Source: Cytophagales bacterium (lineage in GTDB: Bacteria; Bacteroidota; Bacteroidia; Cytophagales; Microscillaceae). Taken from it: DNA of 64,000 nt. The stretch spans positions 16,197-80,196 of the forward strand of contig JAAFJG010000014.1 of assembly GCA_013298075.1 (NCBI GenBank). Reading direction: 5' to 3'. Under the pieces are notes generated by a model. That model was given only the letters and a program-made list of their open reading frames with translations. It ran no database searches and had not been told where the DNA came from. The translations under genes and the position numbers were made by a program. Below are positions 1 to 64,000 of this stretch, in pieces. Each line of letters opens with the position of its first letter. The stretch's first letter is position 1.

Positions 1-706
1 CGCAGAACATTTAGCCGCACTCAAATTTCCTTTAATTCTTTGTGGAAGAAGGCAAGAAAGATTAGACGAATTGCAACAAAATTTAGGCAAATTGACAAAA
101 GTTTATACTTTAAATTTTGATGTCAGAGATAACAAAGAAGTCCAAAAATCGATTCAATCTTTGCCAGACGAATGGAAAAATATTGAAGTGCTTATCAATA
201 ATGCGGGCAACGCACACGGACTTTCGACTATCCAAGAAGGAGAGACAGAAGATTGGGATTTGATGTTGGATATTAACGTAAAAGGGCTTTTGTACGTCAG
301 CAAGGTAATTATGCCAACGATGATTGCTCAAGAAAAGGGACATATTATTAACATTGGTTCGTTGGCAGGAAAAGAAGTTTATCCGCGTGGGAATGTATAT
401 TGTGCGAGCAAATATGCGGTGGACGCACTCACACAAGGTATGCGAATTGATTTGAATGCACACGGAATTAAAGTGTCGGGAATAAATCCGGGCTTAGTAG
501 AAACGGAATTTTCTTTGGTAAGATTTAAAGGAAATGCAGAAAGAGCCGCTCAAACGTATCAAAATTTTCAACCTTTGACCGCTCAAGATATAGCAGAAAT
601 TATTGGTTTTACTATTTCGAGACCGCCACACGTAAATTTAGCAGATATTTTAGTGTTGCCTACTGCACAAGCGAGTGCTACGGTTATGAAAAAACATCAA
701 TCTTAA
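1..706 (+). CDS. SDR-family short-chain dehydrogenase (5' end outside window)
   Basis: The reading frame is open from base 2 leftwards, so the gene starts before the window. A TTG at 71 can be read as a start, but the residues before it (GRRQERLDEL) are the normal SDR segment after the second beta strand. The classical SDR core is visible: the NNAG motif, a catalytic Ser in NIGSLAG and the catalytic Tyr/Lys pair in YCASK (bases about 398-412), then the PG segment before the substrate loop. The nucleotide-binding TGxxxGxG motif lies outside. It is a cytoplasmic NAD(P)-dependent oxidoreductase, most like the YdfG group (3-hydroxy acid or serine dehydrogenases); the substrate is inferred only from overall resemblance. 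Confidence 0.85.
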   Translation, partial: AEHLAALKFPLILCGRRQERLDELQQNLGKLTKVYTLNFDVRDNKEVQKSIQSLPDEWKNIEVLINNAGNAHGLSTIQEGETEDWDLMLDINVKGLLYVSKVIMPTMIAQEKGHIINIGSLAGKEVYPRGNVYCASKYAVDALTQGMRIDLNAHGIKVSGINPGLVETEFSLVRFKGNAERAAQTYQNFQPLTAQDIAEIIGFTISRPPHVNLADILVLPTAQASATVMKKHQS

Positions 707-723
707 AAACTAAAAAAAAGGTT

Positions 724-934
724 ACTTTGATAACGACTTTTTAATTTTGTAATAAATATTTGGTTTATTATTCTTTCAAGGTAGGCTGTTCAGAATGTAA
801 CAATTTTTGATAAATTTCTTGGTTCAAATTTTTACTCTAATCCTCGGTCTGTGTCTCACACAGACCGAGGAGAAAAGATGAATTAAACTCGTTTATTTAA
901 CATTACTACTTAAAAGAAATGTCCTTATCAAAGT
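724..934 (+). mobile_element. Repeat family E, copy E1 (MITE-like, about 211 bp)
   Basis: The ends form an imperfect inverted repeat: ACTTTGATAACGAC at 724-737 and GTCCTTATCAAAGT at 921-934. The interior has the family-specific stretch AAGGTAGGCTGTTCAGAATG near 780-800 and a perfect palindrome at 841-871 (family D). The same architecture recurs at 31556-31752 and in inverse orientation near 28.3 kb and 60.6 kb. It has no coding capacity. This fills most of the gap between the SDR gene and the metal permease. Confidence 0.75.
841..871. repeat. Family D palindrome inside E1
   Basis: Perfect 14-bp arms (TCCTCGGTCTGTGT and its complement) are separated by CTC. No T-run follows on either strand, so it is not a typical intrinsic terminator. 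The core CGGTCTGTG..CACAGACCG recurs at about 28.27, 31.70, 41.03, 46.35 and 60.32 kb. Confidence 0.85.
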
Positions 935-1049
935 AATATGAATAATCGAGCCATTATCTCTTGTAATTTTAAATTCTACTTGCGCCCTAATTATAATTGT
1001 TTTGTGATAACTAACAAACGAAAAAATAACCAAATTATTTTACACACTT

Positions 1050-1883
1050 TTAATTACAGTAACCACTTATTTTGCTATAAAAGAGCATCAAAATAAATAA
1101 TATTCCTAAACAAACCGCCATACTTCCTGCCATAGATGCGTTGAGTAAAACAGCCAAAAAATATCCCATTACCACGCCCAAAATACTTATCAAACAAGCA
1201 AAAATTAACATAAAATCTATTTTCTTGCTGACTAAATAAGCCGTTGAAGCGGGTACAACCAAAAAAGCAATCACCAAAATTGCTCCCACTGCCTCAAAAG
1301 ACAAAACAACCGTAAACGAAACCGCACTCATCAAAGTATAATGCCAAAAAATAACAGAAATACCGATGACTTGTGCATAATTTTCATCAAAAGTAGTAAT
1401 CCAAAGACTTCTATAATTGATATAAATAAAAATAAAAATCAATAAAAACCAAATTCCTGATGTTAAAATAGTTGTTGGAATATTCCAAAAGCCGAGATTT
1501 AAAGTAATATAACCAATATCGCCATACAAAACACAATCTTGGTCAAGGTCAATTTTGCCTGCAAAAGCAGAAATTAAAATAATACCAACCGCAAATAAAA
1601 ACGTAAACGAAATTCCGATGGAAGATTCGGTTTGCATTTTTGCTTTTTTTTGTAGTAATTCTATGATTACGGTAATTAAAACGCCAAAAAAACCTGCTCC
1701 AATCATCAAAATTGGCGTGCTACGTGCTTGTGTGAGCAAATATCCGAGTACTAATCCGGGCAAAACTGCGTGAGAAATAGCATCACCTATCATGGTCATT
1801 TTTCGCAATAACAAAAAACAACCCAATAAAGCACAAGGCAAAGCGACTAAAATTCCTGCTAAAATTATCCAAAAAGCGTCCAT
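1050..1883 (-). CDS. Metal ABC transporter permease (ZnuB/MntB family)
   Basis: This 277-residue polytopic membrane protein has about eight hydrophobic segments and the ABC-3 family signature GDAISHAVLPG at residues 33-43. The family forms the transmembrane channel for zinc, manganese or iron import. Its start overlaps the stop of the upstream lipoprotein gene by one base (TAATG), so the two are translationally coupled. No ATPase or solute-binding protein gene is next to it, so the rest of the transporter must lie elsewhere or the gene is an orphan. Which metal is carried cannot be read from the sequence. Confidence 0.85.
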   Translation of the reverse strand: MDAFWIILAGILVALPCALLGCFLLLRKMTMIGDAISHAVLPGLVLGYLLTQARSTPILMIGAGFFGVLITVIIELLQKKAKMQTESSIGISFTFLFAVGIILISAFAGKIDLDQDCVLYGDIGYITLNLGFWNIPTTILTSGIWFLLIFIFIYINYRSLWITTFDENYAQVIGISVIFWHYTLMSAVSFTVVLSFEAVGAILVIAFLVVPASTAYLVSKKIDFMLIFACLISILGVVMGYFLAVLLNASMAGSMAVCLGILFILMLFYSKISGYCN

Positions 1884-2599
1884 TACATATCGGGCATCAT
1901 AATATCTACAATTCTTACAGTTCCTTGCGGATTAAGATTTACGGCAGCAATCACCAACCAATCCGTATTGGGTACGCCAATAATAAATTCAAAAATGGCT
2001 TCATTTTTTGCTTCATCAAACTTAACAAATTGTGGATGTTTGATGATAGATTTTTGTAAAAAAGCCTTTTCTAATTTGTTTTTAAATAATTCTTTATGAA
2101 TCGTTTTTTTCGAACTTGGTTTGCCATTGATAGTAAAAGAAATATCAGTTTCATAATTATGTGCCAAAATAAAACTTTTTTTAGCCGTAAAATCTGCCAT
2201 TTCTTGTGCCACCAAACTATCATTCAAACAAGCCGTTGCAAAATTAATCGCATACACATCTTGTTTTATTTTGAATGAAGTATCTTGACTAATGACTTGA
2301 TTATCAATAGGTGCAAATTGTACTTCGCCTTTTTTGATAAGTTCTTGATAAAGTTTTTTGGCTAATGAAACAAAATTTTCTTTTGTTGCATTTTCTTCAT
2401 TTTCTTTTGTTGCATTTTCTTTATTCTCTTTTTTTAGATTTGTTGTGTTTGTGTCATTTTTTTCGGTTGTATTATTTTTGTTGTTTGCTACGTTTCCAGA
2501 TTTGTCATTTTTTTGAGATAAACTTTCTTTATCACTTTGACAAGCAATGATTACAAAATTAAGCACTAAATAAAGACACAAAGTAATATTTTTTTTCAT
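1883..2599 (-). CDS. Lipoprotein of unknown function with Lys/Asn/Glu-rich linker
   Basis: The 238-residue protein starts with a lipoprotein signal peptide ending in VIIAC, giving an acylated Cys near residue 20. A low-complexity linker follows to about residue 75, with a short repeat of the type ENATKEN. A globular domain of about 160 residues has no match I recognise. It is too short and of the wrong composition for a usual metal-binding SBP. The one-base overlap with the downstream permease gene suggests a shared role in metal uptake or sensing (inference). Upstream of it lies about 310 bp of very AT-rich DNA before repeat A1. Confidence 0.7.
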   Translation of the reverse strand: MKKNITLCLYLVLNFVIIACQSDKESLSQKNDKSGNVANNKNNTTEKNDTNTTNLKKENKENATKENEENATKENFVSLAKKLYQELIKKGEVQFAPIDNQVISQDTSFKIKQDVYAINFATACLNDSLVAQEMADFTAKKSFILAHNYETDISFTINGKPSSKKTIHKELFKNKLEKAFLQKSIIKHPQFVKFDEAKNEAIFEFIIGVPNTDWLVIAAVNLNPQGTVRIVDIMMPDM

Positions 2600-2913
2600 T
2601 TTTTTTGATGTGTATAGATAATGTTTTTTACTAATTTTTTAGTCATTATCTAAATGGTTTCGCAAAAATAATCATTATTTCATTATAAAACAAAATAATC
2701 ATAAAACTAATAAAAATATTTTGGTTTTTAGGAAATTATTGCGAAATAGTTTTTAGTATCTATATTTTTGATGTTTTTTTGTATTCTAAAAATAAATTCT
2801 CTCAAAAAAACAAACTTTTTTTAGATAAATAACGTTTTTTATTTGAAAAATTTTATTTATTTTTTATTTTTTTGAGAGATATTTTTTTTGATAAGATGTT
2901 TTCTTTCTGATTC
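2600..2913. other. AT-rich intergenic DNA without visible gene
   Basis: About 310 bp of A/T-dominated sequence lies between the lipoprotein start and the repeat block. It should contain the promoter for the lipoprotein-permease pair on the minus strand, but I cannot single out a convincing TTTG/TAnnTTTG pair. Confidence 0.5.
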
Positions 2914-2978
2914 AAGGGACTAAGTAGAAAATATTATACCCAAAAAAAATCCCTCACCTTTGGGGAGGGCTGGGGTGG

Positions 2979-3137
2979 AGTGTTGTTAAATTCTTTTTTT
3001 TTAACAAATAAAATAGAAATTAACTTGTATAATATTCTGTAAAAAATCTATAATTTTTGAAAATCTTATAGATTTGGCAAATTATATTTTGATTTGTAAA
3101 ATAATTTACCTGACAAATATTAGAATTTAACAACACT
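2979..3137. repeat. B module, copy B1
   Basis: This 159-bp module is bounded by the inverted repeats AGTGTTGTTAAATTCT and AGAATTTAACAACACT. It is non-coding and AT-rich, and nearly identical to B2 (3151-3310) and B3 (62345-62504). Confidence 0.85.
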
Positions 3138-3150
3138 GACCCTAACCCTC

Positions 3151-3310
3151 AGTGTTGTTAAATTCTTTTTTTTTAACAAATAAAATAGAAATTAACTTGT
3201 ATAATATTCTGTAAAAAATCTATAATTTTTTGAAAATCTTATAGATTTGGCAAATTATATTTTGATTTGTAAAATAATTTACCTGACAAATATTAGAACT
3301 TAACAACACT
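3151..3310. repeat. B module, copy B2
   Basis: This is a 160-bp near-identical direct repeat of B1 with the same inverted ends. Only 13 bp, matching part of the family A right arm, separates it from B1. Confidence 0.85.
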
Positions 3311-3401
3311 GCCCTAACCCTCCCCAGCGGTGAGGGAACTAAAAATAAGTTTTTTGAATGGATAACTTATTTTTTAAAGCACCCTAATTTAAAAATAAAA
3401 A

Positions 3402-3433
3402 AAAAGCACAAATAATTTCTCATTTGTGCTTTT
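3402..3433 (-). terminator. Intrinsic terminator of the rimP-nusA-infB operon
   Basis: A 12-bp perfect stem (AAAAGCACAAAT and its complement) lies just after the infB stop. On the minus strand it is followed by a long T-run. Confidence 0.9.
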
Positions 3434-3439
3434 TATATT

Positions 3440-6400
3440 TTATCCTAATGTTCTTTTAATTTCACGTTGTTCGTAAGCCTCGATAATATCGCCTACACGA
3501 ATATCATTACAATTTTTAAGACTAATACCGCACTCAAAAGATGTTCTCATTTCGTTTACGTCTTGTTTGAAATGTTTTAGAGCGGCAATTTCGCCATCAA
3601 AAACCACAATACTTTCACGAATCAATCTCACTTTATTTTGACGTTTGATAGGTCCTTCTAAGACATAACAACCTGCAATCGTACCGACTTTTGAAATTTT
3701 GTACACTTCTCTTACTTCTACATTTGCAGTGATAATTTCTTCGAATTTCGGTGCTAACATACCTTCCATCGCATCTTTTAACTCCTCAATCGCAGCATAA
3801 ATAACAGAATACAATTTAATTTGTACTTTTTCTTTGTCTGCCAATGCTCTCGAAGTATTAGAAGGTCTTACTTGGAAACCAATAATAATCGCTTCTGACG
3901 CAGCAGCCAAATTAATATCTGTTTCAGTGATTTGTCCAACTCCTTTATGAATAATTTTTACTTCAATTTCTGGCGTAGAAAGATTTAATAAAGAATCAGA
4001 AAGTGCCTCAACTGAGCCATCAACATCACCTTTTACAATCAATTTTAACTCTTTGAAGTTTCCTAATGCTTTTCTTCTTCCGATTTCCTCCAAAGTTAAA
4101 CCTCTTGTAGAACGAATGCTTTGTTCTCTCAATAATTGTTCACGACGAGTAGCAATTTCTCTTGCCTCTCTTTCATTTTCCATTACTTTTACAGTATCTC
4201 CCGCTTGTGGCGCTCCACTTAGCCCTAATACTTGCACAGGTACAGAAGGACCTGCCGTAGTAATTTTTTCACCTTTATAATTAATCATTGCTCTCACTTT
4301 TCCATAATGTGAGCCAACTAAAATAATATCTCCTACACGCATTGTGCCTGTTTGCACCATAATATTGGTTACAAATCCTTTTCCTTTATCCAAAGAAGCT
4401 TCAATTACAGTTCCTTTTGCTCTGCGATTTGGATTGGCTTTTAATTCTAACATTTCTGCTTGAATAGCGATTTTTTCTAAGAGTGCTTCTATTCCAATTC
4501 CTTTTTTGGCAGAAATATCTTGGTCTTGGTATTTACCGCCCCAACTTTCTACTAAAACGTCTTTTCCTGATAATTCTTGGCGTATTTTTTCAGGATTTGC
4601 GCCGTCTTTATCAATTTTATTGACCGCAACAATAATTGGTACGCCTGCCTCTCTCGCATGAGAGATTGCTTCCTCTGTTTGAGGCATTACATTATCATCA
4701 GCCGCCACTACTAACACTACAATATCGGTCATTTTTGCACCTCTGGCACGCATAGCCGTAAACGCCTCGTGACCTGGAGTATCCAAAAATGTAATCATCT
4801 TATCCTTTCCTTCTTTATTTTTGGCTGTTACATTATATGCTCCAATATGTTGTGTGATGCCACCACTTTCACCCGAAACTATATTTGTTTTACGAATATA
4901 ATCTAAAAGAGATGTTTTTCCATGATCGACGTGTCCCATAATTGTAACAATAGGAGCGCGTTCAGATAGACTTTCGTCATCATCTTTTTCTTCTGCTGCT
5001 TCTTTTTCTTGTTCAATTGCATTGACAAATTCAACTTTATATCCAAATTCATCAGCAATAATATCGATCAATTCCGCATCTAATCTTTGGTTGATAGATA
5101 CAAAAATATTCATTGCCAAACAACTCGAAATAACTTGCGTAGCACTAATATTCATCATGATGGCTAGATCATTCGCAGAAACAAACTCTGCTACTTTGAT
5201 TATTTTAGTATCTACTACTTCTCTCGAAGCTTCTTTTTCTTTGTGTCTTGCTTCTTTTGCTCTTCGTCCTTGTCTTGGATTTTTACTTCCTTTATTTCCA
5301 ATTTTTGCCAAAGTTGCTTTTATTTGCTCTTGAATTTGTTTTTCAGTCAAATCAGCCGTAGAAACAGTCGCAGGTTTTTTATTTTGGCTGTTATTATTAT
5401 TTCGGTTTTGGTTATTGCCCGTACCTGTATTATTATTTCGGTTTTGGTTATTGCCCGTACCTGTATTATTATTTCGGTTTTGGTTATTGCCCGTACCTGT
5501 ATTATTATTTCGGTTTTGGTTATTGCCGCCGTTATTATTGTTAGGTCGATTTTGGTTATTATTATTAGTATTTCGATTTTGATTATTCGAATGTTGACTA
5601 AGATTATTTATAACTGGGTTTTGGTTTGTATTTATACCTCCACTATTTTGAGTATTATTATTTGTACCCGTTGTTTGATTAGTGTTTGTATTTGTGTTTG
5701 TATTATTATTTCGATTATTATATCCACCACCGTTATTATTGTTATAAGTACGATGTTGTCCATTCCCACCATTATTATTTCCACTATTATAAGGACGATG
5801 TTGGTTATTATTACGATTTTGATTGTTATTATTGTTCGTAGATGTAGCAGTCGTGCCTCCTGTGTTAGTATTAGGATTATTTTGAGTAGTAGTTCCAGTA
5901 GTTGGTGTTGTTACTCCTGATGATGCTTCTGCTTCACGTCTACGTTTTTTGCGTCTACGTTTTTTCTTATCCGCATCACTTGTGCTACTATTGTTGTTGT
6001 TATTATTATTATTATTTCTATTCCCAAATTTTTTCTCAACAGGAAGTTCTATTTTTCCTAAAACTTTCAAACCAGATAAAGTTTCACCTTTTGCTTTGAT
6101 AACTTCAACAGGCAAACTACTATCTATATTTTCTGCCCCTTCAGCAGCAATAGTTGGAGTAGGTTTTTCAGTTTTTGGAGTAAAAACTCTGTCATCTTTT
6201 TTGAAAGAATTATCTTTATTTTGAGTTCTTGGTTCGTTATGCTGTTTTTTTTCAGCCATATTTTGATTACTTTTATTAAAATTATTTTGATTTTGAGAGA
6301 AATCTTTTTTAACTTCTCCTTGTTTGGTTTGATTATTATTGCTGTTATTACTACGATTTTGGTTATTACCATTATCATATTTTCTTGGTGGTCTTTCAGA

Positions 6401-7060
6401 ATTATTTACGCTTTCTTGTTTTTTGGGCGTAGTTTCAGGCGTATTTGTACCTTCTTCTTTTTTAGGCGTAGTTTGAGGCGTAGTTATATTTTCTTGTTTT
6501 TTAGGCGTAATTTCGGGTATATTTTTTATACTTTCTTGTTTTTTAGGTTGATTTTGTGAATTATTTGACCTATTTTGATTGATTTTGCTTTCATCACGTT
6601 TGTAATTACTTCCGTGTCCATAACCAGTTTTTTGGTTTTTTGGTTGTTCACCCAAATCAATTTTTCCTAACACAGTAAACGCTTGTCCGTGTCCTTTGAT
6701 AAGTTCAGGTTCTTTTTTAGGCGTATTTTCTGGTGTATTTTTTGTTCCGACAATAGGTTTTGTAGCCGAATCCTTTTTAATAGGTTCGTTCGATTTTGCA
6801 GACGAATCTTTTTGATTAGACTCGTTCGTTTTTGGTTGTTGAATCGGAGTAGTATTCGTTTCTTTTTTGTTCCAAAATTCTTCATTGAAGGGCTTTCCTA
6901 ATTCAGTAGCAACCATTTTAAATTGTTGCACCGAAATTTTAGCGTTTGAGTTGTTTTCAATTTGAATATTTTTAGAAGCTAATTTTTCAACAATAGTCCC
7001 TAGCCCCACGTTTAATTCGCGAGTAACTTGACTAAGTTTTATCATCTTTTCGTCTGCCAT
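3440..7060 (-). CDS. infB: Translation initiation factor IF-2 with giant Asn-rich N-terminal region
   Basis: IF-2 is the GTPase that places fMet-tRNA on the 30S subunit and promotes 50S joining. The 1206-residue protein has an IF2-N helix at the start ([12 protein letters not shown]), then about 650 residues of Lys/Gln/Asn-rich low complexity with a K/R cluster ([11 protein letters not shown]). The G domain starts near residue 705 with [13 protein letters not shown] and NKID, followed by the beta-barrel and C-terminal IF-2 domains. It is several hundred residues longer than the E. coli protein because of the linker. It is the last gene of the rimP-nusA-infB operon and has a strong terminator downstream. 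Confidence 0.98.
5401..5526 (-). repeat. 36-bp tandem repeat within infB
   Basis: Three exact 36-bp units and a partial fourth encode consecutive copies of [12 protein letters not shown] in the Asn-rich linker of IF-2. The unit is a multiple of three, so changes in copy number preserve the frame. Confidence 0.9.
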
Positions 7061-7169
7061 TTTATTTTATATAAAATATTTTTTTTAATTTTTTTAATAC
7101 TTCTTAACCAGAAAGGAAGAAGTTTTTGTTTACAATTATTTTTCTTACCATACGAAGCAAATCTACAAG

Positions 7170-8456
7170 TTATTCGAATTCTTTTTTAAGTAATTCTAAT
7201 ATATCATCAATTTGTCCTTCCTCCAAATCAGTGCGTTTGAGCAATAAATCTTTTCCAAATTCGATTACTCTTTTTGCGGTATCCAATCCAACTTTGTGTA
7301 ATTCTTCAATTACCCAACTTTCGATTTCATCAGAAAATTCAGTTAAATCCACGTCTTCTTCCTCCTCATCTAATTCTTGGTCATCTCTAAAAACGTCAAT
7401 TTCCATTCCGACCAACTTTCCTGCTAAGCGAATATTATATCCACTTCTACCAATCGCCCAAGACACTTGGTCTGGTTTCATATACACAGAAGCACGACTT
7501 TTATCTTCTATGGTGATACTTGTTATTTTTGCGGGGCTTAATGCACGCGAAATATACAATTCTAAATTTTCAGTATAATTAATAACATCAATATTTTCGT
7601 TATTGAGTTCTTTCACAATACTTTGAATACGTGAGCCTTTTGTGCCTACACACGCACCCACAGGGTCAATTCTATTATCAAAAGTTTCCACAGCAATTTT
7701 TGCTCTTTCACCTGGTTCTCTGACCACATTTTTGATGACAATAATTCCATCAATTACTTCAGGAATTTCAGTTTCAAACAATCTTTTTAAGAAAACAGGC
7801 GAAGTACGAGAAAGGCATATTCTTGGTGTTCCGTTAATCAATTCCACCTTATCAATCACCGCTCTTATATTATCCCCTTTTCTAAATTTATCTCTTGGAA
7901 TATGATGCCCTTTTTGTAAAACCAAATCATGCAAATCTTCATCTTTACAATAAACTTCCATTTTGGCATCTTTTCCGACTACTTGGTCAATCAAAACCGT
8001 TACCAAATCGCCTTCTCTATCTTTATATTTTTGATAAATACTCAATTTTTCAACGTCTTTTGCTCTTTGAATGAGCGTTTGGCGAGCCATCAAAATTGCT
8101 CTTCTACCAAAATCTTCTAAATGCAAATCCAAAGAAACTTCCTCACCAATTTCGCAATCTTTATCTATTTTTTTGGCATCAGTAAACTTAATTTGTTTAT
8201 GCACATCAAAAGATTGTGTATCATCAGCAATTACCCCTAAATTTTGTCGCATTTCTAATTCGCCACCTTCAGTGTTGATAATCACATCAAAATTAGAATC
8301 ATCATCGTCATATTTTTTACGAATCATAGCACGAAAAACATCTTCTAAGAGTTTTATCATCAATGAACTTTCAATATTTTTGGTTTTTGCAAATTCTGCA
8401 AAAGACTCAATGAGCTGCTTACTTTCCTTTTCGGGTTGTTGTTGTTTCTTTGCCAT
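7170..8456 (-). CDS. nusA: Transcription termination/antitermination factor NusA
   Basis: NusA binds RNA polymerase and nascent RNA and modulates pausing, termination and antitermination. The 428-residue protein has the N-terminal polymerase-binding domain, an S1 RNA-binding domain around residues 135-200, and two KH domains (GACVGTKGSRIQ in the first, AIGRSGYNIRLAGKL in the second). A very acidic segment and a short helical tail end it. It lacks the long acidic-repeat extension of E. coli NusA. It sits 60 bp after rimP and 109 bp before infB, the canonical bacterial order. Confidence 0.97.
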   Translation of the reverse strand: MAKKQQQPEKESKQLIESFAEFAKTKNIESSLMIKLLEDVFRAMIRKKYDDDDSNFDVIINTEGGELEMRQNLGVIADDTQSFDVHKQIKFTDAKKIDKDCEIGEEVSLDLHLEDFGRRAILMARQTLIQRAKDVEKLSIYQKYKDREGDLVTVLIDQVVGKDAKMEVYCKDEDLHDLVLQKGHHIPRDKFRKGDNIRAVIDKVELINGTPRICLSRTSPVFLKRLFETEIPEVIDGIIVIKNVVREPGERAKIAVETFDNRIDPVGACVGTKGSRIQSIVKELNNENIDVINYTENLELYISRALSPAKITSITIEDKSRASVYMKPDQVSWAIGRSGYNIRLAGKLVGMEIDVFRDDQELDEEEEDVDLTEFSDEIESWVIEELHKVGLDTAKRVIEFGKDLLLKRTDLEEGQIDDILELLKKEFE

Positions 8457-8516
8457 ATTTTTTATGTGTAAGTTTATTTTGATAATAACAAACTAAAACT
8501 TATATGAATGATTTAA

Positions 8517-8993
8517 TTATTTGAATGAAATGATAACGATTGCTTTTTTAATCTCCCCAAAATGAAAAGAAATAGGTTCGGTCATTTCTTTTTTTTTATT
8601 TTTTTTGATAATAACAGGTAAAACTACGATTTTATTTTCATCAATTTTTACCTCTAATAATTTTGCTTCTATTACCTTTTCGTCCTTTGTTGTGATTTCC
8701 AAACTTCTACCAATGTGCTGTGGAAATTGTCTTATTTGCTCCAAAGATATATCTGCGCCGGGCGAAGAAACCTCCAAATGATACGCCTCTTCAATCAAAT
8801 TCTGCTCGTCCAACCACGCACTCAATTTTCTACTCGTCTCAACACACGCATCAATTCCTATTCCGTTATCGCCATCAAGCAATATAGATAAACTTCCATT
8901 GATACGACTTTTTTTATAAATAACATTGATTACAAAGTATTGATTATCAAGTATTTCGCTTAAATAACTTTTAATTTTTTCCTCTATTGACAT
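8517..8993 (-). CDS. rimP: Ribosome maturation factor RimP
   Basis: RimP is a 158-residue cytoplasmic factor needed for 30S subunit assembly. The conserved N-terminal alpha/beta domain is recognisable from the DGDNGIGIDACVETSR and YHLEVSSPG segments (the second is a family hallmark), with an SH3-like C-terminal domain behind. It is the first gene of the operon with nusA and infB. About 230 nt of transcribed leader, containing a terminator hairpin, precede it. Confidence 0.95.
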   Translation of the reverse strand: MSIEEKIKSYLSEILDNQYFVINVIYKKSRINGSLSILLDGDNGIGIDACVETSRKLSAWLDEQNLIEEAYHLEVSSPGADISLEQIRQFPQHIGRSLEITTKDEKVIEAKLLEVKIDENKIVVLPVIIKKNKKKEMTEPISFHFGEIKKAIVIISFK

Positions 8994-9012
8994 TTTCTTA
9001 GTTGCTATATAT

Positions 9013-9042
9013 ACAAAAAAATAAGGGCATTAATTTGCCCTT
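9013..9042 (-). terminator. Terminator-like hairpin in the rimP leader
   Basis: On the minus strand the perfect 7-bp stem AAGGGCA/TGCCCTT with a 6-nt loop is followed by TTATTTTTTT, only about 20 nt before the rimP ATG. It lies between the operon promoter and rimP, so it would act as an attenuator, or else as the end of a separate small RNA. Confidence 0.7.
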
Positions 9043-9226
9043 GCCTTAGTAGACTTACACATTAAAAAGAACACTCAAAAAAATAGCAATAGCCATTCAC
9101 TTCTTAAATTTAAAAAGTAATGCTGTGTATGAGTGTTAGGGCTTAACGTTTTAATCTTGATTTCATAAATCAGTGTTTTTTAGTGTTTTAGAATAAATAA
9201 ACTGTTTCACAATTAAAGGCAATTGC
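9041..9226 (-). ncRNA. Structured leader RNA or small RNA upstream of rimP
   Basis: The transcribed minus strand between the promoter and the terminator folds well by eye. A closing stem TTGCCTT/AAGGCAA joins 9216-9222 to 9041-9047. A second stem AACACTCA/TGAGTGTT joins 9130-9137 to 9070-9077. Inside that is a long hairpin at 9094-9122 built on ACTTTTTAAA/TTTAAGAAGT. The closing stem shares two bases with the terminator stem, so the two are partly exclusive. No reading frame is apparent. It is either a leader that regulates rimP-nusA-infB or an independent RNA of roughly 200 nt such as a 6S-like RNA; I cannot assign a family. Confidence 0.5.
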
Positions 9227-9230
9227 GGTG

Positions 9231-9262
9231 CAAAGTTAAAAACATTTTTTTGTATTACCAAA
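9231..9262 (-). promoter_or_regulatory. Promoter of the rimP operon
   Basis: On the minus strand a Bacteroidota-type pair TTTG (9259-9262) - N20 - TAACTTTG (9231-9238) matches the TTTG/TAnnTTTG consensus. Confidence 0.7.
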
Positions 9263-9358
9263 TATTCTGCAAAATATTTTATACATTTTTTAATTTTATT
9301 TGTTTTTTTCTAAATATATCTTTGTTTTTGGTAATTTTCATTATAAAAACACTAAATT

Positions 9359-10342
9359 CTAAGAAATATCAACAACTATTTTTCCAATATTTTGGTTATT
9401 TTCTAAGTAATTATGGGCTTCGATTATATTTTCCCAATTCCAAATACTATCTATGACAGGAAATATTTTTTGTGTTTTGAATAACTCAAAAGCATACGTC
9501 CAAAAATCATTTTTGAGTGTAATTTGATAAGATAAAGAACGATTACGCAAAGTTGAACCTAATAAAGTCAATCTTTTGCCAATAATTTTCATTAAATTAA
9601 CACTTTCAGTCTGATAACCACCTAAAATTGCCAACAAAACCATTCTGCCATCTATACTCAAAACATCAATATTTTGATTGAAATAATTCGCACCAATTAC
9701 ATCAATGACTACATTTACGCCATTTTTTTGGGTAATATTTTGTATTTCTTCTATGAAGTTTTGAGTATGATAATCAATACAATGAGTTGCTCCTAACTCG
9801 AAACATTTTTGATGTTTTTGGGCAGAAGCAGTAACAAAAATTTGTTTAGATTGGTTGATTTTTGCGAGTTGAATCATTGCCGTTCCGATGCCGCTTGCAC
9901 CTGCGTGTATCAATATTTTTTCGTTAATTTGTAAATTTGCCAACGTAAAAAGTGCTTGATATGCCGTTAAAAAAGCCTCTGGAATAGCTACTGCTTGTTG
10001 CATAGTCAAAAAATCAGGAACTAACCAAGCCATTTTTTCAGGAATGACTACAAATTCTGCATACGCACCACCTGCCACCAATCCGAAAACATAATCACCT
10101 ATTTCAAAATCCGTTACATTCTCACCAATGGCAACTATTTCGCCTGCCATTTCGATTCCTAAAATATTTGTAACGTCTTTTGGTGGATTATATTTGCCTT
10201 GTCTTTGTAAAATATCAGCACGATTTAAAGCAAAATGATGAATTTTCACTAAAATTTCGTTTTGTTTTGGGATAGGTTTTTCTATTTCTCCCAAATATAA
10301 TTCTTTACTTTCTCCAAAATTTTTTAATAAAATTGCTTTCAT
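9359..10342 (-). CDS. NAD(P)H:quinone oxidoreductase, zinc-independent MDR family
   Basis: This 327-residue medium-chain dehydrogenase/reductase resembles the quinone oxidoreductase/TP53I3 (PIG3) group. It has a GroES-like N-terminal domain (NRADILQRQGKY, GIEMAGEI) and a Rossmann domain with the dinucleotide-binding HAGASGIGTAMIQLAK near residues 142-157. The catalytic-zinc Cys/His set of alcohol dehydrogenases is absent, as expected for this subgroup. It probably reduces quinones or enones with NADPH in the cytoplasm. It is monocistronic, with the rimP operon promoter region about 100 bp beyond its stop. Confidence 0.88.
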   Translation of the reverse strand: MKAILLKNFGESKELYLGEIEKPIPKQNEILVKIHHFALNRADILQRQGKYNPPKDVTNILGIEMAGEIVAIGENVTDFEIGDYVFGLVAGGAYAEFVVIPEKMAWLVPDFLTMQQAVAIPEAFLTAYQALFTLANLQINEKILIHAGASGIGTAMIQLAKINQSKQIFVTASAQKHQKCFELGATHCIDYHTQNFIEEIQNITQKNGVNVVIDVIGANYFNQNIDVLSIDGRMVLLAILGGYQTESVNLMKIIGKRLTLLGSTLRNRSLSYQITLKNDFWTYAFELFKTQKIFPVIDSIWNWENIIEAHNYLENNQNIGKIVVDIS

Positions 10343-10589
10343 TTTGATTTACTGATGATTTTTCTGACACTATTTTACTTTTTTATTTGACTTTTCATAA
10401 AAATATTGTGCCTACAATTCTACTTATTCGAGGCGGTTTTTGATGATATTTTTGCTCAACAAAAGAATATTCTAAATCATAAATATCTTTTTTTTTATTT
10501 TTATAAGATATTTTTTCTTTGTTATTTGTATTGTTATTTGACAAAAAATTATCCTTTAAGTAACTTTCCATATATAAATTGTTGTTGTT

Positions 10590-11351
10590 TTATTCAATTA
10601 TTTTCATTATTTTTCTAAGTCCATCTTTAATAGAAAGTTCAAACATTTTTTTTATTACCTCATTAAAATCTGATAATTTAATTAAAATATCTTCATTTCT
10701 TTCTATTTCATCAGTGAAACAATCAAAATCTAATATAAATTCTTTATTATAGATTTTTGATGGAAAATCACTATTATACATACCATATATAATTACTAAT
10801 TTTGAGTTATTATCATCATTATTCATAGTAAAACTTGACATGGCTCTTGATAGATTTTCTCTCCCACCTAAGAAAATATCCATACTTGCAGTGAGCGATT
10901 TATCTAAATAATCCTTCCAAATAAAAGTATGTCCACGTTCTATTTTAATTTGATTGACATATCTCAAACCTAATCTTATAAACGAAATAGGCTTATAAAT
11001 TTTGGTAAAACTATTGATAATTTTCTCAATAATTTCATAAAAATCAGGAAAATTTTTATATTTAGTACATTCTATTACTAAATTGGACTGCGAAAGTGAA
11101 AATTTATAAGTACGTTCTTGATTTTCGAACACATAAGAAATATTTTCTTTGTCTGTAATTATATTTAATTCGATATTTACATTTTTTGTGATATTTTTAA
11201 CCTCGCTTGATATAGGAAGTATTTCAAAAACATCTTTTTTAAATTTAGTAAAATTGTCATTTGCGTTCAGATCAAGAATAGAACCAATATCTAATCTAAA
11301 AATTACATTAGTAAGAAAATTTTTTTCATACTTAAAATCGTCCATTTTCAT
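10590..11351 (-). CDS. TIGR04255-family protein
   Basis: This 253-residue soluble protein matches the pattern of the sporadically distributed TIGR04255 family: an opening of the type YEKNFLTNVIFRLD, a central beta-rich part containing FIRLGLRYVNQI, and a closing helix ending SIKDGLRKIMK. The function of the family is not established; members are often scattered in accessory DNA and some occur near phage-defence genes. Here it stands alone between a quinone oxidoreductase and an aminotransferase gene. Its upstream region (11352-11467) is AT-rich with no clear promoter pair. The family assignment is by recall of the pattern only. Confidence 0.65.
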   Translation of the reverse strand: MKMDDFKYEKNFLTNVIFRLDIGSILDLNANDNFTKFKKDVFEILPISSEVKNITKNVNIELNIITDKENISYVFENQERTYKFSLSQSNLVIECTKYKNFPDFYEIIEKIINSFTKIYKPISFIRLGLRYVNQIKIERGHTFIWKDYLDKSLTASMDIFLGGRENLSRAMSSFTMNNDDNNSKLVIIYGMYNSDFPSKIYNKEFILDFDCFTDEIERNEDILIKLSDFNEVIKKMFELSIKDGLRKIMKIIE

Positions 11352-11467
11352 TTTTATATGATTTTTTTGATATTTTTAGCAAAATTACATTAAAATATTA
11401 AAAATAAAAATTTTTTACTGTTTTTTTTACAAAAATATTTCGATAAAAAAACTAAAAAACTAATTTT

Positions 11468-12628
11468 CTATCGATACAATTTATCTTTAAATTTTATCAA
11501 ATTTTCAATGCCTTTTTCCAAAGTTTCATATTTTTTAGCAAAACAAAAACGAATTACTTTTCGATCAGTTTGATTGTGATAAAAAACAGAAATGGGAATC
11601 GTGGCTACTTTGGCTTCTTTTGTCAATCGAATTGTATAATCAGTGTCTTTTTCTTGCGACAAATGTTCATAACTCGCTAATTGAAAATAAGTTCCTTCGC
11701 AAGGCAACATTTTAAAAGGAGTTTCAGCCAACATTTTTCTAAATTTATCACGCCTTTCTTCATAAAAATTGGGCAAATCTAAATAATGATGTTTATTTTT
11801 TAGAAATTCAGCCATCGCATATTGCATAGGCGTATTAGTCGAAAAAGTATTAAATTGATGGATTTTTCGTAATTCTTTAGTCAAAAAATCGGGAGCAATA
11901 CAATAACCCAACTTCCAGCCTGTTGTATGATACGTTTTTCCAAAAGAAGAAATCACAAAACTTCTTTCTCTTAATTTTGGATATTTCATCACGCTTTCGT
12001 GAGTTTGTCCATCAAAAATAATATGTTCATATACTTCATCACTAATCAAAATAATATTTGTATTTTCCAATAAATTTTCTAATTGTTGCAAATCTTTTGC
12101 TTTCAATATAATACCTGTTGGATTATGTGGCGTATTGATAATCAATGCTTTAGTATTAGCATTGATAGCATTTTTGAGTGTATCAAAAGGAATTTGATAA
12201 TTTTCATCTAAACTAATTGGCACCACTTTTCCACCAAAAAGCGTAATAGTTGGCAAATATAAATCGTAGGCAGGCTCTAAAATAATCACTTCATCACCTT
12301 GATTGACCACACACGCCAACGCATCAAAAATGGCTTCACTTGCTCCCGATAAAATCGTAATTTCTGTATCAGGATTACATTTGGCTTGATATAAAAATTC
12401 AGTTTTTTCAGCAATCGCCTCACGCAATACTTGCACGCCTAACATAGGTGCGTATTGATTAAAACCTTTTTTCATCGCCTGATTGACCAATTCAATCATT
12501 TCTGTATTGGTTTCGAAGTCAGGAAATCCTTGTGATAAATTAATAGCACTTACTTCATTTGCTAAGCCAGACATTACCGAAAAAATAGTTGTTCCGACTT
12601 GTGGTAGTTTAGATTTTAGAGTTAGCAT
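11468..12628 (-). CDS. Methionine-type aminotransferase (PLP, class I/II)
   Basis: This 386-residue fold-type I aminotransferase belongs to the YbdL/kynurenine aminotransferase-like group, seen in the opening GTTIFSVMSGLANE and NLSQGFPDF. The Schiff-base Lys lies in SSFGKTYHTTGWKLGY near residue 230, with NTPHNPTG and the C-terminal IRFCFAKK phosphate/carboxylate-binding Arg also present. It would transaminate 4-methylthio-2-oxobutyrate to methionine in the salvage pathway, or act on aromatic amino acids. Substrate choice is inferred from similarity. It is a cytoplasmic dimer in relatives. Confidence 0.88.
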   Translation of the reverse strand: MLTLKSKLPQVGTTIFSVMSGLANEVSAINLSQGFPDFETNTEMIELVNQAMKKGFNQYAPMLGVQVLREAIAEKTEFLYQAKCNPDTEITILSGASEAIFDALACVVNQGDEVIILEPAYDLYLPTITLFGGKVVPISLDENYQIPFDTLKNAINANTKALIINTPHNPTGIILKAKDLQQLENLLENTNIILISDEVYEHIIFDGQTHESVMKYPKLRERSFVISSFGKTYHTTGWKLGYCIAPDFLTKELRKIHQFNTFSTNTPMQYAMAEFLKNKHHYLDLPNFYEERRDKFRKMLAETPFKMLPCEGTYFQLASYEHLSQEKDTDYTIRLTKEAKVATIPISVFYHNQTDRKVIRFCFAKKYETLEKGIENLIKFKDKLYR

Positions 12629-12673
12629 TTTTTTTGGTTTTTTTATTTGATTTGGGAATAGAGATTAATAATT

Positions 12674-13822
12674 TTAGTTTATTTTTAGATATTCGATAAA
12701 GTTTAGAGCAAATTTCTCTATATTTTTTGAATAATCTATTATTTTTATTTCATTTGTTGTTGTTATTACTTTTTTAATATATGTAACTAATTCGTCTTTA
12801 TCTTTTGGGTTAAAAAAACAAACATTATCTTGAATTTGTTCTCTATGCACAGAAATATCAGATAAAATCACAAATTTATTCATAGCTTTCGCATCTTCTA
12901 CCACTGTACTCCAACCTTCAAATAAAGAAGGTTGTATAATTGCCAAAGCATTATTCATAAGTTGTAGCTGTTCTTTTCTATCAATAAAACCAAGAAATTT
13001 GATATAGTTATCCAAATTATTTTCTTTTACAATTTTTTTTAAATTTTCTGTATAATTGGGCGATCTAAAATCATATTCTTTTCCTGTAAAAATAATCTGA
13101 AAATCTAATTTTTCTTCTGCTAATATTTTCACAGCTTCTAAAACAATTTGATGGTTTTTGTGAATCCAAAATTGATTAGGTGAAATTAAATAGTTTTTTT
13201 TTATTCCAAATTTTATTATTAAATCATTGATATTCAAATGATTATATTCAGGGTGAGTAACAGCAAAGTTTAAAACTAAAGTTTTATTTTTAGCTTCTGG
13301 ATATATTTCTTTAAAGTTATTTTGTGCTTCTTGACTGCTGAAAATAATAGTTAAATTACGTTTTATAATTTCATTATGTTGATTTTTTCTAATTTTCAAT
13401 ATACCATCATTAAAAAAATCTTTCAAATAAAACTCTTGAAAATCAGGTATCCAACAAATTTTTTTTTGTATCTTATCAAGTTGAATTTCTAAATTATAAG
13501 GAAAAACGACATCAACAATATTTTTATGATGTTGTTTTATGATAAGATTTTTTCTGAATAAAACTCTACTTATTTTATTTAAAATTTTTTCGAGTACATT
13601 ATAACGAAAAGATAAAGCGATGAATTCTATGTAAGGATATTGCGTAGATAAAACAATATTTTTATCTTTTTCTTGGAGATTATCCGAAAAAATGATGATT
13701 GTTGGTTTTTCTGTGTCCTTAATTGTATTTAACGCACTAATTAAATTGAGAATATAATAAGTGCCACCAATCCAATTTTCATTATTTGTAAAAATAATGC
13801 CTACTCTTGTTCTTTTAACCAT
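12674..13822 (-). CDS. Glycosyltransferase family 4 (GT-B fold)
   Basis: This 382-residue protein has a Rossmann-like N-terminal acceptor domain and a GT1-type C-terminal donor domain. The hallmark is SLFEGWSTVVEDAKAMN near residues 300-316, where the two Glu residues of the EX7E motif bind the nucleotide sugar. It probably transfers a sugar to a surface polysaccharide or LPS intermediate at the inner membrane. It is the last gene of a minus-strand cluster and overlaps the upstream epimerase gene by 22 bp, so the two are co-translated. The exact sugar is unknown. Confidence 0.85.
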   Translation of the reverse strand: MVKRTRVGIIFTNNENWIGGTYYILNLISALNTIKDTEKPTIIIFSDNLQEKDKNIVLSTQYPYIEFIALSFRYNVLEKILNKISRVLFRKNLIIKQHHKNIVDVVFPYNLEIQLDKIQKKICWIPDFQEFYLKDFFNDGILKIRKNQHNEIIKRNLTIIFSSQEAQNNFKEIYPEAKNKTLVLNFAVTHPEYNHLNINDLIIKFGIKKNYLISPNQFWIHKNHQIVLEAVKILAEEKLDFQIIFTGKEYDFRSPNYTENLKKIVKENNLDNYIKFLGFIDRKEQLQLMNNALAIIQPSLFEGWSTVVEDAKAMNKFVILSDISVHREQIQDNVCFFNPKDKDELVTYIKKVITTTNEIKIIDYSKNIEKFALNFIEYLKIN

Positions 13823-14712
13823 TTTATATATTTGTTTATACCTTCATATATAGATACTTGTGAAATAAATCCCATTTGTTCTAATTGTTTGATGTCGGCT
13901 TTCCAATTATTTGGATCACCAATTTTTATTTTACCAGAAAAATTAAATGCTATATTTTTATCCCAATTTTCATAAAAAATACTCACAACATCTTTAATTT
14001 TTGTTTCAATACCAGAAGAGACATTGATACATTCTCCTTCAAAATTTGCTTTTTGAATGATTAAATCTATAGCAAAAATCAAATCATCAATAAAAATAAA
14101 ATCTCTTGATTCCTCTCCTGTACCAAAAATCTCTATATCAATATTATTTTTAATTTTTTGATTTATTTTTTGGTATAAATCCCAAAAAATTTGTTTTTTT
14201 AATCCTACTCCGTAGGCAGAAAAAACTCTTAAACTACACGTATGAATTCCAAAAAACTTATGATATTCTGTTAATAAACTCTCACTTTGGAGTTTGTGAA
14301 AACCATAAGGAGAAAGTGGAAGAAGTTTTGAATTTTCAGTAATTGGTAATTTTATTGGATTACCATACACCGCTGCACTCGAAAAATTTATCAATCTACA
14401 TTTTGGATTATATCTTCTGATGGCTAATAAAATTTTATGCACATTCACTACATTCAACTCAAAATCTTTTGCAGGGTTTTCAAATGATAAACTAACATTG
14501 GCATAACCTGATGCATTAATACAAATATCATATTCATTATGTTGAAATAATAAATTAAAATCTGTATTTTCGTGTGTGAGTAAATAGTAATTTTTATTTA
14601 AAATACCATCTTTTTTTGTGCCTGCTAAAAAAACATTATTAAATTTTTTAGAAAAATAATTTGCGCAATGACCTCCAATAAAACCATCAGCACCAATGAT
14701 AAGGATTTTCAT
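13801..14712 (-). CDS. NAD-dependent nucleotide-sugar epimerase/dehydratase
   Basis: This 303-residue extended SDR has the NAD-binding GADGFIGGHC at residues 7-16 and the catalytic YGFHK near residue 140, preceded by a Ser-rich FSSAAVYG strand. It is expected to epimerise, dehydrate or reduce a nucleotide sugar that supplies the neighbouring glycosyltransferases. It starts directly after the methyltransferase gene (stop and start separated by a single base boundary) and overlaps the glycosyltransferase gene downstream. The substrate cannot be deduced. Confidence 0.87.
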   Translation of the reverse strand: MKILIIGADGFIGGHCANYFSKKFNNVFLAGTKKDGILNKNYYLLTHENTDFNLLFQHNEYDICINASGYANVSLSFENPAKDFELNVVNVHKILLAIRRYNPKCRLINFSSAAVYGNPIKLPITENSKLLPLSPYGFHKLQSESLLTEYHKFFGIHTCSLRVFSAYGVGLKKQIFWDLYQKINQKIKNNIDIEIFGTGEESRDFIFIDDLIFAIDLIIQKANFEGECINVSSGIETKIKDVVSIFYENWDKNIAFNFSGKIKIGDPNNWKADIKQLEQMGFISQVSIYEGINKYIKWLKEQE

Positions 14713-15600
14713 TTAATTTTTTATAAATTTGATACAACAAATAGCTCTACTATGTGCTGCACCATCATCTTTTTTTCCTTTATTTGTGTGTGGATTGTAT
14801 GATTCCTCTGTGTTACAGTCGATTTGATTTGAATAAATCCAACCACTTTTTATATATTTAAAGAAATAAGTATGTACTATACCTACTTTTTCCATCATTA
14901 CGTAAATTCTATTTATCATCTCTTCATCAAACTGCTGAAAAAAGCCATGATTTTCAAATTTACCATAAGGAAAAGTCAATAATAATTGTCCAGAATAATT
15001 AAGAATACGTAATAATTCTTCTATAACTTTTAGATATTCATAACTTTTTTGATTAACATCTTGATTAGCTTTTAAGTCATAACCATATATCGAATTATCC
15101 ATATCAATATGTTCTATCGTTGATTGACAAACAATTTCATCAAAAAAATTATCACGAAAAGGTAAGTATCTTAAATCACCATACTGATAAGAAATTCGCT
15201 TTTCGTTAAAATTAGGACTCTCAGGATAGTAAGTATAAATAGTGATATTTTTATTTTGAAGTTTATCTTGTTTTAAAATATATTCAAAATTAAAAGTAGA
15301 CCCTGCATCTAATAATTTACTCTCTTTTTCTTTTAAATTAGCAAAAATCCAAGCATATTCAACTATTCTTTCATCTAAACCTATTCCATATTGTTGTGGA
15401 ATTTCATTCTTGAAAAACCTGTCCAATATTTTTTTATCATAAATAATACTTTTGATTATTTCTGTTTTGTATTCCTGATAACCCAATGACCATGGAATTT
15501 TTCCTTGTGTTAAATATTTTTTTATTTTATTTTGGTATTCCTTTTCTATTTTATTTTTTTTAAAATTTTGTATAAAATTTTTAATTTTTGATTTTAACAT
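14713..15600 (-). CDS. Class I SAM-dependent methyltransferase-like protein
   Basis: The 295-residue protein has an N-terminal Lys-rich helical segment and a Rossmann-type methyltransferase core. A motif I-like LLDAGSTFNFEY near residue 97 departs from the usual GxGxG. An acidic post-I strand and a motif like DEIVCQSTIEHIDMDN follow. Its position just ahead of an epimerase and a glycosyltransferase suggests it methylates a sugar or lipid-linked glycan (inference). The relaxed motif I leaves some doubt about catalytic activity. Confidence 0.72.
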   Translation of the reverse strand: MLKSKIKNFIQNFKKNKIEKEYQNKIKKYLTQGKIPWSLGYQEYKTEIIKSIIYDKKILDRFFKNEIPQQYGIGLDERIVEYAWIFANLKEKESKLLDAGSTFNFEYILKQDKLQNKNITIYTYYPESPNFNEKRISYQYGDLRYLPFRDNFFDEIVCQSTIEHIDMDNSIYGYDLKANQDVNQKSYEYLKVIEELLRILNYSGQLLLTFPYGKFENHGFFQQFDEEMINRIYVMMEKVGIVHTYFFKYIKSGWIYSNQIDCNTEESYNPHTNKGKKDDGAAHSRAICCIKFIKN

Positions 15601-15724
15601 ACTTTTGTTGTTTTAATTTAGATTTTGGTGATGTTCGAGATAGCTTGAAAGATACTTAAAATAAAATCACAGTAGATACTCTTTTTCAAAATAAAAATAA
15701 ATTTGAAGTCAGGTTGGAGTAATA

Positions 15725-16687
15725 TCATTTTTTTAATAATATTAATTTTAGAAATTTATGAATATTTTTTGGCATATAAAAGGCTATTTTATTTTTGATA
15801 TAAGAAAAAAATGGTTCAGTTGGACTAAAAGCCTCAAAAGTACGTTTTTCTGCTTTTTTATCTGTGATTTCGACTATATTTTTAGGTAAAAAATTTTCAA
15901 CTTTTATATTATTAGTTTGTATATTTGATAATAAACTATCTATCTGAATAGTATGTGTAGCATCTATCCCAAATCCAATATTAGAAACTAAATTAACTTG
16001 TGGGTGTATTGATAAGCCATGATTCATAAACACGGTGAAAGACCATTGTAAGTCCCATATATCTAAACTACGTCCATTTTGCACAAGTTCAAACATTTCT
16101 CTCCAAAAAATTATTTCCTTTTTATCAAACTCGTAAAAATTACATATATCATTAAAAACATCTTCATTCATTTTTTTTAAATAAAAATCATACTTTTTCC
16201 AAGCACTTGCCCAACTTGCCCACCCCCAACCAGATGGATATTGAGAAATAAAATAATTTACTTTTCCTATCAATAATCCATTTTGAAAATTACTCCCTGC
16301 AATATGCATCACCCTTTCTTCATCTTTATAATAATTCAATAATTCTTCACAAAATCCAAAGAAACTTAAATCTGGTAAACAATCATCTTCCAAAATAATT
16401 CCTTGTTCTACATTATCAAAAAACCAAGTAATTGCTTCCGCAGGAGCAACTCCACAACCCAAATTTTTTTCTCTGAATAATGTTTTGACCTCACAATTCC
16501 AATCAATATTCTCCAAAATATATTTTCTAACCGCATCTACTTTTTCTTTTTCGCCTTCTTTACCCTCACGCGCTCCATCAGCCCCAATAAATAATTGTGT
16601 AGGTTGAATCTCACGAATTTTAGCAAAAACTTGCTTAGTAGTATCTAAACGATTGAAAACAAGGAATAAAATAGGTGTATTGAACAT
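15725..16687 (-). CDS. Glycosyltransferase, nucleotide-diphospho-sugar transferase fold (GT2-like)
   Basis: I place the start at the ATG at 16687 (MFNTPILFLVFNRLD), giving 320 residues; the frame upstream to 16822 encodes an implausible aromatic stretch overlapping the promoter region. Conserved GT-A features are FLVFNRLDTTKQVF at the N-terminus, GADGAREG, and the metal-binding LEDDCLPD acidic motif near residue 115. WGWASWASAW near residue 157 is typical of this subgroup of surface polysaccharide transferases. It belongs to the glycan cluster but is separated from the methyltransferase gene by about 125 bp. Confidence 0.82.
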   Translation of the reverse strand: MFNTPILFLVFNRLDTTKQVFAKIREIQPTQLFIGADGAREGKEGEKEKVDAVRKYILENIDWNCEVKTLFREKNLGCGVAPAEAITWFFDNVEQGIILEDDCLPDLSFFGFCEELLNYYKDEERVMHIAGSNFQNGLLIGKVNYFISQYPSGWGWASWASAWKKYDFYLKKMNEDVFNDICNFYEFDKKEIIFWREMFELVQNGRSLDIWDLQWSFTVFMNHGLSIHPQVNLVSNIGFGIDATHTIQIDSLLSNIQTNNIKVENFLPKNIVEITDKKAEKRTFEAFSPTEPFFSYIKNKIAFYMPKNIHKFLKLILLKK

Positions 16688-16885
16688 TAATCTTACTTTA
16701 TAATGGATAAAATTGAAAACGTAGTAGTTAAAATAATAAATTATTTGTCTGCAAAAGTAAGGTATTTTTTCCAAAAAAAATAAAATTACAAAAAAAATAT
16801 ACAAAAAATTACTATATACCACCTTATTTTTAGTATTTTTGCAACCTTATACACTTTATTTCGTTAAAAATAAGAAAAATAAGTT

Positions 16886-17743
16886 ATGAAATATATTTTG
16901 TTGATGTGCTTTTTTTATTTTTTTAGTTTGATGTTATCTTATGCACAAAATAAAGATTCTTTGTTGATGTTGCAAAAGATAGAAAATGCAACAGTACAAT
17001 ATACACAAAAAAATTTAGAAAATACCGAAAAATTATTAAACGAAGCAGAAAAATTATTTCCAAAATATGCTAAAATATATCAAATGAGAGGTTTATTATA
17101 TTATGAAATTGGAAATTATCCGCAATCTATTCAAGATTATAACAAAGCCATAGAAATTAATACAAATAAAGAAAACAAACATATAAAAAATGATGACTTA
17201 TATTATAAAAGAGCAGTAACTTATTTTAGATTACAAAATTTTGAAAAAGCAAACGAAGATTTGCAAAAAACAATTTCAATCAATCCAACACATAAAGAGG
17301 CTTATATTACAATTGGAGCGATATATCAAGAACAAAATCAAGAACAAAAGGCAATAGAAATGTACCAAAAAGCCATAGAAATAGATAAAAATTTTGCTAT
17401 TGGTTATTATAATTTGGCTTGCGTATATGATAACCAAAAAAATCAAAAAAAAGCATTGTCATATATTAATTTAGCTATCGAATATAAACCAAAATATACA
17501 GAGGCTTATTTAATTAGAATTGAAATTTATTTTTATCAAAAAAATTATGAATTGGCTCTGAAAGATATTGAAACAATTTTAAATTATTTTCCACAACAAT
17601 TTCAAGCCTTAGAATGGCAAGGAACGATTTATTGGAAACAAAAACAAAAACAAAAAGCGTGTCAAAGTTGGAAAAAAGCAGTAGAAAATGGCTCGATTGA
17701 TGCCGAAAATTATATGAAAAAAAATTGTGGTTCTTTAAAATAA
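16886..17743 (+). CDS. Exported tetratricopeptide-repeat protein
   Basis: The 285-residue protein has a signal peptide (MKYILLMCFFYFFSLMLSYA) followed by about six TPR units, recognisable from repeated A-Y-Y..G..Y..A...Y..AIEI.P patterns such as GNYPQSIQDYNKAIEI and EQKAIEMYQKAIEIDKN. TPR arrays are protein-interaction scaffolds; in the periplasm they often support outer-membrane assembly or polysaccharide export. It is transcribed divergently from the glycan cluster. A TATTTTTG -7 box lies at 16834-16841 ahead of it. The partner is unknown. Confidence 0.88.
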   Translation: MKYILLMCFFYFFSLMLSYAQNKDSLLMLQKIENATVQYTQKNLENTEKLLNEAEKLFPKYAKIYQMRGLLYYEIGNYPQSIQDYNKAIEINTNKENKHIKNDDLYYKRAVTYFRLQNFEKANEDLQKTISINPTHKEAYITIGAIYQEQNQEQKAIEMYQKAIEIDKNFAIGYYNLACVYDNQKNQKKALSYINLAIEYKPKYTEAYLIRIEIYFYQKNYELALKDIETILNYFPQQFQALEWQGTIYWKQKQKQKACQSWKKAVENGSIDAENYMKKNCGSLK

Positions 17744-17821
17744 TCTTGTTTATAAAATTAAAATCACCAAAAAAAATTTAAACTACAAAAAAATGTAGAA
17801 CAATTTTAATTAAAAAAAAAT

Positions 17822-18217
17822 ATGGAAAACCTATTTATCGCTGAAACAAACCGAACTCCATCTGTTCGTTTAGATTCCCAAACTGGGACGTTAGAATTTT
17901 CTGGGCATAGATGTATGCCCGAAACGTCCATGATATTTTTTGCTCCTGTCAATGATTGGATAGCTAAATATATAAAAACAACCTCTAACAAAAAAACCGA
18001 AGTTATTTTTAAATTAGAATATTATAATACTTCATCGAGTAAAAGTTTTATTGATATTTTTAAAGCCTTAGAAAAATTAGCCATTGATGGAAAGCAAGTA
18101 ATTCTGAGATGGTTTTATGAGGCAGATGACGAAGACATGGAGCAAAATGCAGACGATATGAAAGATTCTTTGCGTTATATTCAGGTGGAAAAAATAACTT
18201 ATTCCCAAAATCAATAA
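17822..18217 (+). CDS. SiaC-family (DUF1987) regulatory phosphoprotein
   Basis: This 131-residue protein matches the SiaC/DUF1987 family in the N-terminal TPSVRLDSQTGTLEFSG and the C-terminal ILRWFYEADDEDM. In Pseudomonas, SiaC is phosphorylated on a Thr by the kinase SiaB and dephosphorylated by the phosphatase SiaA to control a diguanylate cyclase; here no SiaA or SiaB homologue is adjacent. It is a small cytoplasmic protein. Only 78 bp separate it from the TPR gene, so cotranscription is possible. Confidence 0.85.
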   Translation: MENLFIAETNRTPSVRLDSQTGTLEFSGHRCMPETSMIFFAPVNDWIAKYIKTTSNKKTEVIFKLEYYNTSSSKSFIDIFKALEKLAIDGKQVILRWFYEADDEDMEQNADDMKDSLRYIQVEKITYSQNQ

Positions 18218-18302
18218 TAATTAAAAAAAATAAATGTAACTTCTTTGCGTAATAATACGTAAGATAAGAAGTAATTACACTCAAAATCTTTTAAAAATTG
18301 TC

Positions 18303-18998
18303 ATGAAAAAAAACTCGTTTTATTGTATATTGGTTTGCATACTTTTTGCAAATATTTTTGAAACACAATCACAAAATATTCAAATGGGAGTTCGCGTAGG
18401 TATGAACGCCTCTTGGATAGGAGCAGCCCCCGAAAATGGAAGTACTAATGGAGTAAATCTTGGTTTTACAGGCGGTGCGTGGGTACGTATCGGATTTGGA
18501 GAAAAAGACGAAAGTGGTATTTATGTGCAACCTGAACTACTATATTCTACTTTTGGAAGTAAATATATACTAACAAGTACCTCGGCTTTTGGTACAACTG
18601 AAAGAAAATCTGTGGTTAATTTTTCAAATTTTGAGTTACCTATTTTAGCAGGATACAAAATTATGTTAGGTGAAACGTCTGAATTAAGATTTTATGGAGG
18701 TCCTGTTTTTGGAAAGACAAATTTGGCTAAACAAATTGAATCCATCACAGTAATCACCAATGCAATCACTCCAAATACACCTCCAACTCAAACTTCGAAA
18801 AATAGTGATGAAATTAATATTACTGACCAAGTGAAAGGAGCATATACGGCTGGTTTGGTTGGCGTGGGAGTAAATATCAATAAAATCACGATTGATTTTA
18901 GATTTCAAAAAGTATTTACGAATATGTATCAAAATTCAACAGGTCAAGAAAATCGTCCTGCAATGATTCAGTTAGGAGTTGGTTATCGTATTTTCTAA
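18303..18998 (+). CDS. PorT-like outer-membrane beta-barrel protein
   Basis: The 231-residue protein has a signal peptide (MKKNSFYCILVCILFANIFE..) and an alternating hydrophobic beta pattern with aromatic strand ends. It begins QMGVRVGMNASWIG and finishes with GVGYRIF, the C-terminal aromatic typical of outer-membrane proteins. The layout fits the Bacteroidota PorT/OmpW-like eight-stranded barrel family. A specific function cannot be assigned. Confidence 0.82.
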   Translation: MKKNSFYCILVCILFANIFETQSQNIQMGVRVGMNASWIGAAPENGSTNGVNLGFTGGAWVRIGFGEKDESGIYVQPELLYSTFGSKYILTSTSAFGTTERKSVVNFSNFELPILAGYKIMLGETSELRFYGGPVFGKTNLAKQIESITVITNAITPNTPPTQTSKNSDEINITDQVKGAYTAGLVGVGVNINKITIDFRFQKVFTNMYQNSTGQENRPAMIQLGVGYRIF

Positions 18999-19073
18999 AC
19001 ATATTTTTCTCTCTCAAAATAAAAATTGAGAGAGAATTTTCATTTAAAAATCTATTTAAAATCTATTCAATGT

Positions 19074-19775
19074 ATGAAAAAAATTATTCTTGCTTGTGTT
19101 TTATTTTTGTTTTATACAAATATTTTTGCACAATTTAATATCGAACAAGCATTATCTGCTTTTGATGAAAATATATTATCTGGTGCGAATACCGCCAAAA
19201 ATACGCCTTATTTAACAGAAAAAGAAAAACAAATGATTTTTTATGTTAATTTAGCACGTATGAAACCTGATATTTTTTTGACAAATATTGTCAATGTATA
19301 TGCTGAAGGCAGAGATGATGAAGGAATGCCTTCATTGAAAAAAGACTTAGCAAAAGCAAAAAGTATTCACCCATTTTTACCTCACAAACCTTTGTCTGAT
19401 GCCGCAAAATATCACGCAGAAGATATGGGAAAAGCAGGAAAAATAGGACATAACTCAACCAATGGAACTTCTTTTTTTGACAGATTAAATAAGTATGTGA
19501 AAGGAGGAGGGGCTATGGCTGAAAACTGTGCTTATGGCTACGAAGACCCATTTGAAAGCGTTATGCAGTTATTGATTGATAATAATGTAGCCTCAAGAGG
19601 ACACCGAGTAAATATTTTAAATAAAGATTATTTTTCGATTGGCGTATCTATCAAACCACATCAACAATATAGTTTTAATAGTGTACAAGATTTTGCCTCT
19701 ATAAAACCTGAAGTAAAAACGAATACAAATGTTACTCCCCCCAAAAAAATCGTCAGAGTACCTAAAAAGAAATAA
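19074..19775 (+). CDS. Exported CAP-domain (SCP/PR1) protein
   Basis: I choose the ATG at 19074 because it opens a clear signal peptide (MKKIILACVLFLFYTNIFAQ); an upstream TTG at 19026 would only add non-signal residues. The 233-residue protein contains a CAP/SCP domain: FYVNLARMKP, the His in AAKYHAEDMG, the IGHNS segment and GHRVNIL near the end of the domain. A basic Pro/Lys tail follows. CAP proteins are secreted; bacterial members are often of unknown biochemical role. Confidence 0.85.
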   Translation: MKKIILACVLFLFYTNIFAQFNIEQALSAFDENILSGANTAKNTPYLTEKEKQMIFYVNLARMKPDIFLTNIVNVYAEGRDDEGMPSLKKDLAKAKSIHPFLPHKPLSDAAKYHAEDMGKAGKIGHNSTNGTSFFDRLNKYVKGGGAMAENCAYGYEDPFESVMQLLIDNNVASRGHRVNILNKDYFSIGVSIKPHQQYSFNSVQDFASIKPEVKTNTNVTPPKKIVRVPKKK

Positions 19776-19800
19776 TTGTTTATATTTTCCTATCGTAAAA

Positions 19801-19849
19801 AAAAACTCATATAAATTAAAGTTAGACACTTCAATTTTATATGAGTTTT
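19801..19849. terminator. Bidirectional terminator between CAP and cyclophilin genes
   Basis: An imperfect stem of about 20 bp (AAACTCATATAAATTAAAGT and its near complement) is flanked by an A-run and a T-rich side. It lies between two convergent genes. Confidence 0.75.
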
Positions 19850-19865
19850 GAATATGAAAAAGAAA

Positions 19866-20606
19866 TTATTTTCTTTTTACCTGTTCCTCGTATTTATATC
19901 CAAATTCTTTTGTAATTTTCTTCTTGCTCATTTTTTTGATAGACACTTGCATTTGAACATCTTTATCAGGTCTATCACTGCCATCGGTAGCAACTTCTGC
20001 AATTTTATCGATAATTTCTATGCCTTGTACTACCTCTCCATACACCGTATAGTTTTGGTCTAGAAATGGTGTTCCACCTATTTCTTTATAGATTTTGATT
20101 TGTTCTTCTGTGTAAATGGCACCTGAACGTATTTTTGAGCCTTCAATTTCAGCATCATTCAATTTTTTTCCTTGCACGATATAAAATTGCGTACTACTTG
20201 ATGCTTTTTCAGCATTTCCATCTCTTGCTGCTGCAATTACCCCTTTTTTATGAAATAAATCAGGGAAAAATTCTGCATCAACTTTATATTTTGGGGCAGA
20301 AGTTCCAGCGCCCAACATTTTACCTGCGGGGGCATTTTTAGAATCAGGGTCTCCACCTTGAATCATAAAATTTTTAATCACTCTATGAAAAAGCAGATTA
20401 TTATAAAATTCTTCTTTGGCGAGTTTTAAAAAATTTTGCCTATGTTTTGGCGTTTTTTCATATAGTAAAACTTTCATATCTCCGAATTGAGTCGAGATAG
20501 TAACGAGGGTATCAAACTTTGACATCTTTTTTTTCTTTTGGGCAATAAGTTCTAAATTTGTGAAAGAAATAATTAAAAAAAATACAATAAAATTCGTGTT
20601 TTTCAT
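19866..20606 (-). CDS. Exported cyclophilin-type peptidyl-prolyl isomerase
   Basis: This 246-residue protein has an N-terminal signal peptide (MKNTNFIVFFLIISFTNLEL) and a cyclophilin domain with FHRVIKNFMIQGGDP, SSTQFYIVQG and YTVYGEVVQG. The catalytic Arg of FHRV and the Gln of MIQG are present. It would catalyse cis-trans isomerisation of prolyl bonds in the periplasm or at the outer membrane. A basic Lys-rich C-terminal tail is present. It converges with the CAP gene. Confidence 0.93.
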   Translation of the reverse strand: MKNTNFIVFFLIISFTNLELIAQKKKKMSKFDTLVTISTQFGDMKVLLYEKTPKHRQNFLKLAKEEFYNNLLFHRVIKNFMIQGGDPDSKNAPAGKMLGAGTSAPKYKVDAEFFPDLFHKKGVIAAARDGNAEKASSSTQFYIVQGKKLNDAEIEGSKIRSGAIYTEEQIKIYKEIGGTPFLDQNYTVYGEVVQGIEIIDKIAEVATDGSDRPDKDVQMQVSIKKMSKKKITKEFGYKYEEQVKRK

Positions 20607-20664
20607 CTAAATTAAGTGTTTTTTTGAGAAATTAAAAATATTTTTGCAAATATATGAATGTTTT

Positions 20665-20696
20665 TTTGTATTGTAAAAAAAAAAATTATAATTTTG
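20665..20696 (+). promoter_or_regulatory. Promoter of the TetR-family gene
   Basis: TTTG (20665-20668) - N20 - TAATTTTG (20689-20696), about 50 bp ahead of the ATG. Confidence 0.65.
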
Positions 20697-20745
20697 TTGT
20701 TCAATTATCAAATGTTATACGTTCAACACAAAAAAAAATAAAATA

Positions 20746-21435
20746 ATGGGCATTGCTACCGTCAAAATGAACATCCCCGAAAAAATTTACACACGGGATC
20801 CAGAACAAACAAATTTAGGTCGTAAAATTATTGGTCATAGCATTCGTTTAATAGACGAATTAGGTTTTGAAGGTTTTACTTTTAAGAAATTAGCAACTCG
20901 TATTGATTCTACCGAAGCGTCTGTTTATAGATACTTTGATAACAAACACAATTTATTAGTCTATCTTACTTCATGGTATTGGAGTTGGTTAGAATATCAA
21001 ATTGACTATCAAATCAATAATATTACTGATCCAGAAAAAAGATTACGCATTGGTATAAGAGTTATTACTGAAAGAGCTACAAGCGAAAATAGTTTTCCAC
21101 ACATCAGCGAAGACATTTTACATAAAATTGTAATTGCTGAATCTCCGAAAGCATACCATACAAAACACGTGGATAACGAAAATCAAGATGGTTTTTATAG
21201 TTGTTACAAATCTCTTTGTAAAGCGTTTGCGCTTTTAATAAAAGGATATAATCCAAATTATCCAAGTCCGCACACGTTAGCAAGTACGCTTTTACAAAGT
21301 GCGCAAGATCAAGTTTATTTTGCGATGCACTTGCCTTCTTTGACTGAAATAACATTAAAAGAAGATGATTATCAACCTGTAATTGACCATTTAGAATTTG
21401 TGGCTTTTACACTTTTGGATAGCGTTAAAAAATAA
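20746..21435 (+). CDS. TetR/AcrR-family transcriptional regulator
   Basis: The 229-residue protein has an N-terminal HTH domain around residues 28-70 (GFTFKKLATRIDSTEASVYRYF-type helix-turn-helix followed by the Trp-rich LTSWYWSWLEY helix) and a helical ligand domain. It is longer at the N-terminus than a minimal TetR protein. It is probably a ligand-responsive repressor of its own or a nearby gene. The neighbouring genes do not reveal the effector. Repeat A2 lies immediately downstream. Confidence 0.87.
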   Translation: MGIATVKMNIPEKIYTRDPEQTNLGRKIIGHSIRLIDELGFEGFTFKKLATRIDSTEASVYRYFDNKHNLLVYLTSWYWSWLEYQIDYQINNITDPEKRLRIGIRVITERATSENSFPHISEDILHKIVIAESPKAYHTKHVDNENQDGFYSCYKSLCKAFALLIKGYNPNYPSPHTLASTLLQSAQDQVYFAMHLPSLTEITLKEDDYQPVIDHLEFVAFTLLDSVKK

Positions 21436-21453
21436 CAAAATTTGTTTTTCTAT

Positions 21454-21622
21454 TTAGGGACTAAATAAAAAATAATATACCTAAAAAAACTCCCTCACCT
21501 TCGGGGAGGGCTGGGGTGGGGCATAATTTTATCAAAAAGCCCCACCCTAACCCTCCCCAGCGGTGAGGGAACTAAAAACAAGTTTTTTTGAGTGGGTAAT
21601 TTATTTTTTAGATGTTCCCTTA
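21454..21622. mobile_element. Repeat family A, copy A2, minimal core
   Basis: Outer ends TTTAGGGACTAAATAAAAAA and the inverted TTTTTTAGATGTTCCCTTA enclose a large imperfect hairpin (CCCTCACCTTCGGGGAGGG against CCCTCCCCAGCGGTGAGGG) with a short A/T loop. It compares directly with A4 at 62.28 kb, where the loop is replaced by a B module. Confidence 0.8.
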
Positions 21623-21689
21623 TATCTAATCTTTTTGATTATTTCAAAAAGATTAGATGTTTTTTATTTTATTTAATTATTTTACTTTT

Positions 21690-23255
21690 ATGAAAAATAG
21701 TATAATTTTATTTTTATTATTCATTCCAACTATTATTTTTGCACAAAAAAATAATATTCTGCAACATATCGATGAGAATGCTAAAAAATATGCTGCCACC
21801 ATTACCCAAGAAGAACTAAAAAAACATCTTTTTGTGATTGCTGCGGATAGTATGGAAGGTCGAAAAACAGGAAAAAGAGGACAAAAAAAAGCTGCAAAAT
21901 ACATAGAAAACCATTTTAAAAAAATTGGTATGCAAAAATCAGTCAGAGGAAACAATGGTATGAGTTATTTGCAAGAATTTCAATCTTATAAAACGGAATG
22001 GAAAGATGTATATGGCATAGATAAGGAAGGTAAAAAATATAAATGGTTAAAAGATATTTTTGCTATTTATGCAAGCGAAAAAATGCGTGAAGAAAAGGAA
22101 ATGCAAGCCATTTGGTTATCATCTGACTATATAAATTCAAACTATTTTGATACATTAAGAATTGATAATAATGAGCAAGCTTTTTTTATACGAAGATATG
22201 AAAAACAAGAAGATAATGATAAAATATATGATAGATTATTAAAAAAAAGAATTAAAACTATTTTTTTTGTTTGTGTTTCAAAAAAAGATTTTAACGATGA
22301 ATTAGAATTAAAAAATATTTATTTAAAAATGCCTCAAAATGTATTAGGTGATAAAAGACCTAAAGGAACTATGAATGTGTTTTTTGTTACACCTAAAGCA
22401 GCAGAAGGATTAACTGGAGAAAAAAATATTCTATCAAAAGAAAAATATTTTAAAGGTCAAAAATTTAAAGTAAAAGCAGAAAGATGGGAAATAGTAAATT
22501 GGACATCTGAAAATGTATTGGGGTTTTTACAAGGAACTGACAAACAAGAGGAAATAATTATTATTGGAGCGCATTACGACCATATAGGTGCTAACAGCAA
22601 TTACACAGGAACTAATAAAGAAATAGATAGAGAATCTATTTATAATGGAGCAGATGATAATGGCTCAGGAACAGTAGCCCTTTTAGAACTAGCAGAAGCG
22701 TTTTCTAAAGCAGCTCGAGATGGTTTTAAGCCCAGAAGAAGTATTTTATTTATAGCATTTTCAGGAGAGGAATTAGGTCTGTTCGGGTCAAAATTTTATA
22801 CTGATTTTCAACCTATCTTTCCTTTAGATAAAACGATTGTCAATCTCAATATGGATATGATTGGGCGAATTGGTACAAATAATAACTCACCAAATACAGT
22901 TTGTTTAGTAGGAAGTAATCGACTTTCTACAGAATTACATCAAATCAATGAAGAAGCAAACAAACAAATGACCCAACTCAAATTAGATTATTCGTATGAC
23001 TCTGCCGCTCATCCTGAACGTATTTTTTATCGTTCTGACCATTATAATTTTGCTAAAAATAATATTCCTGTTATTTTTTATAATGATGGAACACACGAAG
23101 ATTATCATCAATCAACAGATAAAGCAGATAAAATAAATTATCCAAACTTAGAAAAAATTACTAAATTAGTGTTTTATACTGCGTGGGAATTAGCAAATCG
23201 AGAACAAAAAATTAAAATTGATAAAATTGATAAGTCAAGCAAAGATGATGAATAA
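21690..23255 (+). CDS. Exported M28-family zinc aminopeptidase
   Basis: The ATG at 21690 opens a signal peptide (MKNSIILFLLFIPTIIFAQ), so the protein has 521 residues. The M28 metal ligands are all visible in order: GAHYDHIG, NGADDNGSGT, FSGEELGLFGS, NMDMIGR and YRSDHYNFAK. It therefore looks like an active di-zinc aminopeptidase acting outside the inner membrane. An insertion between the start and the catalytic domain (about residues 60-270) corresponds to a PA-like or apical region. The end is Lys/Asp-rich. It is a single gene. Confidence 0.92.
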   Translation: MKNSIILFLLFIPTIIFAQKNNILQHIDENAKKYAATITQEELKKHLFVIAADSMEGRKTGKRGQKKAAKYIENHFKKIGMQKSVRGNNGMSYLQEFQSYKTEWKDVYGIDKEGKKYKWLKDIFAIYASEKMREEKEMQAIWLSSDYINSNYFDTLRIDNNEQAFFIRRYEKQEDNDKIYDRLLKKRIKTIFFVCVSKKDFNDELELKNIYLKMPQNVLGDKRPKGTMNVFFVTPKAAEGLTGEKNILSKEKYFKGQKFKVKAERWEIVNWTSENVLGFLQGTDKQEEIIIIGAHYDHIGANSNYTGTNKEIDRESIYNGADDNGSGTVALLELAEAFSKAARDGFKPRRSILFIAFSGEELGLFGSKFYTDFQPIFPLDKTIVNLNMDMIGRIGTNNNSPNTVCLVGSNRLSTELHQINEEANKQMTQLKLDYSYDSAAHPERIFYRSDHYNFAKNNIPVIFYNDGTHEDYHQSTDKADKINYPNLEKITKLVFYTAWELANREQKIKIDKIDKSSKDDE

Positions 23256-23327
23256 ATAATCATTCAAAAAAAAGAGAAATAAAATCAAATTTTATTCTTC
23301 TTTTTTATTATACTTTTTGAAAAACGA

Positions 23328-24677
23328 TTATTTTTTCTTCGTTGTTTTTTTGATTTTTTGTTTGTCTTTCAATGTTTTTGTTACTACATTATAAGGACCG
23401 ATAATCACTTCTTCGCCCTCTTTCAAACCTTTCAAAACCTCGATATTTTCAAAATCGCTGGCACCTGTTTCTACCTCACGCAATTCTGCTTTTTCTTCTT
23501 TTTGATTATATACAAACACATATTGTTTTATTTTTTCAATACGTTTTTTTTGTTCTGTATTTTTATTTTTATTTCCCTCTTCTTCCTTGTCTTTTTCCTC
23601 ATTTCGAGTGGTAACAGCAGCAATCGGTACAGACAAAACTTTTTCTTTCTTTTGTGTGATAACTTCCACAGAAGCAGTCATTCCGGGTCTGAATGGCGAT
23701 AAATTGCCTGTTTGTGCTTGCAAATCTTTGTAAGATTCGTTCAACATTCTGATTTTTACTTTAAATTCAGTAACCGCATCAGCCGAAATAGTATTGTTCG
23801 CAGTGTTCGCAATTTCAGTAACAATTCCTTCAAATTTTCTATTCAAAGATGAATAAGAATCAACCTCAATAATTACTCTTTGCCCACGTTTTACTTTAAT
23901 AATATCATTTTCATTGACATCAACTTCTACTTCCATCACATTCAAATTTGCCAATCTTAACATTTCAGTTCCAGCCATTTGAGCCGTTCCTACTACTTTT
24001 TCACCTTTTTCTACAGCCAATTTCGAAATAGTTCCGTTCATAGGGGCATATATTTCTGTGCGAGCCAAATTATTGATATTTTGGTTTAGATTTGCTTGTG
24101 AATTTTGTGTACTAAAACGAGAAGCATCGATACTTCTTTGAGCCGAATTTACTTGTTGTTGCAACACTTCATAGTTTGTTTTTGCCTGTAAAAAATCAAT
24201 TTCAGAAGTTACTTTTTCTTCGAATAATTTTTTGGCTCTATCAAATTCCGTTCTTGAGCGTGATAATTCTGCTTGTCTTTGTAATAATTGCGTTTCGGTT
24301 TGAGCCAAATTAGAGCGTGTTACATTATAATTTGCTCTTGCTCCCTCGACCACATCTCTCAAAATATCAGGGCGAATACGCACCAATAATTGTCCTTGTC
24401 TAACCGAATCACCTTCTTTTATCAATACTTCTACAATTTCACCCGATACTTCAGGGCTGATTTTTACTTCAGTTTCAGGTTGTATTTTTCCTGATGAAGT
24501 TACTTTTTCAATAATTTCGGTCAATTTTACTTTTGAAGTATAAACTTCTGTCAATTTTTCTTGCCCAATCCAACCCATTGAACGTCCTATGATAAGTAAG
24601 ACAACCAAAATCCCAACAGTCCACAACAAATATTTGAGTACATTATTTTTTTTACGTTTTGAAGTAGCAGCAGCCAT
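23328..24677 (-). CDS. HlyD/MacA-type periplasmic adaptor of an efflux system
   Basis: The 449-residue protein has one N-terminal membrane anchor (LLWTVGILVVLLIIGRS), a lipoyl half-motif (KISPEVSGEIVEVLIKEGDSV), a coiled-coil hairpin of about 100 residues, the second lipoyl half (TEIYAPMNGTISKLAVEKGE) and beta-barrel/membrane-proximal domains. The last part carries a Lys/Glu-rich insertion. This is the adaptor that joins an inner-membrane ABC or RND pump to a TolC-like channel. Neither partner gene is adjacent. Confidence 0.9.
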   Translation of the reverse strand: MAAATSKRKKNNVLKYLLWTVGILVVLLIIGRSMGWIGQEKLTEVYTSKVKLTEIIEKVTSSGKIQPETEVKISPEVSGEIVEVLIKEGDSVRQGQLLVRIRPDILRDVVEGARANYNVTRSNLAQTETQLLQRQAELSRSRTEFDRAKKLFEEKVTSEIDFLQAKTNYEVLQQQVNSAQRSIDASRFSTQNSQANLNQNINNLARTEIYAPMNGTISKLAVEKGEKVVGTAQMAGTEMLRLANLNVMEVEVDVNENDIIKVKRGQRVIIEVDSYSSLNRKFEGIVTEIANTANNTISADAVTEFKVKIRMLNESYKDLQAQTGNLSPFRPGMTASVEVITQKKEKVLSVPIAAVTTRNEEKDKEEEGNKNKNTEQKKRIEKIKQYVFVYNQKEEKAELREVETGASDFENIEVLKGLKEGEEVIIGPYNVVTKTLKDKQKIKKTTKKK

Positions 24678-24783
24678 AACTATATTTTTTTAAACTTATT
24701 TTTTCGTTAATTTTCTTAATAAGTGTTAAAATCAATTCATTTATTACAAAAAAGATATTTTTTTTTGGATAGTAAATTTTTTT

Positions 24784-24911
24784 TTAGGGATCTTCTAAAA
24801 AATATAATACCCATTTAAAAGCGTTTTTTATCGGAAAAATTCCTTCAAGGTTTTTAAAACCTTGAAGGAATCGTACTCGGTGGGTATATTATTTGCTACT
24901 TAGTCCCTTAA
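24784..24911. mobile_element. Repeat family A, copy A3, different core
   Basis: It shares the outer ends of family A (TTAGGGATCTTCTAAAAAAT at the left; inverted GGGTATATTATTTGCTACTT..CCCTTAA at the right) but its core is an unrelated hairpin at 24839-24872 (ATTCCTTCAAGGTTTT and its complement). Confidence 0.7.
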
Positions 24912-25079
24912 TATTAAGAAATTATTTTTGGCATACAATACATATTTTTCAAGTTTTGATATTTTTTTGTATTTGTTTCTATTTATATTTTGAAGAAAAT
25001 ATCTTTCAAAACATACTATTTTTTATCAAAATAATAAGCACTTTTCTACATAACGTTATATTATTCGAATGATAAAATC

Positions 25080-25235
25080 TAAAAAATAATGCTATTAACC
25101 TGAGCTATTTTAGATTACCATCCTAAAATTATCTCGGTTTTTTAAGAGCCTATCTAAGGCTTAATTATATATTATTCTCAAAATAAATCTGGAAAGCAGT
25201 TCAGAAAAAACATTTTCTGCACAAATTTGCTAAGA
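25080..25235. repeat. Possible degenerate family F copy
   Basis: A stretch with AAATAAATCTGG and a tail CACAAATTTGCTAAGAATC resembles diverged family F. The hairpin core is mutated. Together with A3 it accounts for the 560-bp gap between the adaptor and rhodanese genes. Confidence 0.35.
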
Positions 25236-25239
25236 ATCT

Positions 25240-25968
25240 TTATTTTTTAATACCCAATTTTGTCATCGTTTCTTTTATTTTTTCTTCTGATAAAAAGCCT
25301 TGATTTTCCCACACTTTTTTACCTTTTTGAAAAATAATTAGCATAGGAATTGCGTCAATTTTATATTTTTCGACTATTTCACTATTTTGATCATAATCAA
25401 TAGGAACAATATTTATATTTTTATTTTCTGTTCCAATTTTTTCTAAAATAGGTTTTAATTTTTTGCAAGGAGCGCACCAAACTGCCGTAAAATCAATCAA
25501 AACGAAATCTTTTTTGCTTAATATTATCGCAAAATCTTGTTCACTCATTCCTGTACTTTTATCTTTTTTTTGTTCCAATGGCAATTTATTTGCCTTCCAT
25601 TTTGCAATTCCACCTTCCATATTATAGACATTTTTAAAACCTAAACTTTGGAGTTTTTGGGCAGCCGAATTACTTCTTCCACCTGACAAACAATAAACTA
25701 ACAAAGGTTTTTCTTTGTCTAAAAAACGTACTTTCTCTAAAAAATCTTGCCCATTCCAATTGATATTGATGGCTTTTGCCAAGTGATTTTCTGTAAATTC
25801 TTCAGAAGTACGCACATCTAATATTTGTGTTTCTTTGTTTTCAGTGATTTTTTTTGAAAAATCAGTAACACTCAAAATCTTTACATTTTGTCCTGTACTT
25901 TGCTCGCAAGCAAACATAAGCAAAAAAGACAATAAAAAAAGTATATTTATTTTTTTCATATTTTTCAT
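25240..25968 (-). CDS. Lipoprotein with rhodanese and thioredoxin domains
   Basis: The 242-residue protein has a lipoprotein signal ending LLMFAC (an alternative ATG three codons in is equally good). A rhodanese domain covers about residues 30-125, with the active-site loop CLSGGRS and catalytic Cys. A thioredoxin domain covers about 145-240, with the redox motif WCAPC. It would sit in the periplasm or on the outer membrane and may link sulfane-sulfur transfer with thiol reduction. Both active sites look intact. The fusion is uncommon but known in Bacteroidota. Confidence 0.9.
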   Translation of the reverse strand: MKNMKKINILFLLSFLLMFACEQSTGQNVKILSVTDFSKKITENKETQILDVRTSEEFTENHLAKAININWNGQDFLEKVRFLDKEKPLLVYCLSGGRSNSAAQKLQSLGFKNVYNMEGGIAKWKANKLPLEQKKDKSTGMSEQDFAIILSKKDFVLIDFTAVWCAPCKKLKPILEKIGTENKNINIVPIDYDQNSEIVEKYKIDAIPMLIIFQKGKKVWENQGFLSEEKIKETMTKLGIKK

Positions 25969-26016
25969 ATTTTTTATTTTTTTATTTTTTAGGATTATTT
26001 TTTTATTTTGATAAAT

Positions 26017-26607
26017 TTAAAAGTCATCAGTTTGCACTGCTTTTTCGTTTTTTTCGATTTGATTGCATAATTTTTGATACCAAATTTCGCCATATTTACG
26101 AATTAAAGGTTCTTTTAAAAATTGATAAATGGGTAATTTATGTTTTGTACCTTTTTTGATGGCACAATTACAAATATCCCAACGGTCATAATTTAATGCT
26201 TCTTCAATATCTAATTTTGTGATTCGAATGGGATACAAATGACAAGAAATTGGCTTTTGAAAATCAATTTTTCCCGATGAATATGCTTGTTCAATCCCAC
26301 ATTTTAGCTTGCCATCTTTATCATATACCACAAAAATACATTCATTATTTTTGATAGTAGTTGTATTAAAACCACCATCTATATCTTGCAAATATAAGCC
26401 GCGTTTTTTGATAGCACGATTGGCTTGTGCGGTCAATGTATTTTTAATAATTGGATAAATTTTATCTAAAATAGGCAATTCATTGTCATCAAGGGGCGCA
26501 CCCAAATCACCTTCCACGCAACACGCACCTTTGCACGATTCCAAATCGCAGATAAAAAATTCTTCTGCAACCTCATCACTCACATACACATTATCAACAA
26601 TATACAT
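26017..26607 (-). CDS. DUF3109-family Cys-rich protein
   Basis: This 196-residue protein matches DUF3109 in CDLESCKGACCVEGDLGAPL near the N-terminus and SCHLYPIRI and CNCAIKKG further on. The spacing of conserved Cys residues resembles the CxxxCxxCC..C zinc/iron-binding pattern of YkgJ-like proteins, so a metal cluster is likely. The function is not established. It starts 6 bp after the stop of the epimerase gene, so the two form an operon. Confidence 0.82.
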   Translation of the reverse strand: MYIVDNVYVSDEVAEEFFICDLESCKGACCVEGDLGAPLDDNELPILDKIYPIIKNTLTAQANRAIKKRGLYLQDIDGGFNTTTIKNNECIFVVYDKDGKLKCGIEQAYSSGKIDFQKPISCHLYPIRITKLDIEEALNYDRWDICNCAIKKGTKHKLPIYQFLKEPLIRKYGEIWYQKLCNQIEKNEKAVQTDDF

Positions 26608-26613
26608 AAAAAA

Positions 26614-27510
26614 TTAGATATTTAAGTTTATAAGGGCTTTTTCTATGGTTTCATATTGAAATTTAAAACCTGATTCGATGGTTTTTTTGGCACTCACTTT
26701 ATTTCCTCCCAACACAATTCCTGCCATTTCTCCTAATATTATTTTTAATACAAAACTCGGAACATTGGGCAAAATAAGTGGCTTTTTGATTTGTTTGGCA
26801 ATGGCTTTGGTGATTTCTAAATTTGTCAAAGGATTGGGAGCAACGGCATTAAAAACTCCTATCATATTTTCGTTTTCCAAACCAAATAAAAATAATTCGC
26901 ATAAATCATCGATATGAATCCAAGAAATATACTGCTCGCCTGTGCCTAATGCTGCCCCTGCACACCATTTGATTGGCTCTGCTAATTTAACTAATGCCCC
27001 CCCTTTTTTGCTCAAAACAACTCCAATTCTTAGTTTTATAGTTGGAATATTGATTTTATTTGCGGATTCTTCCCAATATTTTGTTACTTCTGCTAAAAAA
27101 TCAGTGCCTACTTTTGCACTTTCATCTACCCAATTATTGCCTGTATCCAACCCATAAAAACCAATTGCAGAGGCAGAAATAACTTTTTTTACGTTTGTTT
27201 TGGGAGTATATTTGGCTAATAAATCGGTTGATTTTGTACGACTTTCTAAAATTTCTTTTTTTCTTTGATTTGTCCACGCCTTATCTGCCACACCTGCACC
27301 CGCCAAATGCACGACAAAATCTACATTTTCAAAACATTTTTCGTCAATATATTCTTTTTCTATATCCCACACAAAAGATTGTACGTTTGTGTGAGTATTT
27401 GTGGCACTTCTGCCCAACCATTTTACATTATAATTTTTTGATAAAGCCAATTGTGTTAGATGAGTTCCGACCAATCCGCTTGCTCCTGTGATAAGTATTG
27501 TTTTTTTCAT
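26614..27510 (-). CDS. TIGR01777-family NAD(P)-binding epimerase (YfcH/SulA-like)
   Basis: I place the start at the ATG at 27510 (MKKTILITGASGLVGTHL), giving 298 residues, because the ten preceding residues would separate the Rossmann motif from the N-terminus. The nucleotide motif GASGLVG and the family-typical HLAGAGVADKAW and SASAIGFYG segments are present, with the C-terminal DUF1731-like end (FPNVPSFVLKIILGEMA type). It is an extended SDR of unproven substrate, associated with cell division in some literature. It is upstream of the DUF3109 gene by 6 bp. Confidence 0.88.
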   Translation of the reverse strand: MKKTILITGASGLVGTHLTQLALSKNYNVKWLGRSATNTHTNVQSFVWDIEKEYIDEKCFENVDFVVHLAGAGVADKAWTNQRKKEILESRTKSTDLLAKYTPKTNVKKVISASAIGFYGLDTGNNWVDESAKVGTDFLAEVTKYWEESANKINIPTIKLRIGVVLSKKGGALVKLAEPIKWCAGAALGTGEQYISWIHIDDLCELFLFGLENENMIGVFNAVAPNPLTNLEITKAIAKQIKKPLILPNVPSFVLKIILGEMAGIVLGGNKVSAKKTIESGFKFQYETIEKALINLNI

Positions 27511-27610
27511 ATAAATAAATAAAAATAAAATTGAATACAAATAGAAAAACGACTACTTGTTTTTATAAAGTAATCGTTTGTATATATAATTTGTTTATCA
27601 AATTTATAAT

Positions 27611-28093
27611 TTAATTTCTACCTTCTGCTTTTTGAGAATGGTCATTATCAGCATTATTTTTCAATTTCTTATCTGATGGCATATTTGCTTTTGCCAACCA
27701 TTTTTCTGGGCTTGTGAATTGTTTTTTATTTTCGTCCCAAACTTCTAATTGACTTTCATCACCAGAAAGACGGAAATCGCACATTTGAATACCTTTACAC
27801 GCTTTATAATGAGAAACTTTTCCTGTGAAATAAGGATTATCATTGGTTGGATAATCGTTTACAAAAAATGATGTTCCACTTGGACAACGGCTAAAACTTT
27901 CGTGTTTGCTCATTTTAAACTTAAATTTTTGTTTAATGGGCAATACAAGGCGTTCATCAATGATTTTTCTTCCCTTTTCCGTCAATTCAAAATCATTTTT
28001 TTGATTAGTAGGACGAAAAGCGGCAATTCCTAATAAAGTGGCTGTGATTATAAAAGCAAAAAATCCACTTAAAGTTACATTACATTTGCTCAT
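27611..28093 (-). CDS. Membrane-anchored hypothetical protein
   Basis: I do not recognise this 160-residue protein. One N-terminal membrane segment (GFFAFIITATLLGIAAF, about residues 10-27) anchors an exported domain with three or four Cys residues (SRCPSGTSF, KACKGIQMCDF) that could form disulfides. The tail is Lys/Asn-rich. Base composition is like its neighbours and it has its own intergenic spaces. Repeat E2 lies about 155 bp upstream. Confidence 0.6.
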   Translation of the reverse strand: MSKCNVTLSGFFAFIITATLLGIAAFRPTNQKNDFELTEKGRKIIDERLVLPIKQKFKFKMSKHESFSRCPSGTSFFVNDYPTNDNPYFTGKVSHYKACKGIQMCDFRLSGDESQLEVWDENKKQFTSPEKWLAKANMPSDKKLKNNADNDHSQKAEGRN

Positions 28094-28244
28094 GATATAG
28101 GAGAATTAATATTTGTTATAATTATAATACGAAATACATTCAAAAATGTTTTATTTTTTTATAACTATTTTCAAAAAAAATAATTGTATGAAAAAATATT
28201 GCTATTTATAACAAAAATGTGTATATTTTACTAAGAAAAATTTT

Positions 28245-28389
28245 TAATCCTTGGTCTCTGGCACATAGACCGAGGATTAAAAATTTGCATCAAAAAAATT
28301 ATCAAAAATTGCTACATTCTCAACAGCCTACCTTGAAGGAATAATAAAATAAATATTTATTTACAAAATTAAAAGGTCGCTATCAAACT
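28245..28389 (-). mobile_element. Repeat family E, copy E2 (inverse orientation, one end decayed)
   Basis: It reads as the reverse of E1: palindrome D at 28249-28293 (AATCCTTGGTCTCTGGCACA and complement), then GCCTACCTTGAAGGAATAAT, and the intact terminal repeat GTCGCTATCAAACT at 28376-28389. The other terminus is degenerate. Confidence 0.7.
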
Positions 28390-28465
28390 CTACATTTATT
28401 TTTATAAATATCTAAATTATTTTTGCGACAAGTTTGGAGCAGCACCAATCAATATCTCAAAAAAA

Positions 28466-29929
28466 TCACTCTCTCAATTTCATAATCAAATCATATTTAT
28501 CATCACTCAAACCTTTTTCCAAACCAACTGGATAACTATGTGGATTGACAAAACGTTTGATACCTTGATGAAAATAATTCAATGATTTTTCAACATTTTG
28601 TTTTATTTCATAAATACTTGGTTTTTGATATACTAATTTTCCTTTCTCAAAAATAGGCACTAATAAATCTTTAAAAATAATTTCTTTTCCAAAATGTTTG
28701 CGATGCGTAACATCTGATGGGTCAATCATTGTATTTTCTTCGGGCAAAGGTTTGGCTAAATTATAAATCATATCGCCTATATACTCGCCATTTTCCTCAA
28801 ATCTACGTACTTGTAAAATACCAGGATTAGAAACTTTGATGGCTTGTTCTGATAATTTTACTTTATAATCCCAACCATTATTTTTATTTTTAATGGCTGC
28901 AATTTTATACACGCCACCCAAAGCAGGCTGGTCATAAGCCGTTACTAATTTTGTGCCTACTCCCCAAACATTGATTTTTGCGCCTTGTTCTTTTAAACTT
29001 GTGATGATATTTTCGTCCAAATCATTGCTCGCGACAATTTGAGCATTAGGAAAACCACCTTCATCTAAAATTTTTCTTGCCTCAATACTCAAATACGCTA
29101 AATCACCTGAATCAAGTCTAATTCCGACCATTTCAAAACCTTTTTTTCTGATTTTTTTGCCTATTTCTACAGCGTGTTTTACGCCTTGAATTGTATCAAA
29201 AGTATCGACCAAAAAAACACAATTATTAGGCAAAACCTCTGCATACGTATCAAATGCCTCTAATTCCGTATCAAATGACATCACCCAACTATGTGCGTGT
29301 GTACCTTTGACAGGTATGCCATATAATTTTCCTGCTAATACATTCGAAGTCGAACTACAACCACCAATATAAGCAGCCCGACTCGACATTAACGCTCCAT
29401 CAATTCCTTGCGCCCTTCTCAAACCAAATTCTAAGACAGGTTCGCCTTTGGTAGCCACAATCATTCGAGCCGCTTTGGTCGCTATCAAAGATTGAAAATT
29501 GATAATATTTAATAAAGCCGTTTCTATAATTTGGGCTTGAATGACAGGTCCTTGAATACGAATCAGAGGCTCATGTGGAAAAACAGCCGTACCTTCGGGA
29601 ATCGCATGCACATCACACGTAAATTCCATTTGTTGCAAATAATCTAAAAAGCCTTTTTCGAATAATGGTTTTTCATCGTTGCCTTGTAAAGTTGCCAAAT
29701 ATTCAATATCATCTTCACTCAATCTAATTTGTTGCAAATAATCAATCACTTGTTCCAAACCACAAGCCACCGTAAAACCACCTTTGAAAGGATGTTTTCT
29801 AAAAAATAGATGAAAAACGGCTTCTTGTTCTGCTTTGCCCGATTTCCAATAGCCATAAGCCATCGTTAATTGGTATAAATCTGTCAATAAAGATAACGAA
29901 CTTTTATAAAGGTCTTTGGTAAGGTGCAT
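28466..29929 (-). CDS. pncB: Nicotinate phosphoribosyltransferase
   Basis: The 487-residue enzyme converts nicotinate and PRPP to nicotinate mononucleotide in the Preiss-Handler NAD salvage pathway. Diagnostic segments are LTDLYQLTMAYGYW at the start, EFGLRRAQGIDGALM, the GTHAHSWVMSF region containing the catalytic His, and GIRLDSGDLAYLS, which binds the phosphate. Its length fits the longer bacterial form. It is monocistronic and convergent with nothing; the next gene upstream is divergent. Confidence 0.95.
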   Translation of the reverse strand: MHLTKDLYKSSLSLLTDLYQLTMAYGYWKSGKAEQEAVFHLFFRKHPFKGGFTVACGLEQVIDYLQQIRLSEDDIEYLATLQGNDEKPLFEKGFLDYLQQMEFTCDVHAIPEGTAVFPHEPLIRIQGPVIQAQIIETALLNIINFQSLIATKAARMIVATKGEPVLEFGLRRAQGIDGALMSSRAAYIGGCSSTSNVLAGKLYGIPVKGTHAHSWVMSFDTELEAFDTYAEVLPNNCVFLVDTFDTIQGVKHAVEIGKKIRKKGFEMVGIRLDSGDLAYLSIEARKILDEGGFPNAQIVASNDLDENIITSLKEQGAKINVWGVGTKLVTAYDQPALGGVYKIAAIKNKNNGWDYKVKLSEQAIKVSNPGILQVRRFEENGEYIGDMIYNLAKPLPEENTMIDPSDVTHRKHFGKEIIFKDLLVPIFEKGKLVYQKPSIYEIKQNVEKSLNYFHQGIKRFVNPHSYPVGLEKGLSDDKYDLIMKLRE

Positions 29930-30120
29930 ATTTTTTTAGAATTTTATTGATGAAAGTATAATTTATTTTCTCCACAAAAATATACATATAAACATAAAAA
30001 AAGAAATTTTTGGTATTTATTTTTATTTTTACAAATATTTTTTTGAAAAAACTTGTTTTTCTTAATTTGATACTTTAATTTGCAATGTTTTTTTAAATGT
30101 AAATTTAATAGCATTAAAAT

Positions 30121-31482
30121 ATGCAAAAATATATAGAAACTAATCGCCAACGATTTATCAACGAATTATTAGATTGGTTGCGTATTCCATCTATCAGTGC
30201 TGACGCTCATTACAAAAATGATGTGCATAGAGCAGGTGAATTTGTGAAAGATAAATTGATAGAAGCAGGAGCAGATAATGTAGAATTATGCGAAACAGCA
30301 GGAAATCCTATCGTTTATGGTGAAAAAATTATTGATGCAAAATTACCAACTATTTTGGTATATGGACATTATGACGTGCAACCACCTGACCCTTTGGATT
30401 TGTGGAATTCACCGCCATTTGAGCCCGTTATTAAAGACGAAAAAATCTATGCACGCGGGGCTTGTGATGATAAAGGACAAGTCTATATGCACGTAAAAGC
30501 ATTTGAAACGATGATGAAAACTAATTCTTTGCCTTGTAATGTCAAATTTATGATAGAAGGAGAAGAAGAAATTGGCTCGTCAAATTTAGGAATTTTTGTC
30601 AAAGCAAACAAAGAAAAATTAAAAGCAGACGTAATTTTGATTTCTGATACAGGACTTATTGCCAACGATACGCCATCTATTGATTGTGGTTTGCGTGGAC
30701 TTTCTTATATAGAAGTAGAAGTAACTGGACCTAATCGTGATTTACATTCAGGCGTTTATGGTGGGGCAGTTGCCAATCCTATTAATATTTTGTGCGAAAT
30801 GATTGCTTCTATGAAAGATGAAAATTTGCATATTACTATTCCTCATTTTTATGATGATGTAGTCGAATTATCAGTAGAAGATAGAACAGAACTCAATCGC
30901 GCTCCTTTCAATTTAGAAGCGTATAAAAAAGATTTGGCTATTGAAGATATTAGAGGTGAAAAAGGTTATACGACTGTGGAACGCACAGGAATTCGCCCAA
31001 CTTTAGATGTGAATGGAATATGGGGTGGATATATTGGGGAAGGAGCAAAAACCGTTTTGCCTTCGAAAGCGTTTGCTAAAATTAGTATGCGTTTGGTGCC
31101 TAATCAATCCAGCGAAAAAATTACAGCATTATTTCAAAAACATTTCGAATCTATTGCCCCAAAAAGTGTGAAAGTAGTCGTAAGACCACATCATGGAGGT
31201 GAGCCTGCGGTTACTCCTACAGACACGATTGCGTACAGAGCAGCAAGCAATGCGATGGAAGAAACTTTTGGTAAAAAACCTATTCCTACACGTGGAGGCG
31301 GGAGTATTCCTATTGTGGCTATGTTTGAAAAAGAATTGGGTTTAAAAACTATTTTGATGGGTTTTGGATTAGATTCTGATGCTATTCATTCGCCCAACGA
31401 ACATTATGGTTTGTTTAATTATTTTAAAGGCATTGAAACAATTCCTGTATTTTTCAGAAATTATGCAGCAATGTCTAAATAA
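30121..31482 (+). CDS. M20-family dipeptidase
   Basis: The 453-residue zinc peptidase resembles cytosolic non-specific dipeptidase/carnosinase. The first metal site is in VYGHYDVQPPDP, then ARGACDDKGQ with the bridging Asp. The catalytic Glu pair is EGEEEIGSSN, then DTGL, and the C-terminal His is in HSPNEHYGL. A lid/dimerisation domain occupies the middle (around residues 210-320). No signal peptide is present, so it is cytoplasmic. A strong terminator follows the stop. Confidence 0.93.
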   Translation: MQKYIETNRQRFINELLDWLRIPSISADAHYKNDVHRAGEFVKDKLIEAGADNVELCETAGNPIVYGEKIIDAKLPTILVYGHYDVQPPDPLDLWNSPPFEPVIKDEKIYARGACDDKGQVYMHVKAFETMMKTNSLPCNVKFMIEGEEEIGSSNLGIFVKANKEKLKADVILISDTGLIANDTPSIDCGLRGLSYIEVEVTGPNRDLHSGVYGGAVANPINILCEMIASMKDENLHITIPHFYDDVVELSVEDRTELNRAPFNLEAYKKDLAIEDIRGEKGYTTVERTGIRPTLDVNGIWGGYIGEGAKTVLPSKAFAKISMRLVPNQSSEKITALFQKHFESIAPKSVKVVVRPHHGGEPAVTPTDTIAYRAASNAMEETFGKKPIPTRGGGSIPIVAMFEKELGLKTILMGFGLDSDAIHSPNEHYGLFNYFKGIETIPVFFRNYAAMSK

Positions 31483-31503
31483 TTATTACCTAAAAATATA
31501 CAT

Positions 31504-31539
31504 AAAAAAAGCCTTTTTTTGATTAAAAAAGGCTTTTTT
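31504..31539 (+). terminator. Terminator of the M20 dipeptidase gene
   Basis: A long stem AAAAAAAGCCTTTTTT with its complement and a 4-nt loop runs directly into a T-run, 20 bp after the stop. Confidence 0.9.
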
Positions 31540-31555
31540 GTGTTTATTTTGATAT

Positions 31556-31752
31556 GCTTTGATACCGACTTTTTAAATTTGTAAATAAATATTTATTTTA
31601 TGATTCCTTCAAGGTAGGCTGTTCAGAATGTGTTAAAAATATATTCATTTTTTCATCCAAAATCAGCCTAATTTTCTGCCTTTTTTCTCTTCTACTTGGT
31701 CTGTTCGACACAGACCAAGTATTAAACATAAAAGAAATGTCAGTATCAAAGT
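31556..31752 (+). mobile_element. Repeat family E, copy E3
   Basis: Ends GCTTTGATACCGAC (31556-31569) and GTCAGTATCAAAGT (31739-31752) are inverted repeats. The interior has AAGGTAGGCTGTTCAGAATG and a D palindrome at 31694-31720 in which both arms carry the compensating change ACTTGGTCTGT/ACAGACCAAGT. Confidence 0.75.
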
Positions 31753-31890
31753 TAAGTATGTTGAATATTACAGCACTTTGCAAATATAAATATAACTATC
31801 TAAAACATTCAATATTTTCGAAAATATTTGATGTTTATGGATTGTAAATAATTGATAATCAATATTTTATGAAGTAATTAAGAAAATATA

Positions 31891-33051
31891 TTACTCTGTC
31901 CAACTCATCGGATATTTCTCATCTAAAAATTCTAACGCATCAACCGTTAAAAGCAAAGGTCTGAAAGTATCTACCATCACCGCATATTCATCTGTACGAA
32001 CTGCCCCAATACTCTTTTCAACGGTGCCTGGATGAGGTCCGTGTGGTAATCCGCCCGGGTGCAACGTAAATGAACCTCTATCAATGCCTTTTCTACTCAT
32101 AAATTCTCCTTCTGCATAAAATAATACTTCATCAGAATCAATATTTGAATGATTATAAGGAGCAGGAATTGACAATGGGTGATAATCAAACAAACGTGGT
32201 ACAAACGAACAAATCACAAAATTATGTGCTTGAAAAGTTTGATGCACAGGTGGCGGTTGATGAATACGTCCTGTAATTGGCTCAAAATCATAGATTGAAA
32301 AAGTATAAGGATATAAAAATCCGTCCCAACCAACCAAATCAAAAGGACTATGCTCGTATAAATATTGATGTAAAAAACCTTGTTTTTTGATTTTTAATAG
32401 ATATTCTCCTTTGTCTTTTTCTGTAAAAATTTCTTGTGGCGGGTGAATATCACGCTCACAATAAGGCGACTGTTCTAATAATTGCCCTAATTTATTTCGA
32501 TAATGATTCACCGTTTCGATGGCTGACATCGATTCTACAATCAACAACCTCACAGGTGCAGCAGAAAATTCAATTTTATAAATAACCGTTCTTGGAATGA
32601 CTACATAATCACCTTTTTTGATGGTTAATTTTCCAAATTGCGAATATAAAAAACCTTCTCCATCATGCACATAAATCACTTCATCGGCTTCGCCATTTTT
32701 ATAATAATAATCCATTCTTTTATTTTCAGGATTACAAATGGCAATAGCACAATCGTTGTTTTTTAACAACACTTTTCTTGCATCTAAAAAATTTGTTCCT
32801 GTGGTACCAGCCACCGAAGTTTTGAGATGTGTTTGTTTTAAACCTTGATTTTCTGCCATTTTAACTTCGCAAGGCACAGATTCCAAGACTTTTTTTATTC
32901 TTGTGGGCGGATAAATATGATATAAATTAGAATAAATACCACTAAATCCGTGTGAACTAACTAATTCTTCTGCATACAAACTATTGTCATCTTGTCTGAA
33001 TTGCGTGTGTCTTTTTGGGGGAATATTCCCTAATCGATAATAATAAGGCAT
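31891..33051 (-). CDS. hmgA: Homogentisate 1,2-dioxygenase
   Basis: The 386-residue protein matches the bacterial homogentisate dioxygenase/HmgA family: MPYYYRLGNIPPKRHTQF at the N-terminus, the cupin-like VHDGEGFLYSQFG and GDYVVIPRTV, and the C-terminal metal-binding HPGGLPHGPHPGTVEKS. It opens the ring of homogentisate to maleylacetoacetate in tyrosine and phenylalanine degradation, using Fe(II). No other gene of that pathway is adjacent. Its start is 18 bp after the stop of the upstream membrane-protein gene. Confidence 0.93.
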   Translation of the reverse strand: MPYYYRLGNIPPKRHTQFRQDDNSLYAEELVSSHGFSGIYSNLYHIYPPTRIKKVLESVPCEVKMAENQGLKQTHLKTSVAGTTGTNFLDARKVLLKNNDCAIAICNPENKRMDYYYKNGEADEVIYVHDGEGFLYSQFGKLTIKKGDYVVIPRTVIYKIEFSAAPVRLLIVESMSAIETVNHYRNKLGQLLEQSPYCERDIHPPQEIFTEKDKGEYLLKIKKQGFLHQYLYEHSPFDLVGWDGFLYPYTFSIYDFEPITGRIHQPPPVHQTFQAHNFVICSFVPRLFDYHPLSIPAPYNHSNIDSDEVLFYAEGEFMSRKGIDRGSFTLHPGGLPHGPHPGTVEKSIGAVRTDEYAVMVDTFRPLLLTVDALEFLDEKYPMSWTE

Positions 33052-33069
33052 ATTTTTATTTTTTATTTA

Positions 33070-34764
33070 CTATATTTTTGATGGCAAATTTTCATATATA
33101 GGATCAGGTCTTTTTTGTAATTTATCATTAAATATTTGCAAAAAAGCATTAATTTGTTCTTTATCTTCTGAATAATATAAATTTGAGTTTCCCCTATCTG
33201 TATCTTCCCAAAATTTAGATTTCGCATTGCGTAAATTATTACAAGCTATATTTACTTCTTGTATTAATGTATGCGAAGGCATTAAAGCGTGATCCTCAAG
33301 AATATCTTGAATAATCATTTCTGCCAATTCTTGTTGAAAAACACGCAGATAAAACAATGCCATCGAAATTTGTAAACCTCTCAAACCTCGTGGAAAATTT
33401 TTACCTTGCAATGATTTTTCTTGATAGTTATCAGATAAATTATCTATTTTTAAGAAAAATGCTAAAATATCTTTTTGAAGTTGCAAAGGCAAACCGTTAT
33501 CGTGTAATTCTATCAAAATCCGTTTAAATTCCCAAGTAAATACATCAACCAAAAAAATAAAAGTCGCTTCTTCTCGGCTTTGTCTATAAATTTCATTGAC
33601 ATATACATTCAAATAAAAACAACTTTGGCGAATAAATCCCTCCATTTTTGAACGTACAATATAATGAATAAAACCGCTATAATGATAAATGGCATTGTAT
33701 AAATTTCGTGGTTCTTTGTTTTTTAGTCCGTGTTTTATTCCAAAACGAATAAATGTATTGAATCGAATCAAAGTGGCATCAATCAAAGGTTCGTCGTTGC
33801 ACTCAATCGCTACACGTCCGCATTGCGAGAGCTCATAAGCACACAAAGAAGCCAAATCAAAGTCTTGATTTTCAATGAGTTGTTGATAAGCAGTCCCTAA
33901 TAATCGGAAACCTTTTTGTTCATAAAAAATCTGACTTGCTTCAATATCAGGAAATTGCCCTGTCATTGTTTTGAAAGAAACGTCTGCTCCAATGCTTTTA
34001 CTAATTTTAAAAAAATCGGGTGTGGTTCTTTTTAAATCTTGTTTTATTTTGATATAAGCCTGAATACTTAGTCCAATTCGGTTGATAATATCTCCTTTGG
34101 GTTCTTTAAAAGATACATATTCTAATAAATTATCTAATTGATTGAGTGGCTCAAAAAGTTGATATTGTGTGTTAGAAATAGATTTTTTATCTCTTAAAAT
34201 ACCCATTTTTGCGTATATATTCAAATTTTTGACGTAATCTATATTGCTTTGATAGATTTTTTCGATAACATTACTTGTTTTTGTGTATCTCAAAATATAT
34301 AAAATATAAGGCACAGCAAAAAGCAACGCGATAGGCAACATCACATACGTATTGAGTAACATACTCGTTTTATAACTTATAGCGTCTATTTCGTTATATA
34401 ATTGCAAATACATATTATGCAAAGTTGCGATAATCATATACCAAATATAAAAAAGACTTGTTTCATCTTTGGTATAAAGGTCAATCAATTTTGGCGTACT
34501 TTGAGAGGCGACAGAAATAACGATAATCAACGTGCCTAAAACCAAACTCAACAAACCTAACCACGCTTCAGGAGCAAATTCGATGATTTTTATTTCTTTG
34601 TTATTGACTGCTAACTTTTTATAATACCAATCATTGATAAAAGTTTCAGGAGTAACTTTGGCAAATATATAATCAATACCAAACACTATTAAAGTTACAA
34701 TTACAAAAATAGATAAGGCTTGATGTTTTCTAAAAAAACGTTGTAAAAATAAATAAAGATACAT
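33070..34764 (-). CDS. Polytopic membrane protein of unknown function
   Basis: I do not recognise this 564-residue protein with certainty. The first 170 residues contain four hydrophobic segments (about 15-35, 65-88, 102-122 and 137-160). The segment ISVASQSTPKLIDLY between the second and third faintly recalls DUF2254 proteins. The remaining 390 residues are a soluble alpha-helical domain rich in Leu, Tyr and Ile. The 18-bp spacing to hmgA suggests cotranscription, although a functional link is not evident. Confidence 0.65.
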   Translation of the reverse strand: MYLYLFLQRFFRKHQALSIFVIVTLIVFGIDYIFAKVTPETFINDWYYKKLAVNNKEIKIIEFAPEAWLGLLSLVLGTLIIVISVASQSTPKLIDLYTKDETSLFYIWYMIIATLHNMYLQLYNEIDAISYKTSMLLNTYVMLPIALLFAVPYILYILRYTKTSNVIEKIYQSNIDYVKNLNIYAKMGILRDKKSISNTQYQLFEPLNQLDNLLEYVSFKEPKGDIINRIGLSIQAYIKIKQDLKRTTPDFFKISKSIGADVSFKTMTGQFPDIEASQIFYEQKGFRLLGTAYQQLIENQDFDLASLCAYELSQCGRVAIECNDEPLIDATLIRFNTFIRFGIKHGLKNKEPRNLYNAIYHYSGFIHYIVRSKMEGFIRQSCFYLNVYVNEIYRQSREEATFIFLVDVFTWEFKRILIELHDNGLPLQLQKDILAFFLKIDNLSDNYQEKSLQGKNFPRGLRGLQISMALFYLRVFQQELAEMIIQDILEDHALMPSHTLIQEVNIACNNLRNAKSKFWEDTDRGNSNLYYSEDKEQINAFLQIFNDKLQKRPDPIYENLPSKI

Positions 34765-34944
34765 TTGATTAAATCAAATTAAAAGTTTTGAACGAGTCTT
34801 GTAAGTAAGTATGTATAAATCGTTTCCAAAATTATGCAAAAAAACAAAAATATACTAATTTTTTTTGCTTTTTTTTTATTATTAACAAAAATAACGTTTT
34901 TAAGGCTATAATTTTTGTTAGTTTTGAGAACTTATTGTATATAT

Positions 34945-36636
34945 TTACAAAGTAGTTACCACGCCATTTACTTTTAGTTTGATAACTTCTAAACTTTCCA
35001 AACCTTCATTATCAACTACTTTTACAGCAATTTTATGTTCACCTGCTTTAAATTTATACGTTTGTTTTCCTATTTTATCCAGAAAAAATTCAGGGACAAA
35101 AGTCGTATCATTGTAATTAAAATCCCAAGCATAAAACTGAATTCCTGACGCACTATTGCCTACGGCTGTAAATTCAATTTCACGTAAATTCTTAACACTT
35201 CCTAAATCTTTGATATTAATTTGTAACGCAGGTTTTTTGGCAATCGGTACAATATCTTCTACATTGACTAATTGAATAAGCACATTTTCATCATTTTTTA
35301 ACCTTGCTACTTCTTGAATTGCTCCTTTTCCAAAAGAAAAAGCAATAATAACGCCCACATATTTCTCTTCTTTTTTGTTTTTATCAAATACATTTTTATC
35401 AAATCTTTGACAAGCAGAATAAAAATTATCAACCACGTTTCTACCTATATTATCGCTCCTTTTTACTTGAATAGGTTGATTATCTTTGCTTCTGCCATCA
35501 ATTCCTAAATCTCCTCTTTGTTTTGCATTTGCTACTCCTCCAAATTGCCCAACTATCCAACTTTCAAACTCAAAAGCATCTTGATAACGCAAAGTATCGT
35601 AATCGTATTTGTGTAATTGCACCGTAAAAGGTTTTGAAAATAAATTTTGTTGCACATTCAAACGAAACTCTGTAACTTTTACGGCTTGTACGCTCTGGTC
35701 TATGCCAATCCAATTTCTGTTCAATTTATCAGCCACCGCAATCGTAGTTCCACCTCCCATAAAACAATCTAAAATGGTATCTCCTTCGTTGCTTGCCATT
35801 AAAATAATCCTTTCTAAAAGTTTTTCAGGCTTTTGGGTTGGATAACCAATGGCTTCAGCAGAGCCACCATAAAGGCGTTTTATATCACTCCAAAAATTAT
35901 AAATTGGATTTCCTTTATCGTTTTCAGGTCTGAGTTTTCTAAAAGGTTTTTTATTTTTTGACCAACCCAAATCACCAGCTTTGTCTAATTCTTCTAATTT
36001 ATCTTTTGTCATTCGCCAGCCCCATTTTTCAGGCGTATAACCTTTGTATTCATACACTAAATTTGGTCTTTCGCCCATCGAAGCACCACGAATAACAGGA
36101 CCTTGTGCGTATCGATTTTTTTCATCAAAATAAGGATATTTGGCTGATAGCTCACCATTTTGCAGTGTAAGGCGAATAAATTTCTCTTGAAAAGTATAGT
36201 TTTGACTTTTAGCATACCACCAAATCGTATCGGTGGCTACGCCTAAATTCTTTTTTTCAAATTGAGAACCTTTTGGATTGTTTGTTCTTTGCCAAATAAT
36301 TTCATTCACAAAATTACTGGTTCCAAAAATTTTATCTAAAATATATACGCGTATATAAGCGTTTGCGTGCCAATCACAATGCACAAAAATACTTCCTGTA
36401 GGCTTTAAAACACGATAAAGTTCTTGTACTCTTTCTTTGAGCCAAGAAATGTAATGATCGATACCGCCTGAGAATCTATCCTCAAAACTTCTTATCTCTC
36501 CTTTATCTCCCCAAATTACTTCGTAAGTTCGGTTCGAAAAAAAAGGCGGGTCAATATAAATTAAATCTATTGTTTCACTTTCTAAGGTTTTCAACACCTC
36601 AAAACAATCTCCTAAAATCAGTTTATTTACTTCCAT
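34945..36636 (-). CDS. DNA methyltransferase fused to PD-(D/E)XK nuclease and a PKD-like domain
   Basis: This is a 563-residue three-part protein. Residues 1-320 are a beta-class amino-methyltransferase: the catalytic DPPF at 29-32 precedes the SAM-binding FMGGGTT at 292-298. Residues about 335-460 form an Mrr-like nuclease domain with FESWIVGQFGG, the active-site Asp of GDLGIDG (375-381) and QVK at 390-392. Residues about 471-560 look like a PKD/Ig-like fold (FYAWDFNYND, then EHKIAVKVVDNEG). It is probably a self-contained restriction-modification enzyme for N6-adenine or N4-cytosine; the target is unknown. The tail domain is unusual because PKD domains are normally extracellular. Confidence 0.85.
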   Translation of the reverse strand: MEVNKLILGDCFEVLKTLESETIDLIYIDPPFFSNRTYEVIWGDKGEIRSFEDRFSGGIDHYISWLKERVQELYRVLKPTGSIFVHCDWHANAYIRVYILDKIFGTSNFVNEIIWQRTNNPKGSQFEKKNLGVATDTIWWYAKSQNYTFQEKFIRLTLQNGELSAKYPYFDEKNRYAQGPVIRGASMGERPNLVYEYKGYTPEKWGWRMTKDKLEELDKAGDLGWSKNKKPFRKLRPENDKGNPIYNFWSDIKRLYGGSAEAIGYPTQKPEKLLERIILMASNEGDTILDCFMGGGTTIAVADKLNRNWIGIDQSVQAVKVTEFRLNVQQNLFSKPFTVQLHKYDYDTLRYQDAFEFESWIVGQFGGVANAKQRGDLGIDGRSKDNQPIQVKRSDNIGRNVVDNFYSACQRFDKNVFDKNKKEEKYVGVIIAFSFGKGAIQEVARLKNDENVLIQLVNVEDIVPIAKKPALQINIKDLGSVKNLREIEFTAVGNSASGIQFYAWDFNYNDTTFVPEFFLDKIGKQTYKFKAGEHKIAVKVVDNEGLESLEVIKLKVNGVVTTL

Positions 36637-36692
36637 TTTTTTATGCTATTTATTCTCTCAAAATACCCAAAAAATTATCTCTTTTTGTTCTG

Positions 36693-36724
36693 CAAATATA
36701 CACAAAAAAAATAAAAATGACAAA
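36693..36724 (-). promoter_or_regulatory. Promoter of the methyltransferase-nuclease gene
   Basis: On the minus strand TTTG (36721-36724) - N20 - TATATTTG (36693-36700), about 55 bp before the ATG. Confidence 0.65.
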
Positions 36725-36780
36725 TTTTTGAGTAAAATTATTAAATATTTTGATTCATGAGAAATTATTGCATATCTAAT

Positions 36781-37060
36781 TTTTTTCTACTATAGATAGC
36801 CATTTATTTTGAAAATATAGAAAAATATCAATTTGAAAAATAGAGAGATTTTGGCTAAAGCCAACAATTGAATTTTATATTATCCTCCAGATAAATCTGG
36901 AGGCAATTCAAGATAAATCTGGAGGCAATTCAAGATAAATCTGGAGGCAATTCAAGATAAATCTGGAGGCAATTCAAGATAAATCTGGAGGCAATTCCAG
37001 ATAAATCTGGAGGCAATTCAAAAAAAAATATTTTTCGCACAAACTTCCTAATAACCAATA
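36781..37060 (+). repeat. Repeat family F, copy F2, with tandem expansion
   Basis: The conserved left half (ATTTTGGCTAAAGCCAA, then GAATTTTATATTATCCTCCAG) and right end (GCACAAACTTCCTAA) match the other F copies at 43.7, 57.1 and 59.2 kb. Here the hairpin part has been amplified to six tandem 22-bp units (36889-37020), enlarging the uvrB-methyltransferase intergenic space. Confidence 0.8.
36889..37020 (+). repeat. Six-unit 22-bp tandem array
   Basis: Six consecutive units, each containing ATAAATCTGGAGGCAATTC, are identical except for one terminal base in unit five. There are no spacers. Confidence 0.95.
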
Positions 37061-37078
37061 TTTTTACTCAAAAATACC

Positions 37079-39094
37079 TTACTTCTTCGTCAACAATTCT
37101 TTCAAACCTTTTAATTCATCACGCAAACGTGCTGCTTGCACAAAATCTAATTCTTTGGCTGCTTTTTCCATTTCTTTTTGAGTTTTGGCGACTTGTTTTT
37201 CTAATTCTGCTTTTGACATATACGCCATAATTGGGTCAGCGGCTATGTTAATATTTTCAGGTTCGATATAGGCTTTGACTATTTTTTGATTATCCGCCAC
37301 AGAAGTTTGTTTCATAATTGATTCTATTGATTTTTTAACCGTTATAGGAACAATATTATTTTCTATATTATAAATCTCCTGAATTTTACGTCTTCTTTGC
37401 GTTTCATCTATGGCTTTTCGCATGGAATCGGTCATTTTATCAGCATACAAAATTACTCTACCTTTATCATTTCGGGCTGCTCGTCCCATAGTTTGGATTA
37501 AAGAACGTTGATTTCTCAAAAAACCTTCTTTGTCTGCGTCCATAATTGCCACCAAACTTACTTCGGGTAAATCTAATCCTTCTCTCAATAAATTGACACC
37601 AATCAACACATCAATTACACCCAAACGCAATTCTCTTAAAATTTCTACTCTCTCCAAAGATTTTACGTCAGAATGAATATATCGACATTTAATTCCCATT
37701 TTATCCATATATTTACTCAACTCTTCCGCCATTCTTTTTGTCAAAGTAGTAATCAACACGCGAGATTGTGTTTTAATAGCTGCATTAATTTCTTCTAATA
37801 AATCATCAATTTGATTCAAACTTGGTCTCACTTCAACCAAAGGATCTAAAATTCCTGTTGGTCTGATAATTTGTTCTACAATCACTCCCTCAGACACTTG
37901 TAACTCGTAATCGGCAGGCGTAGCGCTCACAAAAACTACTTGGTTGATGACTGTTTCGAACTCATTAAACTTTAAAGGACGATTATCTAAGGCAGATGGC
38001 AAACGAAAACCATAATCTATCAACATAGATTTTCGAGAGCGGTCGCCACCAAACATTCCTCGAATTTGTGGAATAGTAGCGTGGCTTTCATCTATGATTA
38101 ACAAATAATCTTCGGGAAAATAATCTAACAAACAAAAAGGTCTGTCGCCTGCTTGTCTTCTATCAAAATATCGAGAATAATTTTCAATGCCTGAACAATA
38201 ACCCAATTCTCTCATCATTTCCAAGTCAAATTCTGTTCTTTCTTTGATGCGTGCTGCTTCTTCAAATCTTCCTTCTCTTTTAAAATATTCGATTTGTTTG
38301 GTTAAATCTTCTTGAATTTCTTGCATCGCAATTTGTAACGTTTCTTGTCCTGTAACAAATAAATTGGCGGGAAAAATAGACACTGCCGTTTCGTCATTCA
38401 TTTTAAAATTGGTTTCAGGATTGATTCTTTGAATTGCTTCTATCTCATCGCCAAAGAAAAATACTCGATACGCAAAATCATCATAAGCCAAATAAATATC
38501 CACCGTATCACCTTTGACTCTAAATGTTCCTCTTTTAAATTCCGCCTCTGTGCGTGCATACAAAATATCTACCAAATTATACAAAAATTTATTACGAGGA
38601 ATTCTATCTCCTACTTTGATAGCGATAACATTTTGAGCAAATTCTTCGGGATTTCCAATCCCATAAATACAAGAAACAGACGCAATTACAATCACATCAC
38701 GCCTGCCTGTCATCAACGCAGAAGTCGCACTCAATCGCAATTTTTCAATCTCTTCATTGATGGCTAAATCTTTTTCTATATACGTGTTGGTGGTTGGTAA
38801 ATAAGCTTCAGGCTGATAATAATCATAATACGAGATATAATATTCAACCGCATTATTCGGAAAAAAATGTTTAAATTCTCCGTATAATTGAGCTGCAAGC
38901 GTTTTATTATGACTAAAAACCAATGTTGGTCTATTGAGTTGTGCAATTACATTGGCAATCGTATAGGTTTTTCCAGAGCCAGTAACTCCTAACAAAGTTT
39001 GTGCTTTTTCACCATTTTGTATGCCCATTACTAACTGCTCTATGGCTTGTGGCTGATCGCCTGTGGGTTGAAATTCAGAAGTAAGTTGAAACAT
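37079..39094 (-). CDS. uvrB: Excinuclease ABC subunit B
   Basis: UvrB is the damage-verifying helicase-like subunit of nucleotide excision repair. The 671-residue protein has Walker A GVTGSGKT at residues 36-43, the beta-hairpin with many Tyr (YYISYYDYYQPEAYLP), DEXD-type and helicase motif VI segments (IQTMGRAARN), and a C-terminal UVR domain (ELEKQVAKTQKEMEKAAKEL) that contacts UvrA/UvrC. It is full length. It is flanked by the AIPR gene upstream and family F repeat downstream, with no other uvr gene in the window. Confidence 0.98.
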   Translation of the reverse strand: MFQLTSEFQPTGDQPQAIEQLVMGIQNGEKAQTLLGVTGSGKTYTIANVIAQLNRPTLVFSHNKTLAAQLYGEFKHFFPNNAVEYYISYYDYYQPEAYLPTTNTYIEKDLAINEEIEKLRLSATSALMTGRRDVIVIASVSCIYGIGNPEEFAQNVIAIKVGDRIPRNKFLYNLVDILYARTEAEFKRGTFRVKGDTVDIYLAYDDFAYRVFFFGDEIEAIQRINPETNFKMNDETAVSIFPANLFVTGQETLQIAMQEIQEDLTKQIEYFKREGRFEEAARIKERTEFDLEMMRELGYCSGIENYSRYFDRRQAGDRPFCLLDYFPEDYLLIIDESHATIPQIRGMFGGDRSRKSMLIDYGFRLPSALDNRPLKFNEFETVINQVVFVSATPADYELQVSEGVIVEQIIRPTGILDPLVEVRPSLNQIDDLLEEINAAIKTQSRVLITTLTKRMAEELSKYMDKMGIKCRYIHSDVKSLERVEILRELRLGVIDVLIGVNLLREGLDLPEVSLVAIMDADKEGFLRNQRSLIQTMGRAARNDKGRVILYADKMTDSMRKAIDETQRRRKIQEIYNIENNIVPITVKKSIESIMKQTSVADNQKIVKAYIEPENINIAADPIMAYMSKAELEKQVAKTQKEMEKAAKELDFVQAARLRDELKGLKELLTKK

Positions 39095-39196
39095 ATTTTT
39101 TTGTTGATTTACAATTTTTTTAGTTTGATATATTTGGAATTATTTTATTTTTGTTTGATAATTTTTTTAATTTCTGCGTATTTTTTTGATTATTAT

Positions 39197-40957
39197 TTAT
39201 TCAATATTCTCGATAGTAATTTTTATTTTTTCGATTTTATCAAAAATAATTTGATAATTTTCGATACTAAATTGAGAAATAATATTGATATTTTTTATTT
39301 GATTTTTAATAAATTGATACAAAAAATCAAAAGTTTTGAGTATGATTTGCTTTTCATTTTTTTCGTATATTTTGATGATATATTTATTTACGTTTATTTT
39401 ATCATCATATTTTGCTTTCAAATATTTTGTAAAAATAGTTTTAAACAAAGATAACAAATGATAAATATTAGTTTTAAAAGTATCTTCATAAGAATATGAA
39501 TTTTCTCCGCTCAGTATATCAAAAACATAAAAACCAGCCAACATATCTTCATAAGACGTATTTTTATTAAATATGATTTCATACAAACCATTTTTATTAT
39601 CTTTATGAGAAATAAAATTTAAGTCTTTTTGAATGTTAAATTGTTGATGATAATTAACCAAAACATCGACTGGATTTTGTAAATGATACGCCAAATAAAT
39701 ATTCGCCATCAAAGAATTAGAAACTTTTTTAGTACCTTTTGGCATTTCTCTAAATTCATCTCGTCTTTTTTCGTACCAAATATTTGTTTTGTAAGATTCG
39801 TTTTGTAGTGCAATTTGTACGTCATCATTGGCACGAAAATCTCGGTCTTGCACAGGATTTTGTGAGTTGGTATATCGAGTTACATTCAAATCAAAATCTT
39901 TTCCACCTGATTGCAACAAACGAAGTGTAACGAATATTTGATTATTCATTGTTGTACGTTGCGTATTATTTGCCTCCTCGTAAGCGCGATAAATAGCATA
40001 AACCGTTTGCGCTCCGTTGATGATTTGCAAACCTATTACATTGATTTTTTCGGCTCTTTTTCCAATTTCAGGAAGCTCGTAAGTAATGGCTGTAATTCCA
40101 TTGTTATAATACCAAAAATAAGAAGGATTATCTATGGCTGTATTTTCTATATCACTATTAAATTGTGATTGCAACAAAGGATTACGCACATTTTTATAAA
40201 ATAATGAAAAGCTATACGTATTAAAAAGTTCCCAAATAGTTTTAGGACGCAACAAAAACATATACGCCTCAAAAGGTTTTTCGATTTTTACGCAGCCACT
40301 TTTTTGTACTATTTCTAAAGTAATTGGACTTTCTTCGGGATTTTTATGGATTTTTAATGGACTAATCGGAGTGATTTTTTTATATTTTCTATCAATATAA
40401 TCCGTTCTTATTCTGTTGATGTCAATTACTTCGAACTTGGTCTTAATATCTTGATTTCTAAAACTTTCGATATTTTCATCGGCATTTCCTTTGTATTGAG
40501 AAAGGGATAAAAAAATAAATTTCACTTCTCCATTTGCTTTGAGATGTAGTTGAAGTTCGCTTAGTTTTTCTTTTAATTTTGAATTGATAATTTTTTTTTC
40601 ATCTCGTAAAATAGTTTCAAAATCATTGATAGCTTTCAAAATCTCATCTTTATTCGTTTCTTTTTCAGCATTATCCGCATTATTCCATTTAGATTGCACA
40701 ATATAAAAAACTTTATTTCCATCATTATTGATTGTATCTAACACAATATCACAAGAACTATCATTATCGCCATCGGTAATAAAATCAGCATAATTAGATA
40801 TTCTACCATAAAAATCAAGAAACCAAATCAAAAGCACATAAGATTTTTGATTATTGATAGCACTTTTATGTTTTTTGATAATTTTATCCTCTTGATATTT
40901 TTGAATAAGTAAATCAAGTTCTGCGTCTATCACGCCATAAAAATCTTTTGTAAACAT
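39197..40957 (-). CDS. AIPR-family (abortive infection) protein
   Basis: The 586-residue protein carries the AIPR signature: FWYYNNGITAIT near residues 281-292 and IGLQIINGAQTVYAIY near 308-323, followed by NSQNPVQDRDFRAND. The N-terminal 150 residues resemble an Mrr-like PD-(D/E)XK nuclease, with Asp70 (SCDIVLD) and VQSKW at 87-91. AIPR proteins are linked to abortive phage infection, and such nuclease-like N-termini are seen in the wider family. It sits about 100 bp upstream of uvrB in the same direction, near the methyltransferase-nuclease gene. The C-terminal 100 residues are very Ile/Lys-rich. A role in phage defence is probable but inferred. Confidence 0.82.
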   Translation of the reverse strand: MFTKDFYGVIDAELDLLIQKYQEDKIIKKHKSAINNQKSYVLLIWFLDFYGRISNYADFITDGDNDSSCDIVLDTINNDGNKVFYIVQSKWNNADNAEKETNKDEILKAINDFETILRDEKKIINSKLKEKLSELQLHLKANGEVKFIFLSLSQYKGNADENIESFRNQDIKTKFEVIDINRIRTDYIDRKYKKITPISPLKIHKNPEESPITLEIVQKSGCVKIEKPFEAYMFLLRPKTIWELFNTYSFSLFYKNVRNPLLQSQFNSDIENTAIDNPSYFWYYNNGITAITYELPEIGKRAEKINVIGLQIINGAQTVYAIYRAYEEANNTQRTTMNNQIFVTLRLLQSGGKDFDLNVTRYTNSQNPVQDRDFRANDDVQIALQNESYKTNIWYEKRRDEFREMPKGTKKVSNSLMANIYLAYHLQNPVDVLVNYHQQFNIQKDLNFISHKDNKNGLYEIIFNKNTSYEDMLAGFYVFDILSGENSYSYEDTFKTNIYHLLSLFKTIFTKYLKAKYDDKINVNKYIIKIYEKNEKQIILKTFDFLYQFIKNQIKNINIISQFSIENYQIIFDKIEKIKITIENIE

Positions 40958-40989
40958 ATTGAGTTATTTTTTCTATGTATAATTAATAC

Positions 40990-41060
40990 AATTTGATAAT
41001 GACATTTCTTTTATTTTTCTCCTTGGTCTGTGTGCCACATACCGAGGAGAAAAATTTTTA
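40990..41060. mobile_element. Truncated family E remnant with D hairpin
   Basis: One E terminus (ATTTGATAATGACATTTC at 40991 onwards) is followed by an imperfect D palindrome (TTTTCTCCTTGGTCTGTG to CCGAGGAGAAAAA, 41014-41056). The rest of the element is missing. Confidence 0.6.
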
Positions 41061-41095
41061 TTGATGTTAATCAATTACTTTTTTAAAGTGTACCA

Positions 41096-41153
41096 AAAAA
41101 AAATTATACATTCCCAAAAAAAATCAAAATAATCTTTTGGAAATGTATAATTT
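41096..41153 (-). terminator. Terminator downstream of smpB
   Basis: A long imperfect stem (AAAAAATTATACATTCCCAA and TTGGAAATGTATAATTTTTT) lies about 65 bp beyond the smpB stop. The minus strand carries a T-run after it. Confidence 0.65.
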
Positions 41154-41218
41154 TTTCTGCAAATATATGAAAATTATAATTTATATTTTTATTAACGCAA
41201 AATATTTCTATTTTGTGT

Positions 41219-41677
41219 TTAGTTTGTTCTATCCATTTCTCTTTTCTGGTCTTTTTCTTTCAAAGTTTCACGTTTATCGTACAATTTTTTACCTCTTGCG
41301 ACCGCAATTTCTAGCTTTGCAAGACCTTTTTCATTGATAAAAAGTCTTGTAGGAATAATCGTAATGCCTGTTTCGTCTGCTCTTTTTTCAATTTTTTTGA
41401 GTTCCTTTTTTTTGAGTAATAATTTTCGTTCTCTCACCACACTATGATTGTTATAAGTGCCATTTTCGTAGAGAGAAATGTGCATTTGTTTTACCCACAA
41501 ACCATCTTTGCCAAAATAACAAAATGCATCTTGCAAATTGACTTTTCCTTGTCTGATAGATTTGATTTCAGTACCTGTCAAAACCATTCCTGCTACATAT
41601 TTATCTTCAAAATAATATTCAAAAGAGGCTCTTCTATTATTTATATTTACTTTTTTAGCAAATGTATCTTTTTTCAT
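41219..41677 (-). CDS. smpB: SsrA-binding protein SmpB
   Basis: This 152-residue tmRNA partner delivers tmRNA to stalled ribosomes. The family landmarks are [22 protein letters not shown]-like beta strands, [30 protein letters not shown], and the basic C-terminal tail ([19 protein letters not shown]). The length is normal. It follows the anti-sigma gene by about 35 bp and may be cotranscribed with the sigma factor group. The tmRNA gene itself is not seen in this window. Confidence 0.96.
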
Positions 41678-41711
41678 TTTGTTTATTTGTCGTTAAAAAT
41701 TGGTTTATTTA

Positions 41712-41981
41712 TTAACCAAAAACCATTTCTTTTATTTTATTTTGAATACACTTCATAATTTCAGAAGGGCATTTTTTGTTTGAACCTTGTTCTTTGATAG
41801 TGTTTTTGAGTTGATGTTCTGCTTCATAACACGATTTACAATGTTCGCAATTTTCGATGTGAAATTTTACTTGATTTTTTTGTTCGAGAGTAGTTTCATT
41901 ATCCAAAAAAAGTTCTAACATTTGCAAACATTCTTCACATTCGCACATTTCACACTCATTATTTTTAGTAAATTGTTCCAT
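41712..41981 (-). CDS. Zinc-binding anti-sigma factor (ZAS/zf-HC2)
   Basis: The 89-residue protein has the ZAS motif HxxxCxxC (HIENCEHC near residue 44) plus an N-terminal Cys cluster (CEMCECEEC). It resembles RsrA/ChrR-type anti-sigma factors that release their ECF sigma on thiol oxidation or metal loss. It has no membrane segment, so it is cytoplasmic. The ECF sigma gene lies upstream in the same direction, but an exported-protein gene intervenes, which is unusual for this pair. Confidence 0.82.
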   Translation of the reverse strand: MEQFTKNNECEMCECEECLQMLELFLDNETTLEQKNQVKFHIENCEHCKSCYEAEHQLKNTIKEQGSNKKCPSEIMKCIQNKIKEMVFG

Positions 41982-42004
41982 TTTAATACTGTTTAAATGT
42001 GTGT

Positions 42005-42712
42005 TTATTTGATGTAAAAACTATGATATTGTGCCGCAATTTCTTTTTTTCCATCTACAAAAATACGTTCTTCGCCTGCGTGATTCACACGACTAACGCT
42101 TGTAATTTCTATTTGTATGCCATCGCCTGCTCGTCTGTCTGTGATATTTTTACCAATATCATACATATCACCTTCTATTTCTTGATTTAAAATACATCTT
42201 AAATCTCTAAATTGTCTAATCGTAAAAGTTTTTATTTTACATTGACTATCTTTGGGAATAAGTTTTGCAATTTCAGGGCTGATATAAGCTTTAATTGCTA
42301 ATTTTGTATCGTCTGAAATATTGATTGGATTTTTTAAATCAAATTCGGGCGAGTTTGAATCAGGATTATACATAGCAGTTTCAATCAATGGAAATTTCTT
42401 GACTAGATATTCGTAGGAGATTTTTTTTACTACTTTTTCTTTCGCTTTTGCGTCCATTTTAATTTTTTTATTCGACGTATTTTGTGGAATAACTACATTA
42501 AAAGTTTTATAATCTACCTTTTCAACTTTTGTTTCAGGAAACAAAACATCTAAATCATAATTTTTATTATTAGGATTGTTGATAGTGATTTTGTTCAAGC
42601 AATCTTCATACAAGATTGTGGCTTTCGAATCGTCAATTTTTTGTGCTTTTAGATTAAAAATAGACACAAAAAAGACAAAAATTATTATTTTACCCATAAT
42701 ATTTTTTAGCAT
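42005..42712 (-). CDS. Exported protein encoded between ECF sigma and anti-sigma factor genes
   Basis: The 235-residue protein has an N-terminal signal peptide (KIIIFVFFVSIFNLKAQ). Two starts are possible, 42712 or 42697 (MGKIIIF); the longer overlaps the sigma gene by 23 bp and the shorter by 8 bp. The body has strands such as ILYEDCLNKITINNP that faintly recall GldM-like Ig domains, but I would not assign a family. Tight overlap places it in the sigma operon, so it may be a target or sensor of that regulatory pair (inference). Confidence 0.68.
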   Translation of the reverse strand: MLKNIMGKIIIFVFFVSIFNLKAQKIDDSKATILYEDCLNKITINNPNNKNYDLDVLFPETKVEKVDYKTFNVVIPQNTSNKKIKMDAKAKEKVVKKISYEYLVKKFPLIETAMYNPDSNSPEFDLKNPINISDDTKLAIKAYISPEIAKLIPKDSQCKIKTFTIRQFRDLRCILNQEIEGDMYDIGKNITDRRAGDGIQIEITSVSRVNHAGEERIFVDGKKEIAAQYHSFYIK

Positions 42713-43289
42713 AATTTTTTAATTTTTCTTTGAGAACATTTCTTGCTCTGTGCAATCTTGAACGCACTGTACCGATTGGAATATCCAAAATTTTAGACAT
42801 TTCTTCATACGTAAATCCTTCAATATCACACAAAATAATCACAGTTCTAAAATCAATATCCAAACTATTCAAGGCATTTGCTACTTCATCGCCTATCATA
42901 TCTTGCAACACTTCGACTCTCAAATCGGTTGTCATTTTAACATCTGCTTCATCAGAGTTATAAAATTGTTCAATTTCTTGATAATCTACGGTAGAAGGAT
43001 TTTTTTGTTTTCTTCGATATTCATTAATAAAACTGTTCTTCAATATTCTAAACAACCAAGCCTTCGCATTAGTTCCAATTTGAAAAGAATTACAAAAACG
43101 ATAGGCTTTTAAAAATGTATCTTGTACCAAATCTTGTGCGTCAGATTCGTTTAAAGTTAAGCGAAAAGCAAAATTATAAGCCGCATCTAACAAAGGTAAA
43201 AAAAGTTTCGCAAACAAAGCTTCTTTTTCTGCGTCATTTATAATAACAGCAGGAGTTTCTTCTACGATAAGTTCTTCTAAATTTTCCAT
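42690..43289 (-). CDS. RNA polymerase ECF sigma factor
   Basis: The 199-residue protein has sigma region 2 (AYNFAFRLTLNESDAQDLVQDTFLKAYRF region, with the DAxDLVQDTF signature) and region 4 (IDFRTVIILCDIEGFTYEEM followed by IPIGTVRSRLHRARNVLK). It is like the SigR/RpoE-like ECF group that pairs with ZAS anti-sigma factors, and such a gene lies two genes downstream. It is a cytoplasmic transcription initiation factor, probably responding to redox or envelope stress. A TATTTTTG box at 43444-43451 may belong to its promoter. Confidence 0.92.
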   Translation of the reverse strand: MENLEELIVEETPAVIINDAEKEALFAKLFLPLLDAAYNFAFRLTLNESDAQDLVQDTFLKAYRFCNSFQIGTNAKAWLFRILKNSFINEYRRKQKNPSTVDYQEIEQFYNSDEADVKMTTDLRVEVLQDMIGDEVANALNSLDIDFRTVIILCDIEGFTYEEMSKILDIPIGTVRSRLHRARNVLKEKLKNYAKKYYG

Positions 43290-43725
43290 AATTTGTATTA
43301 TATTAATAGTTATAGGCTATTTTTTGATTAGGTTTTTTTATGTTTTTTAGAAATATTTGTAAAAATAAAATTAGGTTTTAATCTTATTAGGAACGAATAA
43401 AAAGCCAAAAAATATTTTTATGACAATTTTACACATTTATTTTCAAAAATACGAACTATTTGTATCTTTTTTTTGTTTTTTATTACATTTAACTAAAATT
43501 TAACGGTTATTTTAGGTGTATAAAATCTTTTTTACGCCATTTTGTCTTGTTTTTGGCAAAGCAAAGTAGAAAAATAAGAGAGCATCTAAAAAATAAGCTA
43601 TCCAAATATTAAGAAATTCGTCTTTTATTTTTGAAAATATATCACCTCTAAAAAGTAGGCGTTAATATCTACATTTTATATGTATAAATAAATAGGGTTT
43701 TATTTGGTATAATATTTTTGGGTCT
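43290..43725. other. Intergenic DNA without gene
   Basis: This is AT-rich sequence upstream of the ECF sigma gene. A short stretch at 43581-43606 (GAGCATCTAAAAAATAAGCT) resembles the inner edge of family A and may be a remnant. Nothing else is supportable. Confidence 0.4.
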
Positions 43726-43866
43726 TAGAAAAATTTGTGCAAAAAATGATTTTTTTTGAAACGTATTTTTTGAATTGCCTCCAGATTTATTTGGAGGATA
43801 ATATAAAATTCAATCATTGGGCTTTAGCCGAAAATTTCTGTATTTCTTAAATTGATGTTTTTCTAT
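43726..43866 (-). repeat. Repeat family F, copy F3
   Basis: This is an inverse-orientation copy: AATTGCCTCCAGATTTATTT, GGAGGATAATATAAAATTCA, then GGGCTTTAGCCGAAAATTT. It has a single hairpin unit with one arm mutation. Confidence 0.75.
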
Positions 43867-43867
43867 A

Positions 43868-44055
43868 TTAGAGTTTTTTTAATGAAAGAGATTTGTATAT
43901 AAATTTTAATTTATACACTTCTAAAGGCGTTTTCATTGTCTTTTTTAATGATTCGAAAACAGGTTTTTGTACCAAATTTGCAGAATCTAATAATGCATTT
44001 TGTGCGTATGTAGAGGCACATACATCAGCACGAAGATAAAAACGATTTTTTTCAT
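43868..44055 (-). pseudogene. Truncated, frameshifted exported LRR-like protein remnant
   Basis: On the minus strand ATG at 44055 opens a signal-peptide-like MKKIVFIFVLMYV. The frame then shifts to continue as CASTYAQNALLDSANLV and FESLKKTMKTPLEVYKLKF up to a stop at 43868. The end of this frame resembles the N-terminal capping pattern of Bacteroidota leucine-rich-repeat proteins (xxNPxxVYKLxL), but no repeats follow. The break coincides with a sequence like the end of family C (CTTTCATTAAAAAAACTCTA), so an element insertion may have truncated the gene. The intact family member is not in this window. Confidence 0.5.
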
Positions 44056-44132
44056 TTTGATTTTTTTGTATAAATTTTAAAAAGAAGACTAATCGACAAA
44101 ATATTTCTTAGTTTATACGTATTAAAATAAAA

Positions 44133-44157
44133 AAGTGTTGAAAAAAATCAACACTTC
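44133..44157 (-). terminator. Terminator of nqrF
   Basis: A 9-bp stem AAGTGTTGA/TCAACACTT, followed on the minus strand by a T-rich tract, lies about 20 bp after the nqrF stop. Confidence 0.75.
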
Positions 44158-44178
44158 TTTTTAAAACTATAAAAAATA

Positions 44179-45480
44179 TTAGCCTCCAAAATCATCAAAA
44201 CGAACATTTTCTTTTGGCACGCCCATATCATCAAGCATTTTTAAAACCGCTGCATTCATCATTGGCGGTCCGCACAAATAATATTCAATATCTTCAGGTT
44301 CACCGTGTTTACTCAAATAATTATCGAATAATGTTTGGTGAATAAAACCTTTGTAACCATCACTATCGCTATCGTTCAAATCTTTTTTCAATACCCAATT
44401 ATCTTCGGGCAAAGGCTCAGAAAGAGCAATATGATATTTGAAATTTGGAAAATCTTTTTCTATTTTTCTAAAATGTTCCGTATAAAATAATTCTCTACGA
44501 GAACGACCACCATACCAATAAGACACTTTACGATTTGATTTTTCTGTATGGAATAAATGAAAAATATGAGAACGCAAAGGTGCCATTCCCGCTCCACCAC
44601 CAATATAAATCATTTCTCTTTGCGTAGGATTGATATGAAATTCGCCATAAGGACCTGAAATCGTAACTTTATCGCCCGGCACGCGTGAGAACACATAAGA
44701 AGAACAAATACCCGGATTTATTTTCATCCAAGTTTTGTTGGCTCTGTCCCAAGGTGGAGTAGCAATACGAATATTTAACATAATAATATTTCCTTCTGCG
44801 GGGTGATTAGCCATCGAATAAGCCCTAAATAAAGGCTCAGGATTTTTCATTTTTAATGCCCACAAATTAAAACTATCCCAATCAGGTTTAAATTTATTTG
44901 CACCCATTGGGTCTTCAGGATGTGGTTTGATGTCCATCGTGCTAAAATCTACCTCACACGCAGGCACATCAATTTGAATATATCCACCCGATTCGAAATG
45001 CAATGATTCGCCAGCAGGCAATCTCACCACAAATTCCTTGATAAATGTAGCCACATTATAGTTAGAAACTACTTCTGTTACCCATTTTTTAATTCCAAAA
45101 ATTTCTTCAGGAATTTTGATATTCATATTATTTTTTACTTTCACTTGACAAGCCAAACGCACATTATCTTTGCGTTCTTGTCTTGAAAGATGCCCCACTT
45201 CTGTAGGCAATACATCACCTCCGCCATCAGAAACGATACATTTGCACATCGCACACGTGCCACCACCACCGCAAGCGGAAGGTAAAAATGTACTTTGGTT
45301 GGCTAAGGTACTCAATAAAGATGAGCCTGCCGAAACTGTAACTTGTTTTTCTCCGTTGATAGTAATCACAACGGGACCACTTTGTACTAATTGTTTTTGG
45401 GCAAATAATAATAACAACACTAATAATAAAATTAACGCCGTAAATATAACTGCTCCCGCAATAATGGTTACTGGATCCAT
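44179..45480 (-). CDS. nqrF: Na+-translocating NADH:quinone reductase subunit F
   Basis: NqrF is the electron-input subunit of the sodium pump Na+-NQR. The 433-residue protein has one N-terminal membrane helix (residues 6-27) and a 2Fe-2S ferredoxin domain with Cys70, Cys76, Cys79 and Cys111 ([10 protein letters not shown]). An FAD-binding segment RAYSMANHP and an NADH-binding domain with [14 protein letters not shown] follow. The normal nqrABCDEF operon neighbours are absent on both sides, so the gene has been separated or is a second copy. It has its own promoter and terminator. Confidence 0.93.
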
Positions 45481-45842
45481 ATATGTTTTAAGTTTGAAAT
45501 ATTATAATAACTTTTGATTCTAACTAAAATGTTTATAAAAATGTTAGCAAAAATAAAACTTATTTTAGATATTTTCAAAAAAACACTAATTTTTTTTCAA
45601 AAAAATATTTATATCTACAAAAAACACTCATGATTGATACTGAATTAAATCTTATTTTTGATTTCAATATAAATATAAATCATTGAAAATCAATTATTTA
45701 TACCAAATATTCTAAAATTATTTTTATTATTTGATTTTTTTTGATTTTGATGTTTTCGAAATATTTTTAATTTTCATTTATTGAAATGAATCTATTTTTT
45801 GTTGAAAATACACTATTCTTTATCTCCATAACAAGTATTTTT
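45481..45842. other. AT-rich intergenic DNA upstream of nqrF
   Basis: No gene or repeat family is seen here apart from the nqrF promoter at its left end. Confidence 0.5.
45548..45579 (-). promoter_or_regulatory. Promoter of nqrF
   Basis: On the minus strand TTTG (45576-45579) - N20 - TATTTTTG (45548-45555). Confidence 0.6.
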
Positions 45843-46295
45843 TTACGTAATATTACTATCAATGCTTGCTAAAATTCGGTTAAACCAGTTGGGGAAAATG
45901 TTATGTTCCATAATTACCTCAAATTCTAATGATAAATATTTAAAATTATCTTCAATTTCTTCTTCGATACCAATTTTTATTTTTGCAATTATTAGATGAT
46001 TTTGTAAGTTGCCAAATGATATATTTAAAAAATCTACGCACCTACCAGCCCCATTAATAATGGCAGTATGTTGAAATAAATTAGGAAAATCAGTAAAATT
46101 TTTATTTTCCAATTTATTTATATTCTTAGCACCTAAAAATTTTAAGTGTTCTAAACCAAAAAAAATGTCTTCTTCTGCTGTGATATAAATAGCCCATTCA
46201 TAGCCACTAATTTTATCATAATGCAAACTAATCTCGCTTTTAAGTATTTTGAAAATATTATTTTCAATACTCAAATAATCTATTTTTCTTTCCAT
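45843..46295 (-). CDS. Hypothetical protein, 150 residues
   Basis: I do not recognise this protein. It is soluble, acidic and rich in Ile, Asn and Glu, with an alternating strand/helix pattern and a central NGAGRCVDFLNISF segment. It has no signal peptide or membrane segment. It stands alone between nqrF and pheS with a D-type palindrome about 35 bp upstream of its start. The size and isolation are compatible with an accessory gene. Confidence 0.55.
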   Translation of the reverse strand: MERKIDYLSIENNIFKILKSEISLHYDKISGYEWAIYITAEEDIFFGLEHLKFLGAKNINKLENKNFTDFPNLFQHTAIINGAGRCVDFLNISFGNLQNHLIIAKIKIGIEEEIEDNFKYLSLEFEVIMEHNIFPNWFNRILASIDSNIT

Positions 46296-46330
46296 TTTAA
46301 ATCAAAAATTATAACATTTGATAAAAATAT

Positions 46331-46415
46331 TCTCCTCAGTCTATGGCACACAGACCGAAACAGCTTAGTAACTTTTATTTCTGTCTGTGCCATAGACCGA
46401 GGATTAGAAAATGTT
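46331..46415. repeat. Large D-type double palindrome
   Basis: TCCTCAGTCTATGGCACACA at the left is complementary to TGTGCCATAGACCGAGGA at the right, about 40 bp apart, and each arm also has a local D-like hairpin. It could form a cruciform or one long RNA hairpin. It lies between pheS and the 150-residue hypothetical gene. Confidence 0.75.
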
Positions 46416-46470
46416 TTTAAGTTTATTATTCGAAGAATAGCAACTCCCAAAAATATAGAAAATTAAAAAA

Positions 46471-46503
46471 AAATCCTACAAAACTTCAAAATTTTGCAGG
46501 ATT
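46471..46503 (-). terminator. Terminator of pheS
   Basis: A stem ATCCTACAAAACTTC with AATTTTGCAGGAT, preceded on the plus strand by an A-run (T-run on minus), lies about 20 bp after the pheS stop. Confidence 0.8.
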
Positions 46504-46520
46504 TTTAATTATTTCAATAC

Positions 46521-47564
46521 TTATAAAACTCCCGAAAATTGCCTTAAAAAACGAACATCATTTTCAGTAAATAATCGTAAATCTTTTATTTGATATTTTA
46601 TCATCGCAATTCTTTCGATGCCCATACCAAACGCAAAACCTGTGTATTTTTCGCTATCAATTCCACACGCTTCTAATACATTTGGATCGACCATTCCGCA
46701 ACCTAAAATTTCAATCCAGCCAGAACCTTTGCAAACATTTTCGCTTCCGCCACATATTTTACAAGTGCTTTCGCTAAATTTTCCGCAAGAAATATCGACT
46801 TCCGCACTGATTTCGGTAAATGGAAAATAAGAACTTCTAAAACGAATTTTTGTCCCTTCTCCAAACATTTCTTTGGCAAAATGATACAAAGTTTGTTTCA
46901 AATCAACCAAACTCACATTTTCACCAATATACAATCCTTCTACTTGATGAAAAATACAATTAGCACGCGCAGTAATGGCTTCATTTCTAAACACTCGCCC
47001 AGGCATAATCATTCGAATAGGCGGTTTTTGCGTTTGCATCATACGCACCTGCACAGATGAGGTATGTGTACGCAACAAAATATCAGGATTTTTTTCTAAA
47101 AAAAATGTATCCTGCATTTCTCTTGCGGGGTGATCAGGTGGAAAATTGAGTGCCGTAAAATTATGAAAATCGTCTTCAATTTCAGGTCCATCAGCCACAC
47201 TAAAACCAATTCTTTCAAAAATTTCGACTACTTTTTGTTTGACCAAATGCAAAGGGTGAATCGCACCATTGGCGTTGGGTGGAATAGGCAAAGTCAAATC
47301 TAAGGCATCAAAAATATTGCTTTCTGCTGCTTGCTCCAATTTTTCTATGGCATCTTTCCACTTTGTTTCGGCTTTATTTTTGGTCGCATTGACCGCCATT
47401 CCATATTCCTTGCGTTGTTCTGCGGGAATATTTTTAATTTCTTCCATCAAAGCTTTCACTTCATATTTTAAAAATTTAATTCTAAAATTTTCAGAATCAG
47501 CCTTATTTTTTATGGGAAATAAATCTATTGCCTCGTTTAAGGCATCTACTTTATCAAAATTCAT
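46521..47564 (-). CDS. pheS: Phenylalanine-tRNA ligase alpha subunit
   Basis: The 347-residue protein has an N-terminal coiled-coil that binds tRNA and a class II catalytic core. Motif 2 is PGRVFRNEAITARANCIFHQVEGL-like, and motif 3 is in GFAFGMGIERIAMIKY. It charges tRNA-Phe together with PheT, whose gene is not in this window. It is preceded by the YbaB gene by only 28 bp, so the two are an operon. A terminator follows. Confidence 0.97.
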   Translation of the reverse strand: MNFDKVDALNEAIDLFPIKNKADSENFRIKFLKYEVKALMEEIKNIPAEQRKEYGMAVNATKNKAETKWKDAIEKLEQAAESNIFDALDLTLPIPPNANGAIHPLHLVKQKVVEIFERIGFSVADGPEIEDDFHNFTALNFPPDHPAREMQDTFFLEKNPDILLRTHTSSVQVRMMQTQKPPIRMIMPGRVFRNEAITARANCIFHQVEGLYIGENVSLVDLKQTLYHFAKEMFGEGTKIRFRSSYFPFTEISAEVDISCGKFSESTCKICGGSENVCKGSGWIEILGCGMVDPNVLEACGIDSEKYTGFAFGMGIERIAMIKYQIKDLRLFTENDVRFLRQFSGVL

Positions 47565-47591
47565 ACGTAAAAATATATAAAATTGAATGTA

Positions 47592-47939
47592 CTATTTTAG
47601 TCCATTCATATCAAATCCGGGAATATTAGGCATATTTGGTAACATTTGTTCAGTAATTTTTTTGAGTTCTGCTTCTGCGGCAGTTCCCACTTCGCCCAAC
47701 GCTTTATTGATAGCTGCAATGACCAAATCTTGCACCATTTGTTTGTCATCAGGTCTGAATAAATCTTCATCAATTTCTAAAGAAATGACTTGTTTTTTGC
47801 CGTTTACGGTTGCTTTTACCATTCCTGCTCCTGCTTCTGCACTTACTTTTACGCTTCCTAAATTATCTTTTGCTTCCTCTAATTTGGCTTGTAATTCTTG
47901 AACTTGGTTCATCATTTTTGCCATATCCATCATATTCAT
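47592..47939 (-). CDS. YbaB/EbfC-family nucleoid-associated protein
   Basis: The 115-residue protein matches the YbaB/EbfC family: MMDMAKMMNQVQELQAKLEE at the start, GMVKATVNGKKQVISLEID in the middle, and DLVIAAINKALGEV. Family members bind DNA as dimers and are often next to recombination or replication genes. Here it is upstream of pheS by 28 bp. The protein is cytoplasmic. Confidence 0.93.
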   Translation of the reverse strand: MNMMDMAKMMNQVQELQAKLEEAKDNLGSVKVSAEAGAGMVKATVNGKKQVISLEIDEDLFRPDDKQMVQDLVIAAINKALGEVGTAAEAELKKITEQMLPNMPNIPGFDMNGLK

Positions 47940-48276
47940 AGTCAGAAATAGTCCCTCACTCCGCTGGGAAGTTTTAATGATTTTTTATACAATATTTTCC
48001 CTTTTGGAGTGTGCAAAGGGTTTGATAATTGATTGCAAAGATACGTATTTTTTATTTGAAAAAAATAATTTATCATAAAAATTTGAAAAAAAATGCTTTT
48101 CAGGAAGTTTGTAGTGGAGATGAAAAGATTAGATAAGTTGAGGTACTATTGAAAATAAAAATATTTTTTTTTGAAATATGTCTTGGCTTTGACACGCTTT
48201 TTGGTCTAATTGTTTGATAATGAACGTTTTAGGTAAAAAAAGTCTTAAAAAATCATTTTGTGCTGGGAAATTTTAC

Positions 48277-48307
48277 TTGGAATTGTCAAAAAAATAGTTT
48301 ATCTTTG
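48277..48307 (+). promoter_or_regulatory. Promoter-like pair upstream of small ORF
   Basis: TTG (48277-48279) - N20 - TATCTTTG (48300-48307), ending 8 bp before the small ORF start at 48316. Confidence 0.5.
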
Positions 48308-48315
48308 TGTATTCA

Positions 48316-48465
48316 ATGATTTATACTAATTATATGCCATTTTTACATAAAAAAAAGATTGAAGAAAAAGCTTATTTGATTATTGACAAATTTATTCATA
48401 AGGATAATCATGTAGCAAGAATTATTACAAAAGGTGAGTTATCAGACTTGAAAACCTTCTTTTGA
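48316..48465 (+). CDS. Possible 49-residue small protein
   Basis: A short frame (MIYTNYMPFLHKKKIEEKAY then LIIDKFIHKDNHVARIITKG and a short tail) starts 8 bp after a good Bacteroidota -7 box, so the transcript would be nearly leaderless; a second ATG at 48334 is possible. The protein is basic and predicted helical in the middle. I do not recognise it. It may be the surviving start of a longer gene in the decayed region rather than a functional small protein. Confidence 0.3.
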   Translation: MIYTNYMPFLHKKKIEEKAYLIIDKFIHKDNHVARIITKGELSDLKTFF

Positions 48466-48790
48466 TGAAAAACCCTTTAGAATAAGATTCTTATCGGTTT
48501 GTTGTTTATTATTTTATTGCTGAAGCAAAAATATTTATATAGCATTTTGATCGAATGCAAGTTTCTGATTTGATGCAGAATAAAGATAATTGTTACTTTT
48601 GTATCAAATCAAAAGATATATCAAAGTTGTTTTAAGACATTAAAAATTACATTTTAAAAATATATATAAATAATAAAGTATTGATAATCAACCAATTAGA
48701 ATAATTTGTAGTGGGAATTTCACTCTTTTTTTGAGCATAATTCATTGATAATCAACGTTTTACGTCAAAAATTGTGTCAAATCCAAGACA

Positions 48791-48832
48791 AAAAGGCAAA
48801 AACACGTAGGAACGAAGCGTTTTTGCCTTTTT
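48791..48832. terminator. Strong hairpin at edge of decayed region
   Basis: GGCAAAAAC (48795-48803) pairs with GTTTTTGCC (48819-48827), flanked by an A-run and a T-run, so it could terminate in either direction. It lies about 55 bp beyond the stop of the minus-strand gene at 48885. Confidence 0.7.
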
Positions 48833-48884
48833 TGGCTCTGTGCTTGCACGATAGCCTGTCATCGCCCAAAATATTTATATGATT

Positions 48885-49307
48885 TTATTCTTCCTCTAAA
48901 TTTTGTTCGCCGCTTTCAATTCTACATTTTTTCATTTTTTTGTGCATTCTACTTTTCCAAAAAAAACCATTTCTCCAAAAAAGTTTCCAATTGACACGTC
49001 TATTATGTTTAGAAAATTTCCTTTCAGAAACTCTTTGTCCTTCAGGAACCACATCATATATCATTCCATAACTCAACATCACATCATACACGCAGGGATT
49101 ATGCAAACCTAAACTATTGACATCACGCCTATAAATTGTAACGTATGGAGTGCGAATCACGGTGGCTAAATCTCTGCGACTTCCTCCTGCAATACTAATA
49201 CTGATGTCCTTGTCTGTTACCATTGATTTTTCTTTCAACGTAATCGTTTGTGCTTGACTATATTGAAAAATACCCATCAAAAAACAAAATATATATACTT
49301 TTATCAT
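48885..49307 (-). CDS. Exported hypothetical protein, 140 residues
   Basis: I do not recognise this protein. It has a signal peptide (MIKVYIFCFLMGIFQYSQA) and a mature part that is basic in its second half (RKFSKHNRRVNWKLFWRNGF, KSRMHKKMKKC), ending with an acidic QNLEEE tail. It is a single gene with AT-rich flanks. Composition is like the neighbours. Confidence 0.55.
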   Translation of the reverse strand: MIKVYIFCFLMGIFQYSQAQTITLKEKSMVTDKDISISIAGGSRRDLATVIRTPYVTIYRRDVNSLGLHNPCVYDVMLSYGMIYDVVPEGQRVSERKFSKHNRRVNWKLFWRNGFFWKSRMHKKMKKCRIESGEQNLEEE

Positions 49308-49507
49308 CTGAAATATGTGTTTTATTCGATTTTTATAAACATATTACAAAAATGATACTAATTTTTTGTGTAATATTTTTTATTATTATGATAAATTATC
49401 TACTTTTGTAAAAAATATTGCATTCTTAAAAAAAAAATATGAAAATGTTTGTATGTGAGGTAACGCTAATTTTTTTTAGGATAATTTTCAGATAGATAAA
49501 ATATAAA

Positions 49508-50227
49508 ATGTTACTTTTACAAAAACTTTTTTTACCAGATGGACTTCCTTTTGATGCGTATGCAGAAACCAATGCAGCACATTTTATTATGGAGCCTTGG
49601 AATACACTTACTTCTTTGTTTTTTTTGATTCCTGTTTTTTATTGGTTAATAAAACTCAAAGGACAATACAAAGATTATCCGATAGTGATGTGGTCATTGC
49701 CTTTTTTGGCGATGAATGGCATTGGGAGTGCGTTATTTCATGCTTTTCATATCTCTACTTTTTTTTTGGCGTTAGATGTTTTGCCTATCTTATTGTTGAT
49801 TTTGGTTTTGACAACTTATTTTTGGCACGAGATTTTAAAGAGTTGGTTGTGGGCGATTTTGTTGGTTTTAGGGATTATTGTGGCACATATTTTTTTGTAT
49901 ATGTACGTAAAAGCACCATTATCCGTTAATTTGGGTTATTTAATTCGAGGAACAGGACTTTTTTTTCCTTTTGTGGTGATTTTGTATAAAATAAAATTTC
50001 AATATGCGTTACAAGCGATTTTAGGTATTTTATTTTTTATTGTAGCCTTATTTTTTAGGACTTATGACAAAGAGTATATCCATTATTTGTATATGGGTTC
50101 TCATTTTTTATGGCATATTTGCACCACTATTGGCGTATATTTTATTTCTGATTTTATTTATCAGTATGTTAAAATAAAAAACAGCGTTAAAATTAAAAAT
50201 AATCTTAAAATAATTGCAGAAAATTAG
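49508..50227 (+). CDS. CREST-superfamily membrane hydrolase (ceramidase-like)
   Basis: The 239-residue polytopic protein has about seven membrane segments and the spaced residues of the alkaline ceramidase/CREST superfamily: Glu29 in EPWNT, Ser74 and His78 in GSALFHAFH, Asp90 in LALDVLP, and His199 and His203 in GSHFLWHICTT. These would form a zinc site and serve hydrolysis of an amide in a lipid. Bacteroidota make sphingolipids, so a ceramidase-type role is plausible but inferred; other CREST substrates are possible. Confidence 0.8.
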   Translation: MLLLQKLFLPDGLPFDAYAETNAAHFIMEPWNTLTSLFFLIPVFYWLIKLKGQYKDYPIVMWSLPFLAMNGIGSALFHAFHISTFFLALDVLPILLLILVLTTYFWHEILKSWLWAILLVLGIIVAHIFLYMYVKAPLSVNLGYLIRGTGLFFPFVVILYKIKFQYALQAILGILFFIVALFFRTYDKEYIHYLYMGSHFLWHICTTIGVYFISDFIYQYVKIKNSVKIKNNLKIIAEN

Positions 50228-50257
50228 TTGTAAATTATATATTTTGTATTATTTTTG
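50228..50257 (+). promoter_or_regulatory. Promoter of the 50273 gene
   Basis: TTG (50228-50230) - N19 - TATTTTTG (50250-50257), about 15 bp before the ATG. Confidence 0.6.
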
Positions 50258-50272
50258 CACGAAACAGAAAAT

Positions 50273-51457
50273 ATGTTAAAAAAAATAGTCATAATTATTT
50301 GTTTGATGTTTTTTGGGGCAAATGAAAAAACATTGGCACAAAATAACGCTGTTTCTTTGCCTGTAGAGGACGAATTTCAAACCTTAAAAAGAGAAATTTT
50401 ATGTAAAACTTTTAAATTTTTGATTGGAGAATTTTATGGACATCCCGAAATTGCCTCTCAAATAAATTGTATGGTATTGGATAGCATCGGAAAAAAAATT
50501 CCCGAAGGATACCAAGAAGCAAAAAGATTATGGCTTACTTTTTTGAACAAAACGTATGGAAGTTATGGACGAAAAACCAAAGCAAAAGCAGATAAATTGA
50601 TAAAAGATTTGAATACCGAATTGTCAAAATTGAGCAATAGAAATGATTGGTTGAGTAGTTTGCAGGCTTTTCAAGTCGAATTAAGTGAATCAAGCAATGA
50701 ATTATATCAACAATTACAACAAGGAACTTACCTTAGAAATCTAACAGAGAAAAATGATAACAAAAATATTGAACAAAATAATCAAAAAGAAGAAAATAAA
50801 ATGCCTGCAATCTATGTAATATTACTTTTTATGATTTTGGCTGCTGGAATTGCTTATTTGGTTTGGCAAAATAGAAAATTGCAAGAACAATTAGCCGAAA
50901 TTGACAACCAAAATATTGAAAGATATAGCCGAATAGACAATCGTTTAGATGTGTTCACGCCTTTGGGTGAGCATAAAGCGGTTTTGTTACGATTAAATTT
51001 TTTGAACGAGCAATTAAGTGCTATCAATGAAGAAGTAACGGTTTTAAAGAATAGAAATCAATATAAAATATCGCCTCACGAATTGCATACAAAACGCACA
51101 GAACACTTAGAAAAGCCTATTTTTATGCCTGATATGCAAGTATATTATGCTAAATTTAGTGCTGAAAAAAATGGATTTGATGCGCAATATTTTATTACAG
51201 AGCCAACTTCTTTGCATATTTTTAAAATATCTATTAACCTAAATTATCCTTCACAAGCGATGATTAGAATGGTAGAAAGAAGTGAATTTCAACAAAATGC
51301 ACTCGAAAATCCTGAAGAAATATTAGAGCAAATTTGTACTTTTGCCAATGAACCTAATAATGACGCAAGAATTATAAATTTAGAAAATGGATTATTAGAA
51401 AAAAAGAATAATCTTTGGATTATAGTCAAAAAAATTAAAATTTCTTTTGAAAAATAG
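50273..51457 (+). CDS. Exported coiled-coil protein with internal membrane segment
   Basis: I choose ATG 50273 because it opens a signal peptide (MLKKIVIIICLMFFGANEK), giving 394 residues; an upstream TTG falls inside the promoter -7 box. A helical region of about 140 residues is followed by a membrane segment (AIYVILLFMILAAGIAYLVW, residues about 178-197), a coiled coil and a C-terminal alpha/beta domain. The family is unknown to me. It precedes an ECF sigma gene by 220 bp in the same direction. Confidence 0.65.
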   Translation: MLKKIVIIICLMFFGANEKTLAQNNAVSLPVEDEFQTLKREILCKTFKFLIGEFYGHPEIASQINCMVLDSIGKKIPEGYQEAKRLWLTFLNKTYGSYGRKTKAKADKLIKDLNTELSKLSNRNDWLSSLQAFQVELSESSNELYQQLQQGTYLRNLTEKNDNKNIEQNNQKEENKMPAIYVILLFMILAAGIAYLVWQNRKLQEQLAEIDNQNIERYSRIDNRLDVFTPLGEHKAVLLRLNFLNEQLSAINEEVTVLKNRNQYKISPHELHTKRTEHLEKPIFMPDMQVYYAKFSAEKNGFDAQYFITEPTSLHIFKISINLNYPSQAMIRMVERSEFQQNALENPEEILEQICTFANEPNNDARIINLENGLLEKKNNLWIIVKKIKISFEK

Positions 51458-51678
51458 ATAAAAAAATAAAAAACCTTACATTGTAGAAAAAAAACATAAT
51501 TTTTTTAGTTATTCTTATATAAAACTACTAGTTTTGCGCAAATTAAAACCATTTATATATTTTAGAGAATAAATTGCCATAAATGTGCAACAAAACACTA
51601 AATTTAAGAGTAATAAGTAAAGTTAGGTTACATTCTTGATGTAAACAGTATTAAAACATAAAAGGTCTTTCAAATGCT

Positions 51679-52218
51679 ATGACCGATAATCAAATTTTAC
51701 AAAAAATTCAAAGTGGTGATGAAAATGCCTTAGAATATCTGTACAAAAAAAATTATAAAATGATGACAAGACTTATCACTAATAATAATGGAACAGAAGA
51801 CGAAGCTAAGGACGTTTATCAAGAAACAATCGTTGTTTTTTGGCAAAAAGCAAGGCAAAAAGAGTTTGTTTTAACTTCAAAAATAAGTACATTTTTATAT
51901 AGTATTTGTCAAAATCTTTGGCGAAAAGAATTAGAAAGAAAATCAAAACTTTCTCACGAAACCAAAGATAGTATGGAGTTTAATAATTATGACCAACAAG
52001 AAAGAATAAACATTATTCATCAAGCTATCAATAGTTTGGGGGAAACGTGCAGAAAAGTACTAACATATTATTATTTTGATAATCATTCGATGCAAGAAAT
52101 TGCAGAAAAATTAGGATTTGCAAATTCTGATACGGCAAAAACAAAAAAATATAAATGTAAAAAAGAACTAGACGACTTAATAAAATCAAAATATACAGCT
52201 TCCGACTTTTTAGATTAG
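51679..52218 (+). CDS. RNA polymerase ECF sigma factor
   Basis: The 179-residue protein has region 2 (AKDVYQETIVVFWQKA) and region 4 (ETCRKVLTYYYFDNHSMQEI followed by DTAKTKKYKCKKEL). It differs from the zinc-anti-sigma-paired factor at 42.7 kb in region 4 and lacks an adjacent ZAS protein. It is followed 7 bp later by a single-span membrane protein that probably acts as its anti-sigma partner. The gene pair forms a cell-surface signalling type of unit. Confidence 0.9.
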   Translation: MTDNQILQKIQSGDENALEYLYKKNYKMMTRLITNNNGTEDEAKDVYQETIVVFWQKARQKEFVLTSKISTFLYSICQNLWRKELERKSKLSHETKDSMEFNNYDQQERINIIHQAINSLGETCRKVLTYYYFDNHSMQEIAEKLGFANSDTAKTKKYKCKKELDDLIKSKYTASDFLD

Positions 52219-52225
52219 TAATATT

Positions 52226-53239
52226 ATGAACCAACAACAATGGTATAGTGAAAAATTAGATGCTTTTTTGAAAGGACAACTTTCAGAACAAGATACTCAA
52301 AATTTTAATGAAGTTTTGGACACTGATCCTTTGCTTAAAAATGAAGCCTCTTTACAAAAAGATATTTATGAAGCACTTTGCGAAGCCCGCAAAAGTGATT
52401 TAAAGGCAAGACTTAATAAAATAAATATTGAGCCTTACACTCCTTTTTATACATTGCCAAGAACAGCCTTGTTTGGTACATTGGCTATTGCTACACTATT
52501 GACAGGGTTTTTAGTCTATTTTGATATTAGTAAAAACGAGAAGTTTGTGCCAAAAACACAAGACAAAAATATTGTCGTGTTGCCGCCTGCCATTACGCCA
52601 AGCCCAACTATCACTGATAATAATCCTATTTCTCATAAGGAAGATGAGGAATTTGCGATTGTTTCTCCCATTATTGTCAATACAAATCTTATTAAAGAAG
52701 AAATTGACTTAGTAGAAATAGAAAAACAAGTAGAAGAAAAGGTAAAAGCTTTTGAGCCTGAAATAGTTAATTTACGACTTAAAAATATACCTAAAAAAGA
52801 ACCAACTATCAAAAATATTTCTCCAACTATTATTGTTAGCGAATCAGAAACACATAATTTAGATAAAGCACCACAAGCAAAAGTTAAAAATTTACGTGCT
52901 ATCAAAAATAATAAAAAAGAAAATTTAACATTGGCATATCAAGAACGTGGTTCTGATGATGATTTAGGGATTTTTGATGGTAAAAATGAGCCAAGTTTAG
53001 AAACAATGGCTGAAAAAAATAAATTAAGTTATCAATATTATAACGGTAAATTATTTTTAATTGACCCAAATGTAAAAGGTAAAGAAATTCATTTTTCTTA
53101 CAAAGGAAAAATTAGACATTTTTTATTGTATGAACAAGAGTATTTTGAGTTTTTTGATGATAGATACGAAAAAACAGAATTACAAATTGTTAAAGAATCT
53201 GATTTAATTGATTTATTGAATAAAGAAATTAAAAAATAA
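52226..53239 (+). CDS. Single-span membrane protein, probable anti-sigma factor
   Basis: The 337-residue protein has a short cytoplasmic N-terminus of about 75 residues, with an anti-sigma-like start (LDAFLKGQLSEQDTQNFNEV), one membrane helix (ALFGTLAIATLLTGFLVYF, residues about 78-96), and a periplasmic Lys/Glu-rich linker leading to a C-terminal domain of about 90 residues. The layout is typical of partners of ECF sigma factors, although no family name is obvious. The 7-bp gap to the sigma gene supports coupled translation. Confidence 0.72.
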   Translation: MNQQQWYSEKLDAFLKGQLSEQDTQNFNEVLDTDPLLKNEASLQKDIYEALCEARKSDLKARLNKINIEPYTPFYTLPRTALFGTLAIATLLTGFLVYFDISKNEKFVPKTQDKNIVVLPPAITPSPTITDNNPISHKEDEEFAIVSPIIVNTNLIKEEIDLVEIEKQVEEKVKAFEPEIVNLRLKNIPKKEPTIKNISPTIIVSESETHNLDKAPQAKVKNLRAIKNNKKENLTLAYQERGSDDDLGIFDGKNEPSLETMAEKNKLSYQYYNGKLFLIDPNVKGKEIHFSYKGKIRHFLLYEQEYFEFFDDRYEKTELQIVKESDLIDLLNKEIKK

Positions 53240-53249
53240 AAATAAATAA

Positions 53250-53277
53250 AAAAAGCCATTTTTTCAAATGGCTTTTT
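53250..53277 (+). terminator. Terminator after the ECF/membrane-partner pair
   Basis: Stem AAAAGCCATTT/AAATGGCTTTT with a T-run, 12 bp after the stop. Confidence 0.9.
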
Positions 53278-53332
53278 TTATTTTTGTGCATAAAGTTTTA
53301 AATATTTATACATTACATTATAAGCATAAAAA

Positions 53333-53362
53333 AAAAGCTACTTTATAAAAGTAGCTTTTTTT
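53333..53362. terminator. Terminator between tRNA-His and the sigma operon
   Basis: Stem AAAAAAGCTACTTT and its complement with flanking A and T runs can act for the minus-strand tRNA and for the plus strand. Confidence 0.8.
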
Positions 53363-53384
53363 TTAACAATTTTAATGAATTTAG

Positions 53385-53459
53385 GGAAAGTGATGGGGAT
53401 CGAACCCACGACCTCCAGAACCACAATCTGGCGCTCTAACCAACTGAGCTACACCTTCC
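53385..53459 (-). tRNA. tRNA-His (GTG anticodon)
   Basis: A complete cloverleaf lies on the minus strand: D arm TAGCTCAGTTGGTTAGAGC, anticodon stem CCAGA..TCTGG with loop TTGTGGT, and T arm CGTGGGTTCGATCCCCAT. The acceptor has eight base pairs (GGAAGGTG with CACTTTCC), the extra pair being the G-1:C73 identity pair of histidine tRNA. CCA is not encoded. Confidence 0.97.
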
Positions 53460-53548
53460 GTTTATTGATTGTGCAAAGGAAACACTTTTTTTTTTGATTT
53501 CCAAATTTTTCCATTGTTTTTTTTGATTTTTTTGAAAAATGATGAAAA

Positions 53549-53953
53549 TTAGGCTAATAATTTCGCTTTTCTTTTCTCAAACTCTTCAAAAGTAATTACT
53601 CCACTTTTAAATAAACCATCTAATTTTAAAATTTCGTCTGCTACATCTTTTAAATCTCCACCTTGATTAAACATAGGTAATTGTTGCCCACCCATTTTTT
53701 CAGCAAAATAATGTTCAGGATTATACTTGCGGTCAAATTCTTGTTTTGACATCACCAATAAACTGATAAAATCAATCAAAGTAGCAATACCTGTAAATAA
53801 CATACCAACAATCGTAAAAGTAGCAATCAAATAGCCCACTCCTGCCCCTATTTGCCCTAAATAGAATTTGTGCGCTCCAAACATTCCTAAAAACCAAGAT
53901 AATAAAGCCGCTATTACTTTATCTTTTTTTGGCTTTTCAATAAATTCGTCCAT
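53549..53953 (-). CDS. TM2-domain protein with C-terminal SHOCT motif
   Basis: The 134-residue protein has a TM2 domain: KVIAALLSWFLGMFGAHKFYLG followed by two helices and a DFISLLVMSKQEFDRKYN loop. A short SHOCT-like motif closes it (ILKLDGLFKSGVITFEEFEK). TM2 proteins sit in the inner membrane; the function is not established. It is 75 bp downstream of floA in the same direction and may be cotranscribed with it. Confidence 0.85.
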   Translation of the reverse strand: MDEFIEKPKKDKVIAALLSWFLGMFGAHKFYLGQIGAGVGYLIATFTIVGMLFTGIATLIDFISLLVMSKQEFDRKYNPEHYFAEKMGGQQLPMFNQGGDLKDVADEILKLDGLFKSGVITFEEFEKRKAKLLA

Positions 53954-54030
53954 AATTTATGATAGTTTTTATGAGTAAATAATATAAATATAATACGTAA
54001 AATTACGTAAAAAGTGTTGTTTTTTTTAAC

Positions 54031-55074
54031 TTATTTTTTATCACGTCCTTTATCTAATAAAGTTTGTGATGAATTTGTGCCTGCAATAGCCTCACGCATA
54101 TTCGTATCCGCTAACATATTTTGCATTTTATAATAATCTAAAATACCAAAAGTTCCGTTTCTTAATGCTTCTGCGATTGCTTTTGGAATTTCTGCTTCCG
54201 CTTCTATTACTTTCGCTCTTGCTTCCTCTGCTTTGGCACGCATTTCTTGTTCTAAGGCAACTGCCATAGCACGTCTTTCTTCTGCTCTTGCGTCTGCAAT
54301 TTTCAAATCTGCTTCTGCTTTTTCTGTTAATAATTTCGCTCCAATATTTTCACCTAAATCAATATCAGCAATATCAATAGACAAAATTTCGTATGCTGTT
54401 CCTGCATCTAAACCTTTTGAAAGCACTAATTTAGAGATTTTATCAGGATTTTCTAATACTTCTTTGTGTGATTGAGAAGAACCGATAGAAGTTACAATTC
54501 CTTCGCCAACTCGCGCAATAATCGTTTCTTCGCCTGCACCACCTACTAATTGCGAAATATTTACTCTTACGGTTACTCTTGCTTTTACGATGACTTGAAT
54601 CCCATCGTGTGCGACTGCTGCGACTGCGGGAGTATTGATTACTTTGGGGCTAACAGAAGTTTGTACTGCCTCAAAAACATTTCTACCTGCTAAATCTATG
54701 GCGGTTGCTTGTTTAAAATCTAAACTTATTCCTGCTTTATCTGCCGAAATTAAGGCTTTGATGACTAATGAAACATTGCCACCTGCCATAAAATGCGTTT
54801 CTAATTCTGAAATATTGACTTTTAAACCTGCTTTGGTAGCAATTACCATCGATTCGACAATACTACGAGGAGGCACGCGTCTGATACGCATAAAAATTAA
54901 ATCAAAAAGTCCTACTTTTACCCCTGAAAATATTGCCATTATCCACAAATTGATGGGTACAAAGTATAAGAATGTGAAAAATCCAATAATAGTTCCGAAT
55001 ATACCAAACAACGTTACAAGTTCGCCAAGAGACGCATCTTGTAATAAAATAATTGAAAAAATACTTTTCATCAT
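54031..55074 (-). CDS. floA: Flotillin-like protein FloA
   Basis: The 347-residue membrane-raft scaffold has an N-terminal hydrophobic hairpin ([20 protein letters not shown], then [16 protein letters not shown]-like second segment), an SPFH/PHB domain and an Ala/Glu-rich coiled coil ([20 protein letters not shown]). The [17 protein letters not shown] and [14 protein letters not shown] segments are diagnostic of the FloA/YqfA family. A TAACTTTG box at 55137-55144 on the minus strand lies upstream. Family C copy C1 separates it from metK. Confidence 0.92.
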
Positions 55075-55218
55075 TGATTTTTTTTAGTTTTTGAATAAAT
55101 TTTTTATTCTTTTTTTATTTGTCTATATTAGAATAGCAAAGTTACATATTTTTTTATAAAAAAAAACATTTTTGGATAAATTTATTCAAAATAAATAAAA
55201 TCATTGTTTTTTTTAATA

Positions 55219-55348
55219 GAGTTTTTTAAATGGTAGCCAAAAATTGACAAAAATGATTAAAAAGTCGAGAAAAAAGAAAAAAAATCCGTATTAATCCGCT
55301 AAATCCGTGTTATCTATGTGCTAAAATCTCTTTCATTTAAAAAATACT
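55219..55348 (-). mobile_element. Repeat family C, copy C1 (MITE, 130 bp)
   Basis: Ends GAGTTTTTTAAATG and CATTTAAAAAATACT are inverted repeats. The target duplication AATA flanks it (55215-55218 and 55349-55352). The body carries AATCCGTATTAATCCGCTAA and is non-coding. It is in the opposite orientation to C2 on the other side of metK. Confidence 0.85.
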
Positions 55349-55360
55349 AATATTTTAGTC

Positions 55361-55400
55361 AAAAAAAACCTTACAACTAATGAAGTTATAAGGTTTTTTT
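55361..55400 (-). terminator. Terminator of metK
   Basis: A stem of AAAAAAACCTTACAACT with AGTTATAAGGTTTTTTT lies about 25 bp after the metK stop. Confidence 0.85.
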
Positions 55401-55423
55401 GTAAAATCAATTCAATTTATATC

Positions 55424-56701
55424 TTATAAACCAAATGCTTCTTTTACTTTATTGACATAATCTAATTTTTCCCAAGTGAAAAATTCGATTTCTTTTTTAT
55501 ATTTTTTACGAATTTCTTCGCGTGCTTCTGCTGTATCTTTGATTTCAACCGTATAAAAATCAACCGCTTTTTTATAAGATTCACGTCCAAAATGACCATA
55601 AGCCGCCGTTTCAGAATAAATAGGATTTTTCAAACCTAATCTATCAATCAATGCTTTAGGACGCATATCAAAAATTTCTAATATTTTGTCAGCAATTTCG
55701 CCTTCAGATAATTTCACTTTCGAAGTTCCGTAAGTATTGATAGTCAATGACACAGGTTGTGCCACGCCAATCGCATACGCTACTTGTACTAAAATTTCGT
55801 CTGCTACGCCTGCTGCTACCAAATTTTTGGCAATATGACGTGCTGCATACGCTGCACTTCTATCTACTTTTGAAGGGTCTTTTCCAGAGAAAGCACCGCC
55901 CCCATGCGCGCCTTTTCCGCCATAAGTATCTACAATAATTTTACGACCTGTCAAACCTGTATCTCCGTGAGGTCCACCGATTACAAATTTTCCTGTTGGA
56001 TTGACGTGATAAATCGTGTTTGCATCTAATAAATGGGCAGGAATAACTCTTGGCACTACAATTTTGATAACATCTTCTTTGATTTTCGCCAACATTTTAA
56101 CTTCTTCATCAAAATCATCATGTTGCGTAGAAACGACTACGGTATGAACTCTTTTTGGAGTATTGTCATCGTTGTATTCAATCGTAACTTGTGCTTTTGA
56201 ATCAGGACGCAAATAATTCATCAAATGCGATTCTTCTTTTCTGATTTTTGCTAATTCAAACATTAATTTATGCGAAAAAGCCAAAGCCATCGGCATATAT
56301 TCGGCTGTTTCTTTGTTTGCGTATCCAAACATCATTCCTTGATCGCCTGCTCCTTGTTCTTTGTCTAAACCTTTTCCTTCATCAACGCCTTGTGCAATAT
56401 CAGGAGATTGGCTGTGTAATGCTGTTAAAATGCCACAAGATTCAGCTTCAAATTGATAATCTGCGTGATTATAACCAATTTTTTTGATAGTGTGACGAAC
56501 TACATCAAGTATTTCTACATAAGCTTTTGTAGTAACTTCACCTGCCACTACTACTTGCCCTGTTGTAACTAATGTTTCACAAGCTACACGAGAATTAACG
56601 TCTTGTGCCAACATTGCGTCAAGCACTGCATCAGAAATTTGGTCTGCTACTTTGTCAGGATGTCCTTCTGAAACCGATTCTGAGGTAAATAAATAAGCCA
56701 T
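55424..56701 (-). CDS. metK: S-adenosylmethionine synthetase
   Basis: I place the start at the ATG at 56701 ([17 protein letters not shown]), giving 425 residues; the upstream frame would run into the promoter. The enzyme makes SAM from methionine and ATP. The ATP-binding [12 protein letters not shown], the loop [14 protein letters not shown] and [16 protein letters not shown] (P-loop-like) are all intact. It is longer than the E. coli protein by about 40 residues, as in other Bacteroidota. It is bracketed by inverted family C elements. I found no SAM riboswitch in the leader. Confidence 0.97.
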
Positions 56702-56748
56702 TTTATATAATTTGTTTTCTTGAATGATAATCAAATTCTTTCGAGGTG

Positions 56749-56780
56749 CAAAGTTAAATATTTTTTATATAAAACGCAAA
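56749..56780 (-). promoter_or_regulatory. Promoter of metK
   Basis: On the minus strand TTTG (56777-56780) - N20 - TAACTTTG (56749-56756), about 48 bp before the ATG. Confidence 0.7.
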
Positions 56781-56940
56781 AAAAATATTTTTTTTTATTA
56801 AAATTAAAAAAATTGGTAGTGTCCCAAATTTGTTGCAAAAAAAATTTGTAATTATTAAAATAAAACACATTGATAAAATATTTTTGATTTACAATAAAAA
56901 AAATATAAAATTTATCGACGAGTATCAGATTTTAAATAAT

Positions 56941-57069
56941 AGTATTTTTTAAATGAAAGAGATTTTAGCACACAGATAACACGGATTTAGCGGATTAATA
57001 CGGTTTTTTTTCTTTTTTCTCGAATTTTTAATGATTTTTGTCAATTTTTGGCTACCATTTAAAAAACTC
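56941..57069 (+). mobile_element. Repeat family C, copy C2 (MITE, 129 bp)
   Basis: AGTATTTTTTAAATG at the left and CATTTAAAAAACTC at the right are inverted ends. TAAT target duplications lie at 56937-56940 and 57070-57073. It is nearly identical to C3. Confidence 0.88.
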
Positions 57070-57094
57070 TAATGTAAACACTAAAAAAAGTGGT

Positions 57095-57252
57095 TCTTAG
57101 GAAATTTGTGCTGAAAATGAAATTTTTTTTTGAAATCTATTTTTTGAATTGCCTCCAGATTTATCTGGAGGTTAATATAAAATTCAATTCTTGGCTCTAT
57201 CCGAAATTTTTATGTTTCTCAAATGGATATTTTTCTATATTTTCAAAATAAA
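57095..57252 (-). repeat. Repeat family F, copy F4
   Basis: This is an inverse-orientation copy starting CTTAGGAAATTTGTGC and carrying AATTGCCTCCAGATTTATCT and GGAGGTTAATATAAAATTCA. It has a single intact hairpin. Confidence 0.78.
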
Positions 57253-57314
57253 AAGATATTCATACATAGACTAAAATTAGCTCCGCAATAATTTCATAAG
57301 AACCAAAAAAATTA

Positions 57315-57974
57315 TTATCCTTTCATTTTTTCATAATCTGATAAAAATTTCTTCAAACCACTATCTGTCAAAGGGTGATTTAATAAACTTAAAATTACGC
57401 TCAACGGACACGTAGCCACATCTGCACCCAATTCTGCACATTTGATAATATGCATAGGATGACGAATAGATGCCGCTAAAATTTCTGTTTCAAAATCATA
57501 ATTAGTAAAAATATCGCTGATTTGAGAGATTAACTCGATGCCATCTGTACTAATATCATCTAATCGACCTACAAAAGGAGATACAAAACTTGCCCCCGCT
57601 TTTGCCGCCAAAAGCGCTTGTCCTGATGAAAAAATCAACGTACAATTAGTACGAATTCCTTTGTCAGAAAAATATTTAATGGCTTTTACGCCATCTCTTA
57701 TCATCGGAACTTTTACCACAATAGTTTCGTGAATATCTGCCAATTCTTCGCCTTCTCTTACCATTCCTTCAAAATCAGTTGCAATTACTTCCGCACTTAC
57801 ATCTCCATCACCCACAATATCACAAATAGAACGATAGTGTTTTAAAATGTTATTTTTGCCTTTGATGCCTTCTTTTGCCATCAAAGAGGGATTGGTAGTT
57901 ACCCCATCTAATACGCCTAAATCGTATGCTTCTTGAATTTCCTGCAAATTTGCAGTATCTATAAAAAATTTCAT
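57315..57974 (-). CDS. fsa: Fructose-6-phosphate aldolase / transaldolase-like (FSA/TalC)
   Basis: The 219-residue TIM-barrel enzyme of the short transaldolase subfamily is recognised from [33 protein letters not shown], the Schiff-base Lys88 in IVVKVPM, and [12 protein letters not shown]. Short members act either as fructose-6-phosphate aldolase or as transaldolase in the pentose phosphate pathway; the sequence alone does not separate these securely. It is followed by family F/C repeats and preceded by metF in the same direction, about 30 bp apart. Confidence 0.92.
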
Positions 57975-58003
57975 ATATGTTTATATAAAGATGTAATTTT
58001 ATT

Positions 58004-58957
58004 TTAAAAAACGCCTTGTGCAATTTTTTTCACTCCCGCCGACTTGCTCATCGAATAATAATGCAAACAAGGAACGCCAAAACTTAACAATTCTTTCGAT
58101 TGTTGAATTGCCCATTCTGCGCCTATTTGTGCTACTTCTTGATTATTTTTGCAACTTTCAACCGCATCAACCAAGTCATTTGGTAAATCAATATGAAAAA
58201 TACTTGGCAAAATAGAAAGTTGTTTTTTAGTTGTCAATGGTTTTAAACCCGGAATAATTGGCACATTAATTCCTTCTGCTCTACAAGTTTTTACAAAATC
58301 AAAATATTTTTGGTTATCAAAAAACATTTGTGTTACGATATAATCTGCGCCTGCATCTACTTTTTGTTTCAAATATTGAATATCTTTTTTAAAATTGGGT
58401 GCCTCAAAATGTTTTTCAGGATAACCTGCTACGCCAATACAAAAATTTGTACCTGTATTATCAGATTTTTCTTGTCCCCAATAATGTCCTTGATTCAAGT
58501 TTACGACGTGGTGCAATAAATCAATCGCATAATTATGTCCATTCGGTTCGGGTACAAAACTCCCTTCACTTTTGATAGCATCACCTCTCAAAACCAATAC
58601 ATTTTCTACGCCCAAATAGTCTAAATCAATCAAAGCATCTTCTGTTTCTTCTTTCGAAAAACCACCACAAATCAAATGTGGCACTGCTTCAATTTTATAT
58701 TTATTCATAATGGCAGCACAAATACCGACAGTTCCTGGTCTTTTTCTGGTATTATATCTTTGCAAAAGTCCATTTGGATGATTTTTATAGATATATTCTT
58801 CCCGATGATACGTTACATCAATAAAAGCAGGATTAAATTCTATCAAAGGTTCTATGGCTTCGAATAAATGGTCGATATTTTCTCCTTTCAAAGGCGGAAG
58901 AATTTCAAAAGAAAATAATGGTTTTTTAGCGTTTTTTATTACTTCGGTTAGTTTCAT
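58004..58957 (-). CDS. metF: 5,10-methylenetetrahydrofolate reductase
   Basis: This 317-residue FAD enzyme reduces methylene-THF to methyl-THF for methionine synthesis. Family segments are FSFEILPPLKGENID at the start, FIDVTYHREE, HLICGGFSKEE, NVLVLRGD, and DYIVTQMFFDNQKY. It is a TIM barrel of normal length and cytoplasmic. It lies 29 bp upstream of the aldolase gene and shares the methionine/SAM theme of metK nearby. Confidence 0.96.
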   Translation of the reverse strand: MKLTEVIKNAKKPLFSFEILPPLKGENIDHLFEAIEPLIEFNPAFIDVTYHREEYIYKNHPNGLLQRYNTRKRPGTVGICAAIMNKYKIEAVPHLICGGFSKEETEDALIDLDYLGVENVLVLRGDAIKSEGSFVPEPNGHNYAIDLLHHVVNLNQGHYWGQEKSDNTGTNFCIGVAGYPEKHFEAPNFKKDIQYLKQKVDAGADYIVTQMFFDNQKYFDFVKTCRAEGINVPIIPGLKPLTTKKQLSILPSIFHIDLPNDLVDAVESCKNNQEVAQIGAEWAIQQSKELLSFGVPCLHYYSMSKSAGVKKIAQGVF

Positions 58958-59154
58958 TTATTTTTGTGTTTTTATGATAATATTTTACGATAAATTTCTT
59001 GAGTGCAAAATTAGTGTAAAAAAACTTTTTTTCAAAATGATATGAAAAAAAGAACCTTTTTTTAATTTTTCACTCCTATTTTTTTGAGATTTTAGGTATC
59101 TAATTTTATTTTTTGTATTTTATTTTTTGTATTTTATTTTGAAAATGTACAAAA

Positions 59155-59298
59155 ATATTAGCCTGAGAAACATAAAAATTTTGGCTAAAGCCATTTATTG
59201 AATTTTATATTATCCTCCAGATAAATCTGGAGGCAATTCAAAAAATACATTTCAAAAAATATATTTTCATATTTCGCAAAAATCTCCTAAAAACTAAA
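59155..59298 (+). repeat. Repeat family F, copy F5
   Basis: ATTTTGGCTAAAGCCATTTA, then a perfect hairpin CCTCCAGATAAATCTGGAGG in a single unit, and the end CGCAAAAATCTCCTAA. Same orientation as F2. Confidence 0.8.
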
Positions 59299-59301
59299 AA
59301 A

Positions 59302-60099
59302 TTAAACGGCTACTTGTGCCTTGATGCCTGCGTGTGAGATATAATTTTCTAATATAATATCCTCAAAATTAAAATCAAAAATATTTTTGATGGTTGGATT
59401 GAGTTTTAAAGTTGGAAAATCATAAGGCTCTCTTGATAATTGTAAATTTACTTGCTCAAAATGGTTGCTATAAATATGTGTATCGACCGTACTCAACACC
59501 AATTCCCCAACTTTCAAATCACAAACTTGGGCTATCATTTGGGTCAATAACGCATAAGAAGCAATATTAAAAGGCATACCCAAAAAACAATCTACGCTTC
59601 TCATCAATAAATGGCAAGATAATTTTTGGTCATATACGCCAAACTGAAACATCAAATGACAAGGTGGCAATTTCATTTTCGCAATTTCACCTACATTCCA
59701 TGCACTCACAATCAATCTTCGAGAATTAGGATTATTTTTAATTTGTGTGATTACATCAGTAATTTGGTCGATATTTCTGCCCTCTTTTGTTTCCCAATTT
59801 CGCCATTGTTTGCCATATACTTCTCCTAATTCTCCGTTTTCGTCAGCCCATTCGTCCCAAATAGAAATATTATTTTCTTTTAAAAATTTGATATTTGTAT
59901 CGCCTCTCAAAAACCATAATAATTCATAAACGATTGATTTCCAATGCACTTTTTTAGTGGTTAATAACGGAAAACCATTGTTTAAATCGTGCCGCATTTG
60001 ATACCCAAAAATACTTTTTGTACCAATTCCTGTTCTGTCATCTTTTTGATGACCATTATTCATAATATTTTTTAATAATTGTAAATAATCTTTTTCCAT
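59302..60099 (-). CDS. thyA: Thymidylate synthase (ThyA)
   Basis: The 265-residue enzyme methylates dUMP to dTMP using methylene-THF. The catalytic Cys147 is in [10 protein letters not shown], with [23 protein letters not shown], the [16 protein letters not shown] substrate-binding region and [11 protein letters not shown] also intact. Its length is that of the short bacterial form. It has its own promoter about 90 bp upstream and is followed by repeat F5. No dfrA (folA) gene is adjacent. Confidence 0.98.
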
Positions 60100-60188
60100 T
60101 TTTTTATTTTTATTTTCTTATGTGTATATTTGAAATGATTTCTTTAATTTTATTGTTTTTGAAAGGTGTAAAATTTTAAAATTTTTCG

Positions 60189-60216
60189 CAAAGATACAGA
60201 AAAAATATAAAAACAA
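60189..60216 (-). promoter_or_regulatory. Promoter of thyA
   Basis: On the minus strand TTG (60214-60216) - N17 - TATCTTTG (60189-60196). Confidence 0.55.
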
Positions 60217-60311
60217 TCTAATATGCAACTTAAATTATATTTTCAATATATATATATATCTTTTGGATAAAAAGTAGTGTGTTTTTGTTAGGAATGATAG
60301 TTGTTTTTAAT

Positions 60312-60395
60312 CCTCGGTCTGTGGCGCACAGACCGAGGCGAAAGAGAAAAAAATAAAATACACTACTCCTACTACTTTGTCTGTGGCACACAGAC
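60312..60395. repeat. Family D palindromes
   Basis: A perfect hairpin CCTCGGTCTGTG-GCG-CACAGACCGAGG lies at 60312-60338, and a second shorter one (TCTGTGGCACACAGA) lies at about 60380-60394. Together they resemble the double structure at 46.35 kb. Confidence 0.8.
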
Positions 60396-60403
60396 CAGAA
60401 CAA

Positions 60404-60674
60404 AATTTGATAATAGTATTTTTTAAATGAAAGAGATTTTAGCATACAGATAACACGGATTTAGCGGATTAATACGAATTTTTTTCTTTTTTCTTGAATT
60501 TTTAATGATTTTTGTCAATTTTTGGCTACCATTTAAAAAACTCTAATGACATTTAGTTAGCGTAAAAATTTGCATCAAGAAAATTATCAAAAATTACCAC
60601 ATTTTGAACAGCCTACCTTGAAGGAATAATAAAACAAACATCTTTTTACAAAATTAAAAAGTCGTTATCAGACT
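60404..60674 (-). mobile_element. Family E copy E4 interrupted by C3
   Basis: One terminus (AATTTGATAAT) ends at 60414 and continues as GACATTTAGTTAGCG from 60548; the family C element sits in between. The rest contains GCCTACCTTGAAGGAATAAT and the other terminus GTCGTTATCAGACT (60661-60674). The interior D palindrome is missing from this copy. Confidence 0.72.
60415..60543 (+). mobile_element. Repeat family C, copy C3 (MITE inside E4)
   Basis: This is a 129-bp element with the same inverted ends as C2 and TAAT duplications at 60411-60414 and 60544-60547. The flanks join into an uninterrupted E-family terminus if the element and one TAAT are removed. Confidence 0.88.
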
Positions 60675-60763
60675 TTCAAAAATTTATAAAATAAAAAACA
60701 ACAATTTGTAATTTTAGGTTTTCCACAAAAATTGTCAGACAACCAAAATATTTTCAATTAGTT

Positions 60764-62143
60764 TTATTTTTTCATCTTATTCGCTCTCCACCATGCTTGA
60801 AAAGATTGTTTGGCTATTGTTGGCATAGCACGTCTTTTCCCCCAACTAGTCTTAAAAAATTGTTTGAATCCTACATTTTTAAACCTCGTAGAAACGCTAT
60901 CTACTCGTTTTCTTTTTTGCATAATGGTTTGCCAAATATTCATTGCCCACTTTTCTGAAATAGGTTGCAAGCCTGTTTCCACACTTTCCTGACGATTCAA
61001 AACCAATAATTGTGGCAAATCTATTTTCACAGGACAAACTGTTCCACACGCGCCACACAACGAACTTGCATAACTCAAATGCTTAAATTTAGCCATTCCT
61101 TCCAAATGTGGCGCAATCACTGCCCCAATTGGACCGCTATAAGTAGTGTTATAACTATGCCCACCAATATTTTTATACACAGGGCAAATATTCAAACAAG
61201 CACCACAACGAATGCAATTTAAGGCTTGTCTTTTTTTCTCATCTGCCAATAAATTCGTCCTTCCGTTATCCAATAAAACTACATACATTTCTTCGGGTCC
61301 GTCAGTTTCATCATTTTGTTTTGCTCCTGTTAAAATCGAATTATACACCGTTAATCTTTGTCCTGTACCACTCGTGGCAAGCATTGACCAAAATAAATCT
61401 AAGTCTTCGAGGCTCGGAATTATTTTTTCTAAGCCTGCAATCGCAATATGAACTTTTGGAAAAGTAGTAGTTAATCGAGCATTTCCTTCGTTTTCAGTGA
61501 TAGCAATTCCGCCCACATCAGCAATCAAAAAATTTGCGCCTGTGATACCTACTTCTGCCTCTATGTATTTTTGTCTTACATTATTTCTACAAATCATCGT
61601 CAAAACTTGTGCATCATCAGTGATAGGTGTGCCTAATGTATCGTGAAAAATTTTGGCTACATCCTCTTTGCGTAAGTGCATCGCAGGCGTAACAATATGA
61701 TAAGGTTTTTGGTGAGCAAGTTGGACAATATATTCACCCAAATCGGTTTCGATAGGAGCAATATTTTTATGTTCTAAAAATTCATTCAAACCAATTTCCT
61801 CTGTTGTCATTGATTTTGATTTTACGACAGATTTAGCGTTATATTTTGTTAAAATAATATCAATTTGTGCTAATGCTTCTTGAATAGTGGCTGCCCAGAT
61901 TACTTTTCCACCTTTTTTTGTAAAATTTTCTTCAAACATTAAAAGATATTTATCCAAATTTTCTATGGTTTCAGTCTTGATATAGGCGGCTCTTTCGCGT
62001 GCTAATTCGTGGTCATCAAAACTTAATAATCCACGCTGAACTGCTACATTATATTTTCCAATATTATGATTGATAGTTTGTCTATGTTTGATATCGAAAG
62101 ATTTTTTATCTACTATTTCTGAAAATTTTTTTGATTCTTTCAT
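60764..62143 (-). CDS. lutB: LutB-type iron-sulfur protein (L-lactate utilisation)
   Basis: The 459-residue protein has an N-terminal LUD domain (ETIENLDKYLLMFEENFTKK to about residue 290) and two 4Fe-4S clusters: CIRCGACLNICPV near residue 305, then CGACGTVCPVKIDLP near 362. It matches LutB/LldF of the LutABC lactate oxidation complex. The partner genes lutA and lutC are not adjacent, so the complex would be assembled from distant genes or this is a stand-alone paralogue. It is a cytoplasmic/peripheral protein. Confidence 0.9.
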   Translation of the reverse strand: MKESKKFSEIVDKKSFDIKHRQTINHNIGKYNVAVQRGLLSFDDHELARERAAYIKTETIENLDKYLLMFEENFTKKGGKVIWAATIQEALAQIDIILTKYNAKSVVKSKSMTTEEIGLNEFLEHKNIAPIETDLGEYIVQLAHQKPYHIVTPAMHLRKEDVAKIFHDTLGTPITDDAQVLTMICRNNVRQKYIEAEVGITGANFLIADVGGIAITENEGNARLTTTFPKVHIAIAGLEKIIPSLEDLDLFWSMLATSGTGQRLTVYNSILTGAKQNDETDGPEEMYVVLLDNGRTNLLADEKKRQALNCIRCGACLNICPVYKNIGGHSYNTTYSGPIGAVIAPHLEGMAKFKHLSYASSLCGACGTVCPVKIDLPQLLVLNRQESVETGLQPISEKWAMNIWQTIMQKRKRVDSVSTRFKNVGFKQFFKTSWGKRRAMPTIAKQSFQAWWRANKMKK

Positions 62144-62278
62144 TTTTTGACTATTTTTTTACAAAAGTAACTCTTTTTTATTGAAATTTGTTCTAAATTG
62201 TATATTTTTTTCATTTTTTTTGATAATCCTATTTTTTATTTTCGTTTTTTATCCATTAAATATCTAAAAAACAATATT

Positions 62279-62583
62279 TTTAGGGACTAAATAAAAAATA
62301 ATATACCTAAAAAAACTCCCTCACCTTCGGGGAGGGCTGGGGTCAGTGTTGTTAAATTCTTTTTTTTTAACAAGTAAAATAGAAATTAACTTGTATAATA
62401 TTCTGTAAAAAATCTATAATTTTTTGAAAATCTTATAGATTTGGCAAATTATATTTTGATTTGTAAAATAATTTACCTGACAAATATTAGAACTTAACAA
62501 CACTGACCCTAACCCTCCCCAGCGGTGAGGGGACTAAAAATGAGTTTTTTGAGTGGGTAATTTATTTTTTAGATGACCCCTTA
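62279..62583. mobile_element. Repeat family A, copy A4, with one B module as core
   Basis: Outer ends TTTAGGGACTAAATAAAAAA and inverted TTTTTTAGATGACCCCTTAA enclose the same GC-rich arms as A2. Between GGCTGGGGT and ACCCTAACCC is a single B module (62345-62504) instead of the short A/T loop seen in A2. Confidence 0.8.
62345..62504. repeat. B module, copy B3
   Basis: This 160-bp module has the same inverted ends as B1 and B2 (AGTGTTGTTAAATTCT; TTAACAACACT). Confidence 0.85.
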
Positions 62584-62615
62584 ATAAAATAAATGGTATT
62601 TATTTCAATATAAAT

Positions 62616-62645
62616 TTTGAAAATAAAAAAAATGTATTATTTTTG
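62616..62645 (+). promoter_or_regulatory. Promoter of the TonB-dependent receptor gene
   Basis: TTTG (62616-62619) - N18 - TATTTTTG (62638-62645), about 80 bp before the ATG. Confidence 0.6.
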
Positions 62646-62724
62646 CGACAATATAAATAACATTCTGTTTTAAATAAAAATAACAAAATAAAACAACAAT
62701 AATTTTAAAAAAATACAAATTAAA

Positions 62725-64000
62725 ATGAATATAAAATTTACGATTACTTTGTTTTTATGTTTATTGATTTCAAAAGGATACACACAAAACGATACAACTA
62801 TTTTGTTTAATCCTTCAATGAAAGAAATGTTAAATATTAAACCACAACAAAATAAAGAAGTAAGTATTGCTTCTAATGTAATTAGTGATGTAGATAAACA
62901 ACCTTCGTCTGTCACCGTTATTACTGCCCAACAACTCAAACTCTCAGCAGCAAGAACACTTTCTGAAGCGTTGATGTTGTTTGTTCCTGGTTATTTTGCC
63001 GTTGAAGACCAAGACGATATTATTAGTGGTTTTCGTGGTTTGGCACCTGATAATAATTCAAAAGTACTTTTTTTGGTGAATGGACAAAATCTAAATACAG
63101 AGTTTTTTTGGGGTCCGCCTGATGCACTTTTGAATAGTCCTAATATGGATTATATTGAAAGTGTGGAAGTAATTCGAGGGCCTGGTTCAGTGGTTTTGGG
63201 GCAAGGAGCATTGTTGGGAGTTATCAATATTATCACTAAAGACGCTTCCAAAGAAGATACAGGTTCTATTCAATTAAACGCAGGTTTGGGTATGAATAAC
63301 TTCTATAATGCTTCTATGGATATTCGTTTGAATATAAAAGGACTTAAAACTTATACGCATATCACAGGTTTGGATTATCATGGGCAAGCATTGAGAGATG
63401 AAGGCTGGGCATCTTTGCAAGGCAATCAAGGTTTTGCAGGTGGAAAAGTAGCAGATATGGGGCATCGTCTTAGACGCACTCAAAACTTTTCTTTTATCAA
63501 TAATATTCAATACAAAAAAATAAATTTTAGTTTAATCCAAACTTCTCAAAAAAGAGATTTATATAATTTTTATCGAGATAGAGAAGTGTTGAAACAAGAT
63601 TTATTAGCGGCAAATATTTCTTATTCTACTAATATTACAACTAAAATTAGTAATGTTTCTACTGTTTCTGCTATTCGAGACGATTATTTTTTATCTTCTT
63701 TAGCAGGAGTAAATATGGGTGGAACTTCTGAAGTAAGATATGGTTTAAAAACGGTTTTTATTTTAAATGAACTTTTTAAAGGCAATAAATTAGCTATTGG
63801 TGGAGAAGCAAGAGTTTTTCAAATGGGTAAAAATAACTCAGATGGAAATAATTTTATTGCCAATAAAATCGGAACATTTGCTCCACAAACAGCCAACCAA
63901 CAATTAACTATGGGTTATCAACAAAATATTACTTTATTAAGTATGTTTGCTGAAAATTTTTATAGTTTAAACGATAAAATTGATATTTTTGGGGCAATCC
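62725..64000 (+). CDS. TonB-dependent outer-membrane receptor (3' end outside window)
   Basis: The frame is open from the ATG at 62725 to the right edge. A signal peptide (MNIKFTITLFLCLLISKGYT) is followed by the plug domain: SSVTVITAQQLKLSAARTL, SEALMLFVPGYFAVEDQ, ISGFRGLAPDNNSKVLFLVNG and VEVIRGPGSVVLGQGALLGV, closing with NIITKD. Barrel strands begin after that. No CarboxypepD-like N-terminal domain is present, so it resembles siderophore/vitamin receptors rather than SusC. The ligand is unknown. Confidence 0.93.
   Translation, partial: MNIKFTITLFLCLLISKGYTQNDTTILFNPSMKEMLNIKPQQNKEVSIASNVISDVDKQPSSVTVITAQQLKLSAARTLSEALMLFVPGYFAVEDQDDIISGFRGLAPDNNSKVLFLVNGQNLNTEFFWGPPDALLNSPNMDYIESVEVIRGPGSVVLGQGALLGVINIITKDASKEDTGSIQLNAGLGMNNFYNASMDIRLNIKGLKTYTHITGLDYHGQALRDEGWASLQGNQGFAGGKVADMGHRLRRTQNFSFINNIQYKKINFSLIQTSQKRDLYNFYRDREVLKQDLLAANISYSTNITTKISNVSTVSAIRDDYFLSSLAGVNMGGTSEVRYGLKTVFILNELFKGNKLAIGGEARVFQMGKNNSDGNNFIANKIGTFAPQTANQQLTMGYQQNITLLSMFAENFYSLNDKIDIFGAI

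Follow-up and report, generated by a model that had tools for sequence, protein, structure and literature searches.

A complete copy of the miniature inverted-repeat element (MITE) family C has inserted at positions 60415–60544 of the window (the whole 64,000-nucleotide stretch of DNA that was analysed), splitting the left end of a family E element that was there before it and duplicating three base pairs of target. It seems very probable to us that the whole event followed a single course: C would be a non-autonomous miniature inverted-repeat element on whose 15-bp terminal repeats an IS5-family transposase, supplied in trans, would act; this transposase would join C to a staggered ANT target, leaving a 3-bp duplication; and C would in this case have entered an AAT in the left terminal repeat of E, a MITE that is unrelated to C and older than it, and thereby split it. 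The locus is an instance of ordinary MITE nesting by transposition; the bacterial genome is rich in repeats, and natural empty sites document the event well. Empty and filled sites together fix, for two abundant MITE families, the boundaries, the target duplication and the age of one relative to the other.

A family C element within a family E terminus

The features referred to below are as follows (window coordinates; strand where one applies).

60404–60406: left flank of E, AAT (ANT)
60407–60414, plus strand: left piece of E (TTGATAAT)
60412–60414: left AAT of the C target-site duplication
60415–60544, plus strand: C element (MITE, family C), 130 bp, complete copy
60415–60429, plus strand: AGTATTTTTTAAATG, the terminal inverted repeat at the left of C
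60530–60544, minus strand: right terminal inverted repeat of C, minus-strand reading AGAGTTTTTTAAATG
60545–60547: right AAT of the C target-site duplication
60548–60671, plus strand: right piece of E, with end GTCGTTATCAG (terminal repeat, one substitution)
60672–60674: right flank of E, ACT (ANT), middle base mismatched to the left flank
40992–41055, plus strand: uninterrupted left end of E, TTTGATAATGACATTT..., then a GGTCTGTG hairpin; a right end was not found
727–931: complete E copy lacking C, of the long type (205 bp)
56941–57070, plus strand: second C copy of the window, with AAT on both sides
55218–55348, minus strand: third C copy of the window, with ATT on both sides when read in the orientation of the element

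The earlier note had described a family C MITE inside a family E terminus, and this is confirmed by the exact ends of the element, AGTATTTTTTAAATG...CATTTAAAAAACTCT, and by the matching AAT on either side. The terminal inverted repeats of C are 15 bp long with 13 identical positions and two mismatches (AGTATTTTTTAAATG versus AGAGTTTTTTAAATG). Deleting C was further said to restore the E terminus, as it does: removal of C and one of the duplicated triplets from 60407–60671 yields TTTGATAATGACATTT, the uninterrupted terminus found at the left end of E at 40992 and in E copies across the genome. The note's intact terminus at 40991 is indeed an uninterrupted left end (beginning at 40992), but it comprises only that end and a hairpin rather than a complete E. 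The interrupted E measures 132 bp after subtraction of C and one AAT. Its right end is mutated (TATCAG) and its flanks are AAT and ACT, so that E's own duplication is not clean at this place. Judged by reading of the translations, the neighbours of the insertion are a putative thymidylate synthase gene on one side and a gene for a putative LutB-like iron-sulphur protein on the other.

Family C and its target-site duplication

Copies of C and E were collected from searches and from chosen stretches of the same genome, and all copy numbers are lower bounds. We read at least 57 distinct complete C copies of 110–132 bp, devoid of a transposase gene. The copy at 60415–60544 is 95–98% identical to its 39 best other copies. 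Sites resembling the terminal inverted repeat (up to two mismatches) numbered 333, versus 272 for the reversed pattern, and we did not take this figure as a copy number.

The duplicated target had been given as the 4-bp TAAT, and TAAT does stand on both sides of C at this locus, with T being the commonest base at left −4 (39/57 copies). Flank statistics over the 57 copies tell otherwise. When matches were compared with expectation for each combination of a left with a right flank position, a single pair proved correlated, left −2 with right +2, which is the middle base of a triplet: it matches in 45 copies versus 24.4 expected (permutation p < 1e-5; 0 of 100,000 reached this value). Constant A and T around this pair define a 3-bp duplication ANT, mostly AAT or ATT (here AAT). 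The right-hand base in question, the last base of C, is T in 57/57 copies, yet A, C or G occupies left −4 in 18 of them; TAAT therefore includes one base of the element, and covariation of left −4 with this last base was not seen among the 57 copies. At another locus (L105), CATT on the left faces TATT on the right, and a 4-bp duplication is excluded there because the base before the left triplet is C. We thus regard a TAAT duplication as very unlikely. Given a 3-bp duplication, C is 130 bp long, not 129: the right boundary had been placed one base off.

The flanking triplets differ in 12/57 copies, as recombination between copies could produce, which raises the possibility that recombination between repeats, or gene conversion, brought C here instead of transposition. 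We consider this highly improbable at 60415–60544, where the duplication matches, the ends are exact and the joined flanks are identical to the uninterrupted terminus; transposition remains the preferred reading.

The interior of C (window 60440–60490) contains imperfect ACGGATT repeats (ACACGGATTTAGCGGATTAATACGGATT), for which a full-text literature search found no paper on interior repeats of this type. Relatives of C with 71–80% identity, similar ends and many copies occur in G002, another genome of the same genus, and in G009, whose genus is a different one within the family, and the number and spacing of the ACGGATT repeats vary between these genomes (L152, L153). Exact-pattern scans of genome-contig and viral-contig collections for the termini of C and E gave no match.

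Nesting and order of insertion

Family E has terminal inverted repeats and multiple copies, and 29 complete spans were read, two of them overlapping; C is absent from 26 of these 29. The claim of an insertion would have been at odds with C lying at the same place in every E copy, which is not what we found. That C belonged to this E subfamily from the start, with the copies lacking C derived by deletion, is scarcely credible: a few other E copies do hold C (L061, L103, L105), but most complete E copies are without it, the 57 or more sites of C lie mostly outside E, and within E it takes up at least three different positions, which contradicts this notion.

The proposed order, E before C, is backed by the uninterrupted E copies, by two further nested loci and by the greater homogeneity of C. 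At L061, the arrangement TTTGATAAT|C|GGCTTTTTAATTTTG places C at exactly the same spot of the terminal repeat, with a complete E downstream; this site was hit independently by C. At L105 (AACATT|C|ATTATTC) the junction is clean, and the joined flanks, AACATTATTC, equal those of other E copies. A third C, in the middle of E at L103, leaves five extra bases relative to the standard E after simple removal, and was therefore left out as an empty-site case. Mean pairwise identity is 94.6% among the 57 distinct complete C copies, far beyond chance, versus 84.0% in E, which is in line with E being the older family, even if the exchangeable E interiors lower the latter figure. An E or hairpin motif lies within 30 bp of 8/57 C copies, a count that comes without an intergenic background and from which we claim no preference.

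The E copy at L105 that holds C also carries, at about 1540–1760, an insertion that belongs to a third family of repeats, with the ends GGTTCTTAGGAA ... GAACC; it reads as having an 8-bp ATATTTAT duplication. A repeat similar to this third family lies at 57091–57305 of the window.

A probable IS5-like source of transposase for C

The earlier note had suggested looking for a transposase gene with the same terminal repeats; N- and C-terminal fragments with the termini of C were found, but no full element. At two loci, ANT-AGAGTTTTTTAAATG is followed by MEKVDKKRVTKVSIYQNLSNDQQYKASTGLTISEFSTLF, the start of a transposase-like reading frame. In one (L130) the start codon of this frame is lost, and in the other (L125) the frame is interrupted by another repeat, which also ends contig C145. 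The 39-aa peptide beside the C terminus had no match by itself in Pfam and none among plasmids. Relatives of it from within the same taxonomic order are parts of two-frame IS5-type transposases with Pfam matches to HTH_Tnp_4 (1e-6) and DDE_Tnp_4 (8e-11 and 2e-11), and one relative IS5-type copy (L202) has AGACC/AGACT ends and AAT/AAT flanks.

The other extremity was seen at three contig ends (C4, C31, C145), which are identical over 125 bases; these extend from an IS5-like C-terminus (TALWNFKIKDKISI*) to ...CACCATTTAAAAAACTCT|ANT. The terminus there reads ...CCATTTAAAAAACTCT|ANT and the frame ends in ALWNF..., similar to IS5 C-termini in the relatives, a resemblance recognised by eye over about 14 residues rather than by a scored match. 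The identity of these 125 bases suggests recent activity. A complete IS5 element with C termini was not found in the assembly, and a PF13359 search of the same genome was negative; the fragments stop at contig breaks or at another repeat. Since contigs stop where multi-copy elements begin, the full insertion sequence has probably collapsed and is missing from the assembly. An IS5-family insertion sequence is the likely source of transposase for C, and we infer that its transposase mobilises C because the two share termini and target-site duplication.

Two large CRISPR arrays, one of 164 repeats (L143, contig C145, 1–12165) and one of 61 (L144, contig C31, 1–4638), both begin at a contig break inside this same IS5-like element. 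Contig C4 likewise ends in it, within a gene whose product reads as a DNA methyltransferase. C would be tied to an element that looks recently active, with identical ends at both arrays and at the putative methyltransferase gene.

Relation to known elements

Families C and E appear to be undescribed so far; the kind of event is well known. BrickBuilt of Porphyromonas gingivalis is a non-coding, multi-copy MITE derived from the IS5 family, whose terminal repeats match IS5-family elements of its genome and which may nest in other mobile elements (PMC4596501). C likewise is non-coding and multi-copy, with terminal repeats that are probably of IS5 type, a likeness drawn from the description only. 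However, BrickBuilt duplications vary in length and sequence (PMC4596501) whereas that of C is a constant 3-bp ANT, and BrickBuilt has a minisatellite interior of a kind that C lacks. ISCaa3 of Amoebophilus asiaticus, an IS5-family element with two overlapping frames (PMC3196728), resembles the relatives of the peptide linked to the C terminus in its two-frame IS5-type transposase and short terminal repeats. In contrast to C with its ANT duplication, the direct repeats of the ISCaa IS5 elements are given a length of 0 (PMC3196728).

Family E and its putative IS630-like partner

E, too, duplicates ANT: the middle base matches in 16/29 spans (p = 0.0008), although it does not at 60407–60671. Four contigs (C5, C62, C90, C116) end in an element whose terminus, TTGATACCGACTTTTTAAATTTGT, is close to that of E and which codes for ...KKELKELAINALNEIKNSEKLVKSFFNV... 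Among plasmids, the sole matches to its 29-residue C-terminal stretch were the C-terminal parts of IS630 transposases, and these were weak (E 0.3–4). In ISAzo32 (IS630 family, Aromatoleum aromaticum), 27 residues near the C-terminus are 52% identical (...LVKSFF...; weak, E 0.3), and the terminal stretch TACYRACTTTTTAAA is similar to that of the E partner. IS630 elements usually duplicate TA. The flank correlation of E, by contrast, falls on ANT outside TTGATA, as tested on the MITE E and not on a complete autonomous element. Given the weak matches and ANT in place of TA, the assignment of the E partner to IS630 is tentative, and E may match the end of an IS630-like element. We consider it doubtful that MITEs served by an IS5-like and an IS630-like element both duplicate ANT in one genome, one of them landing repeatedly in the other's termini; if true, the IS630-like element would depart from the usual TA duplication.

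E copies (e.g. L090, L095, L106, L112, L093) have common ends and exchangeable middles. In some the middle is a palindrome, CCTTGAAGG; in others it is a hairpin, GGTCTGTG...CACAGACC, present once or twice, or the segment GAACAGCCTACCTTGAAGG. Outside its genome, E gave short weak matches only. The E hairpins also occur outside E, at 841–871 and 60316–60335 of the window. A tandem array of a 22-bp unit, TCAAGATAAATCTGGAGGCAAT, at 36864–37039 of the window has the appearance of a CTCCAGATAAATCTGGAG hairpin repeat of which one arm has expanded.
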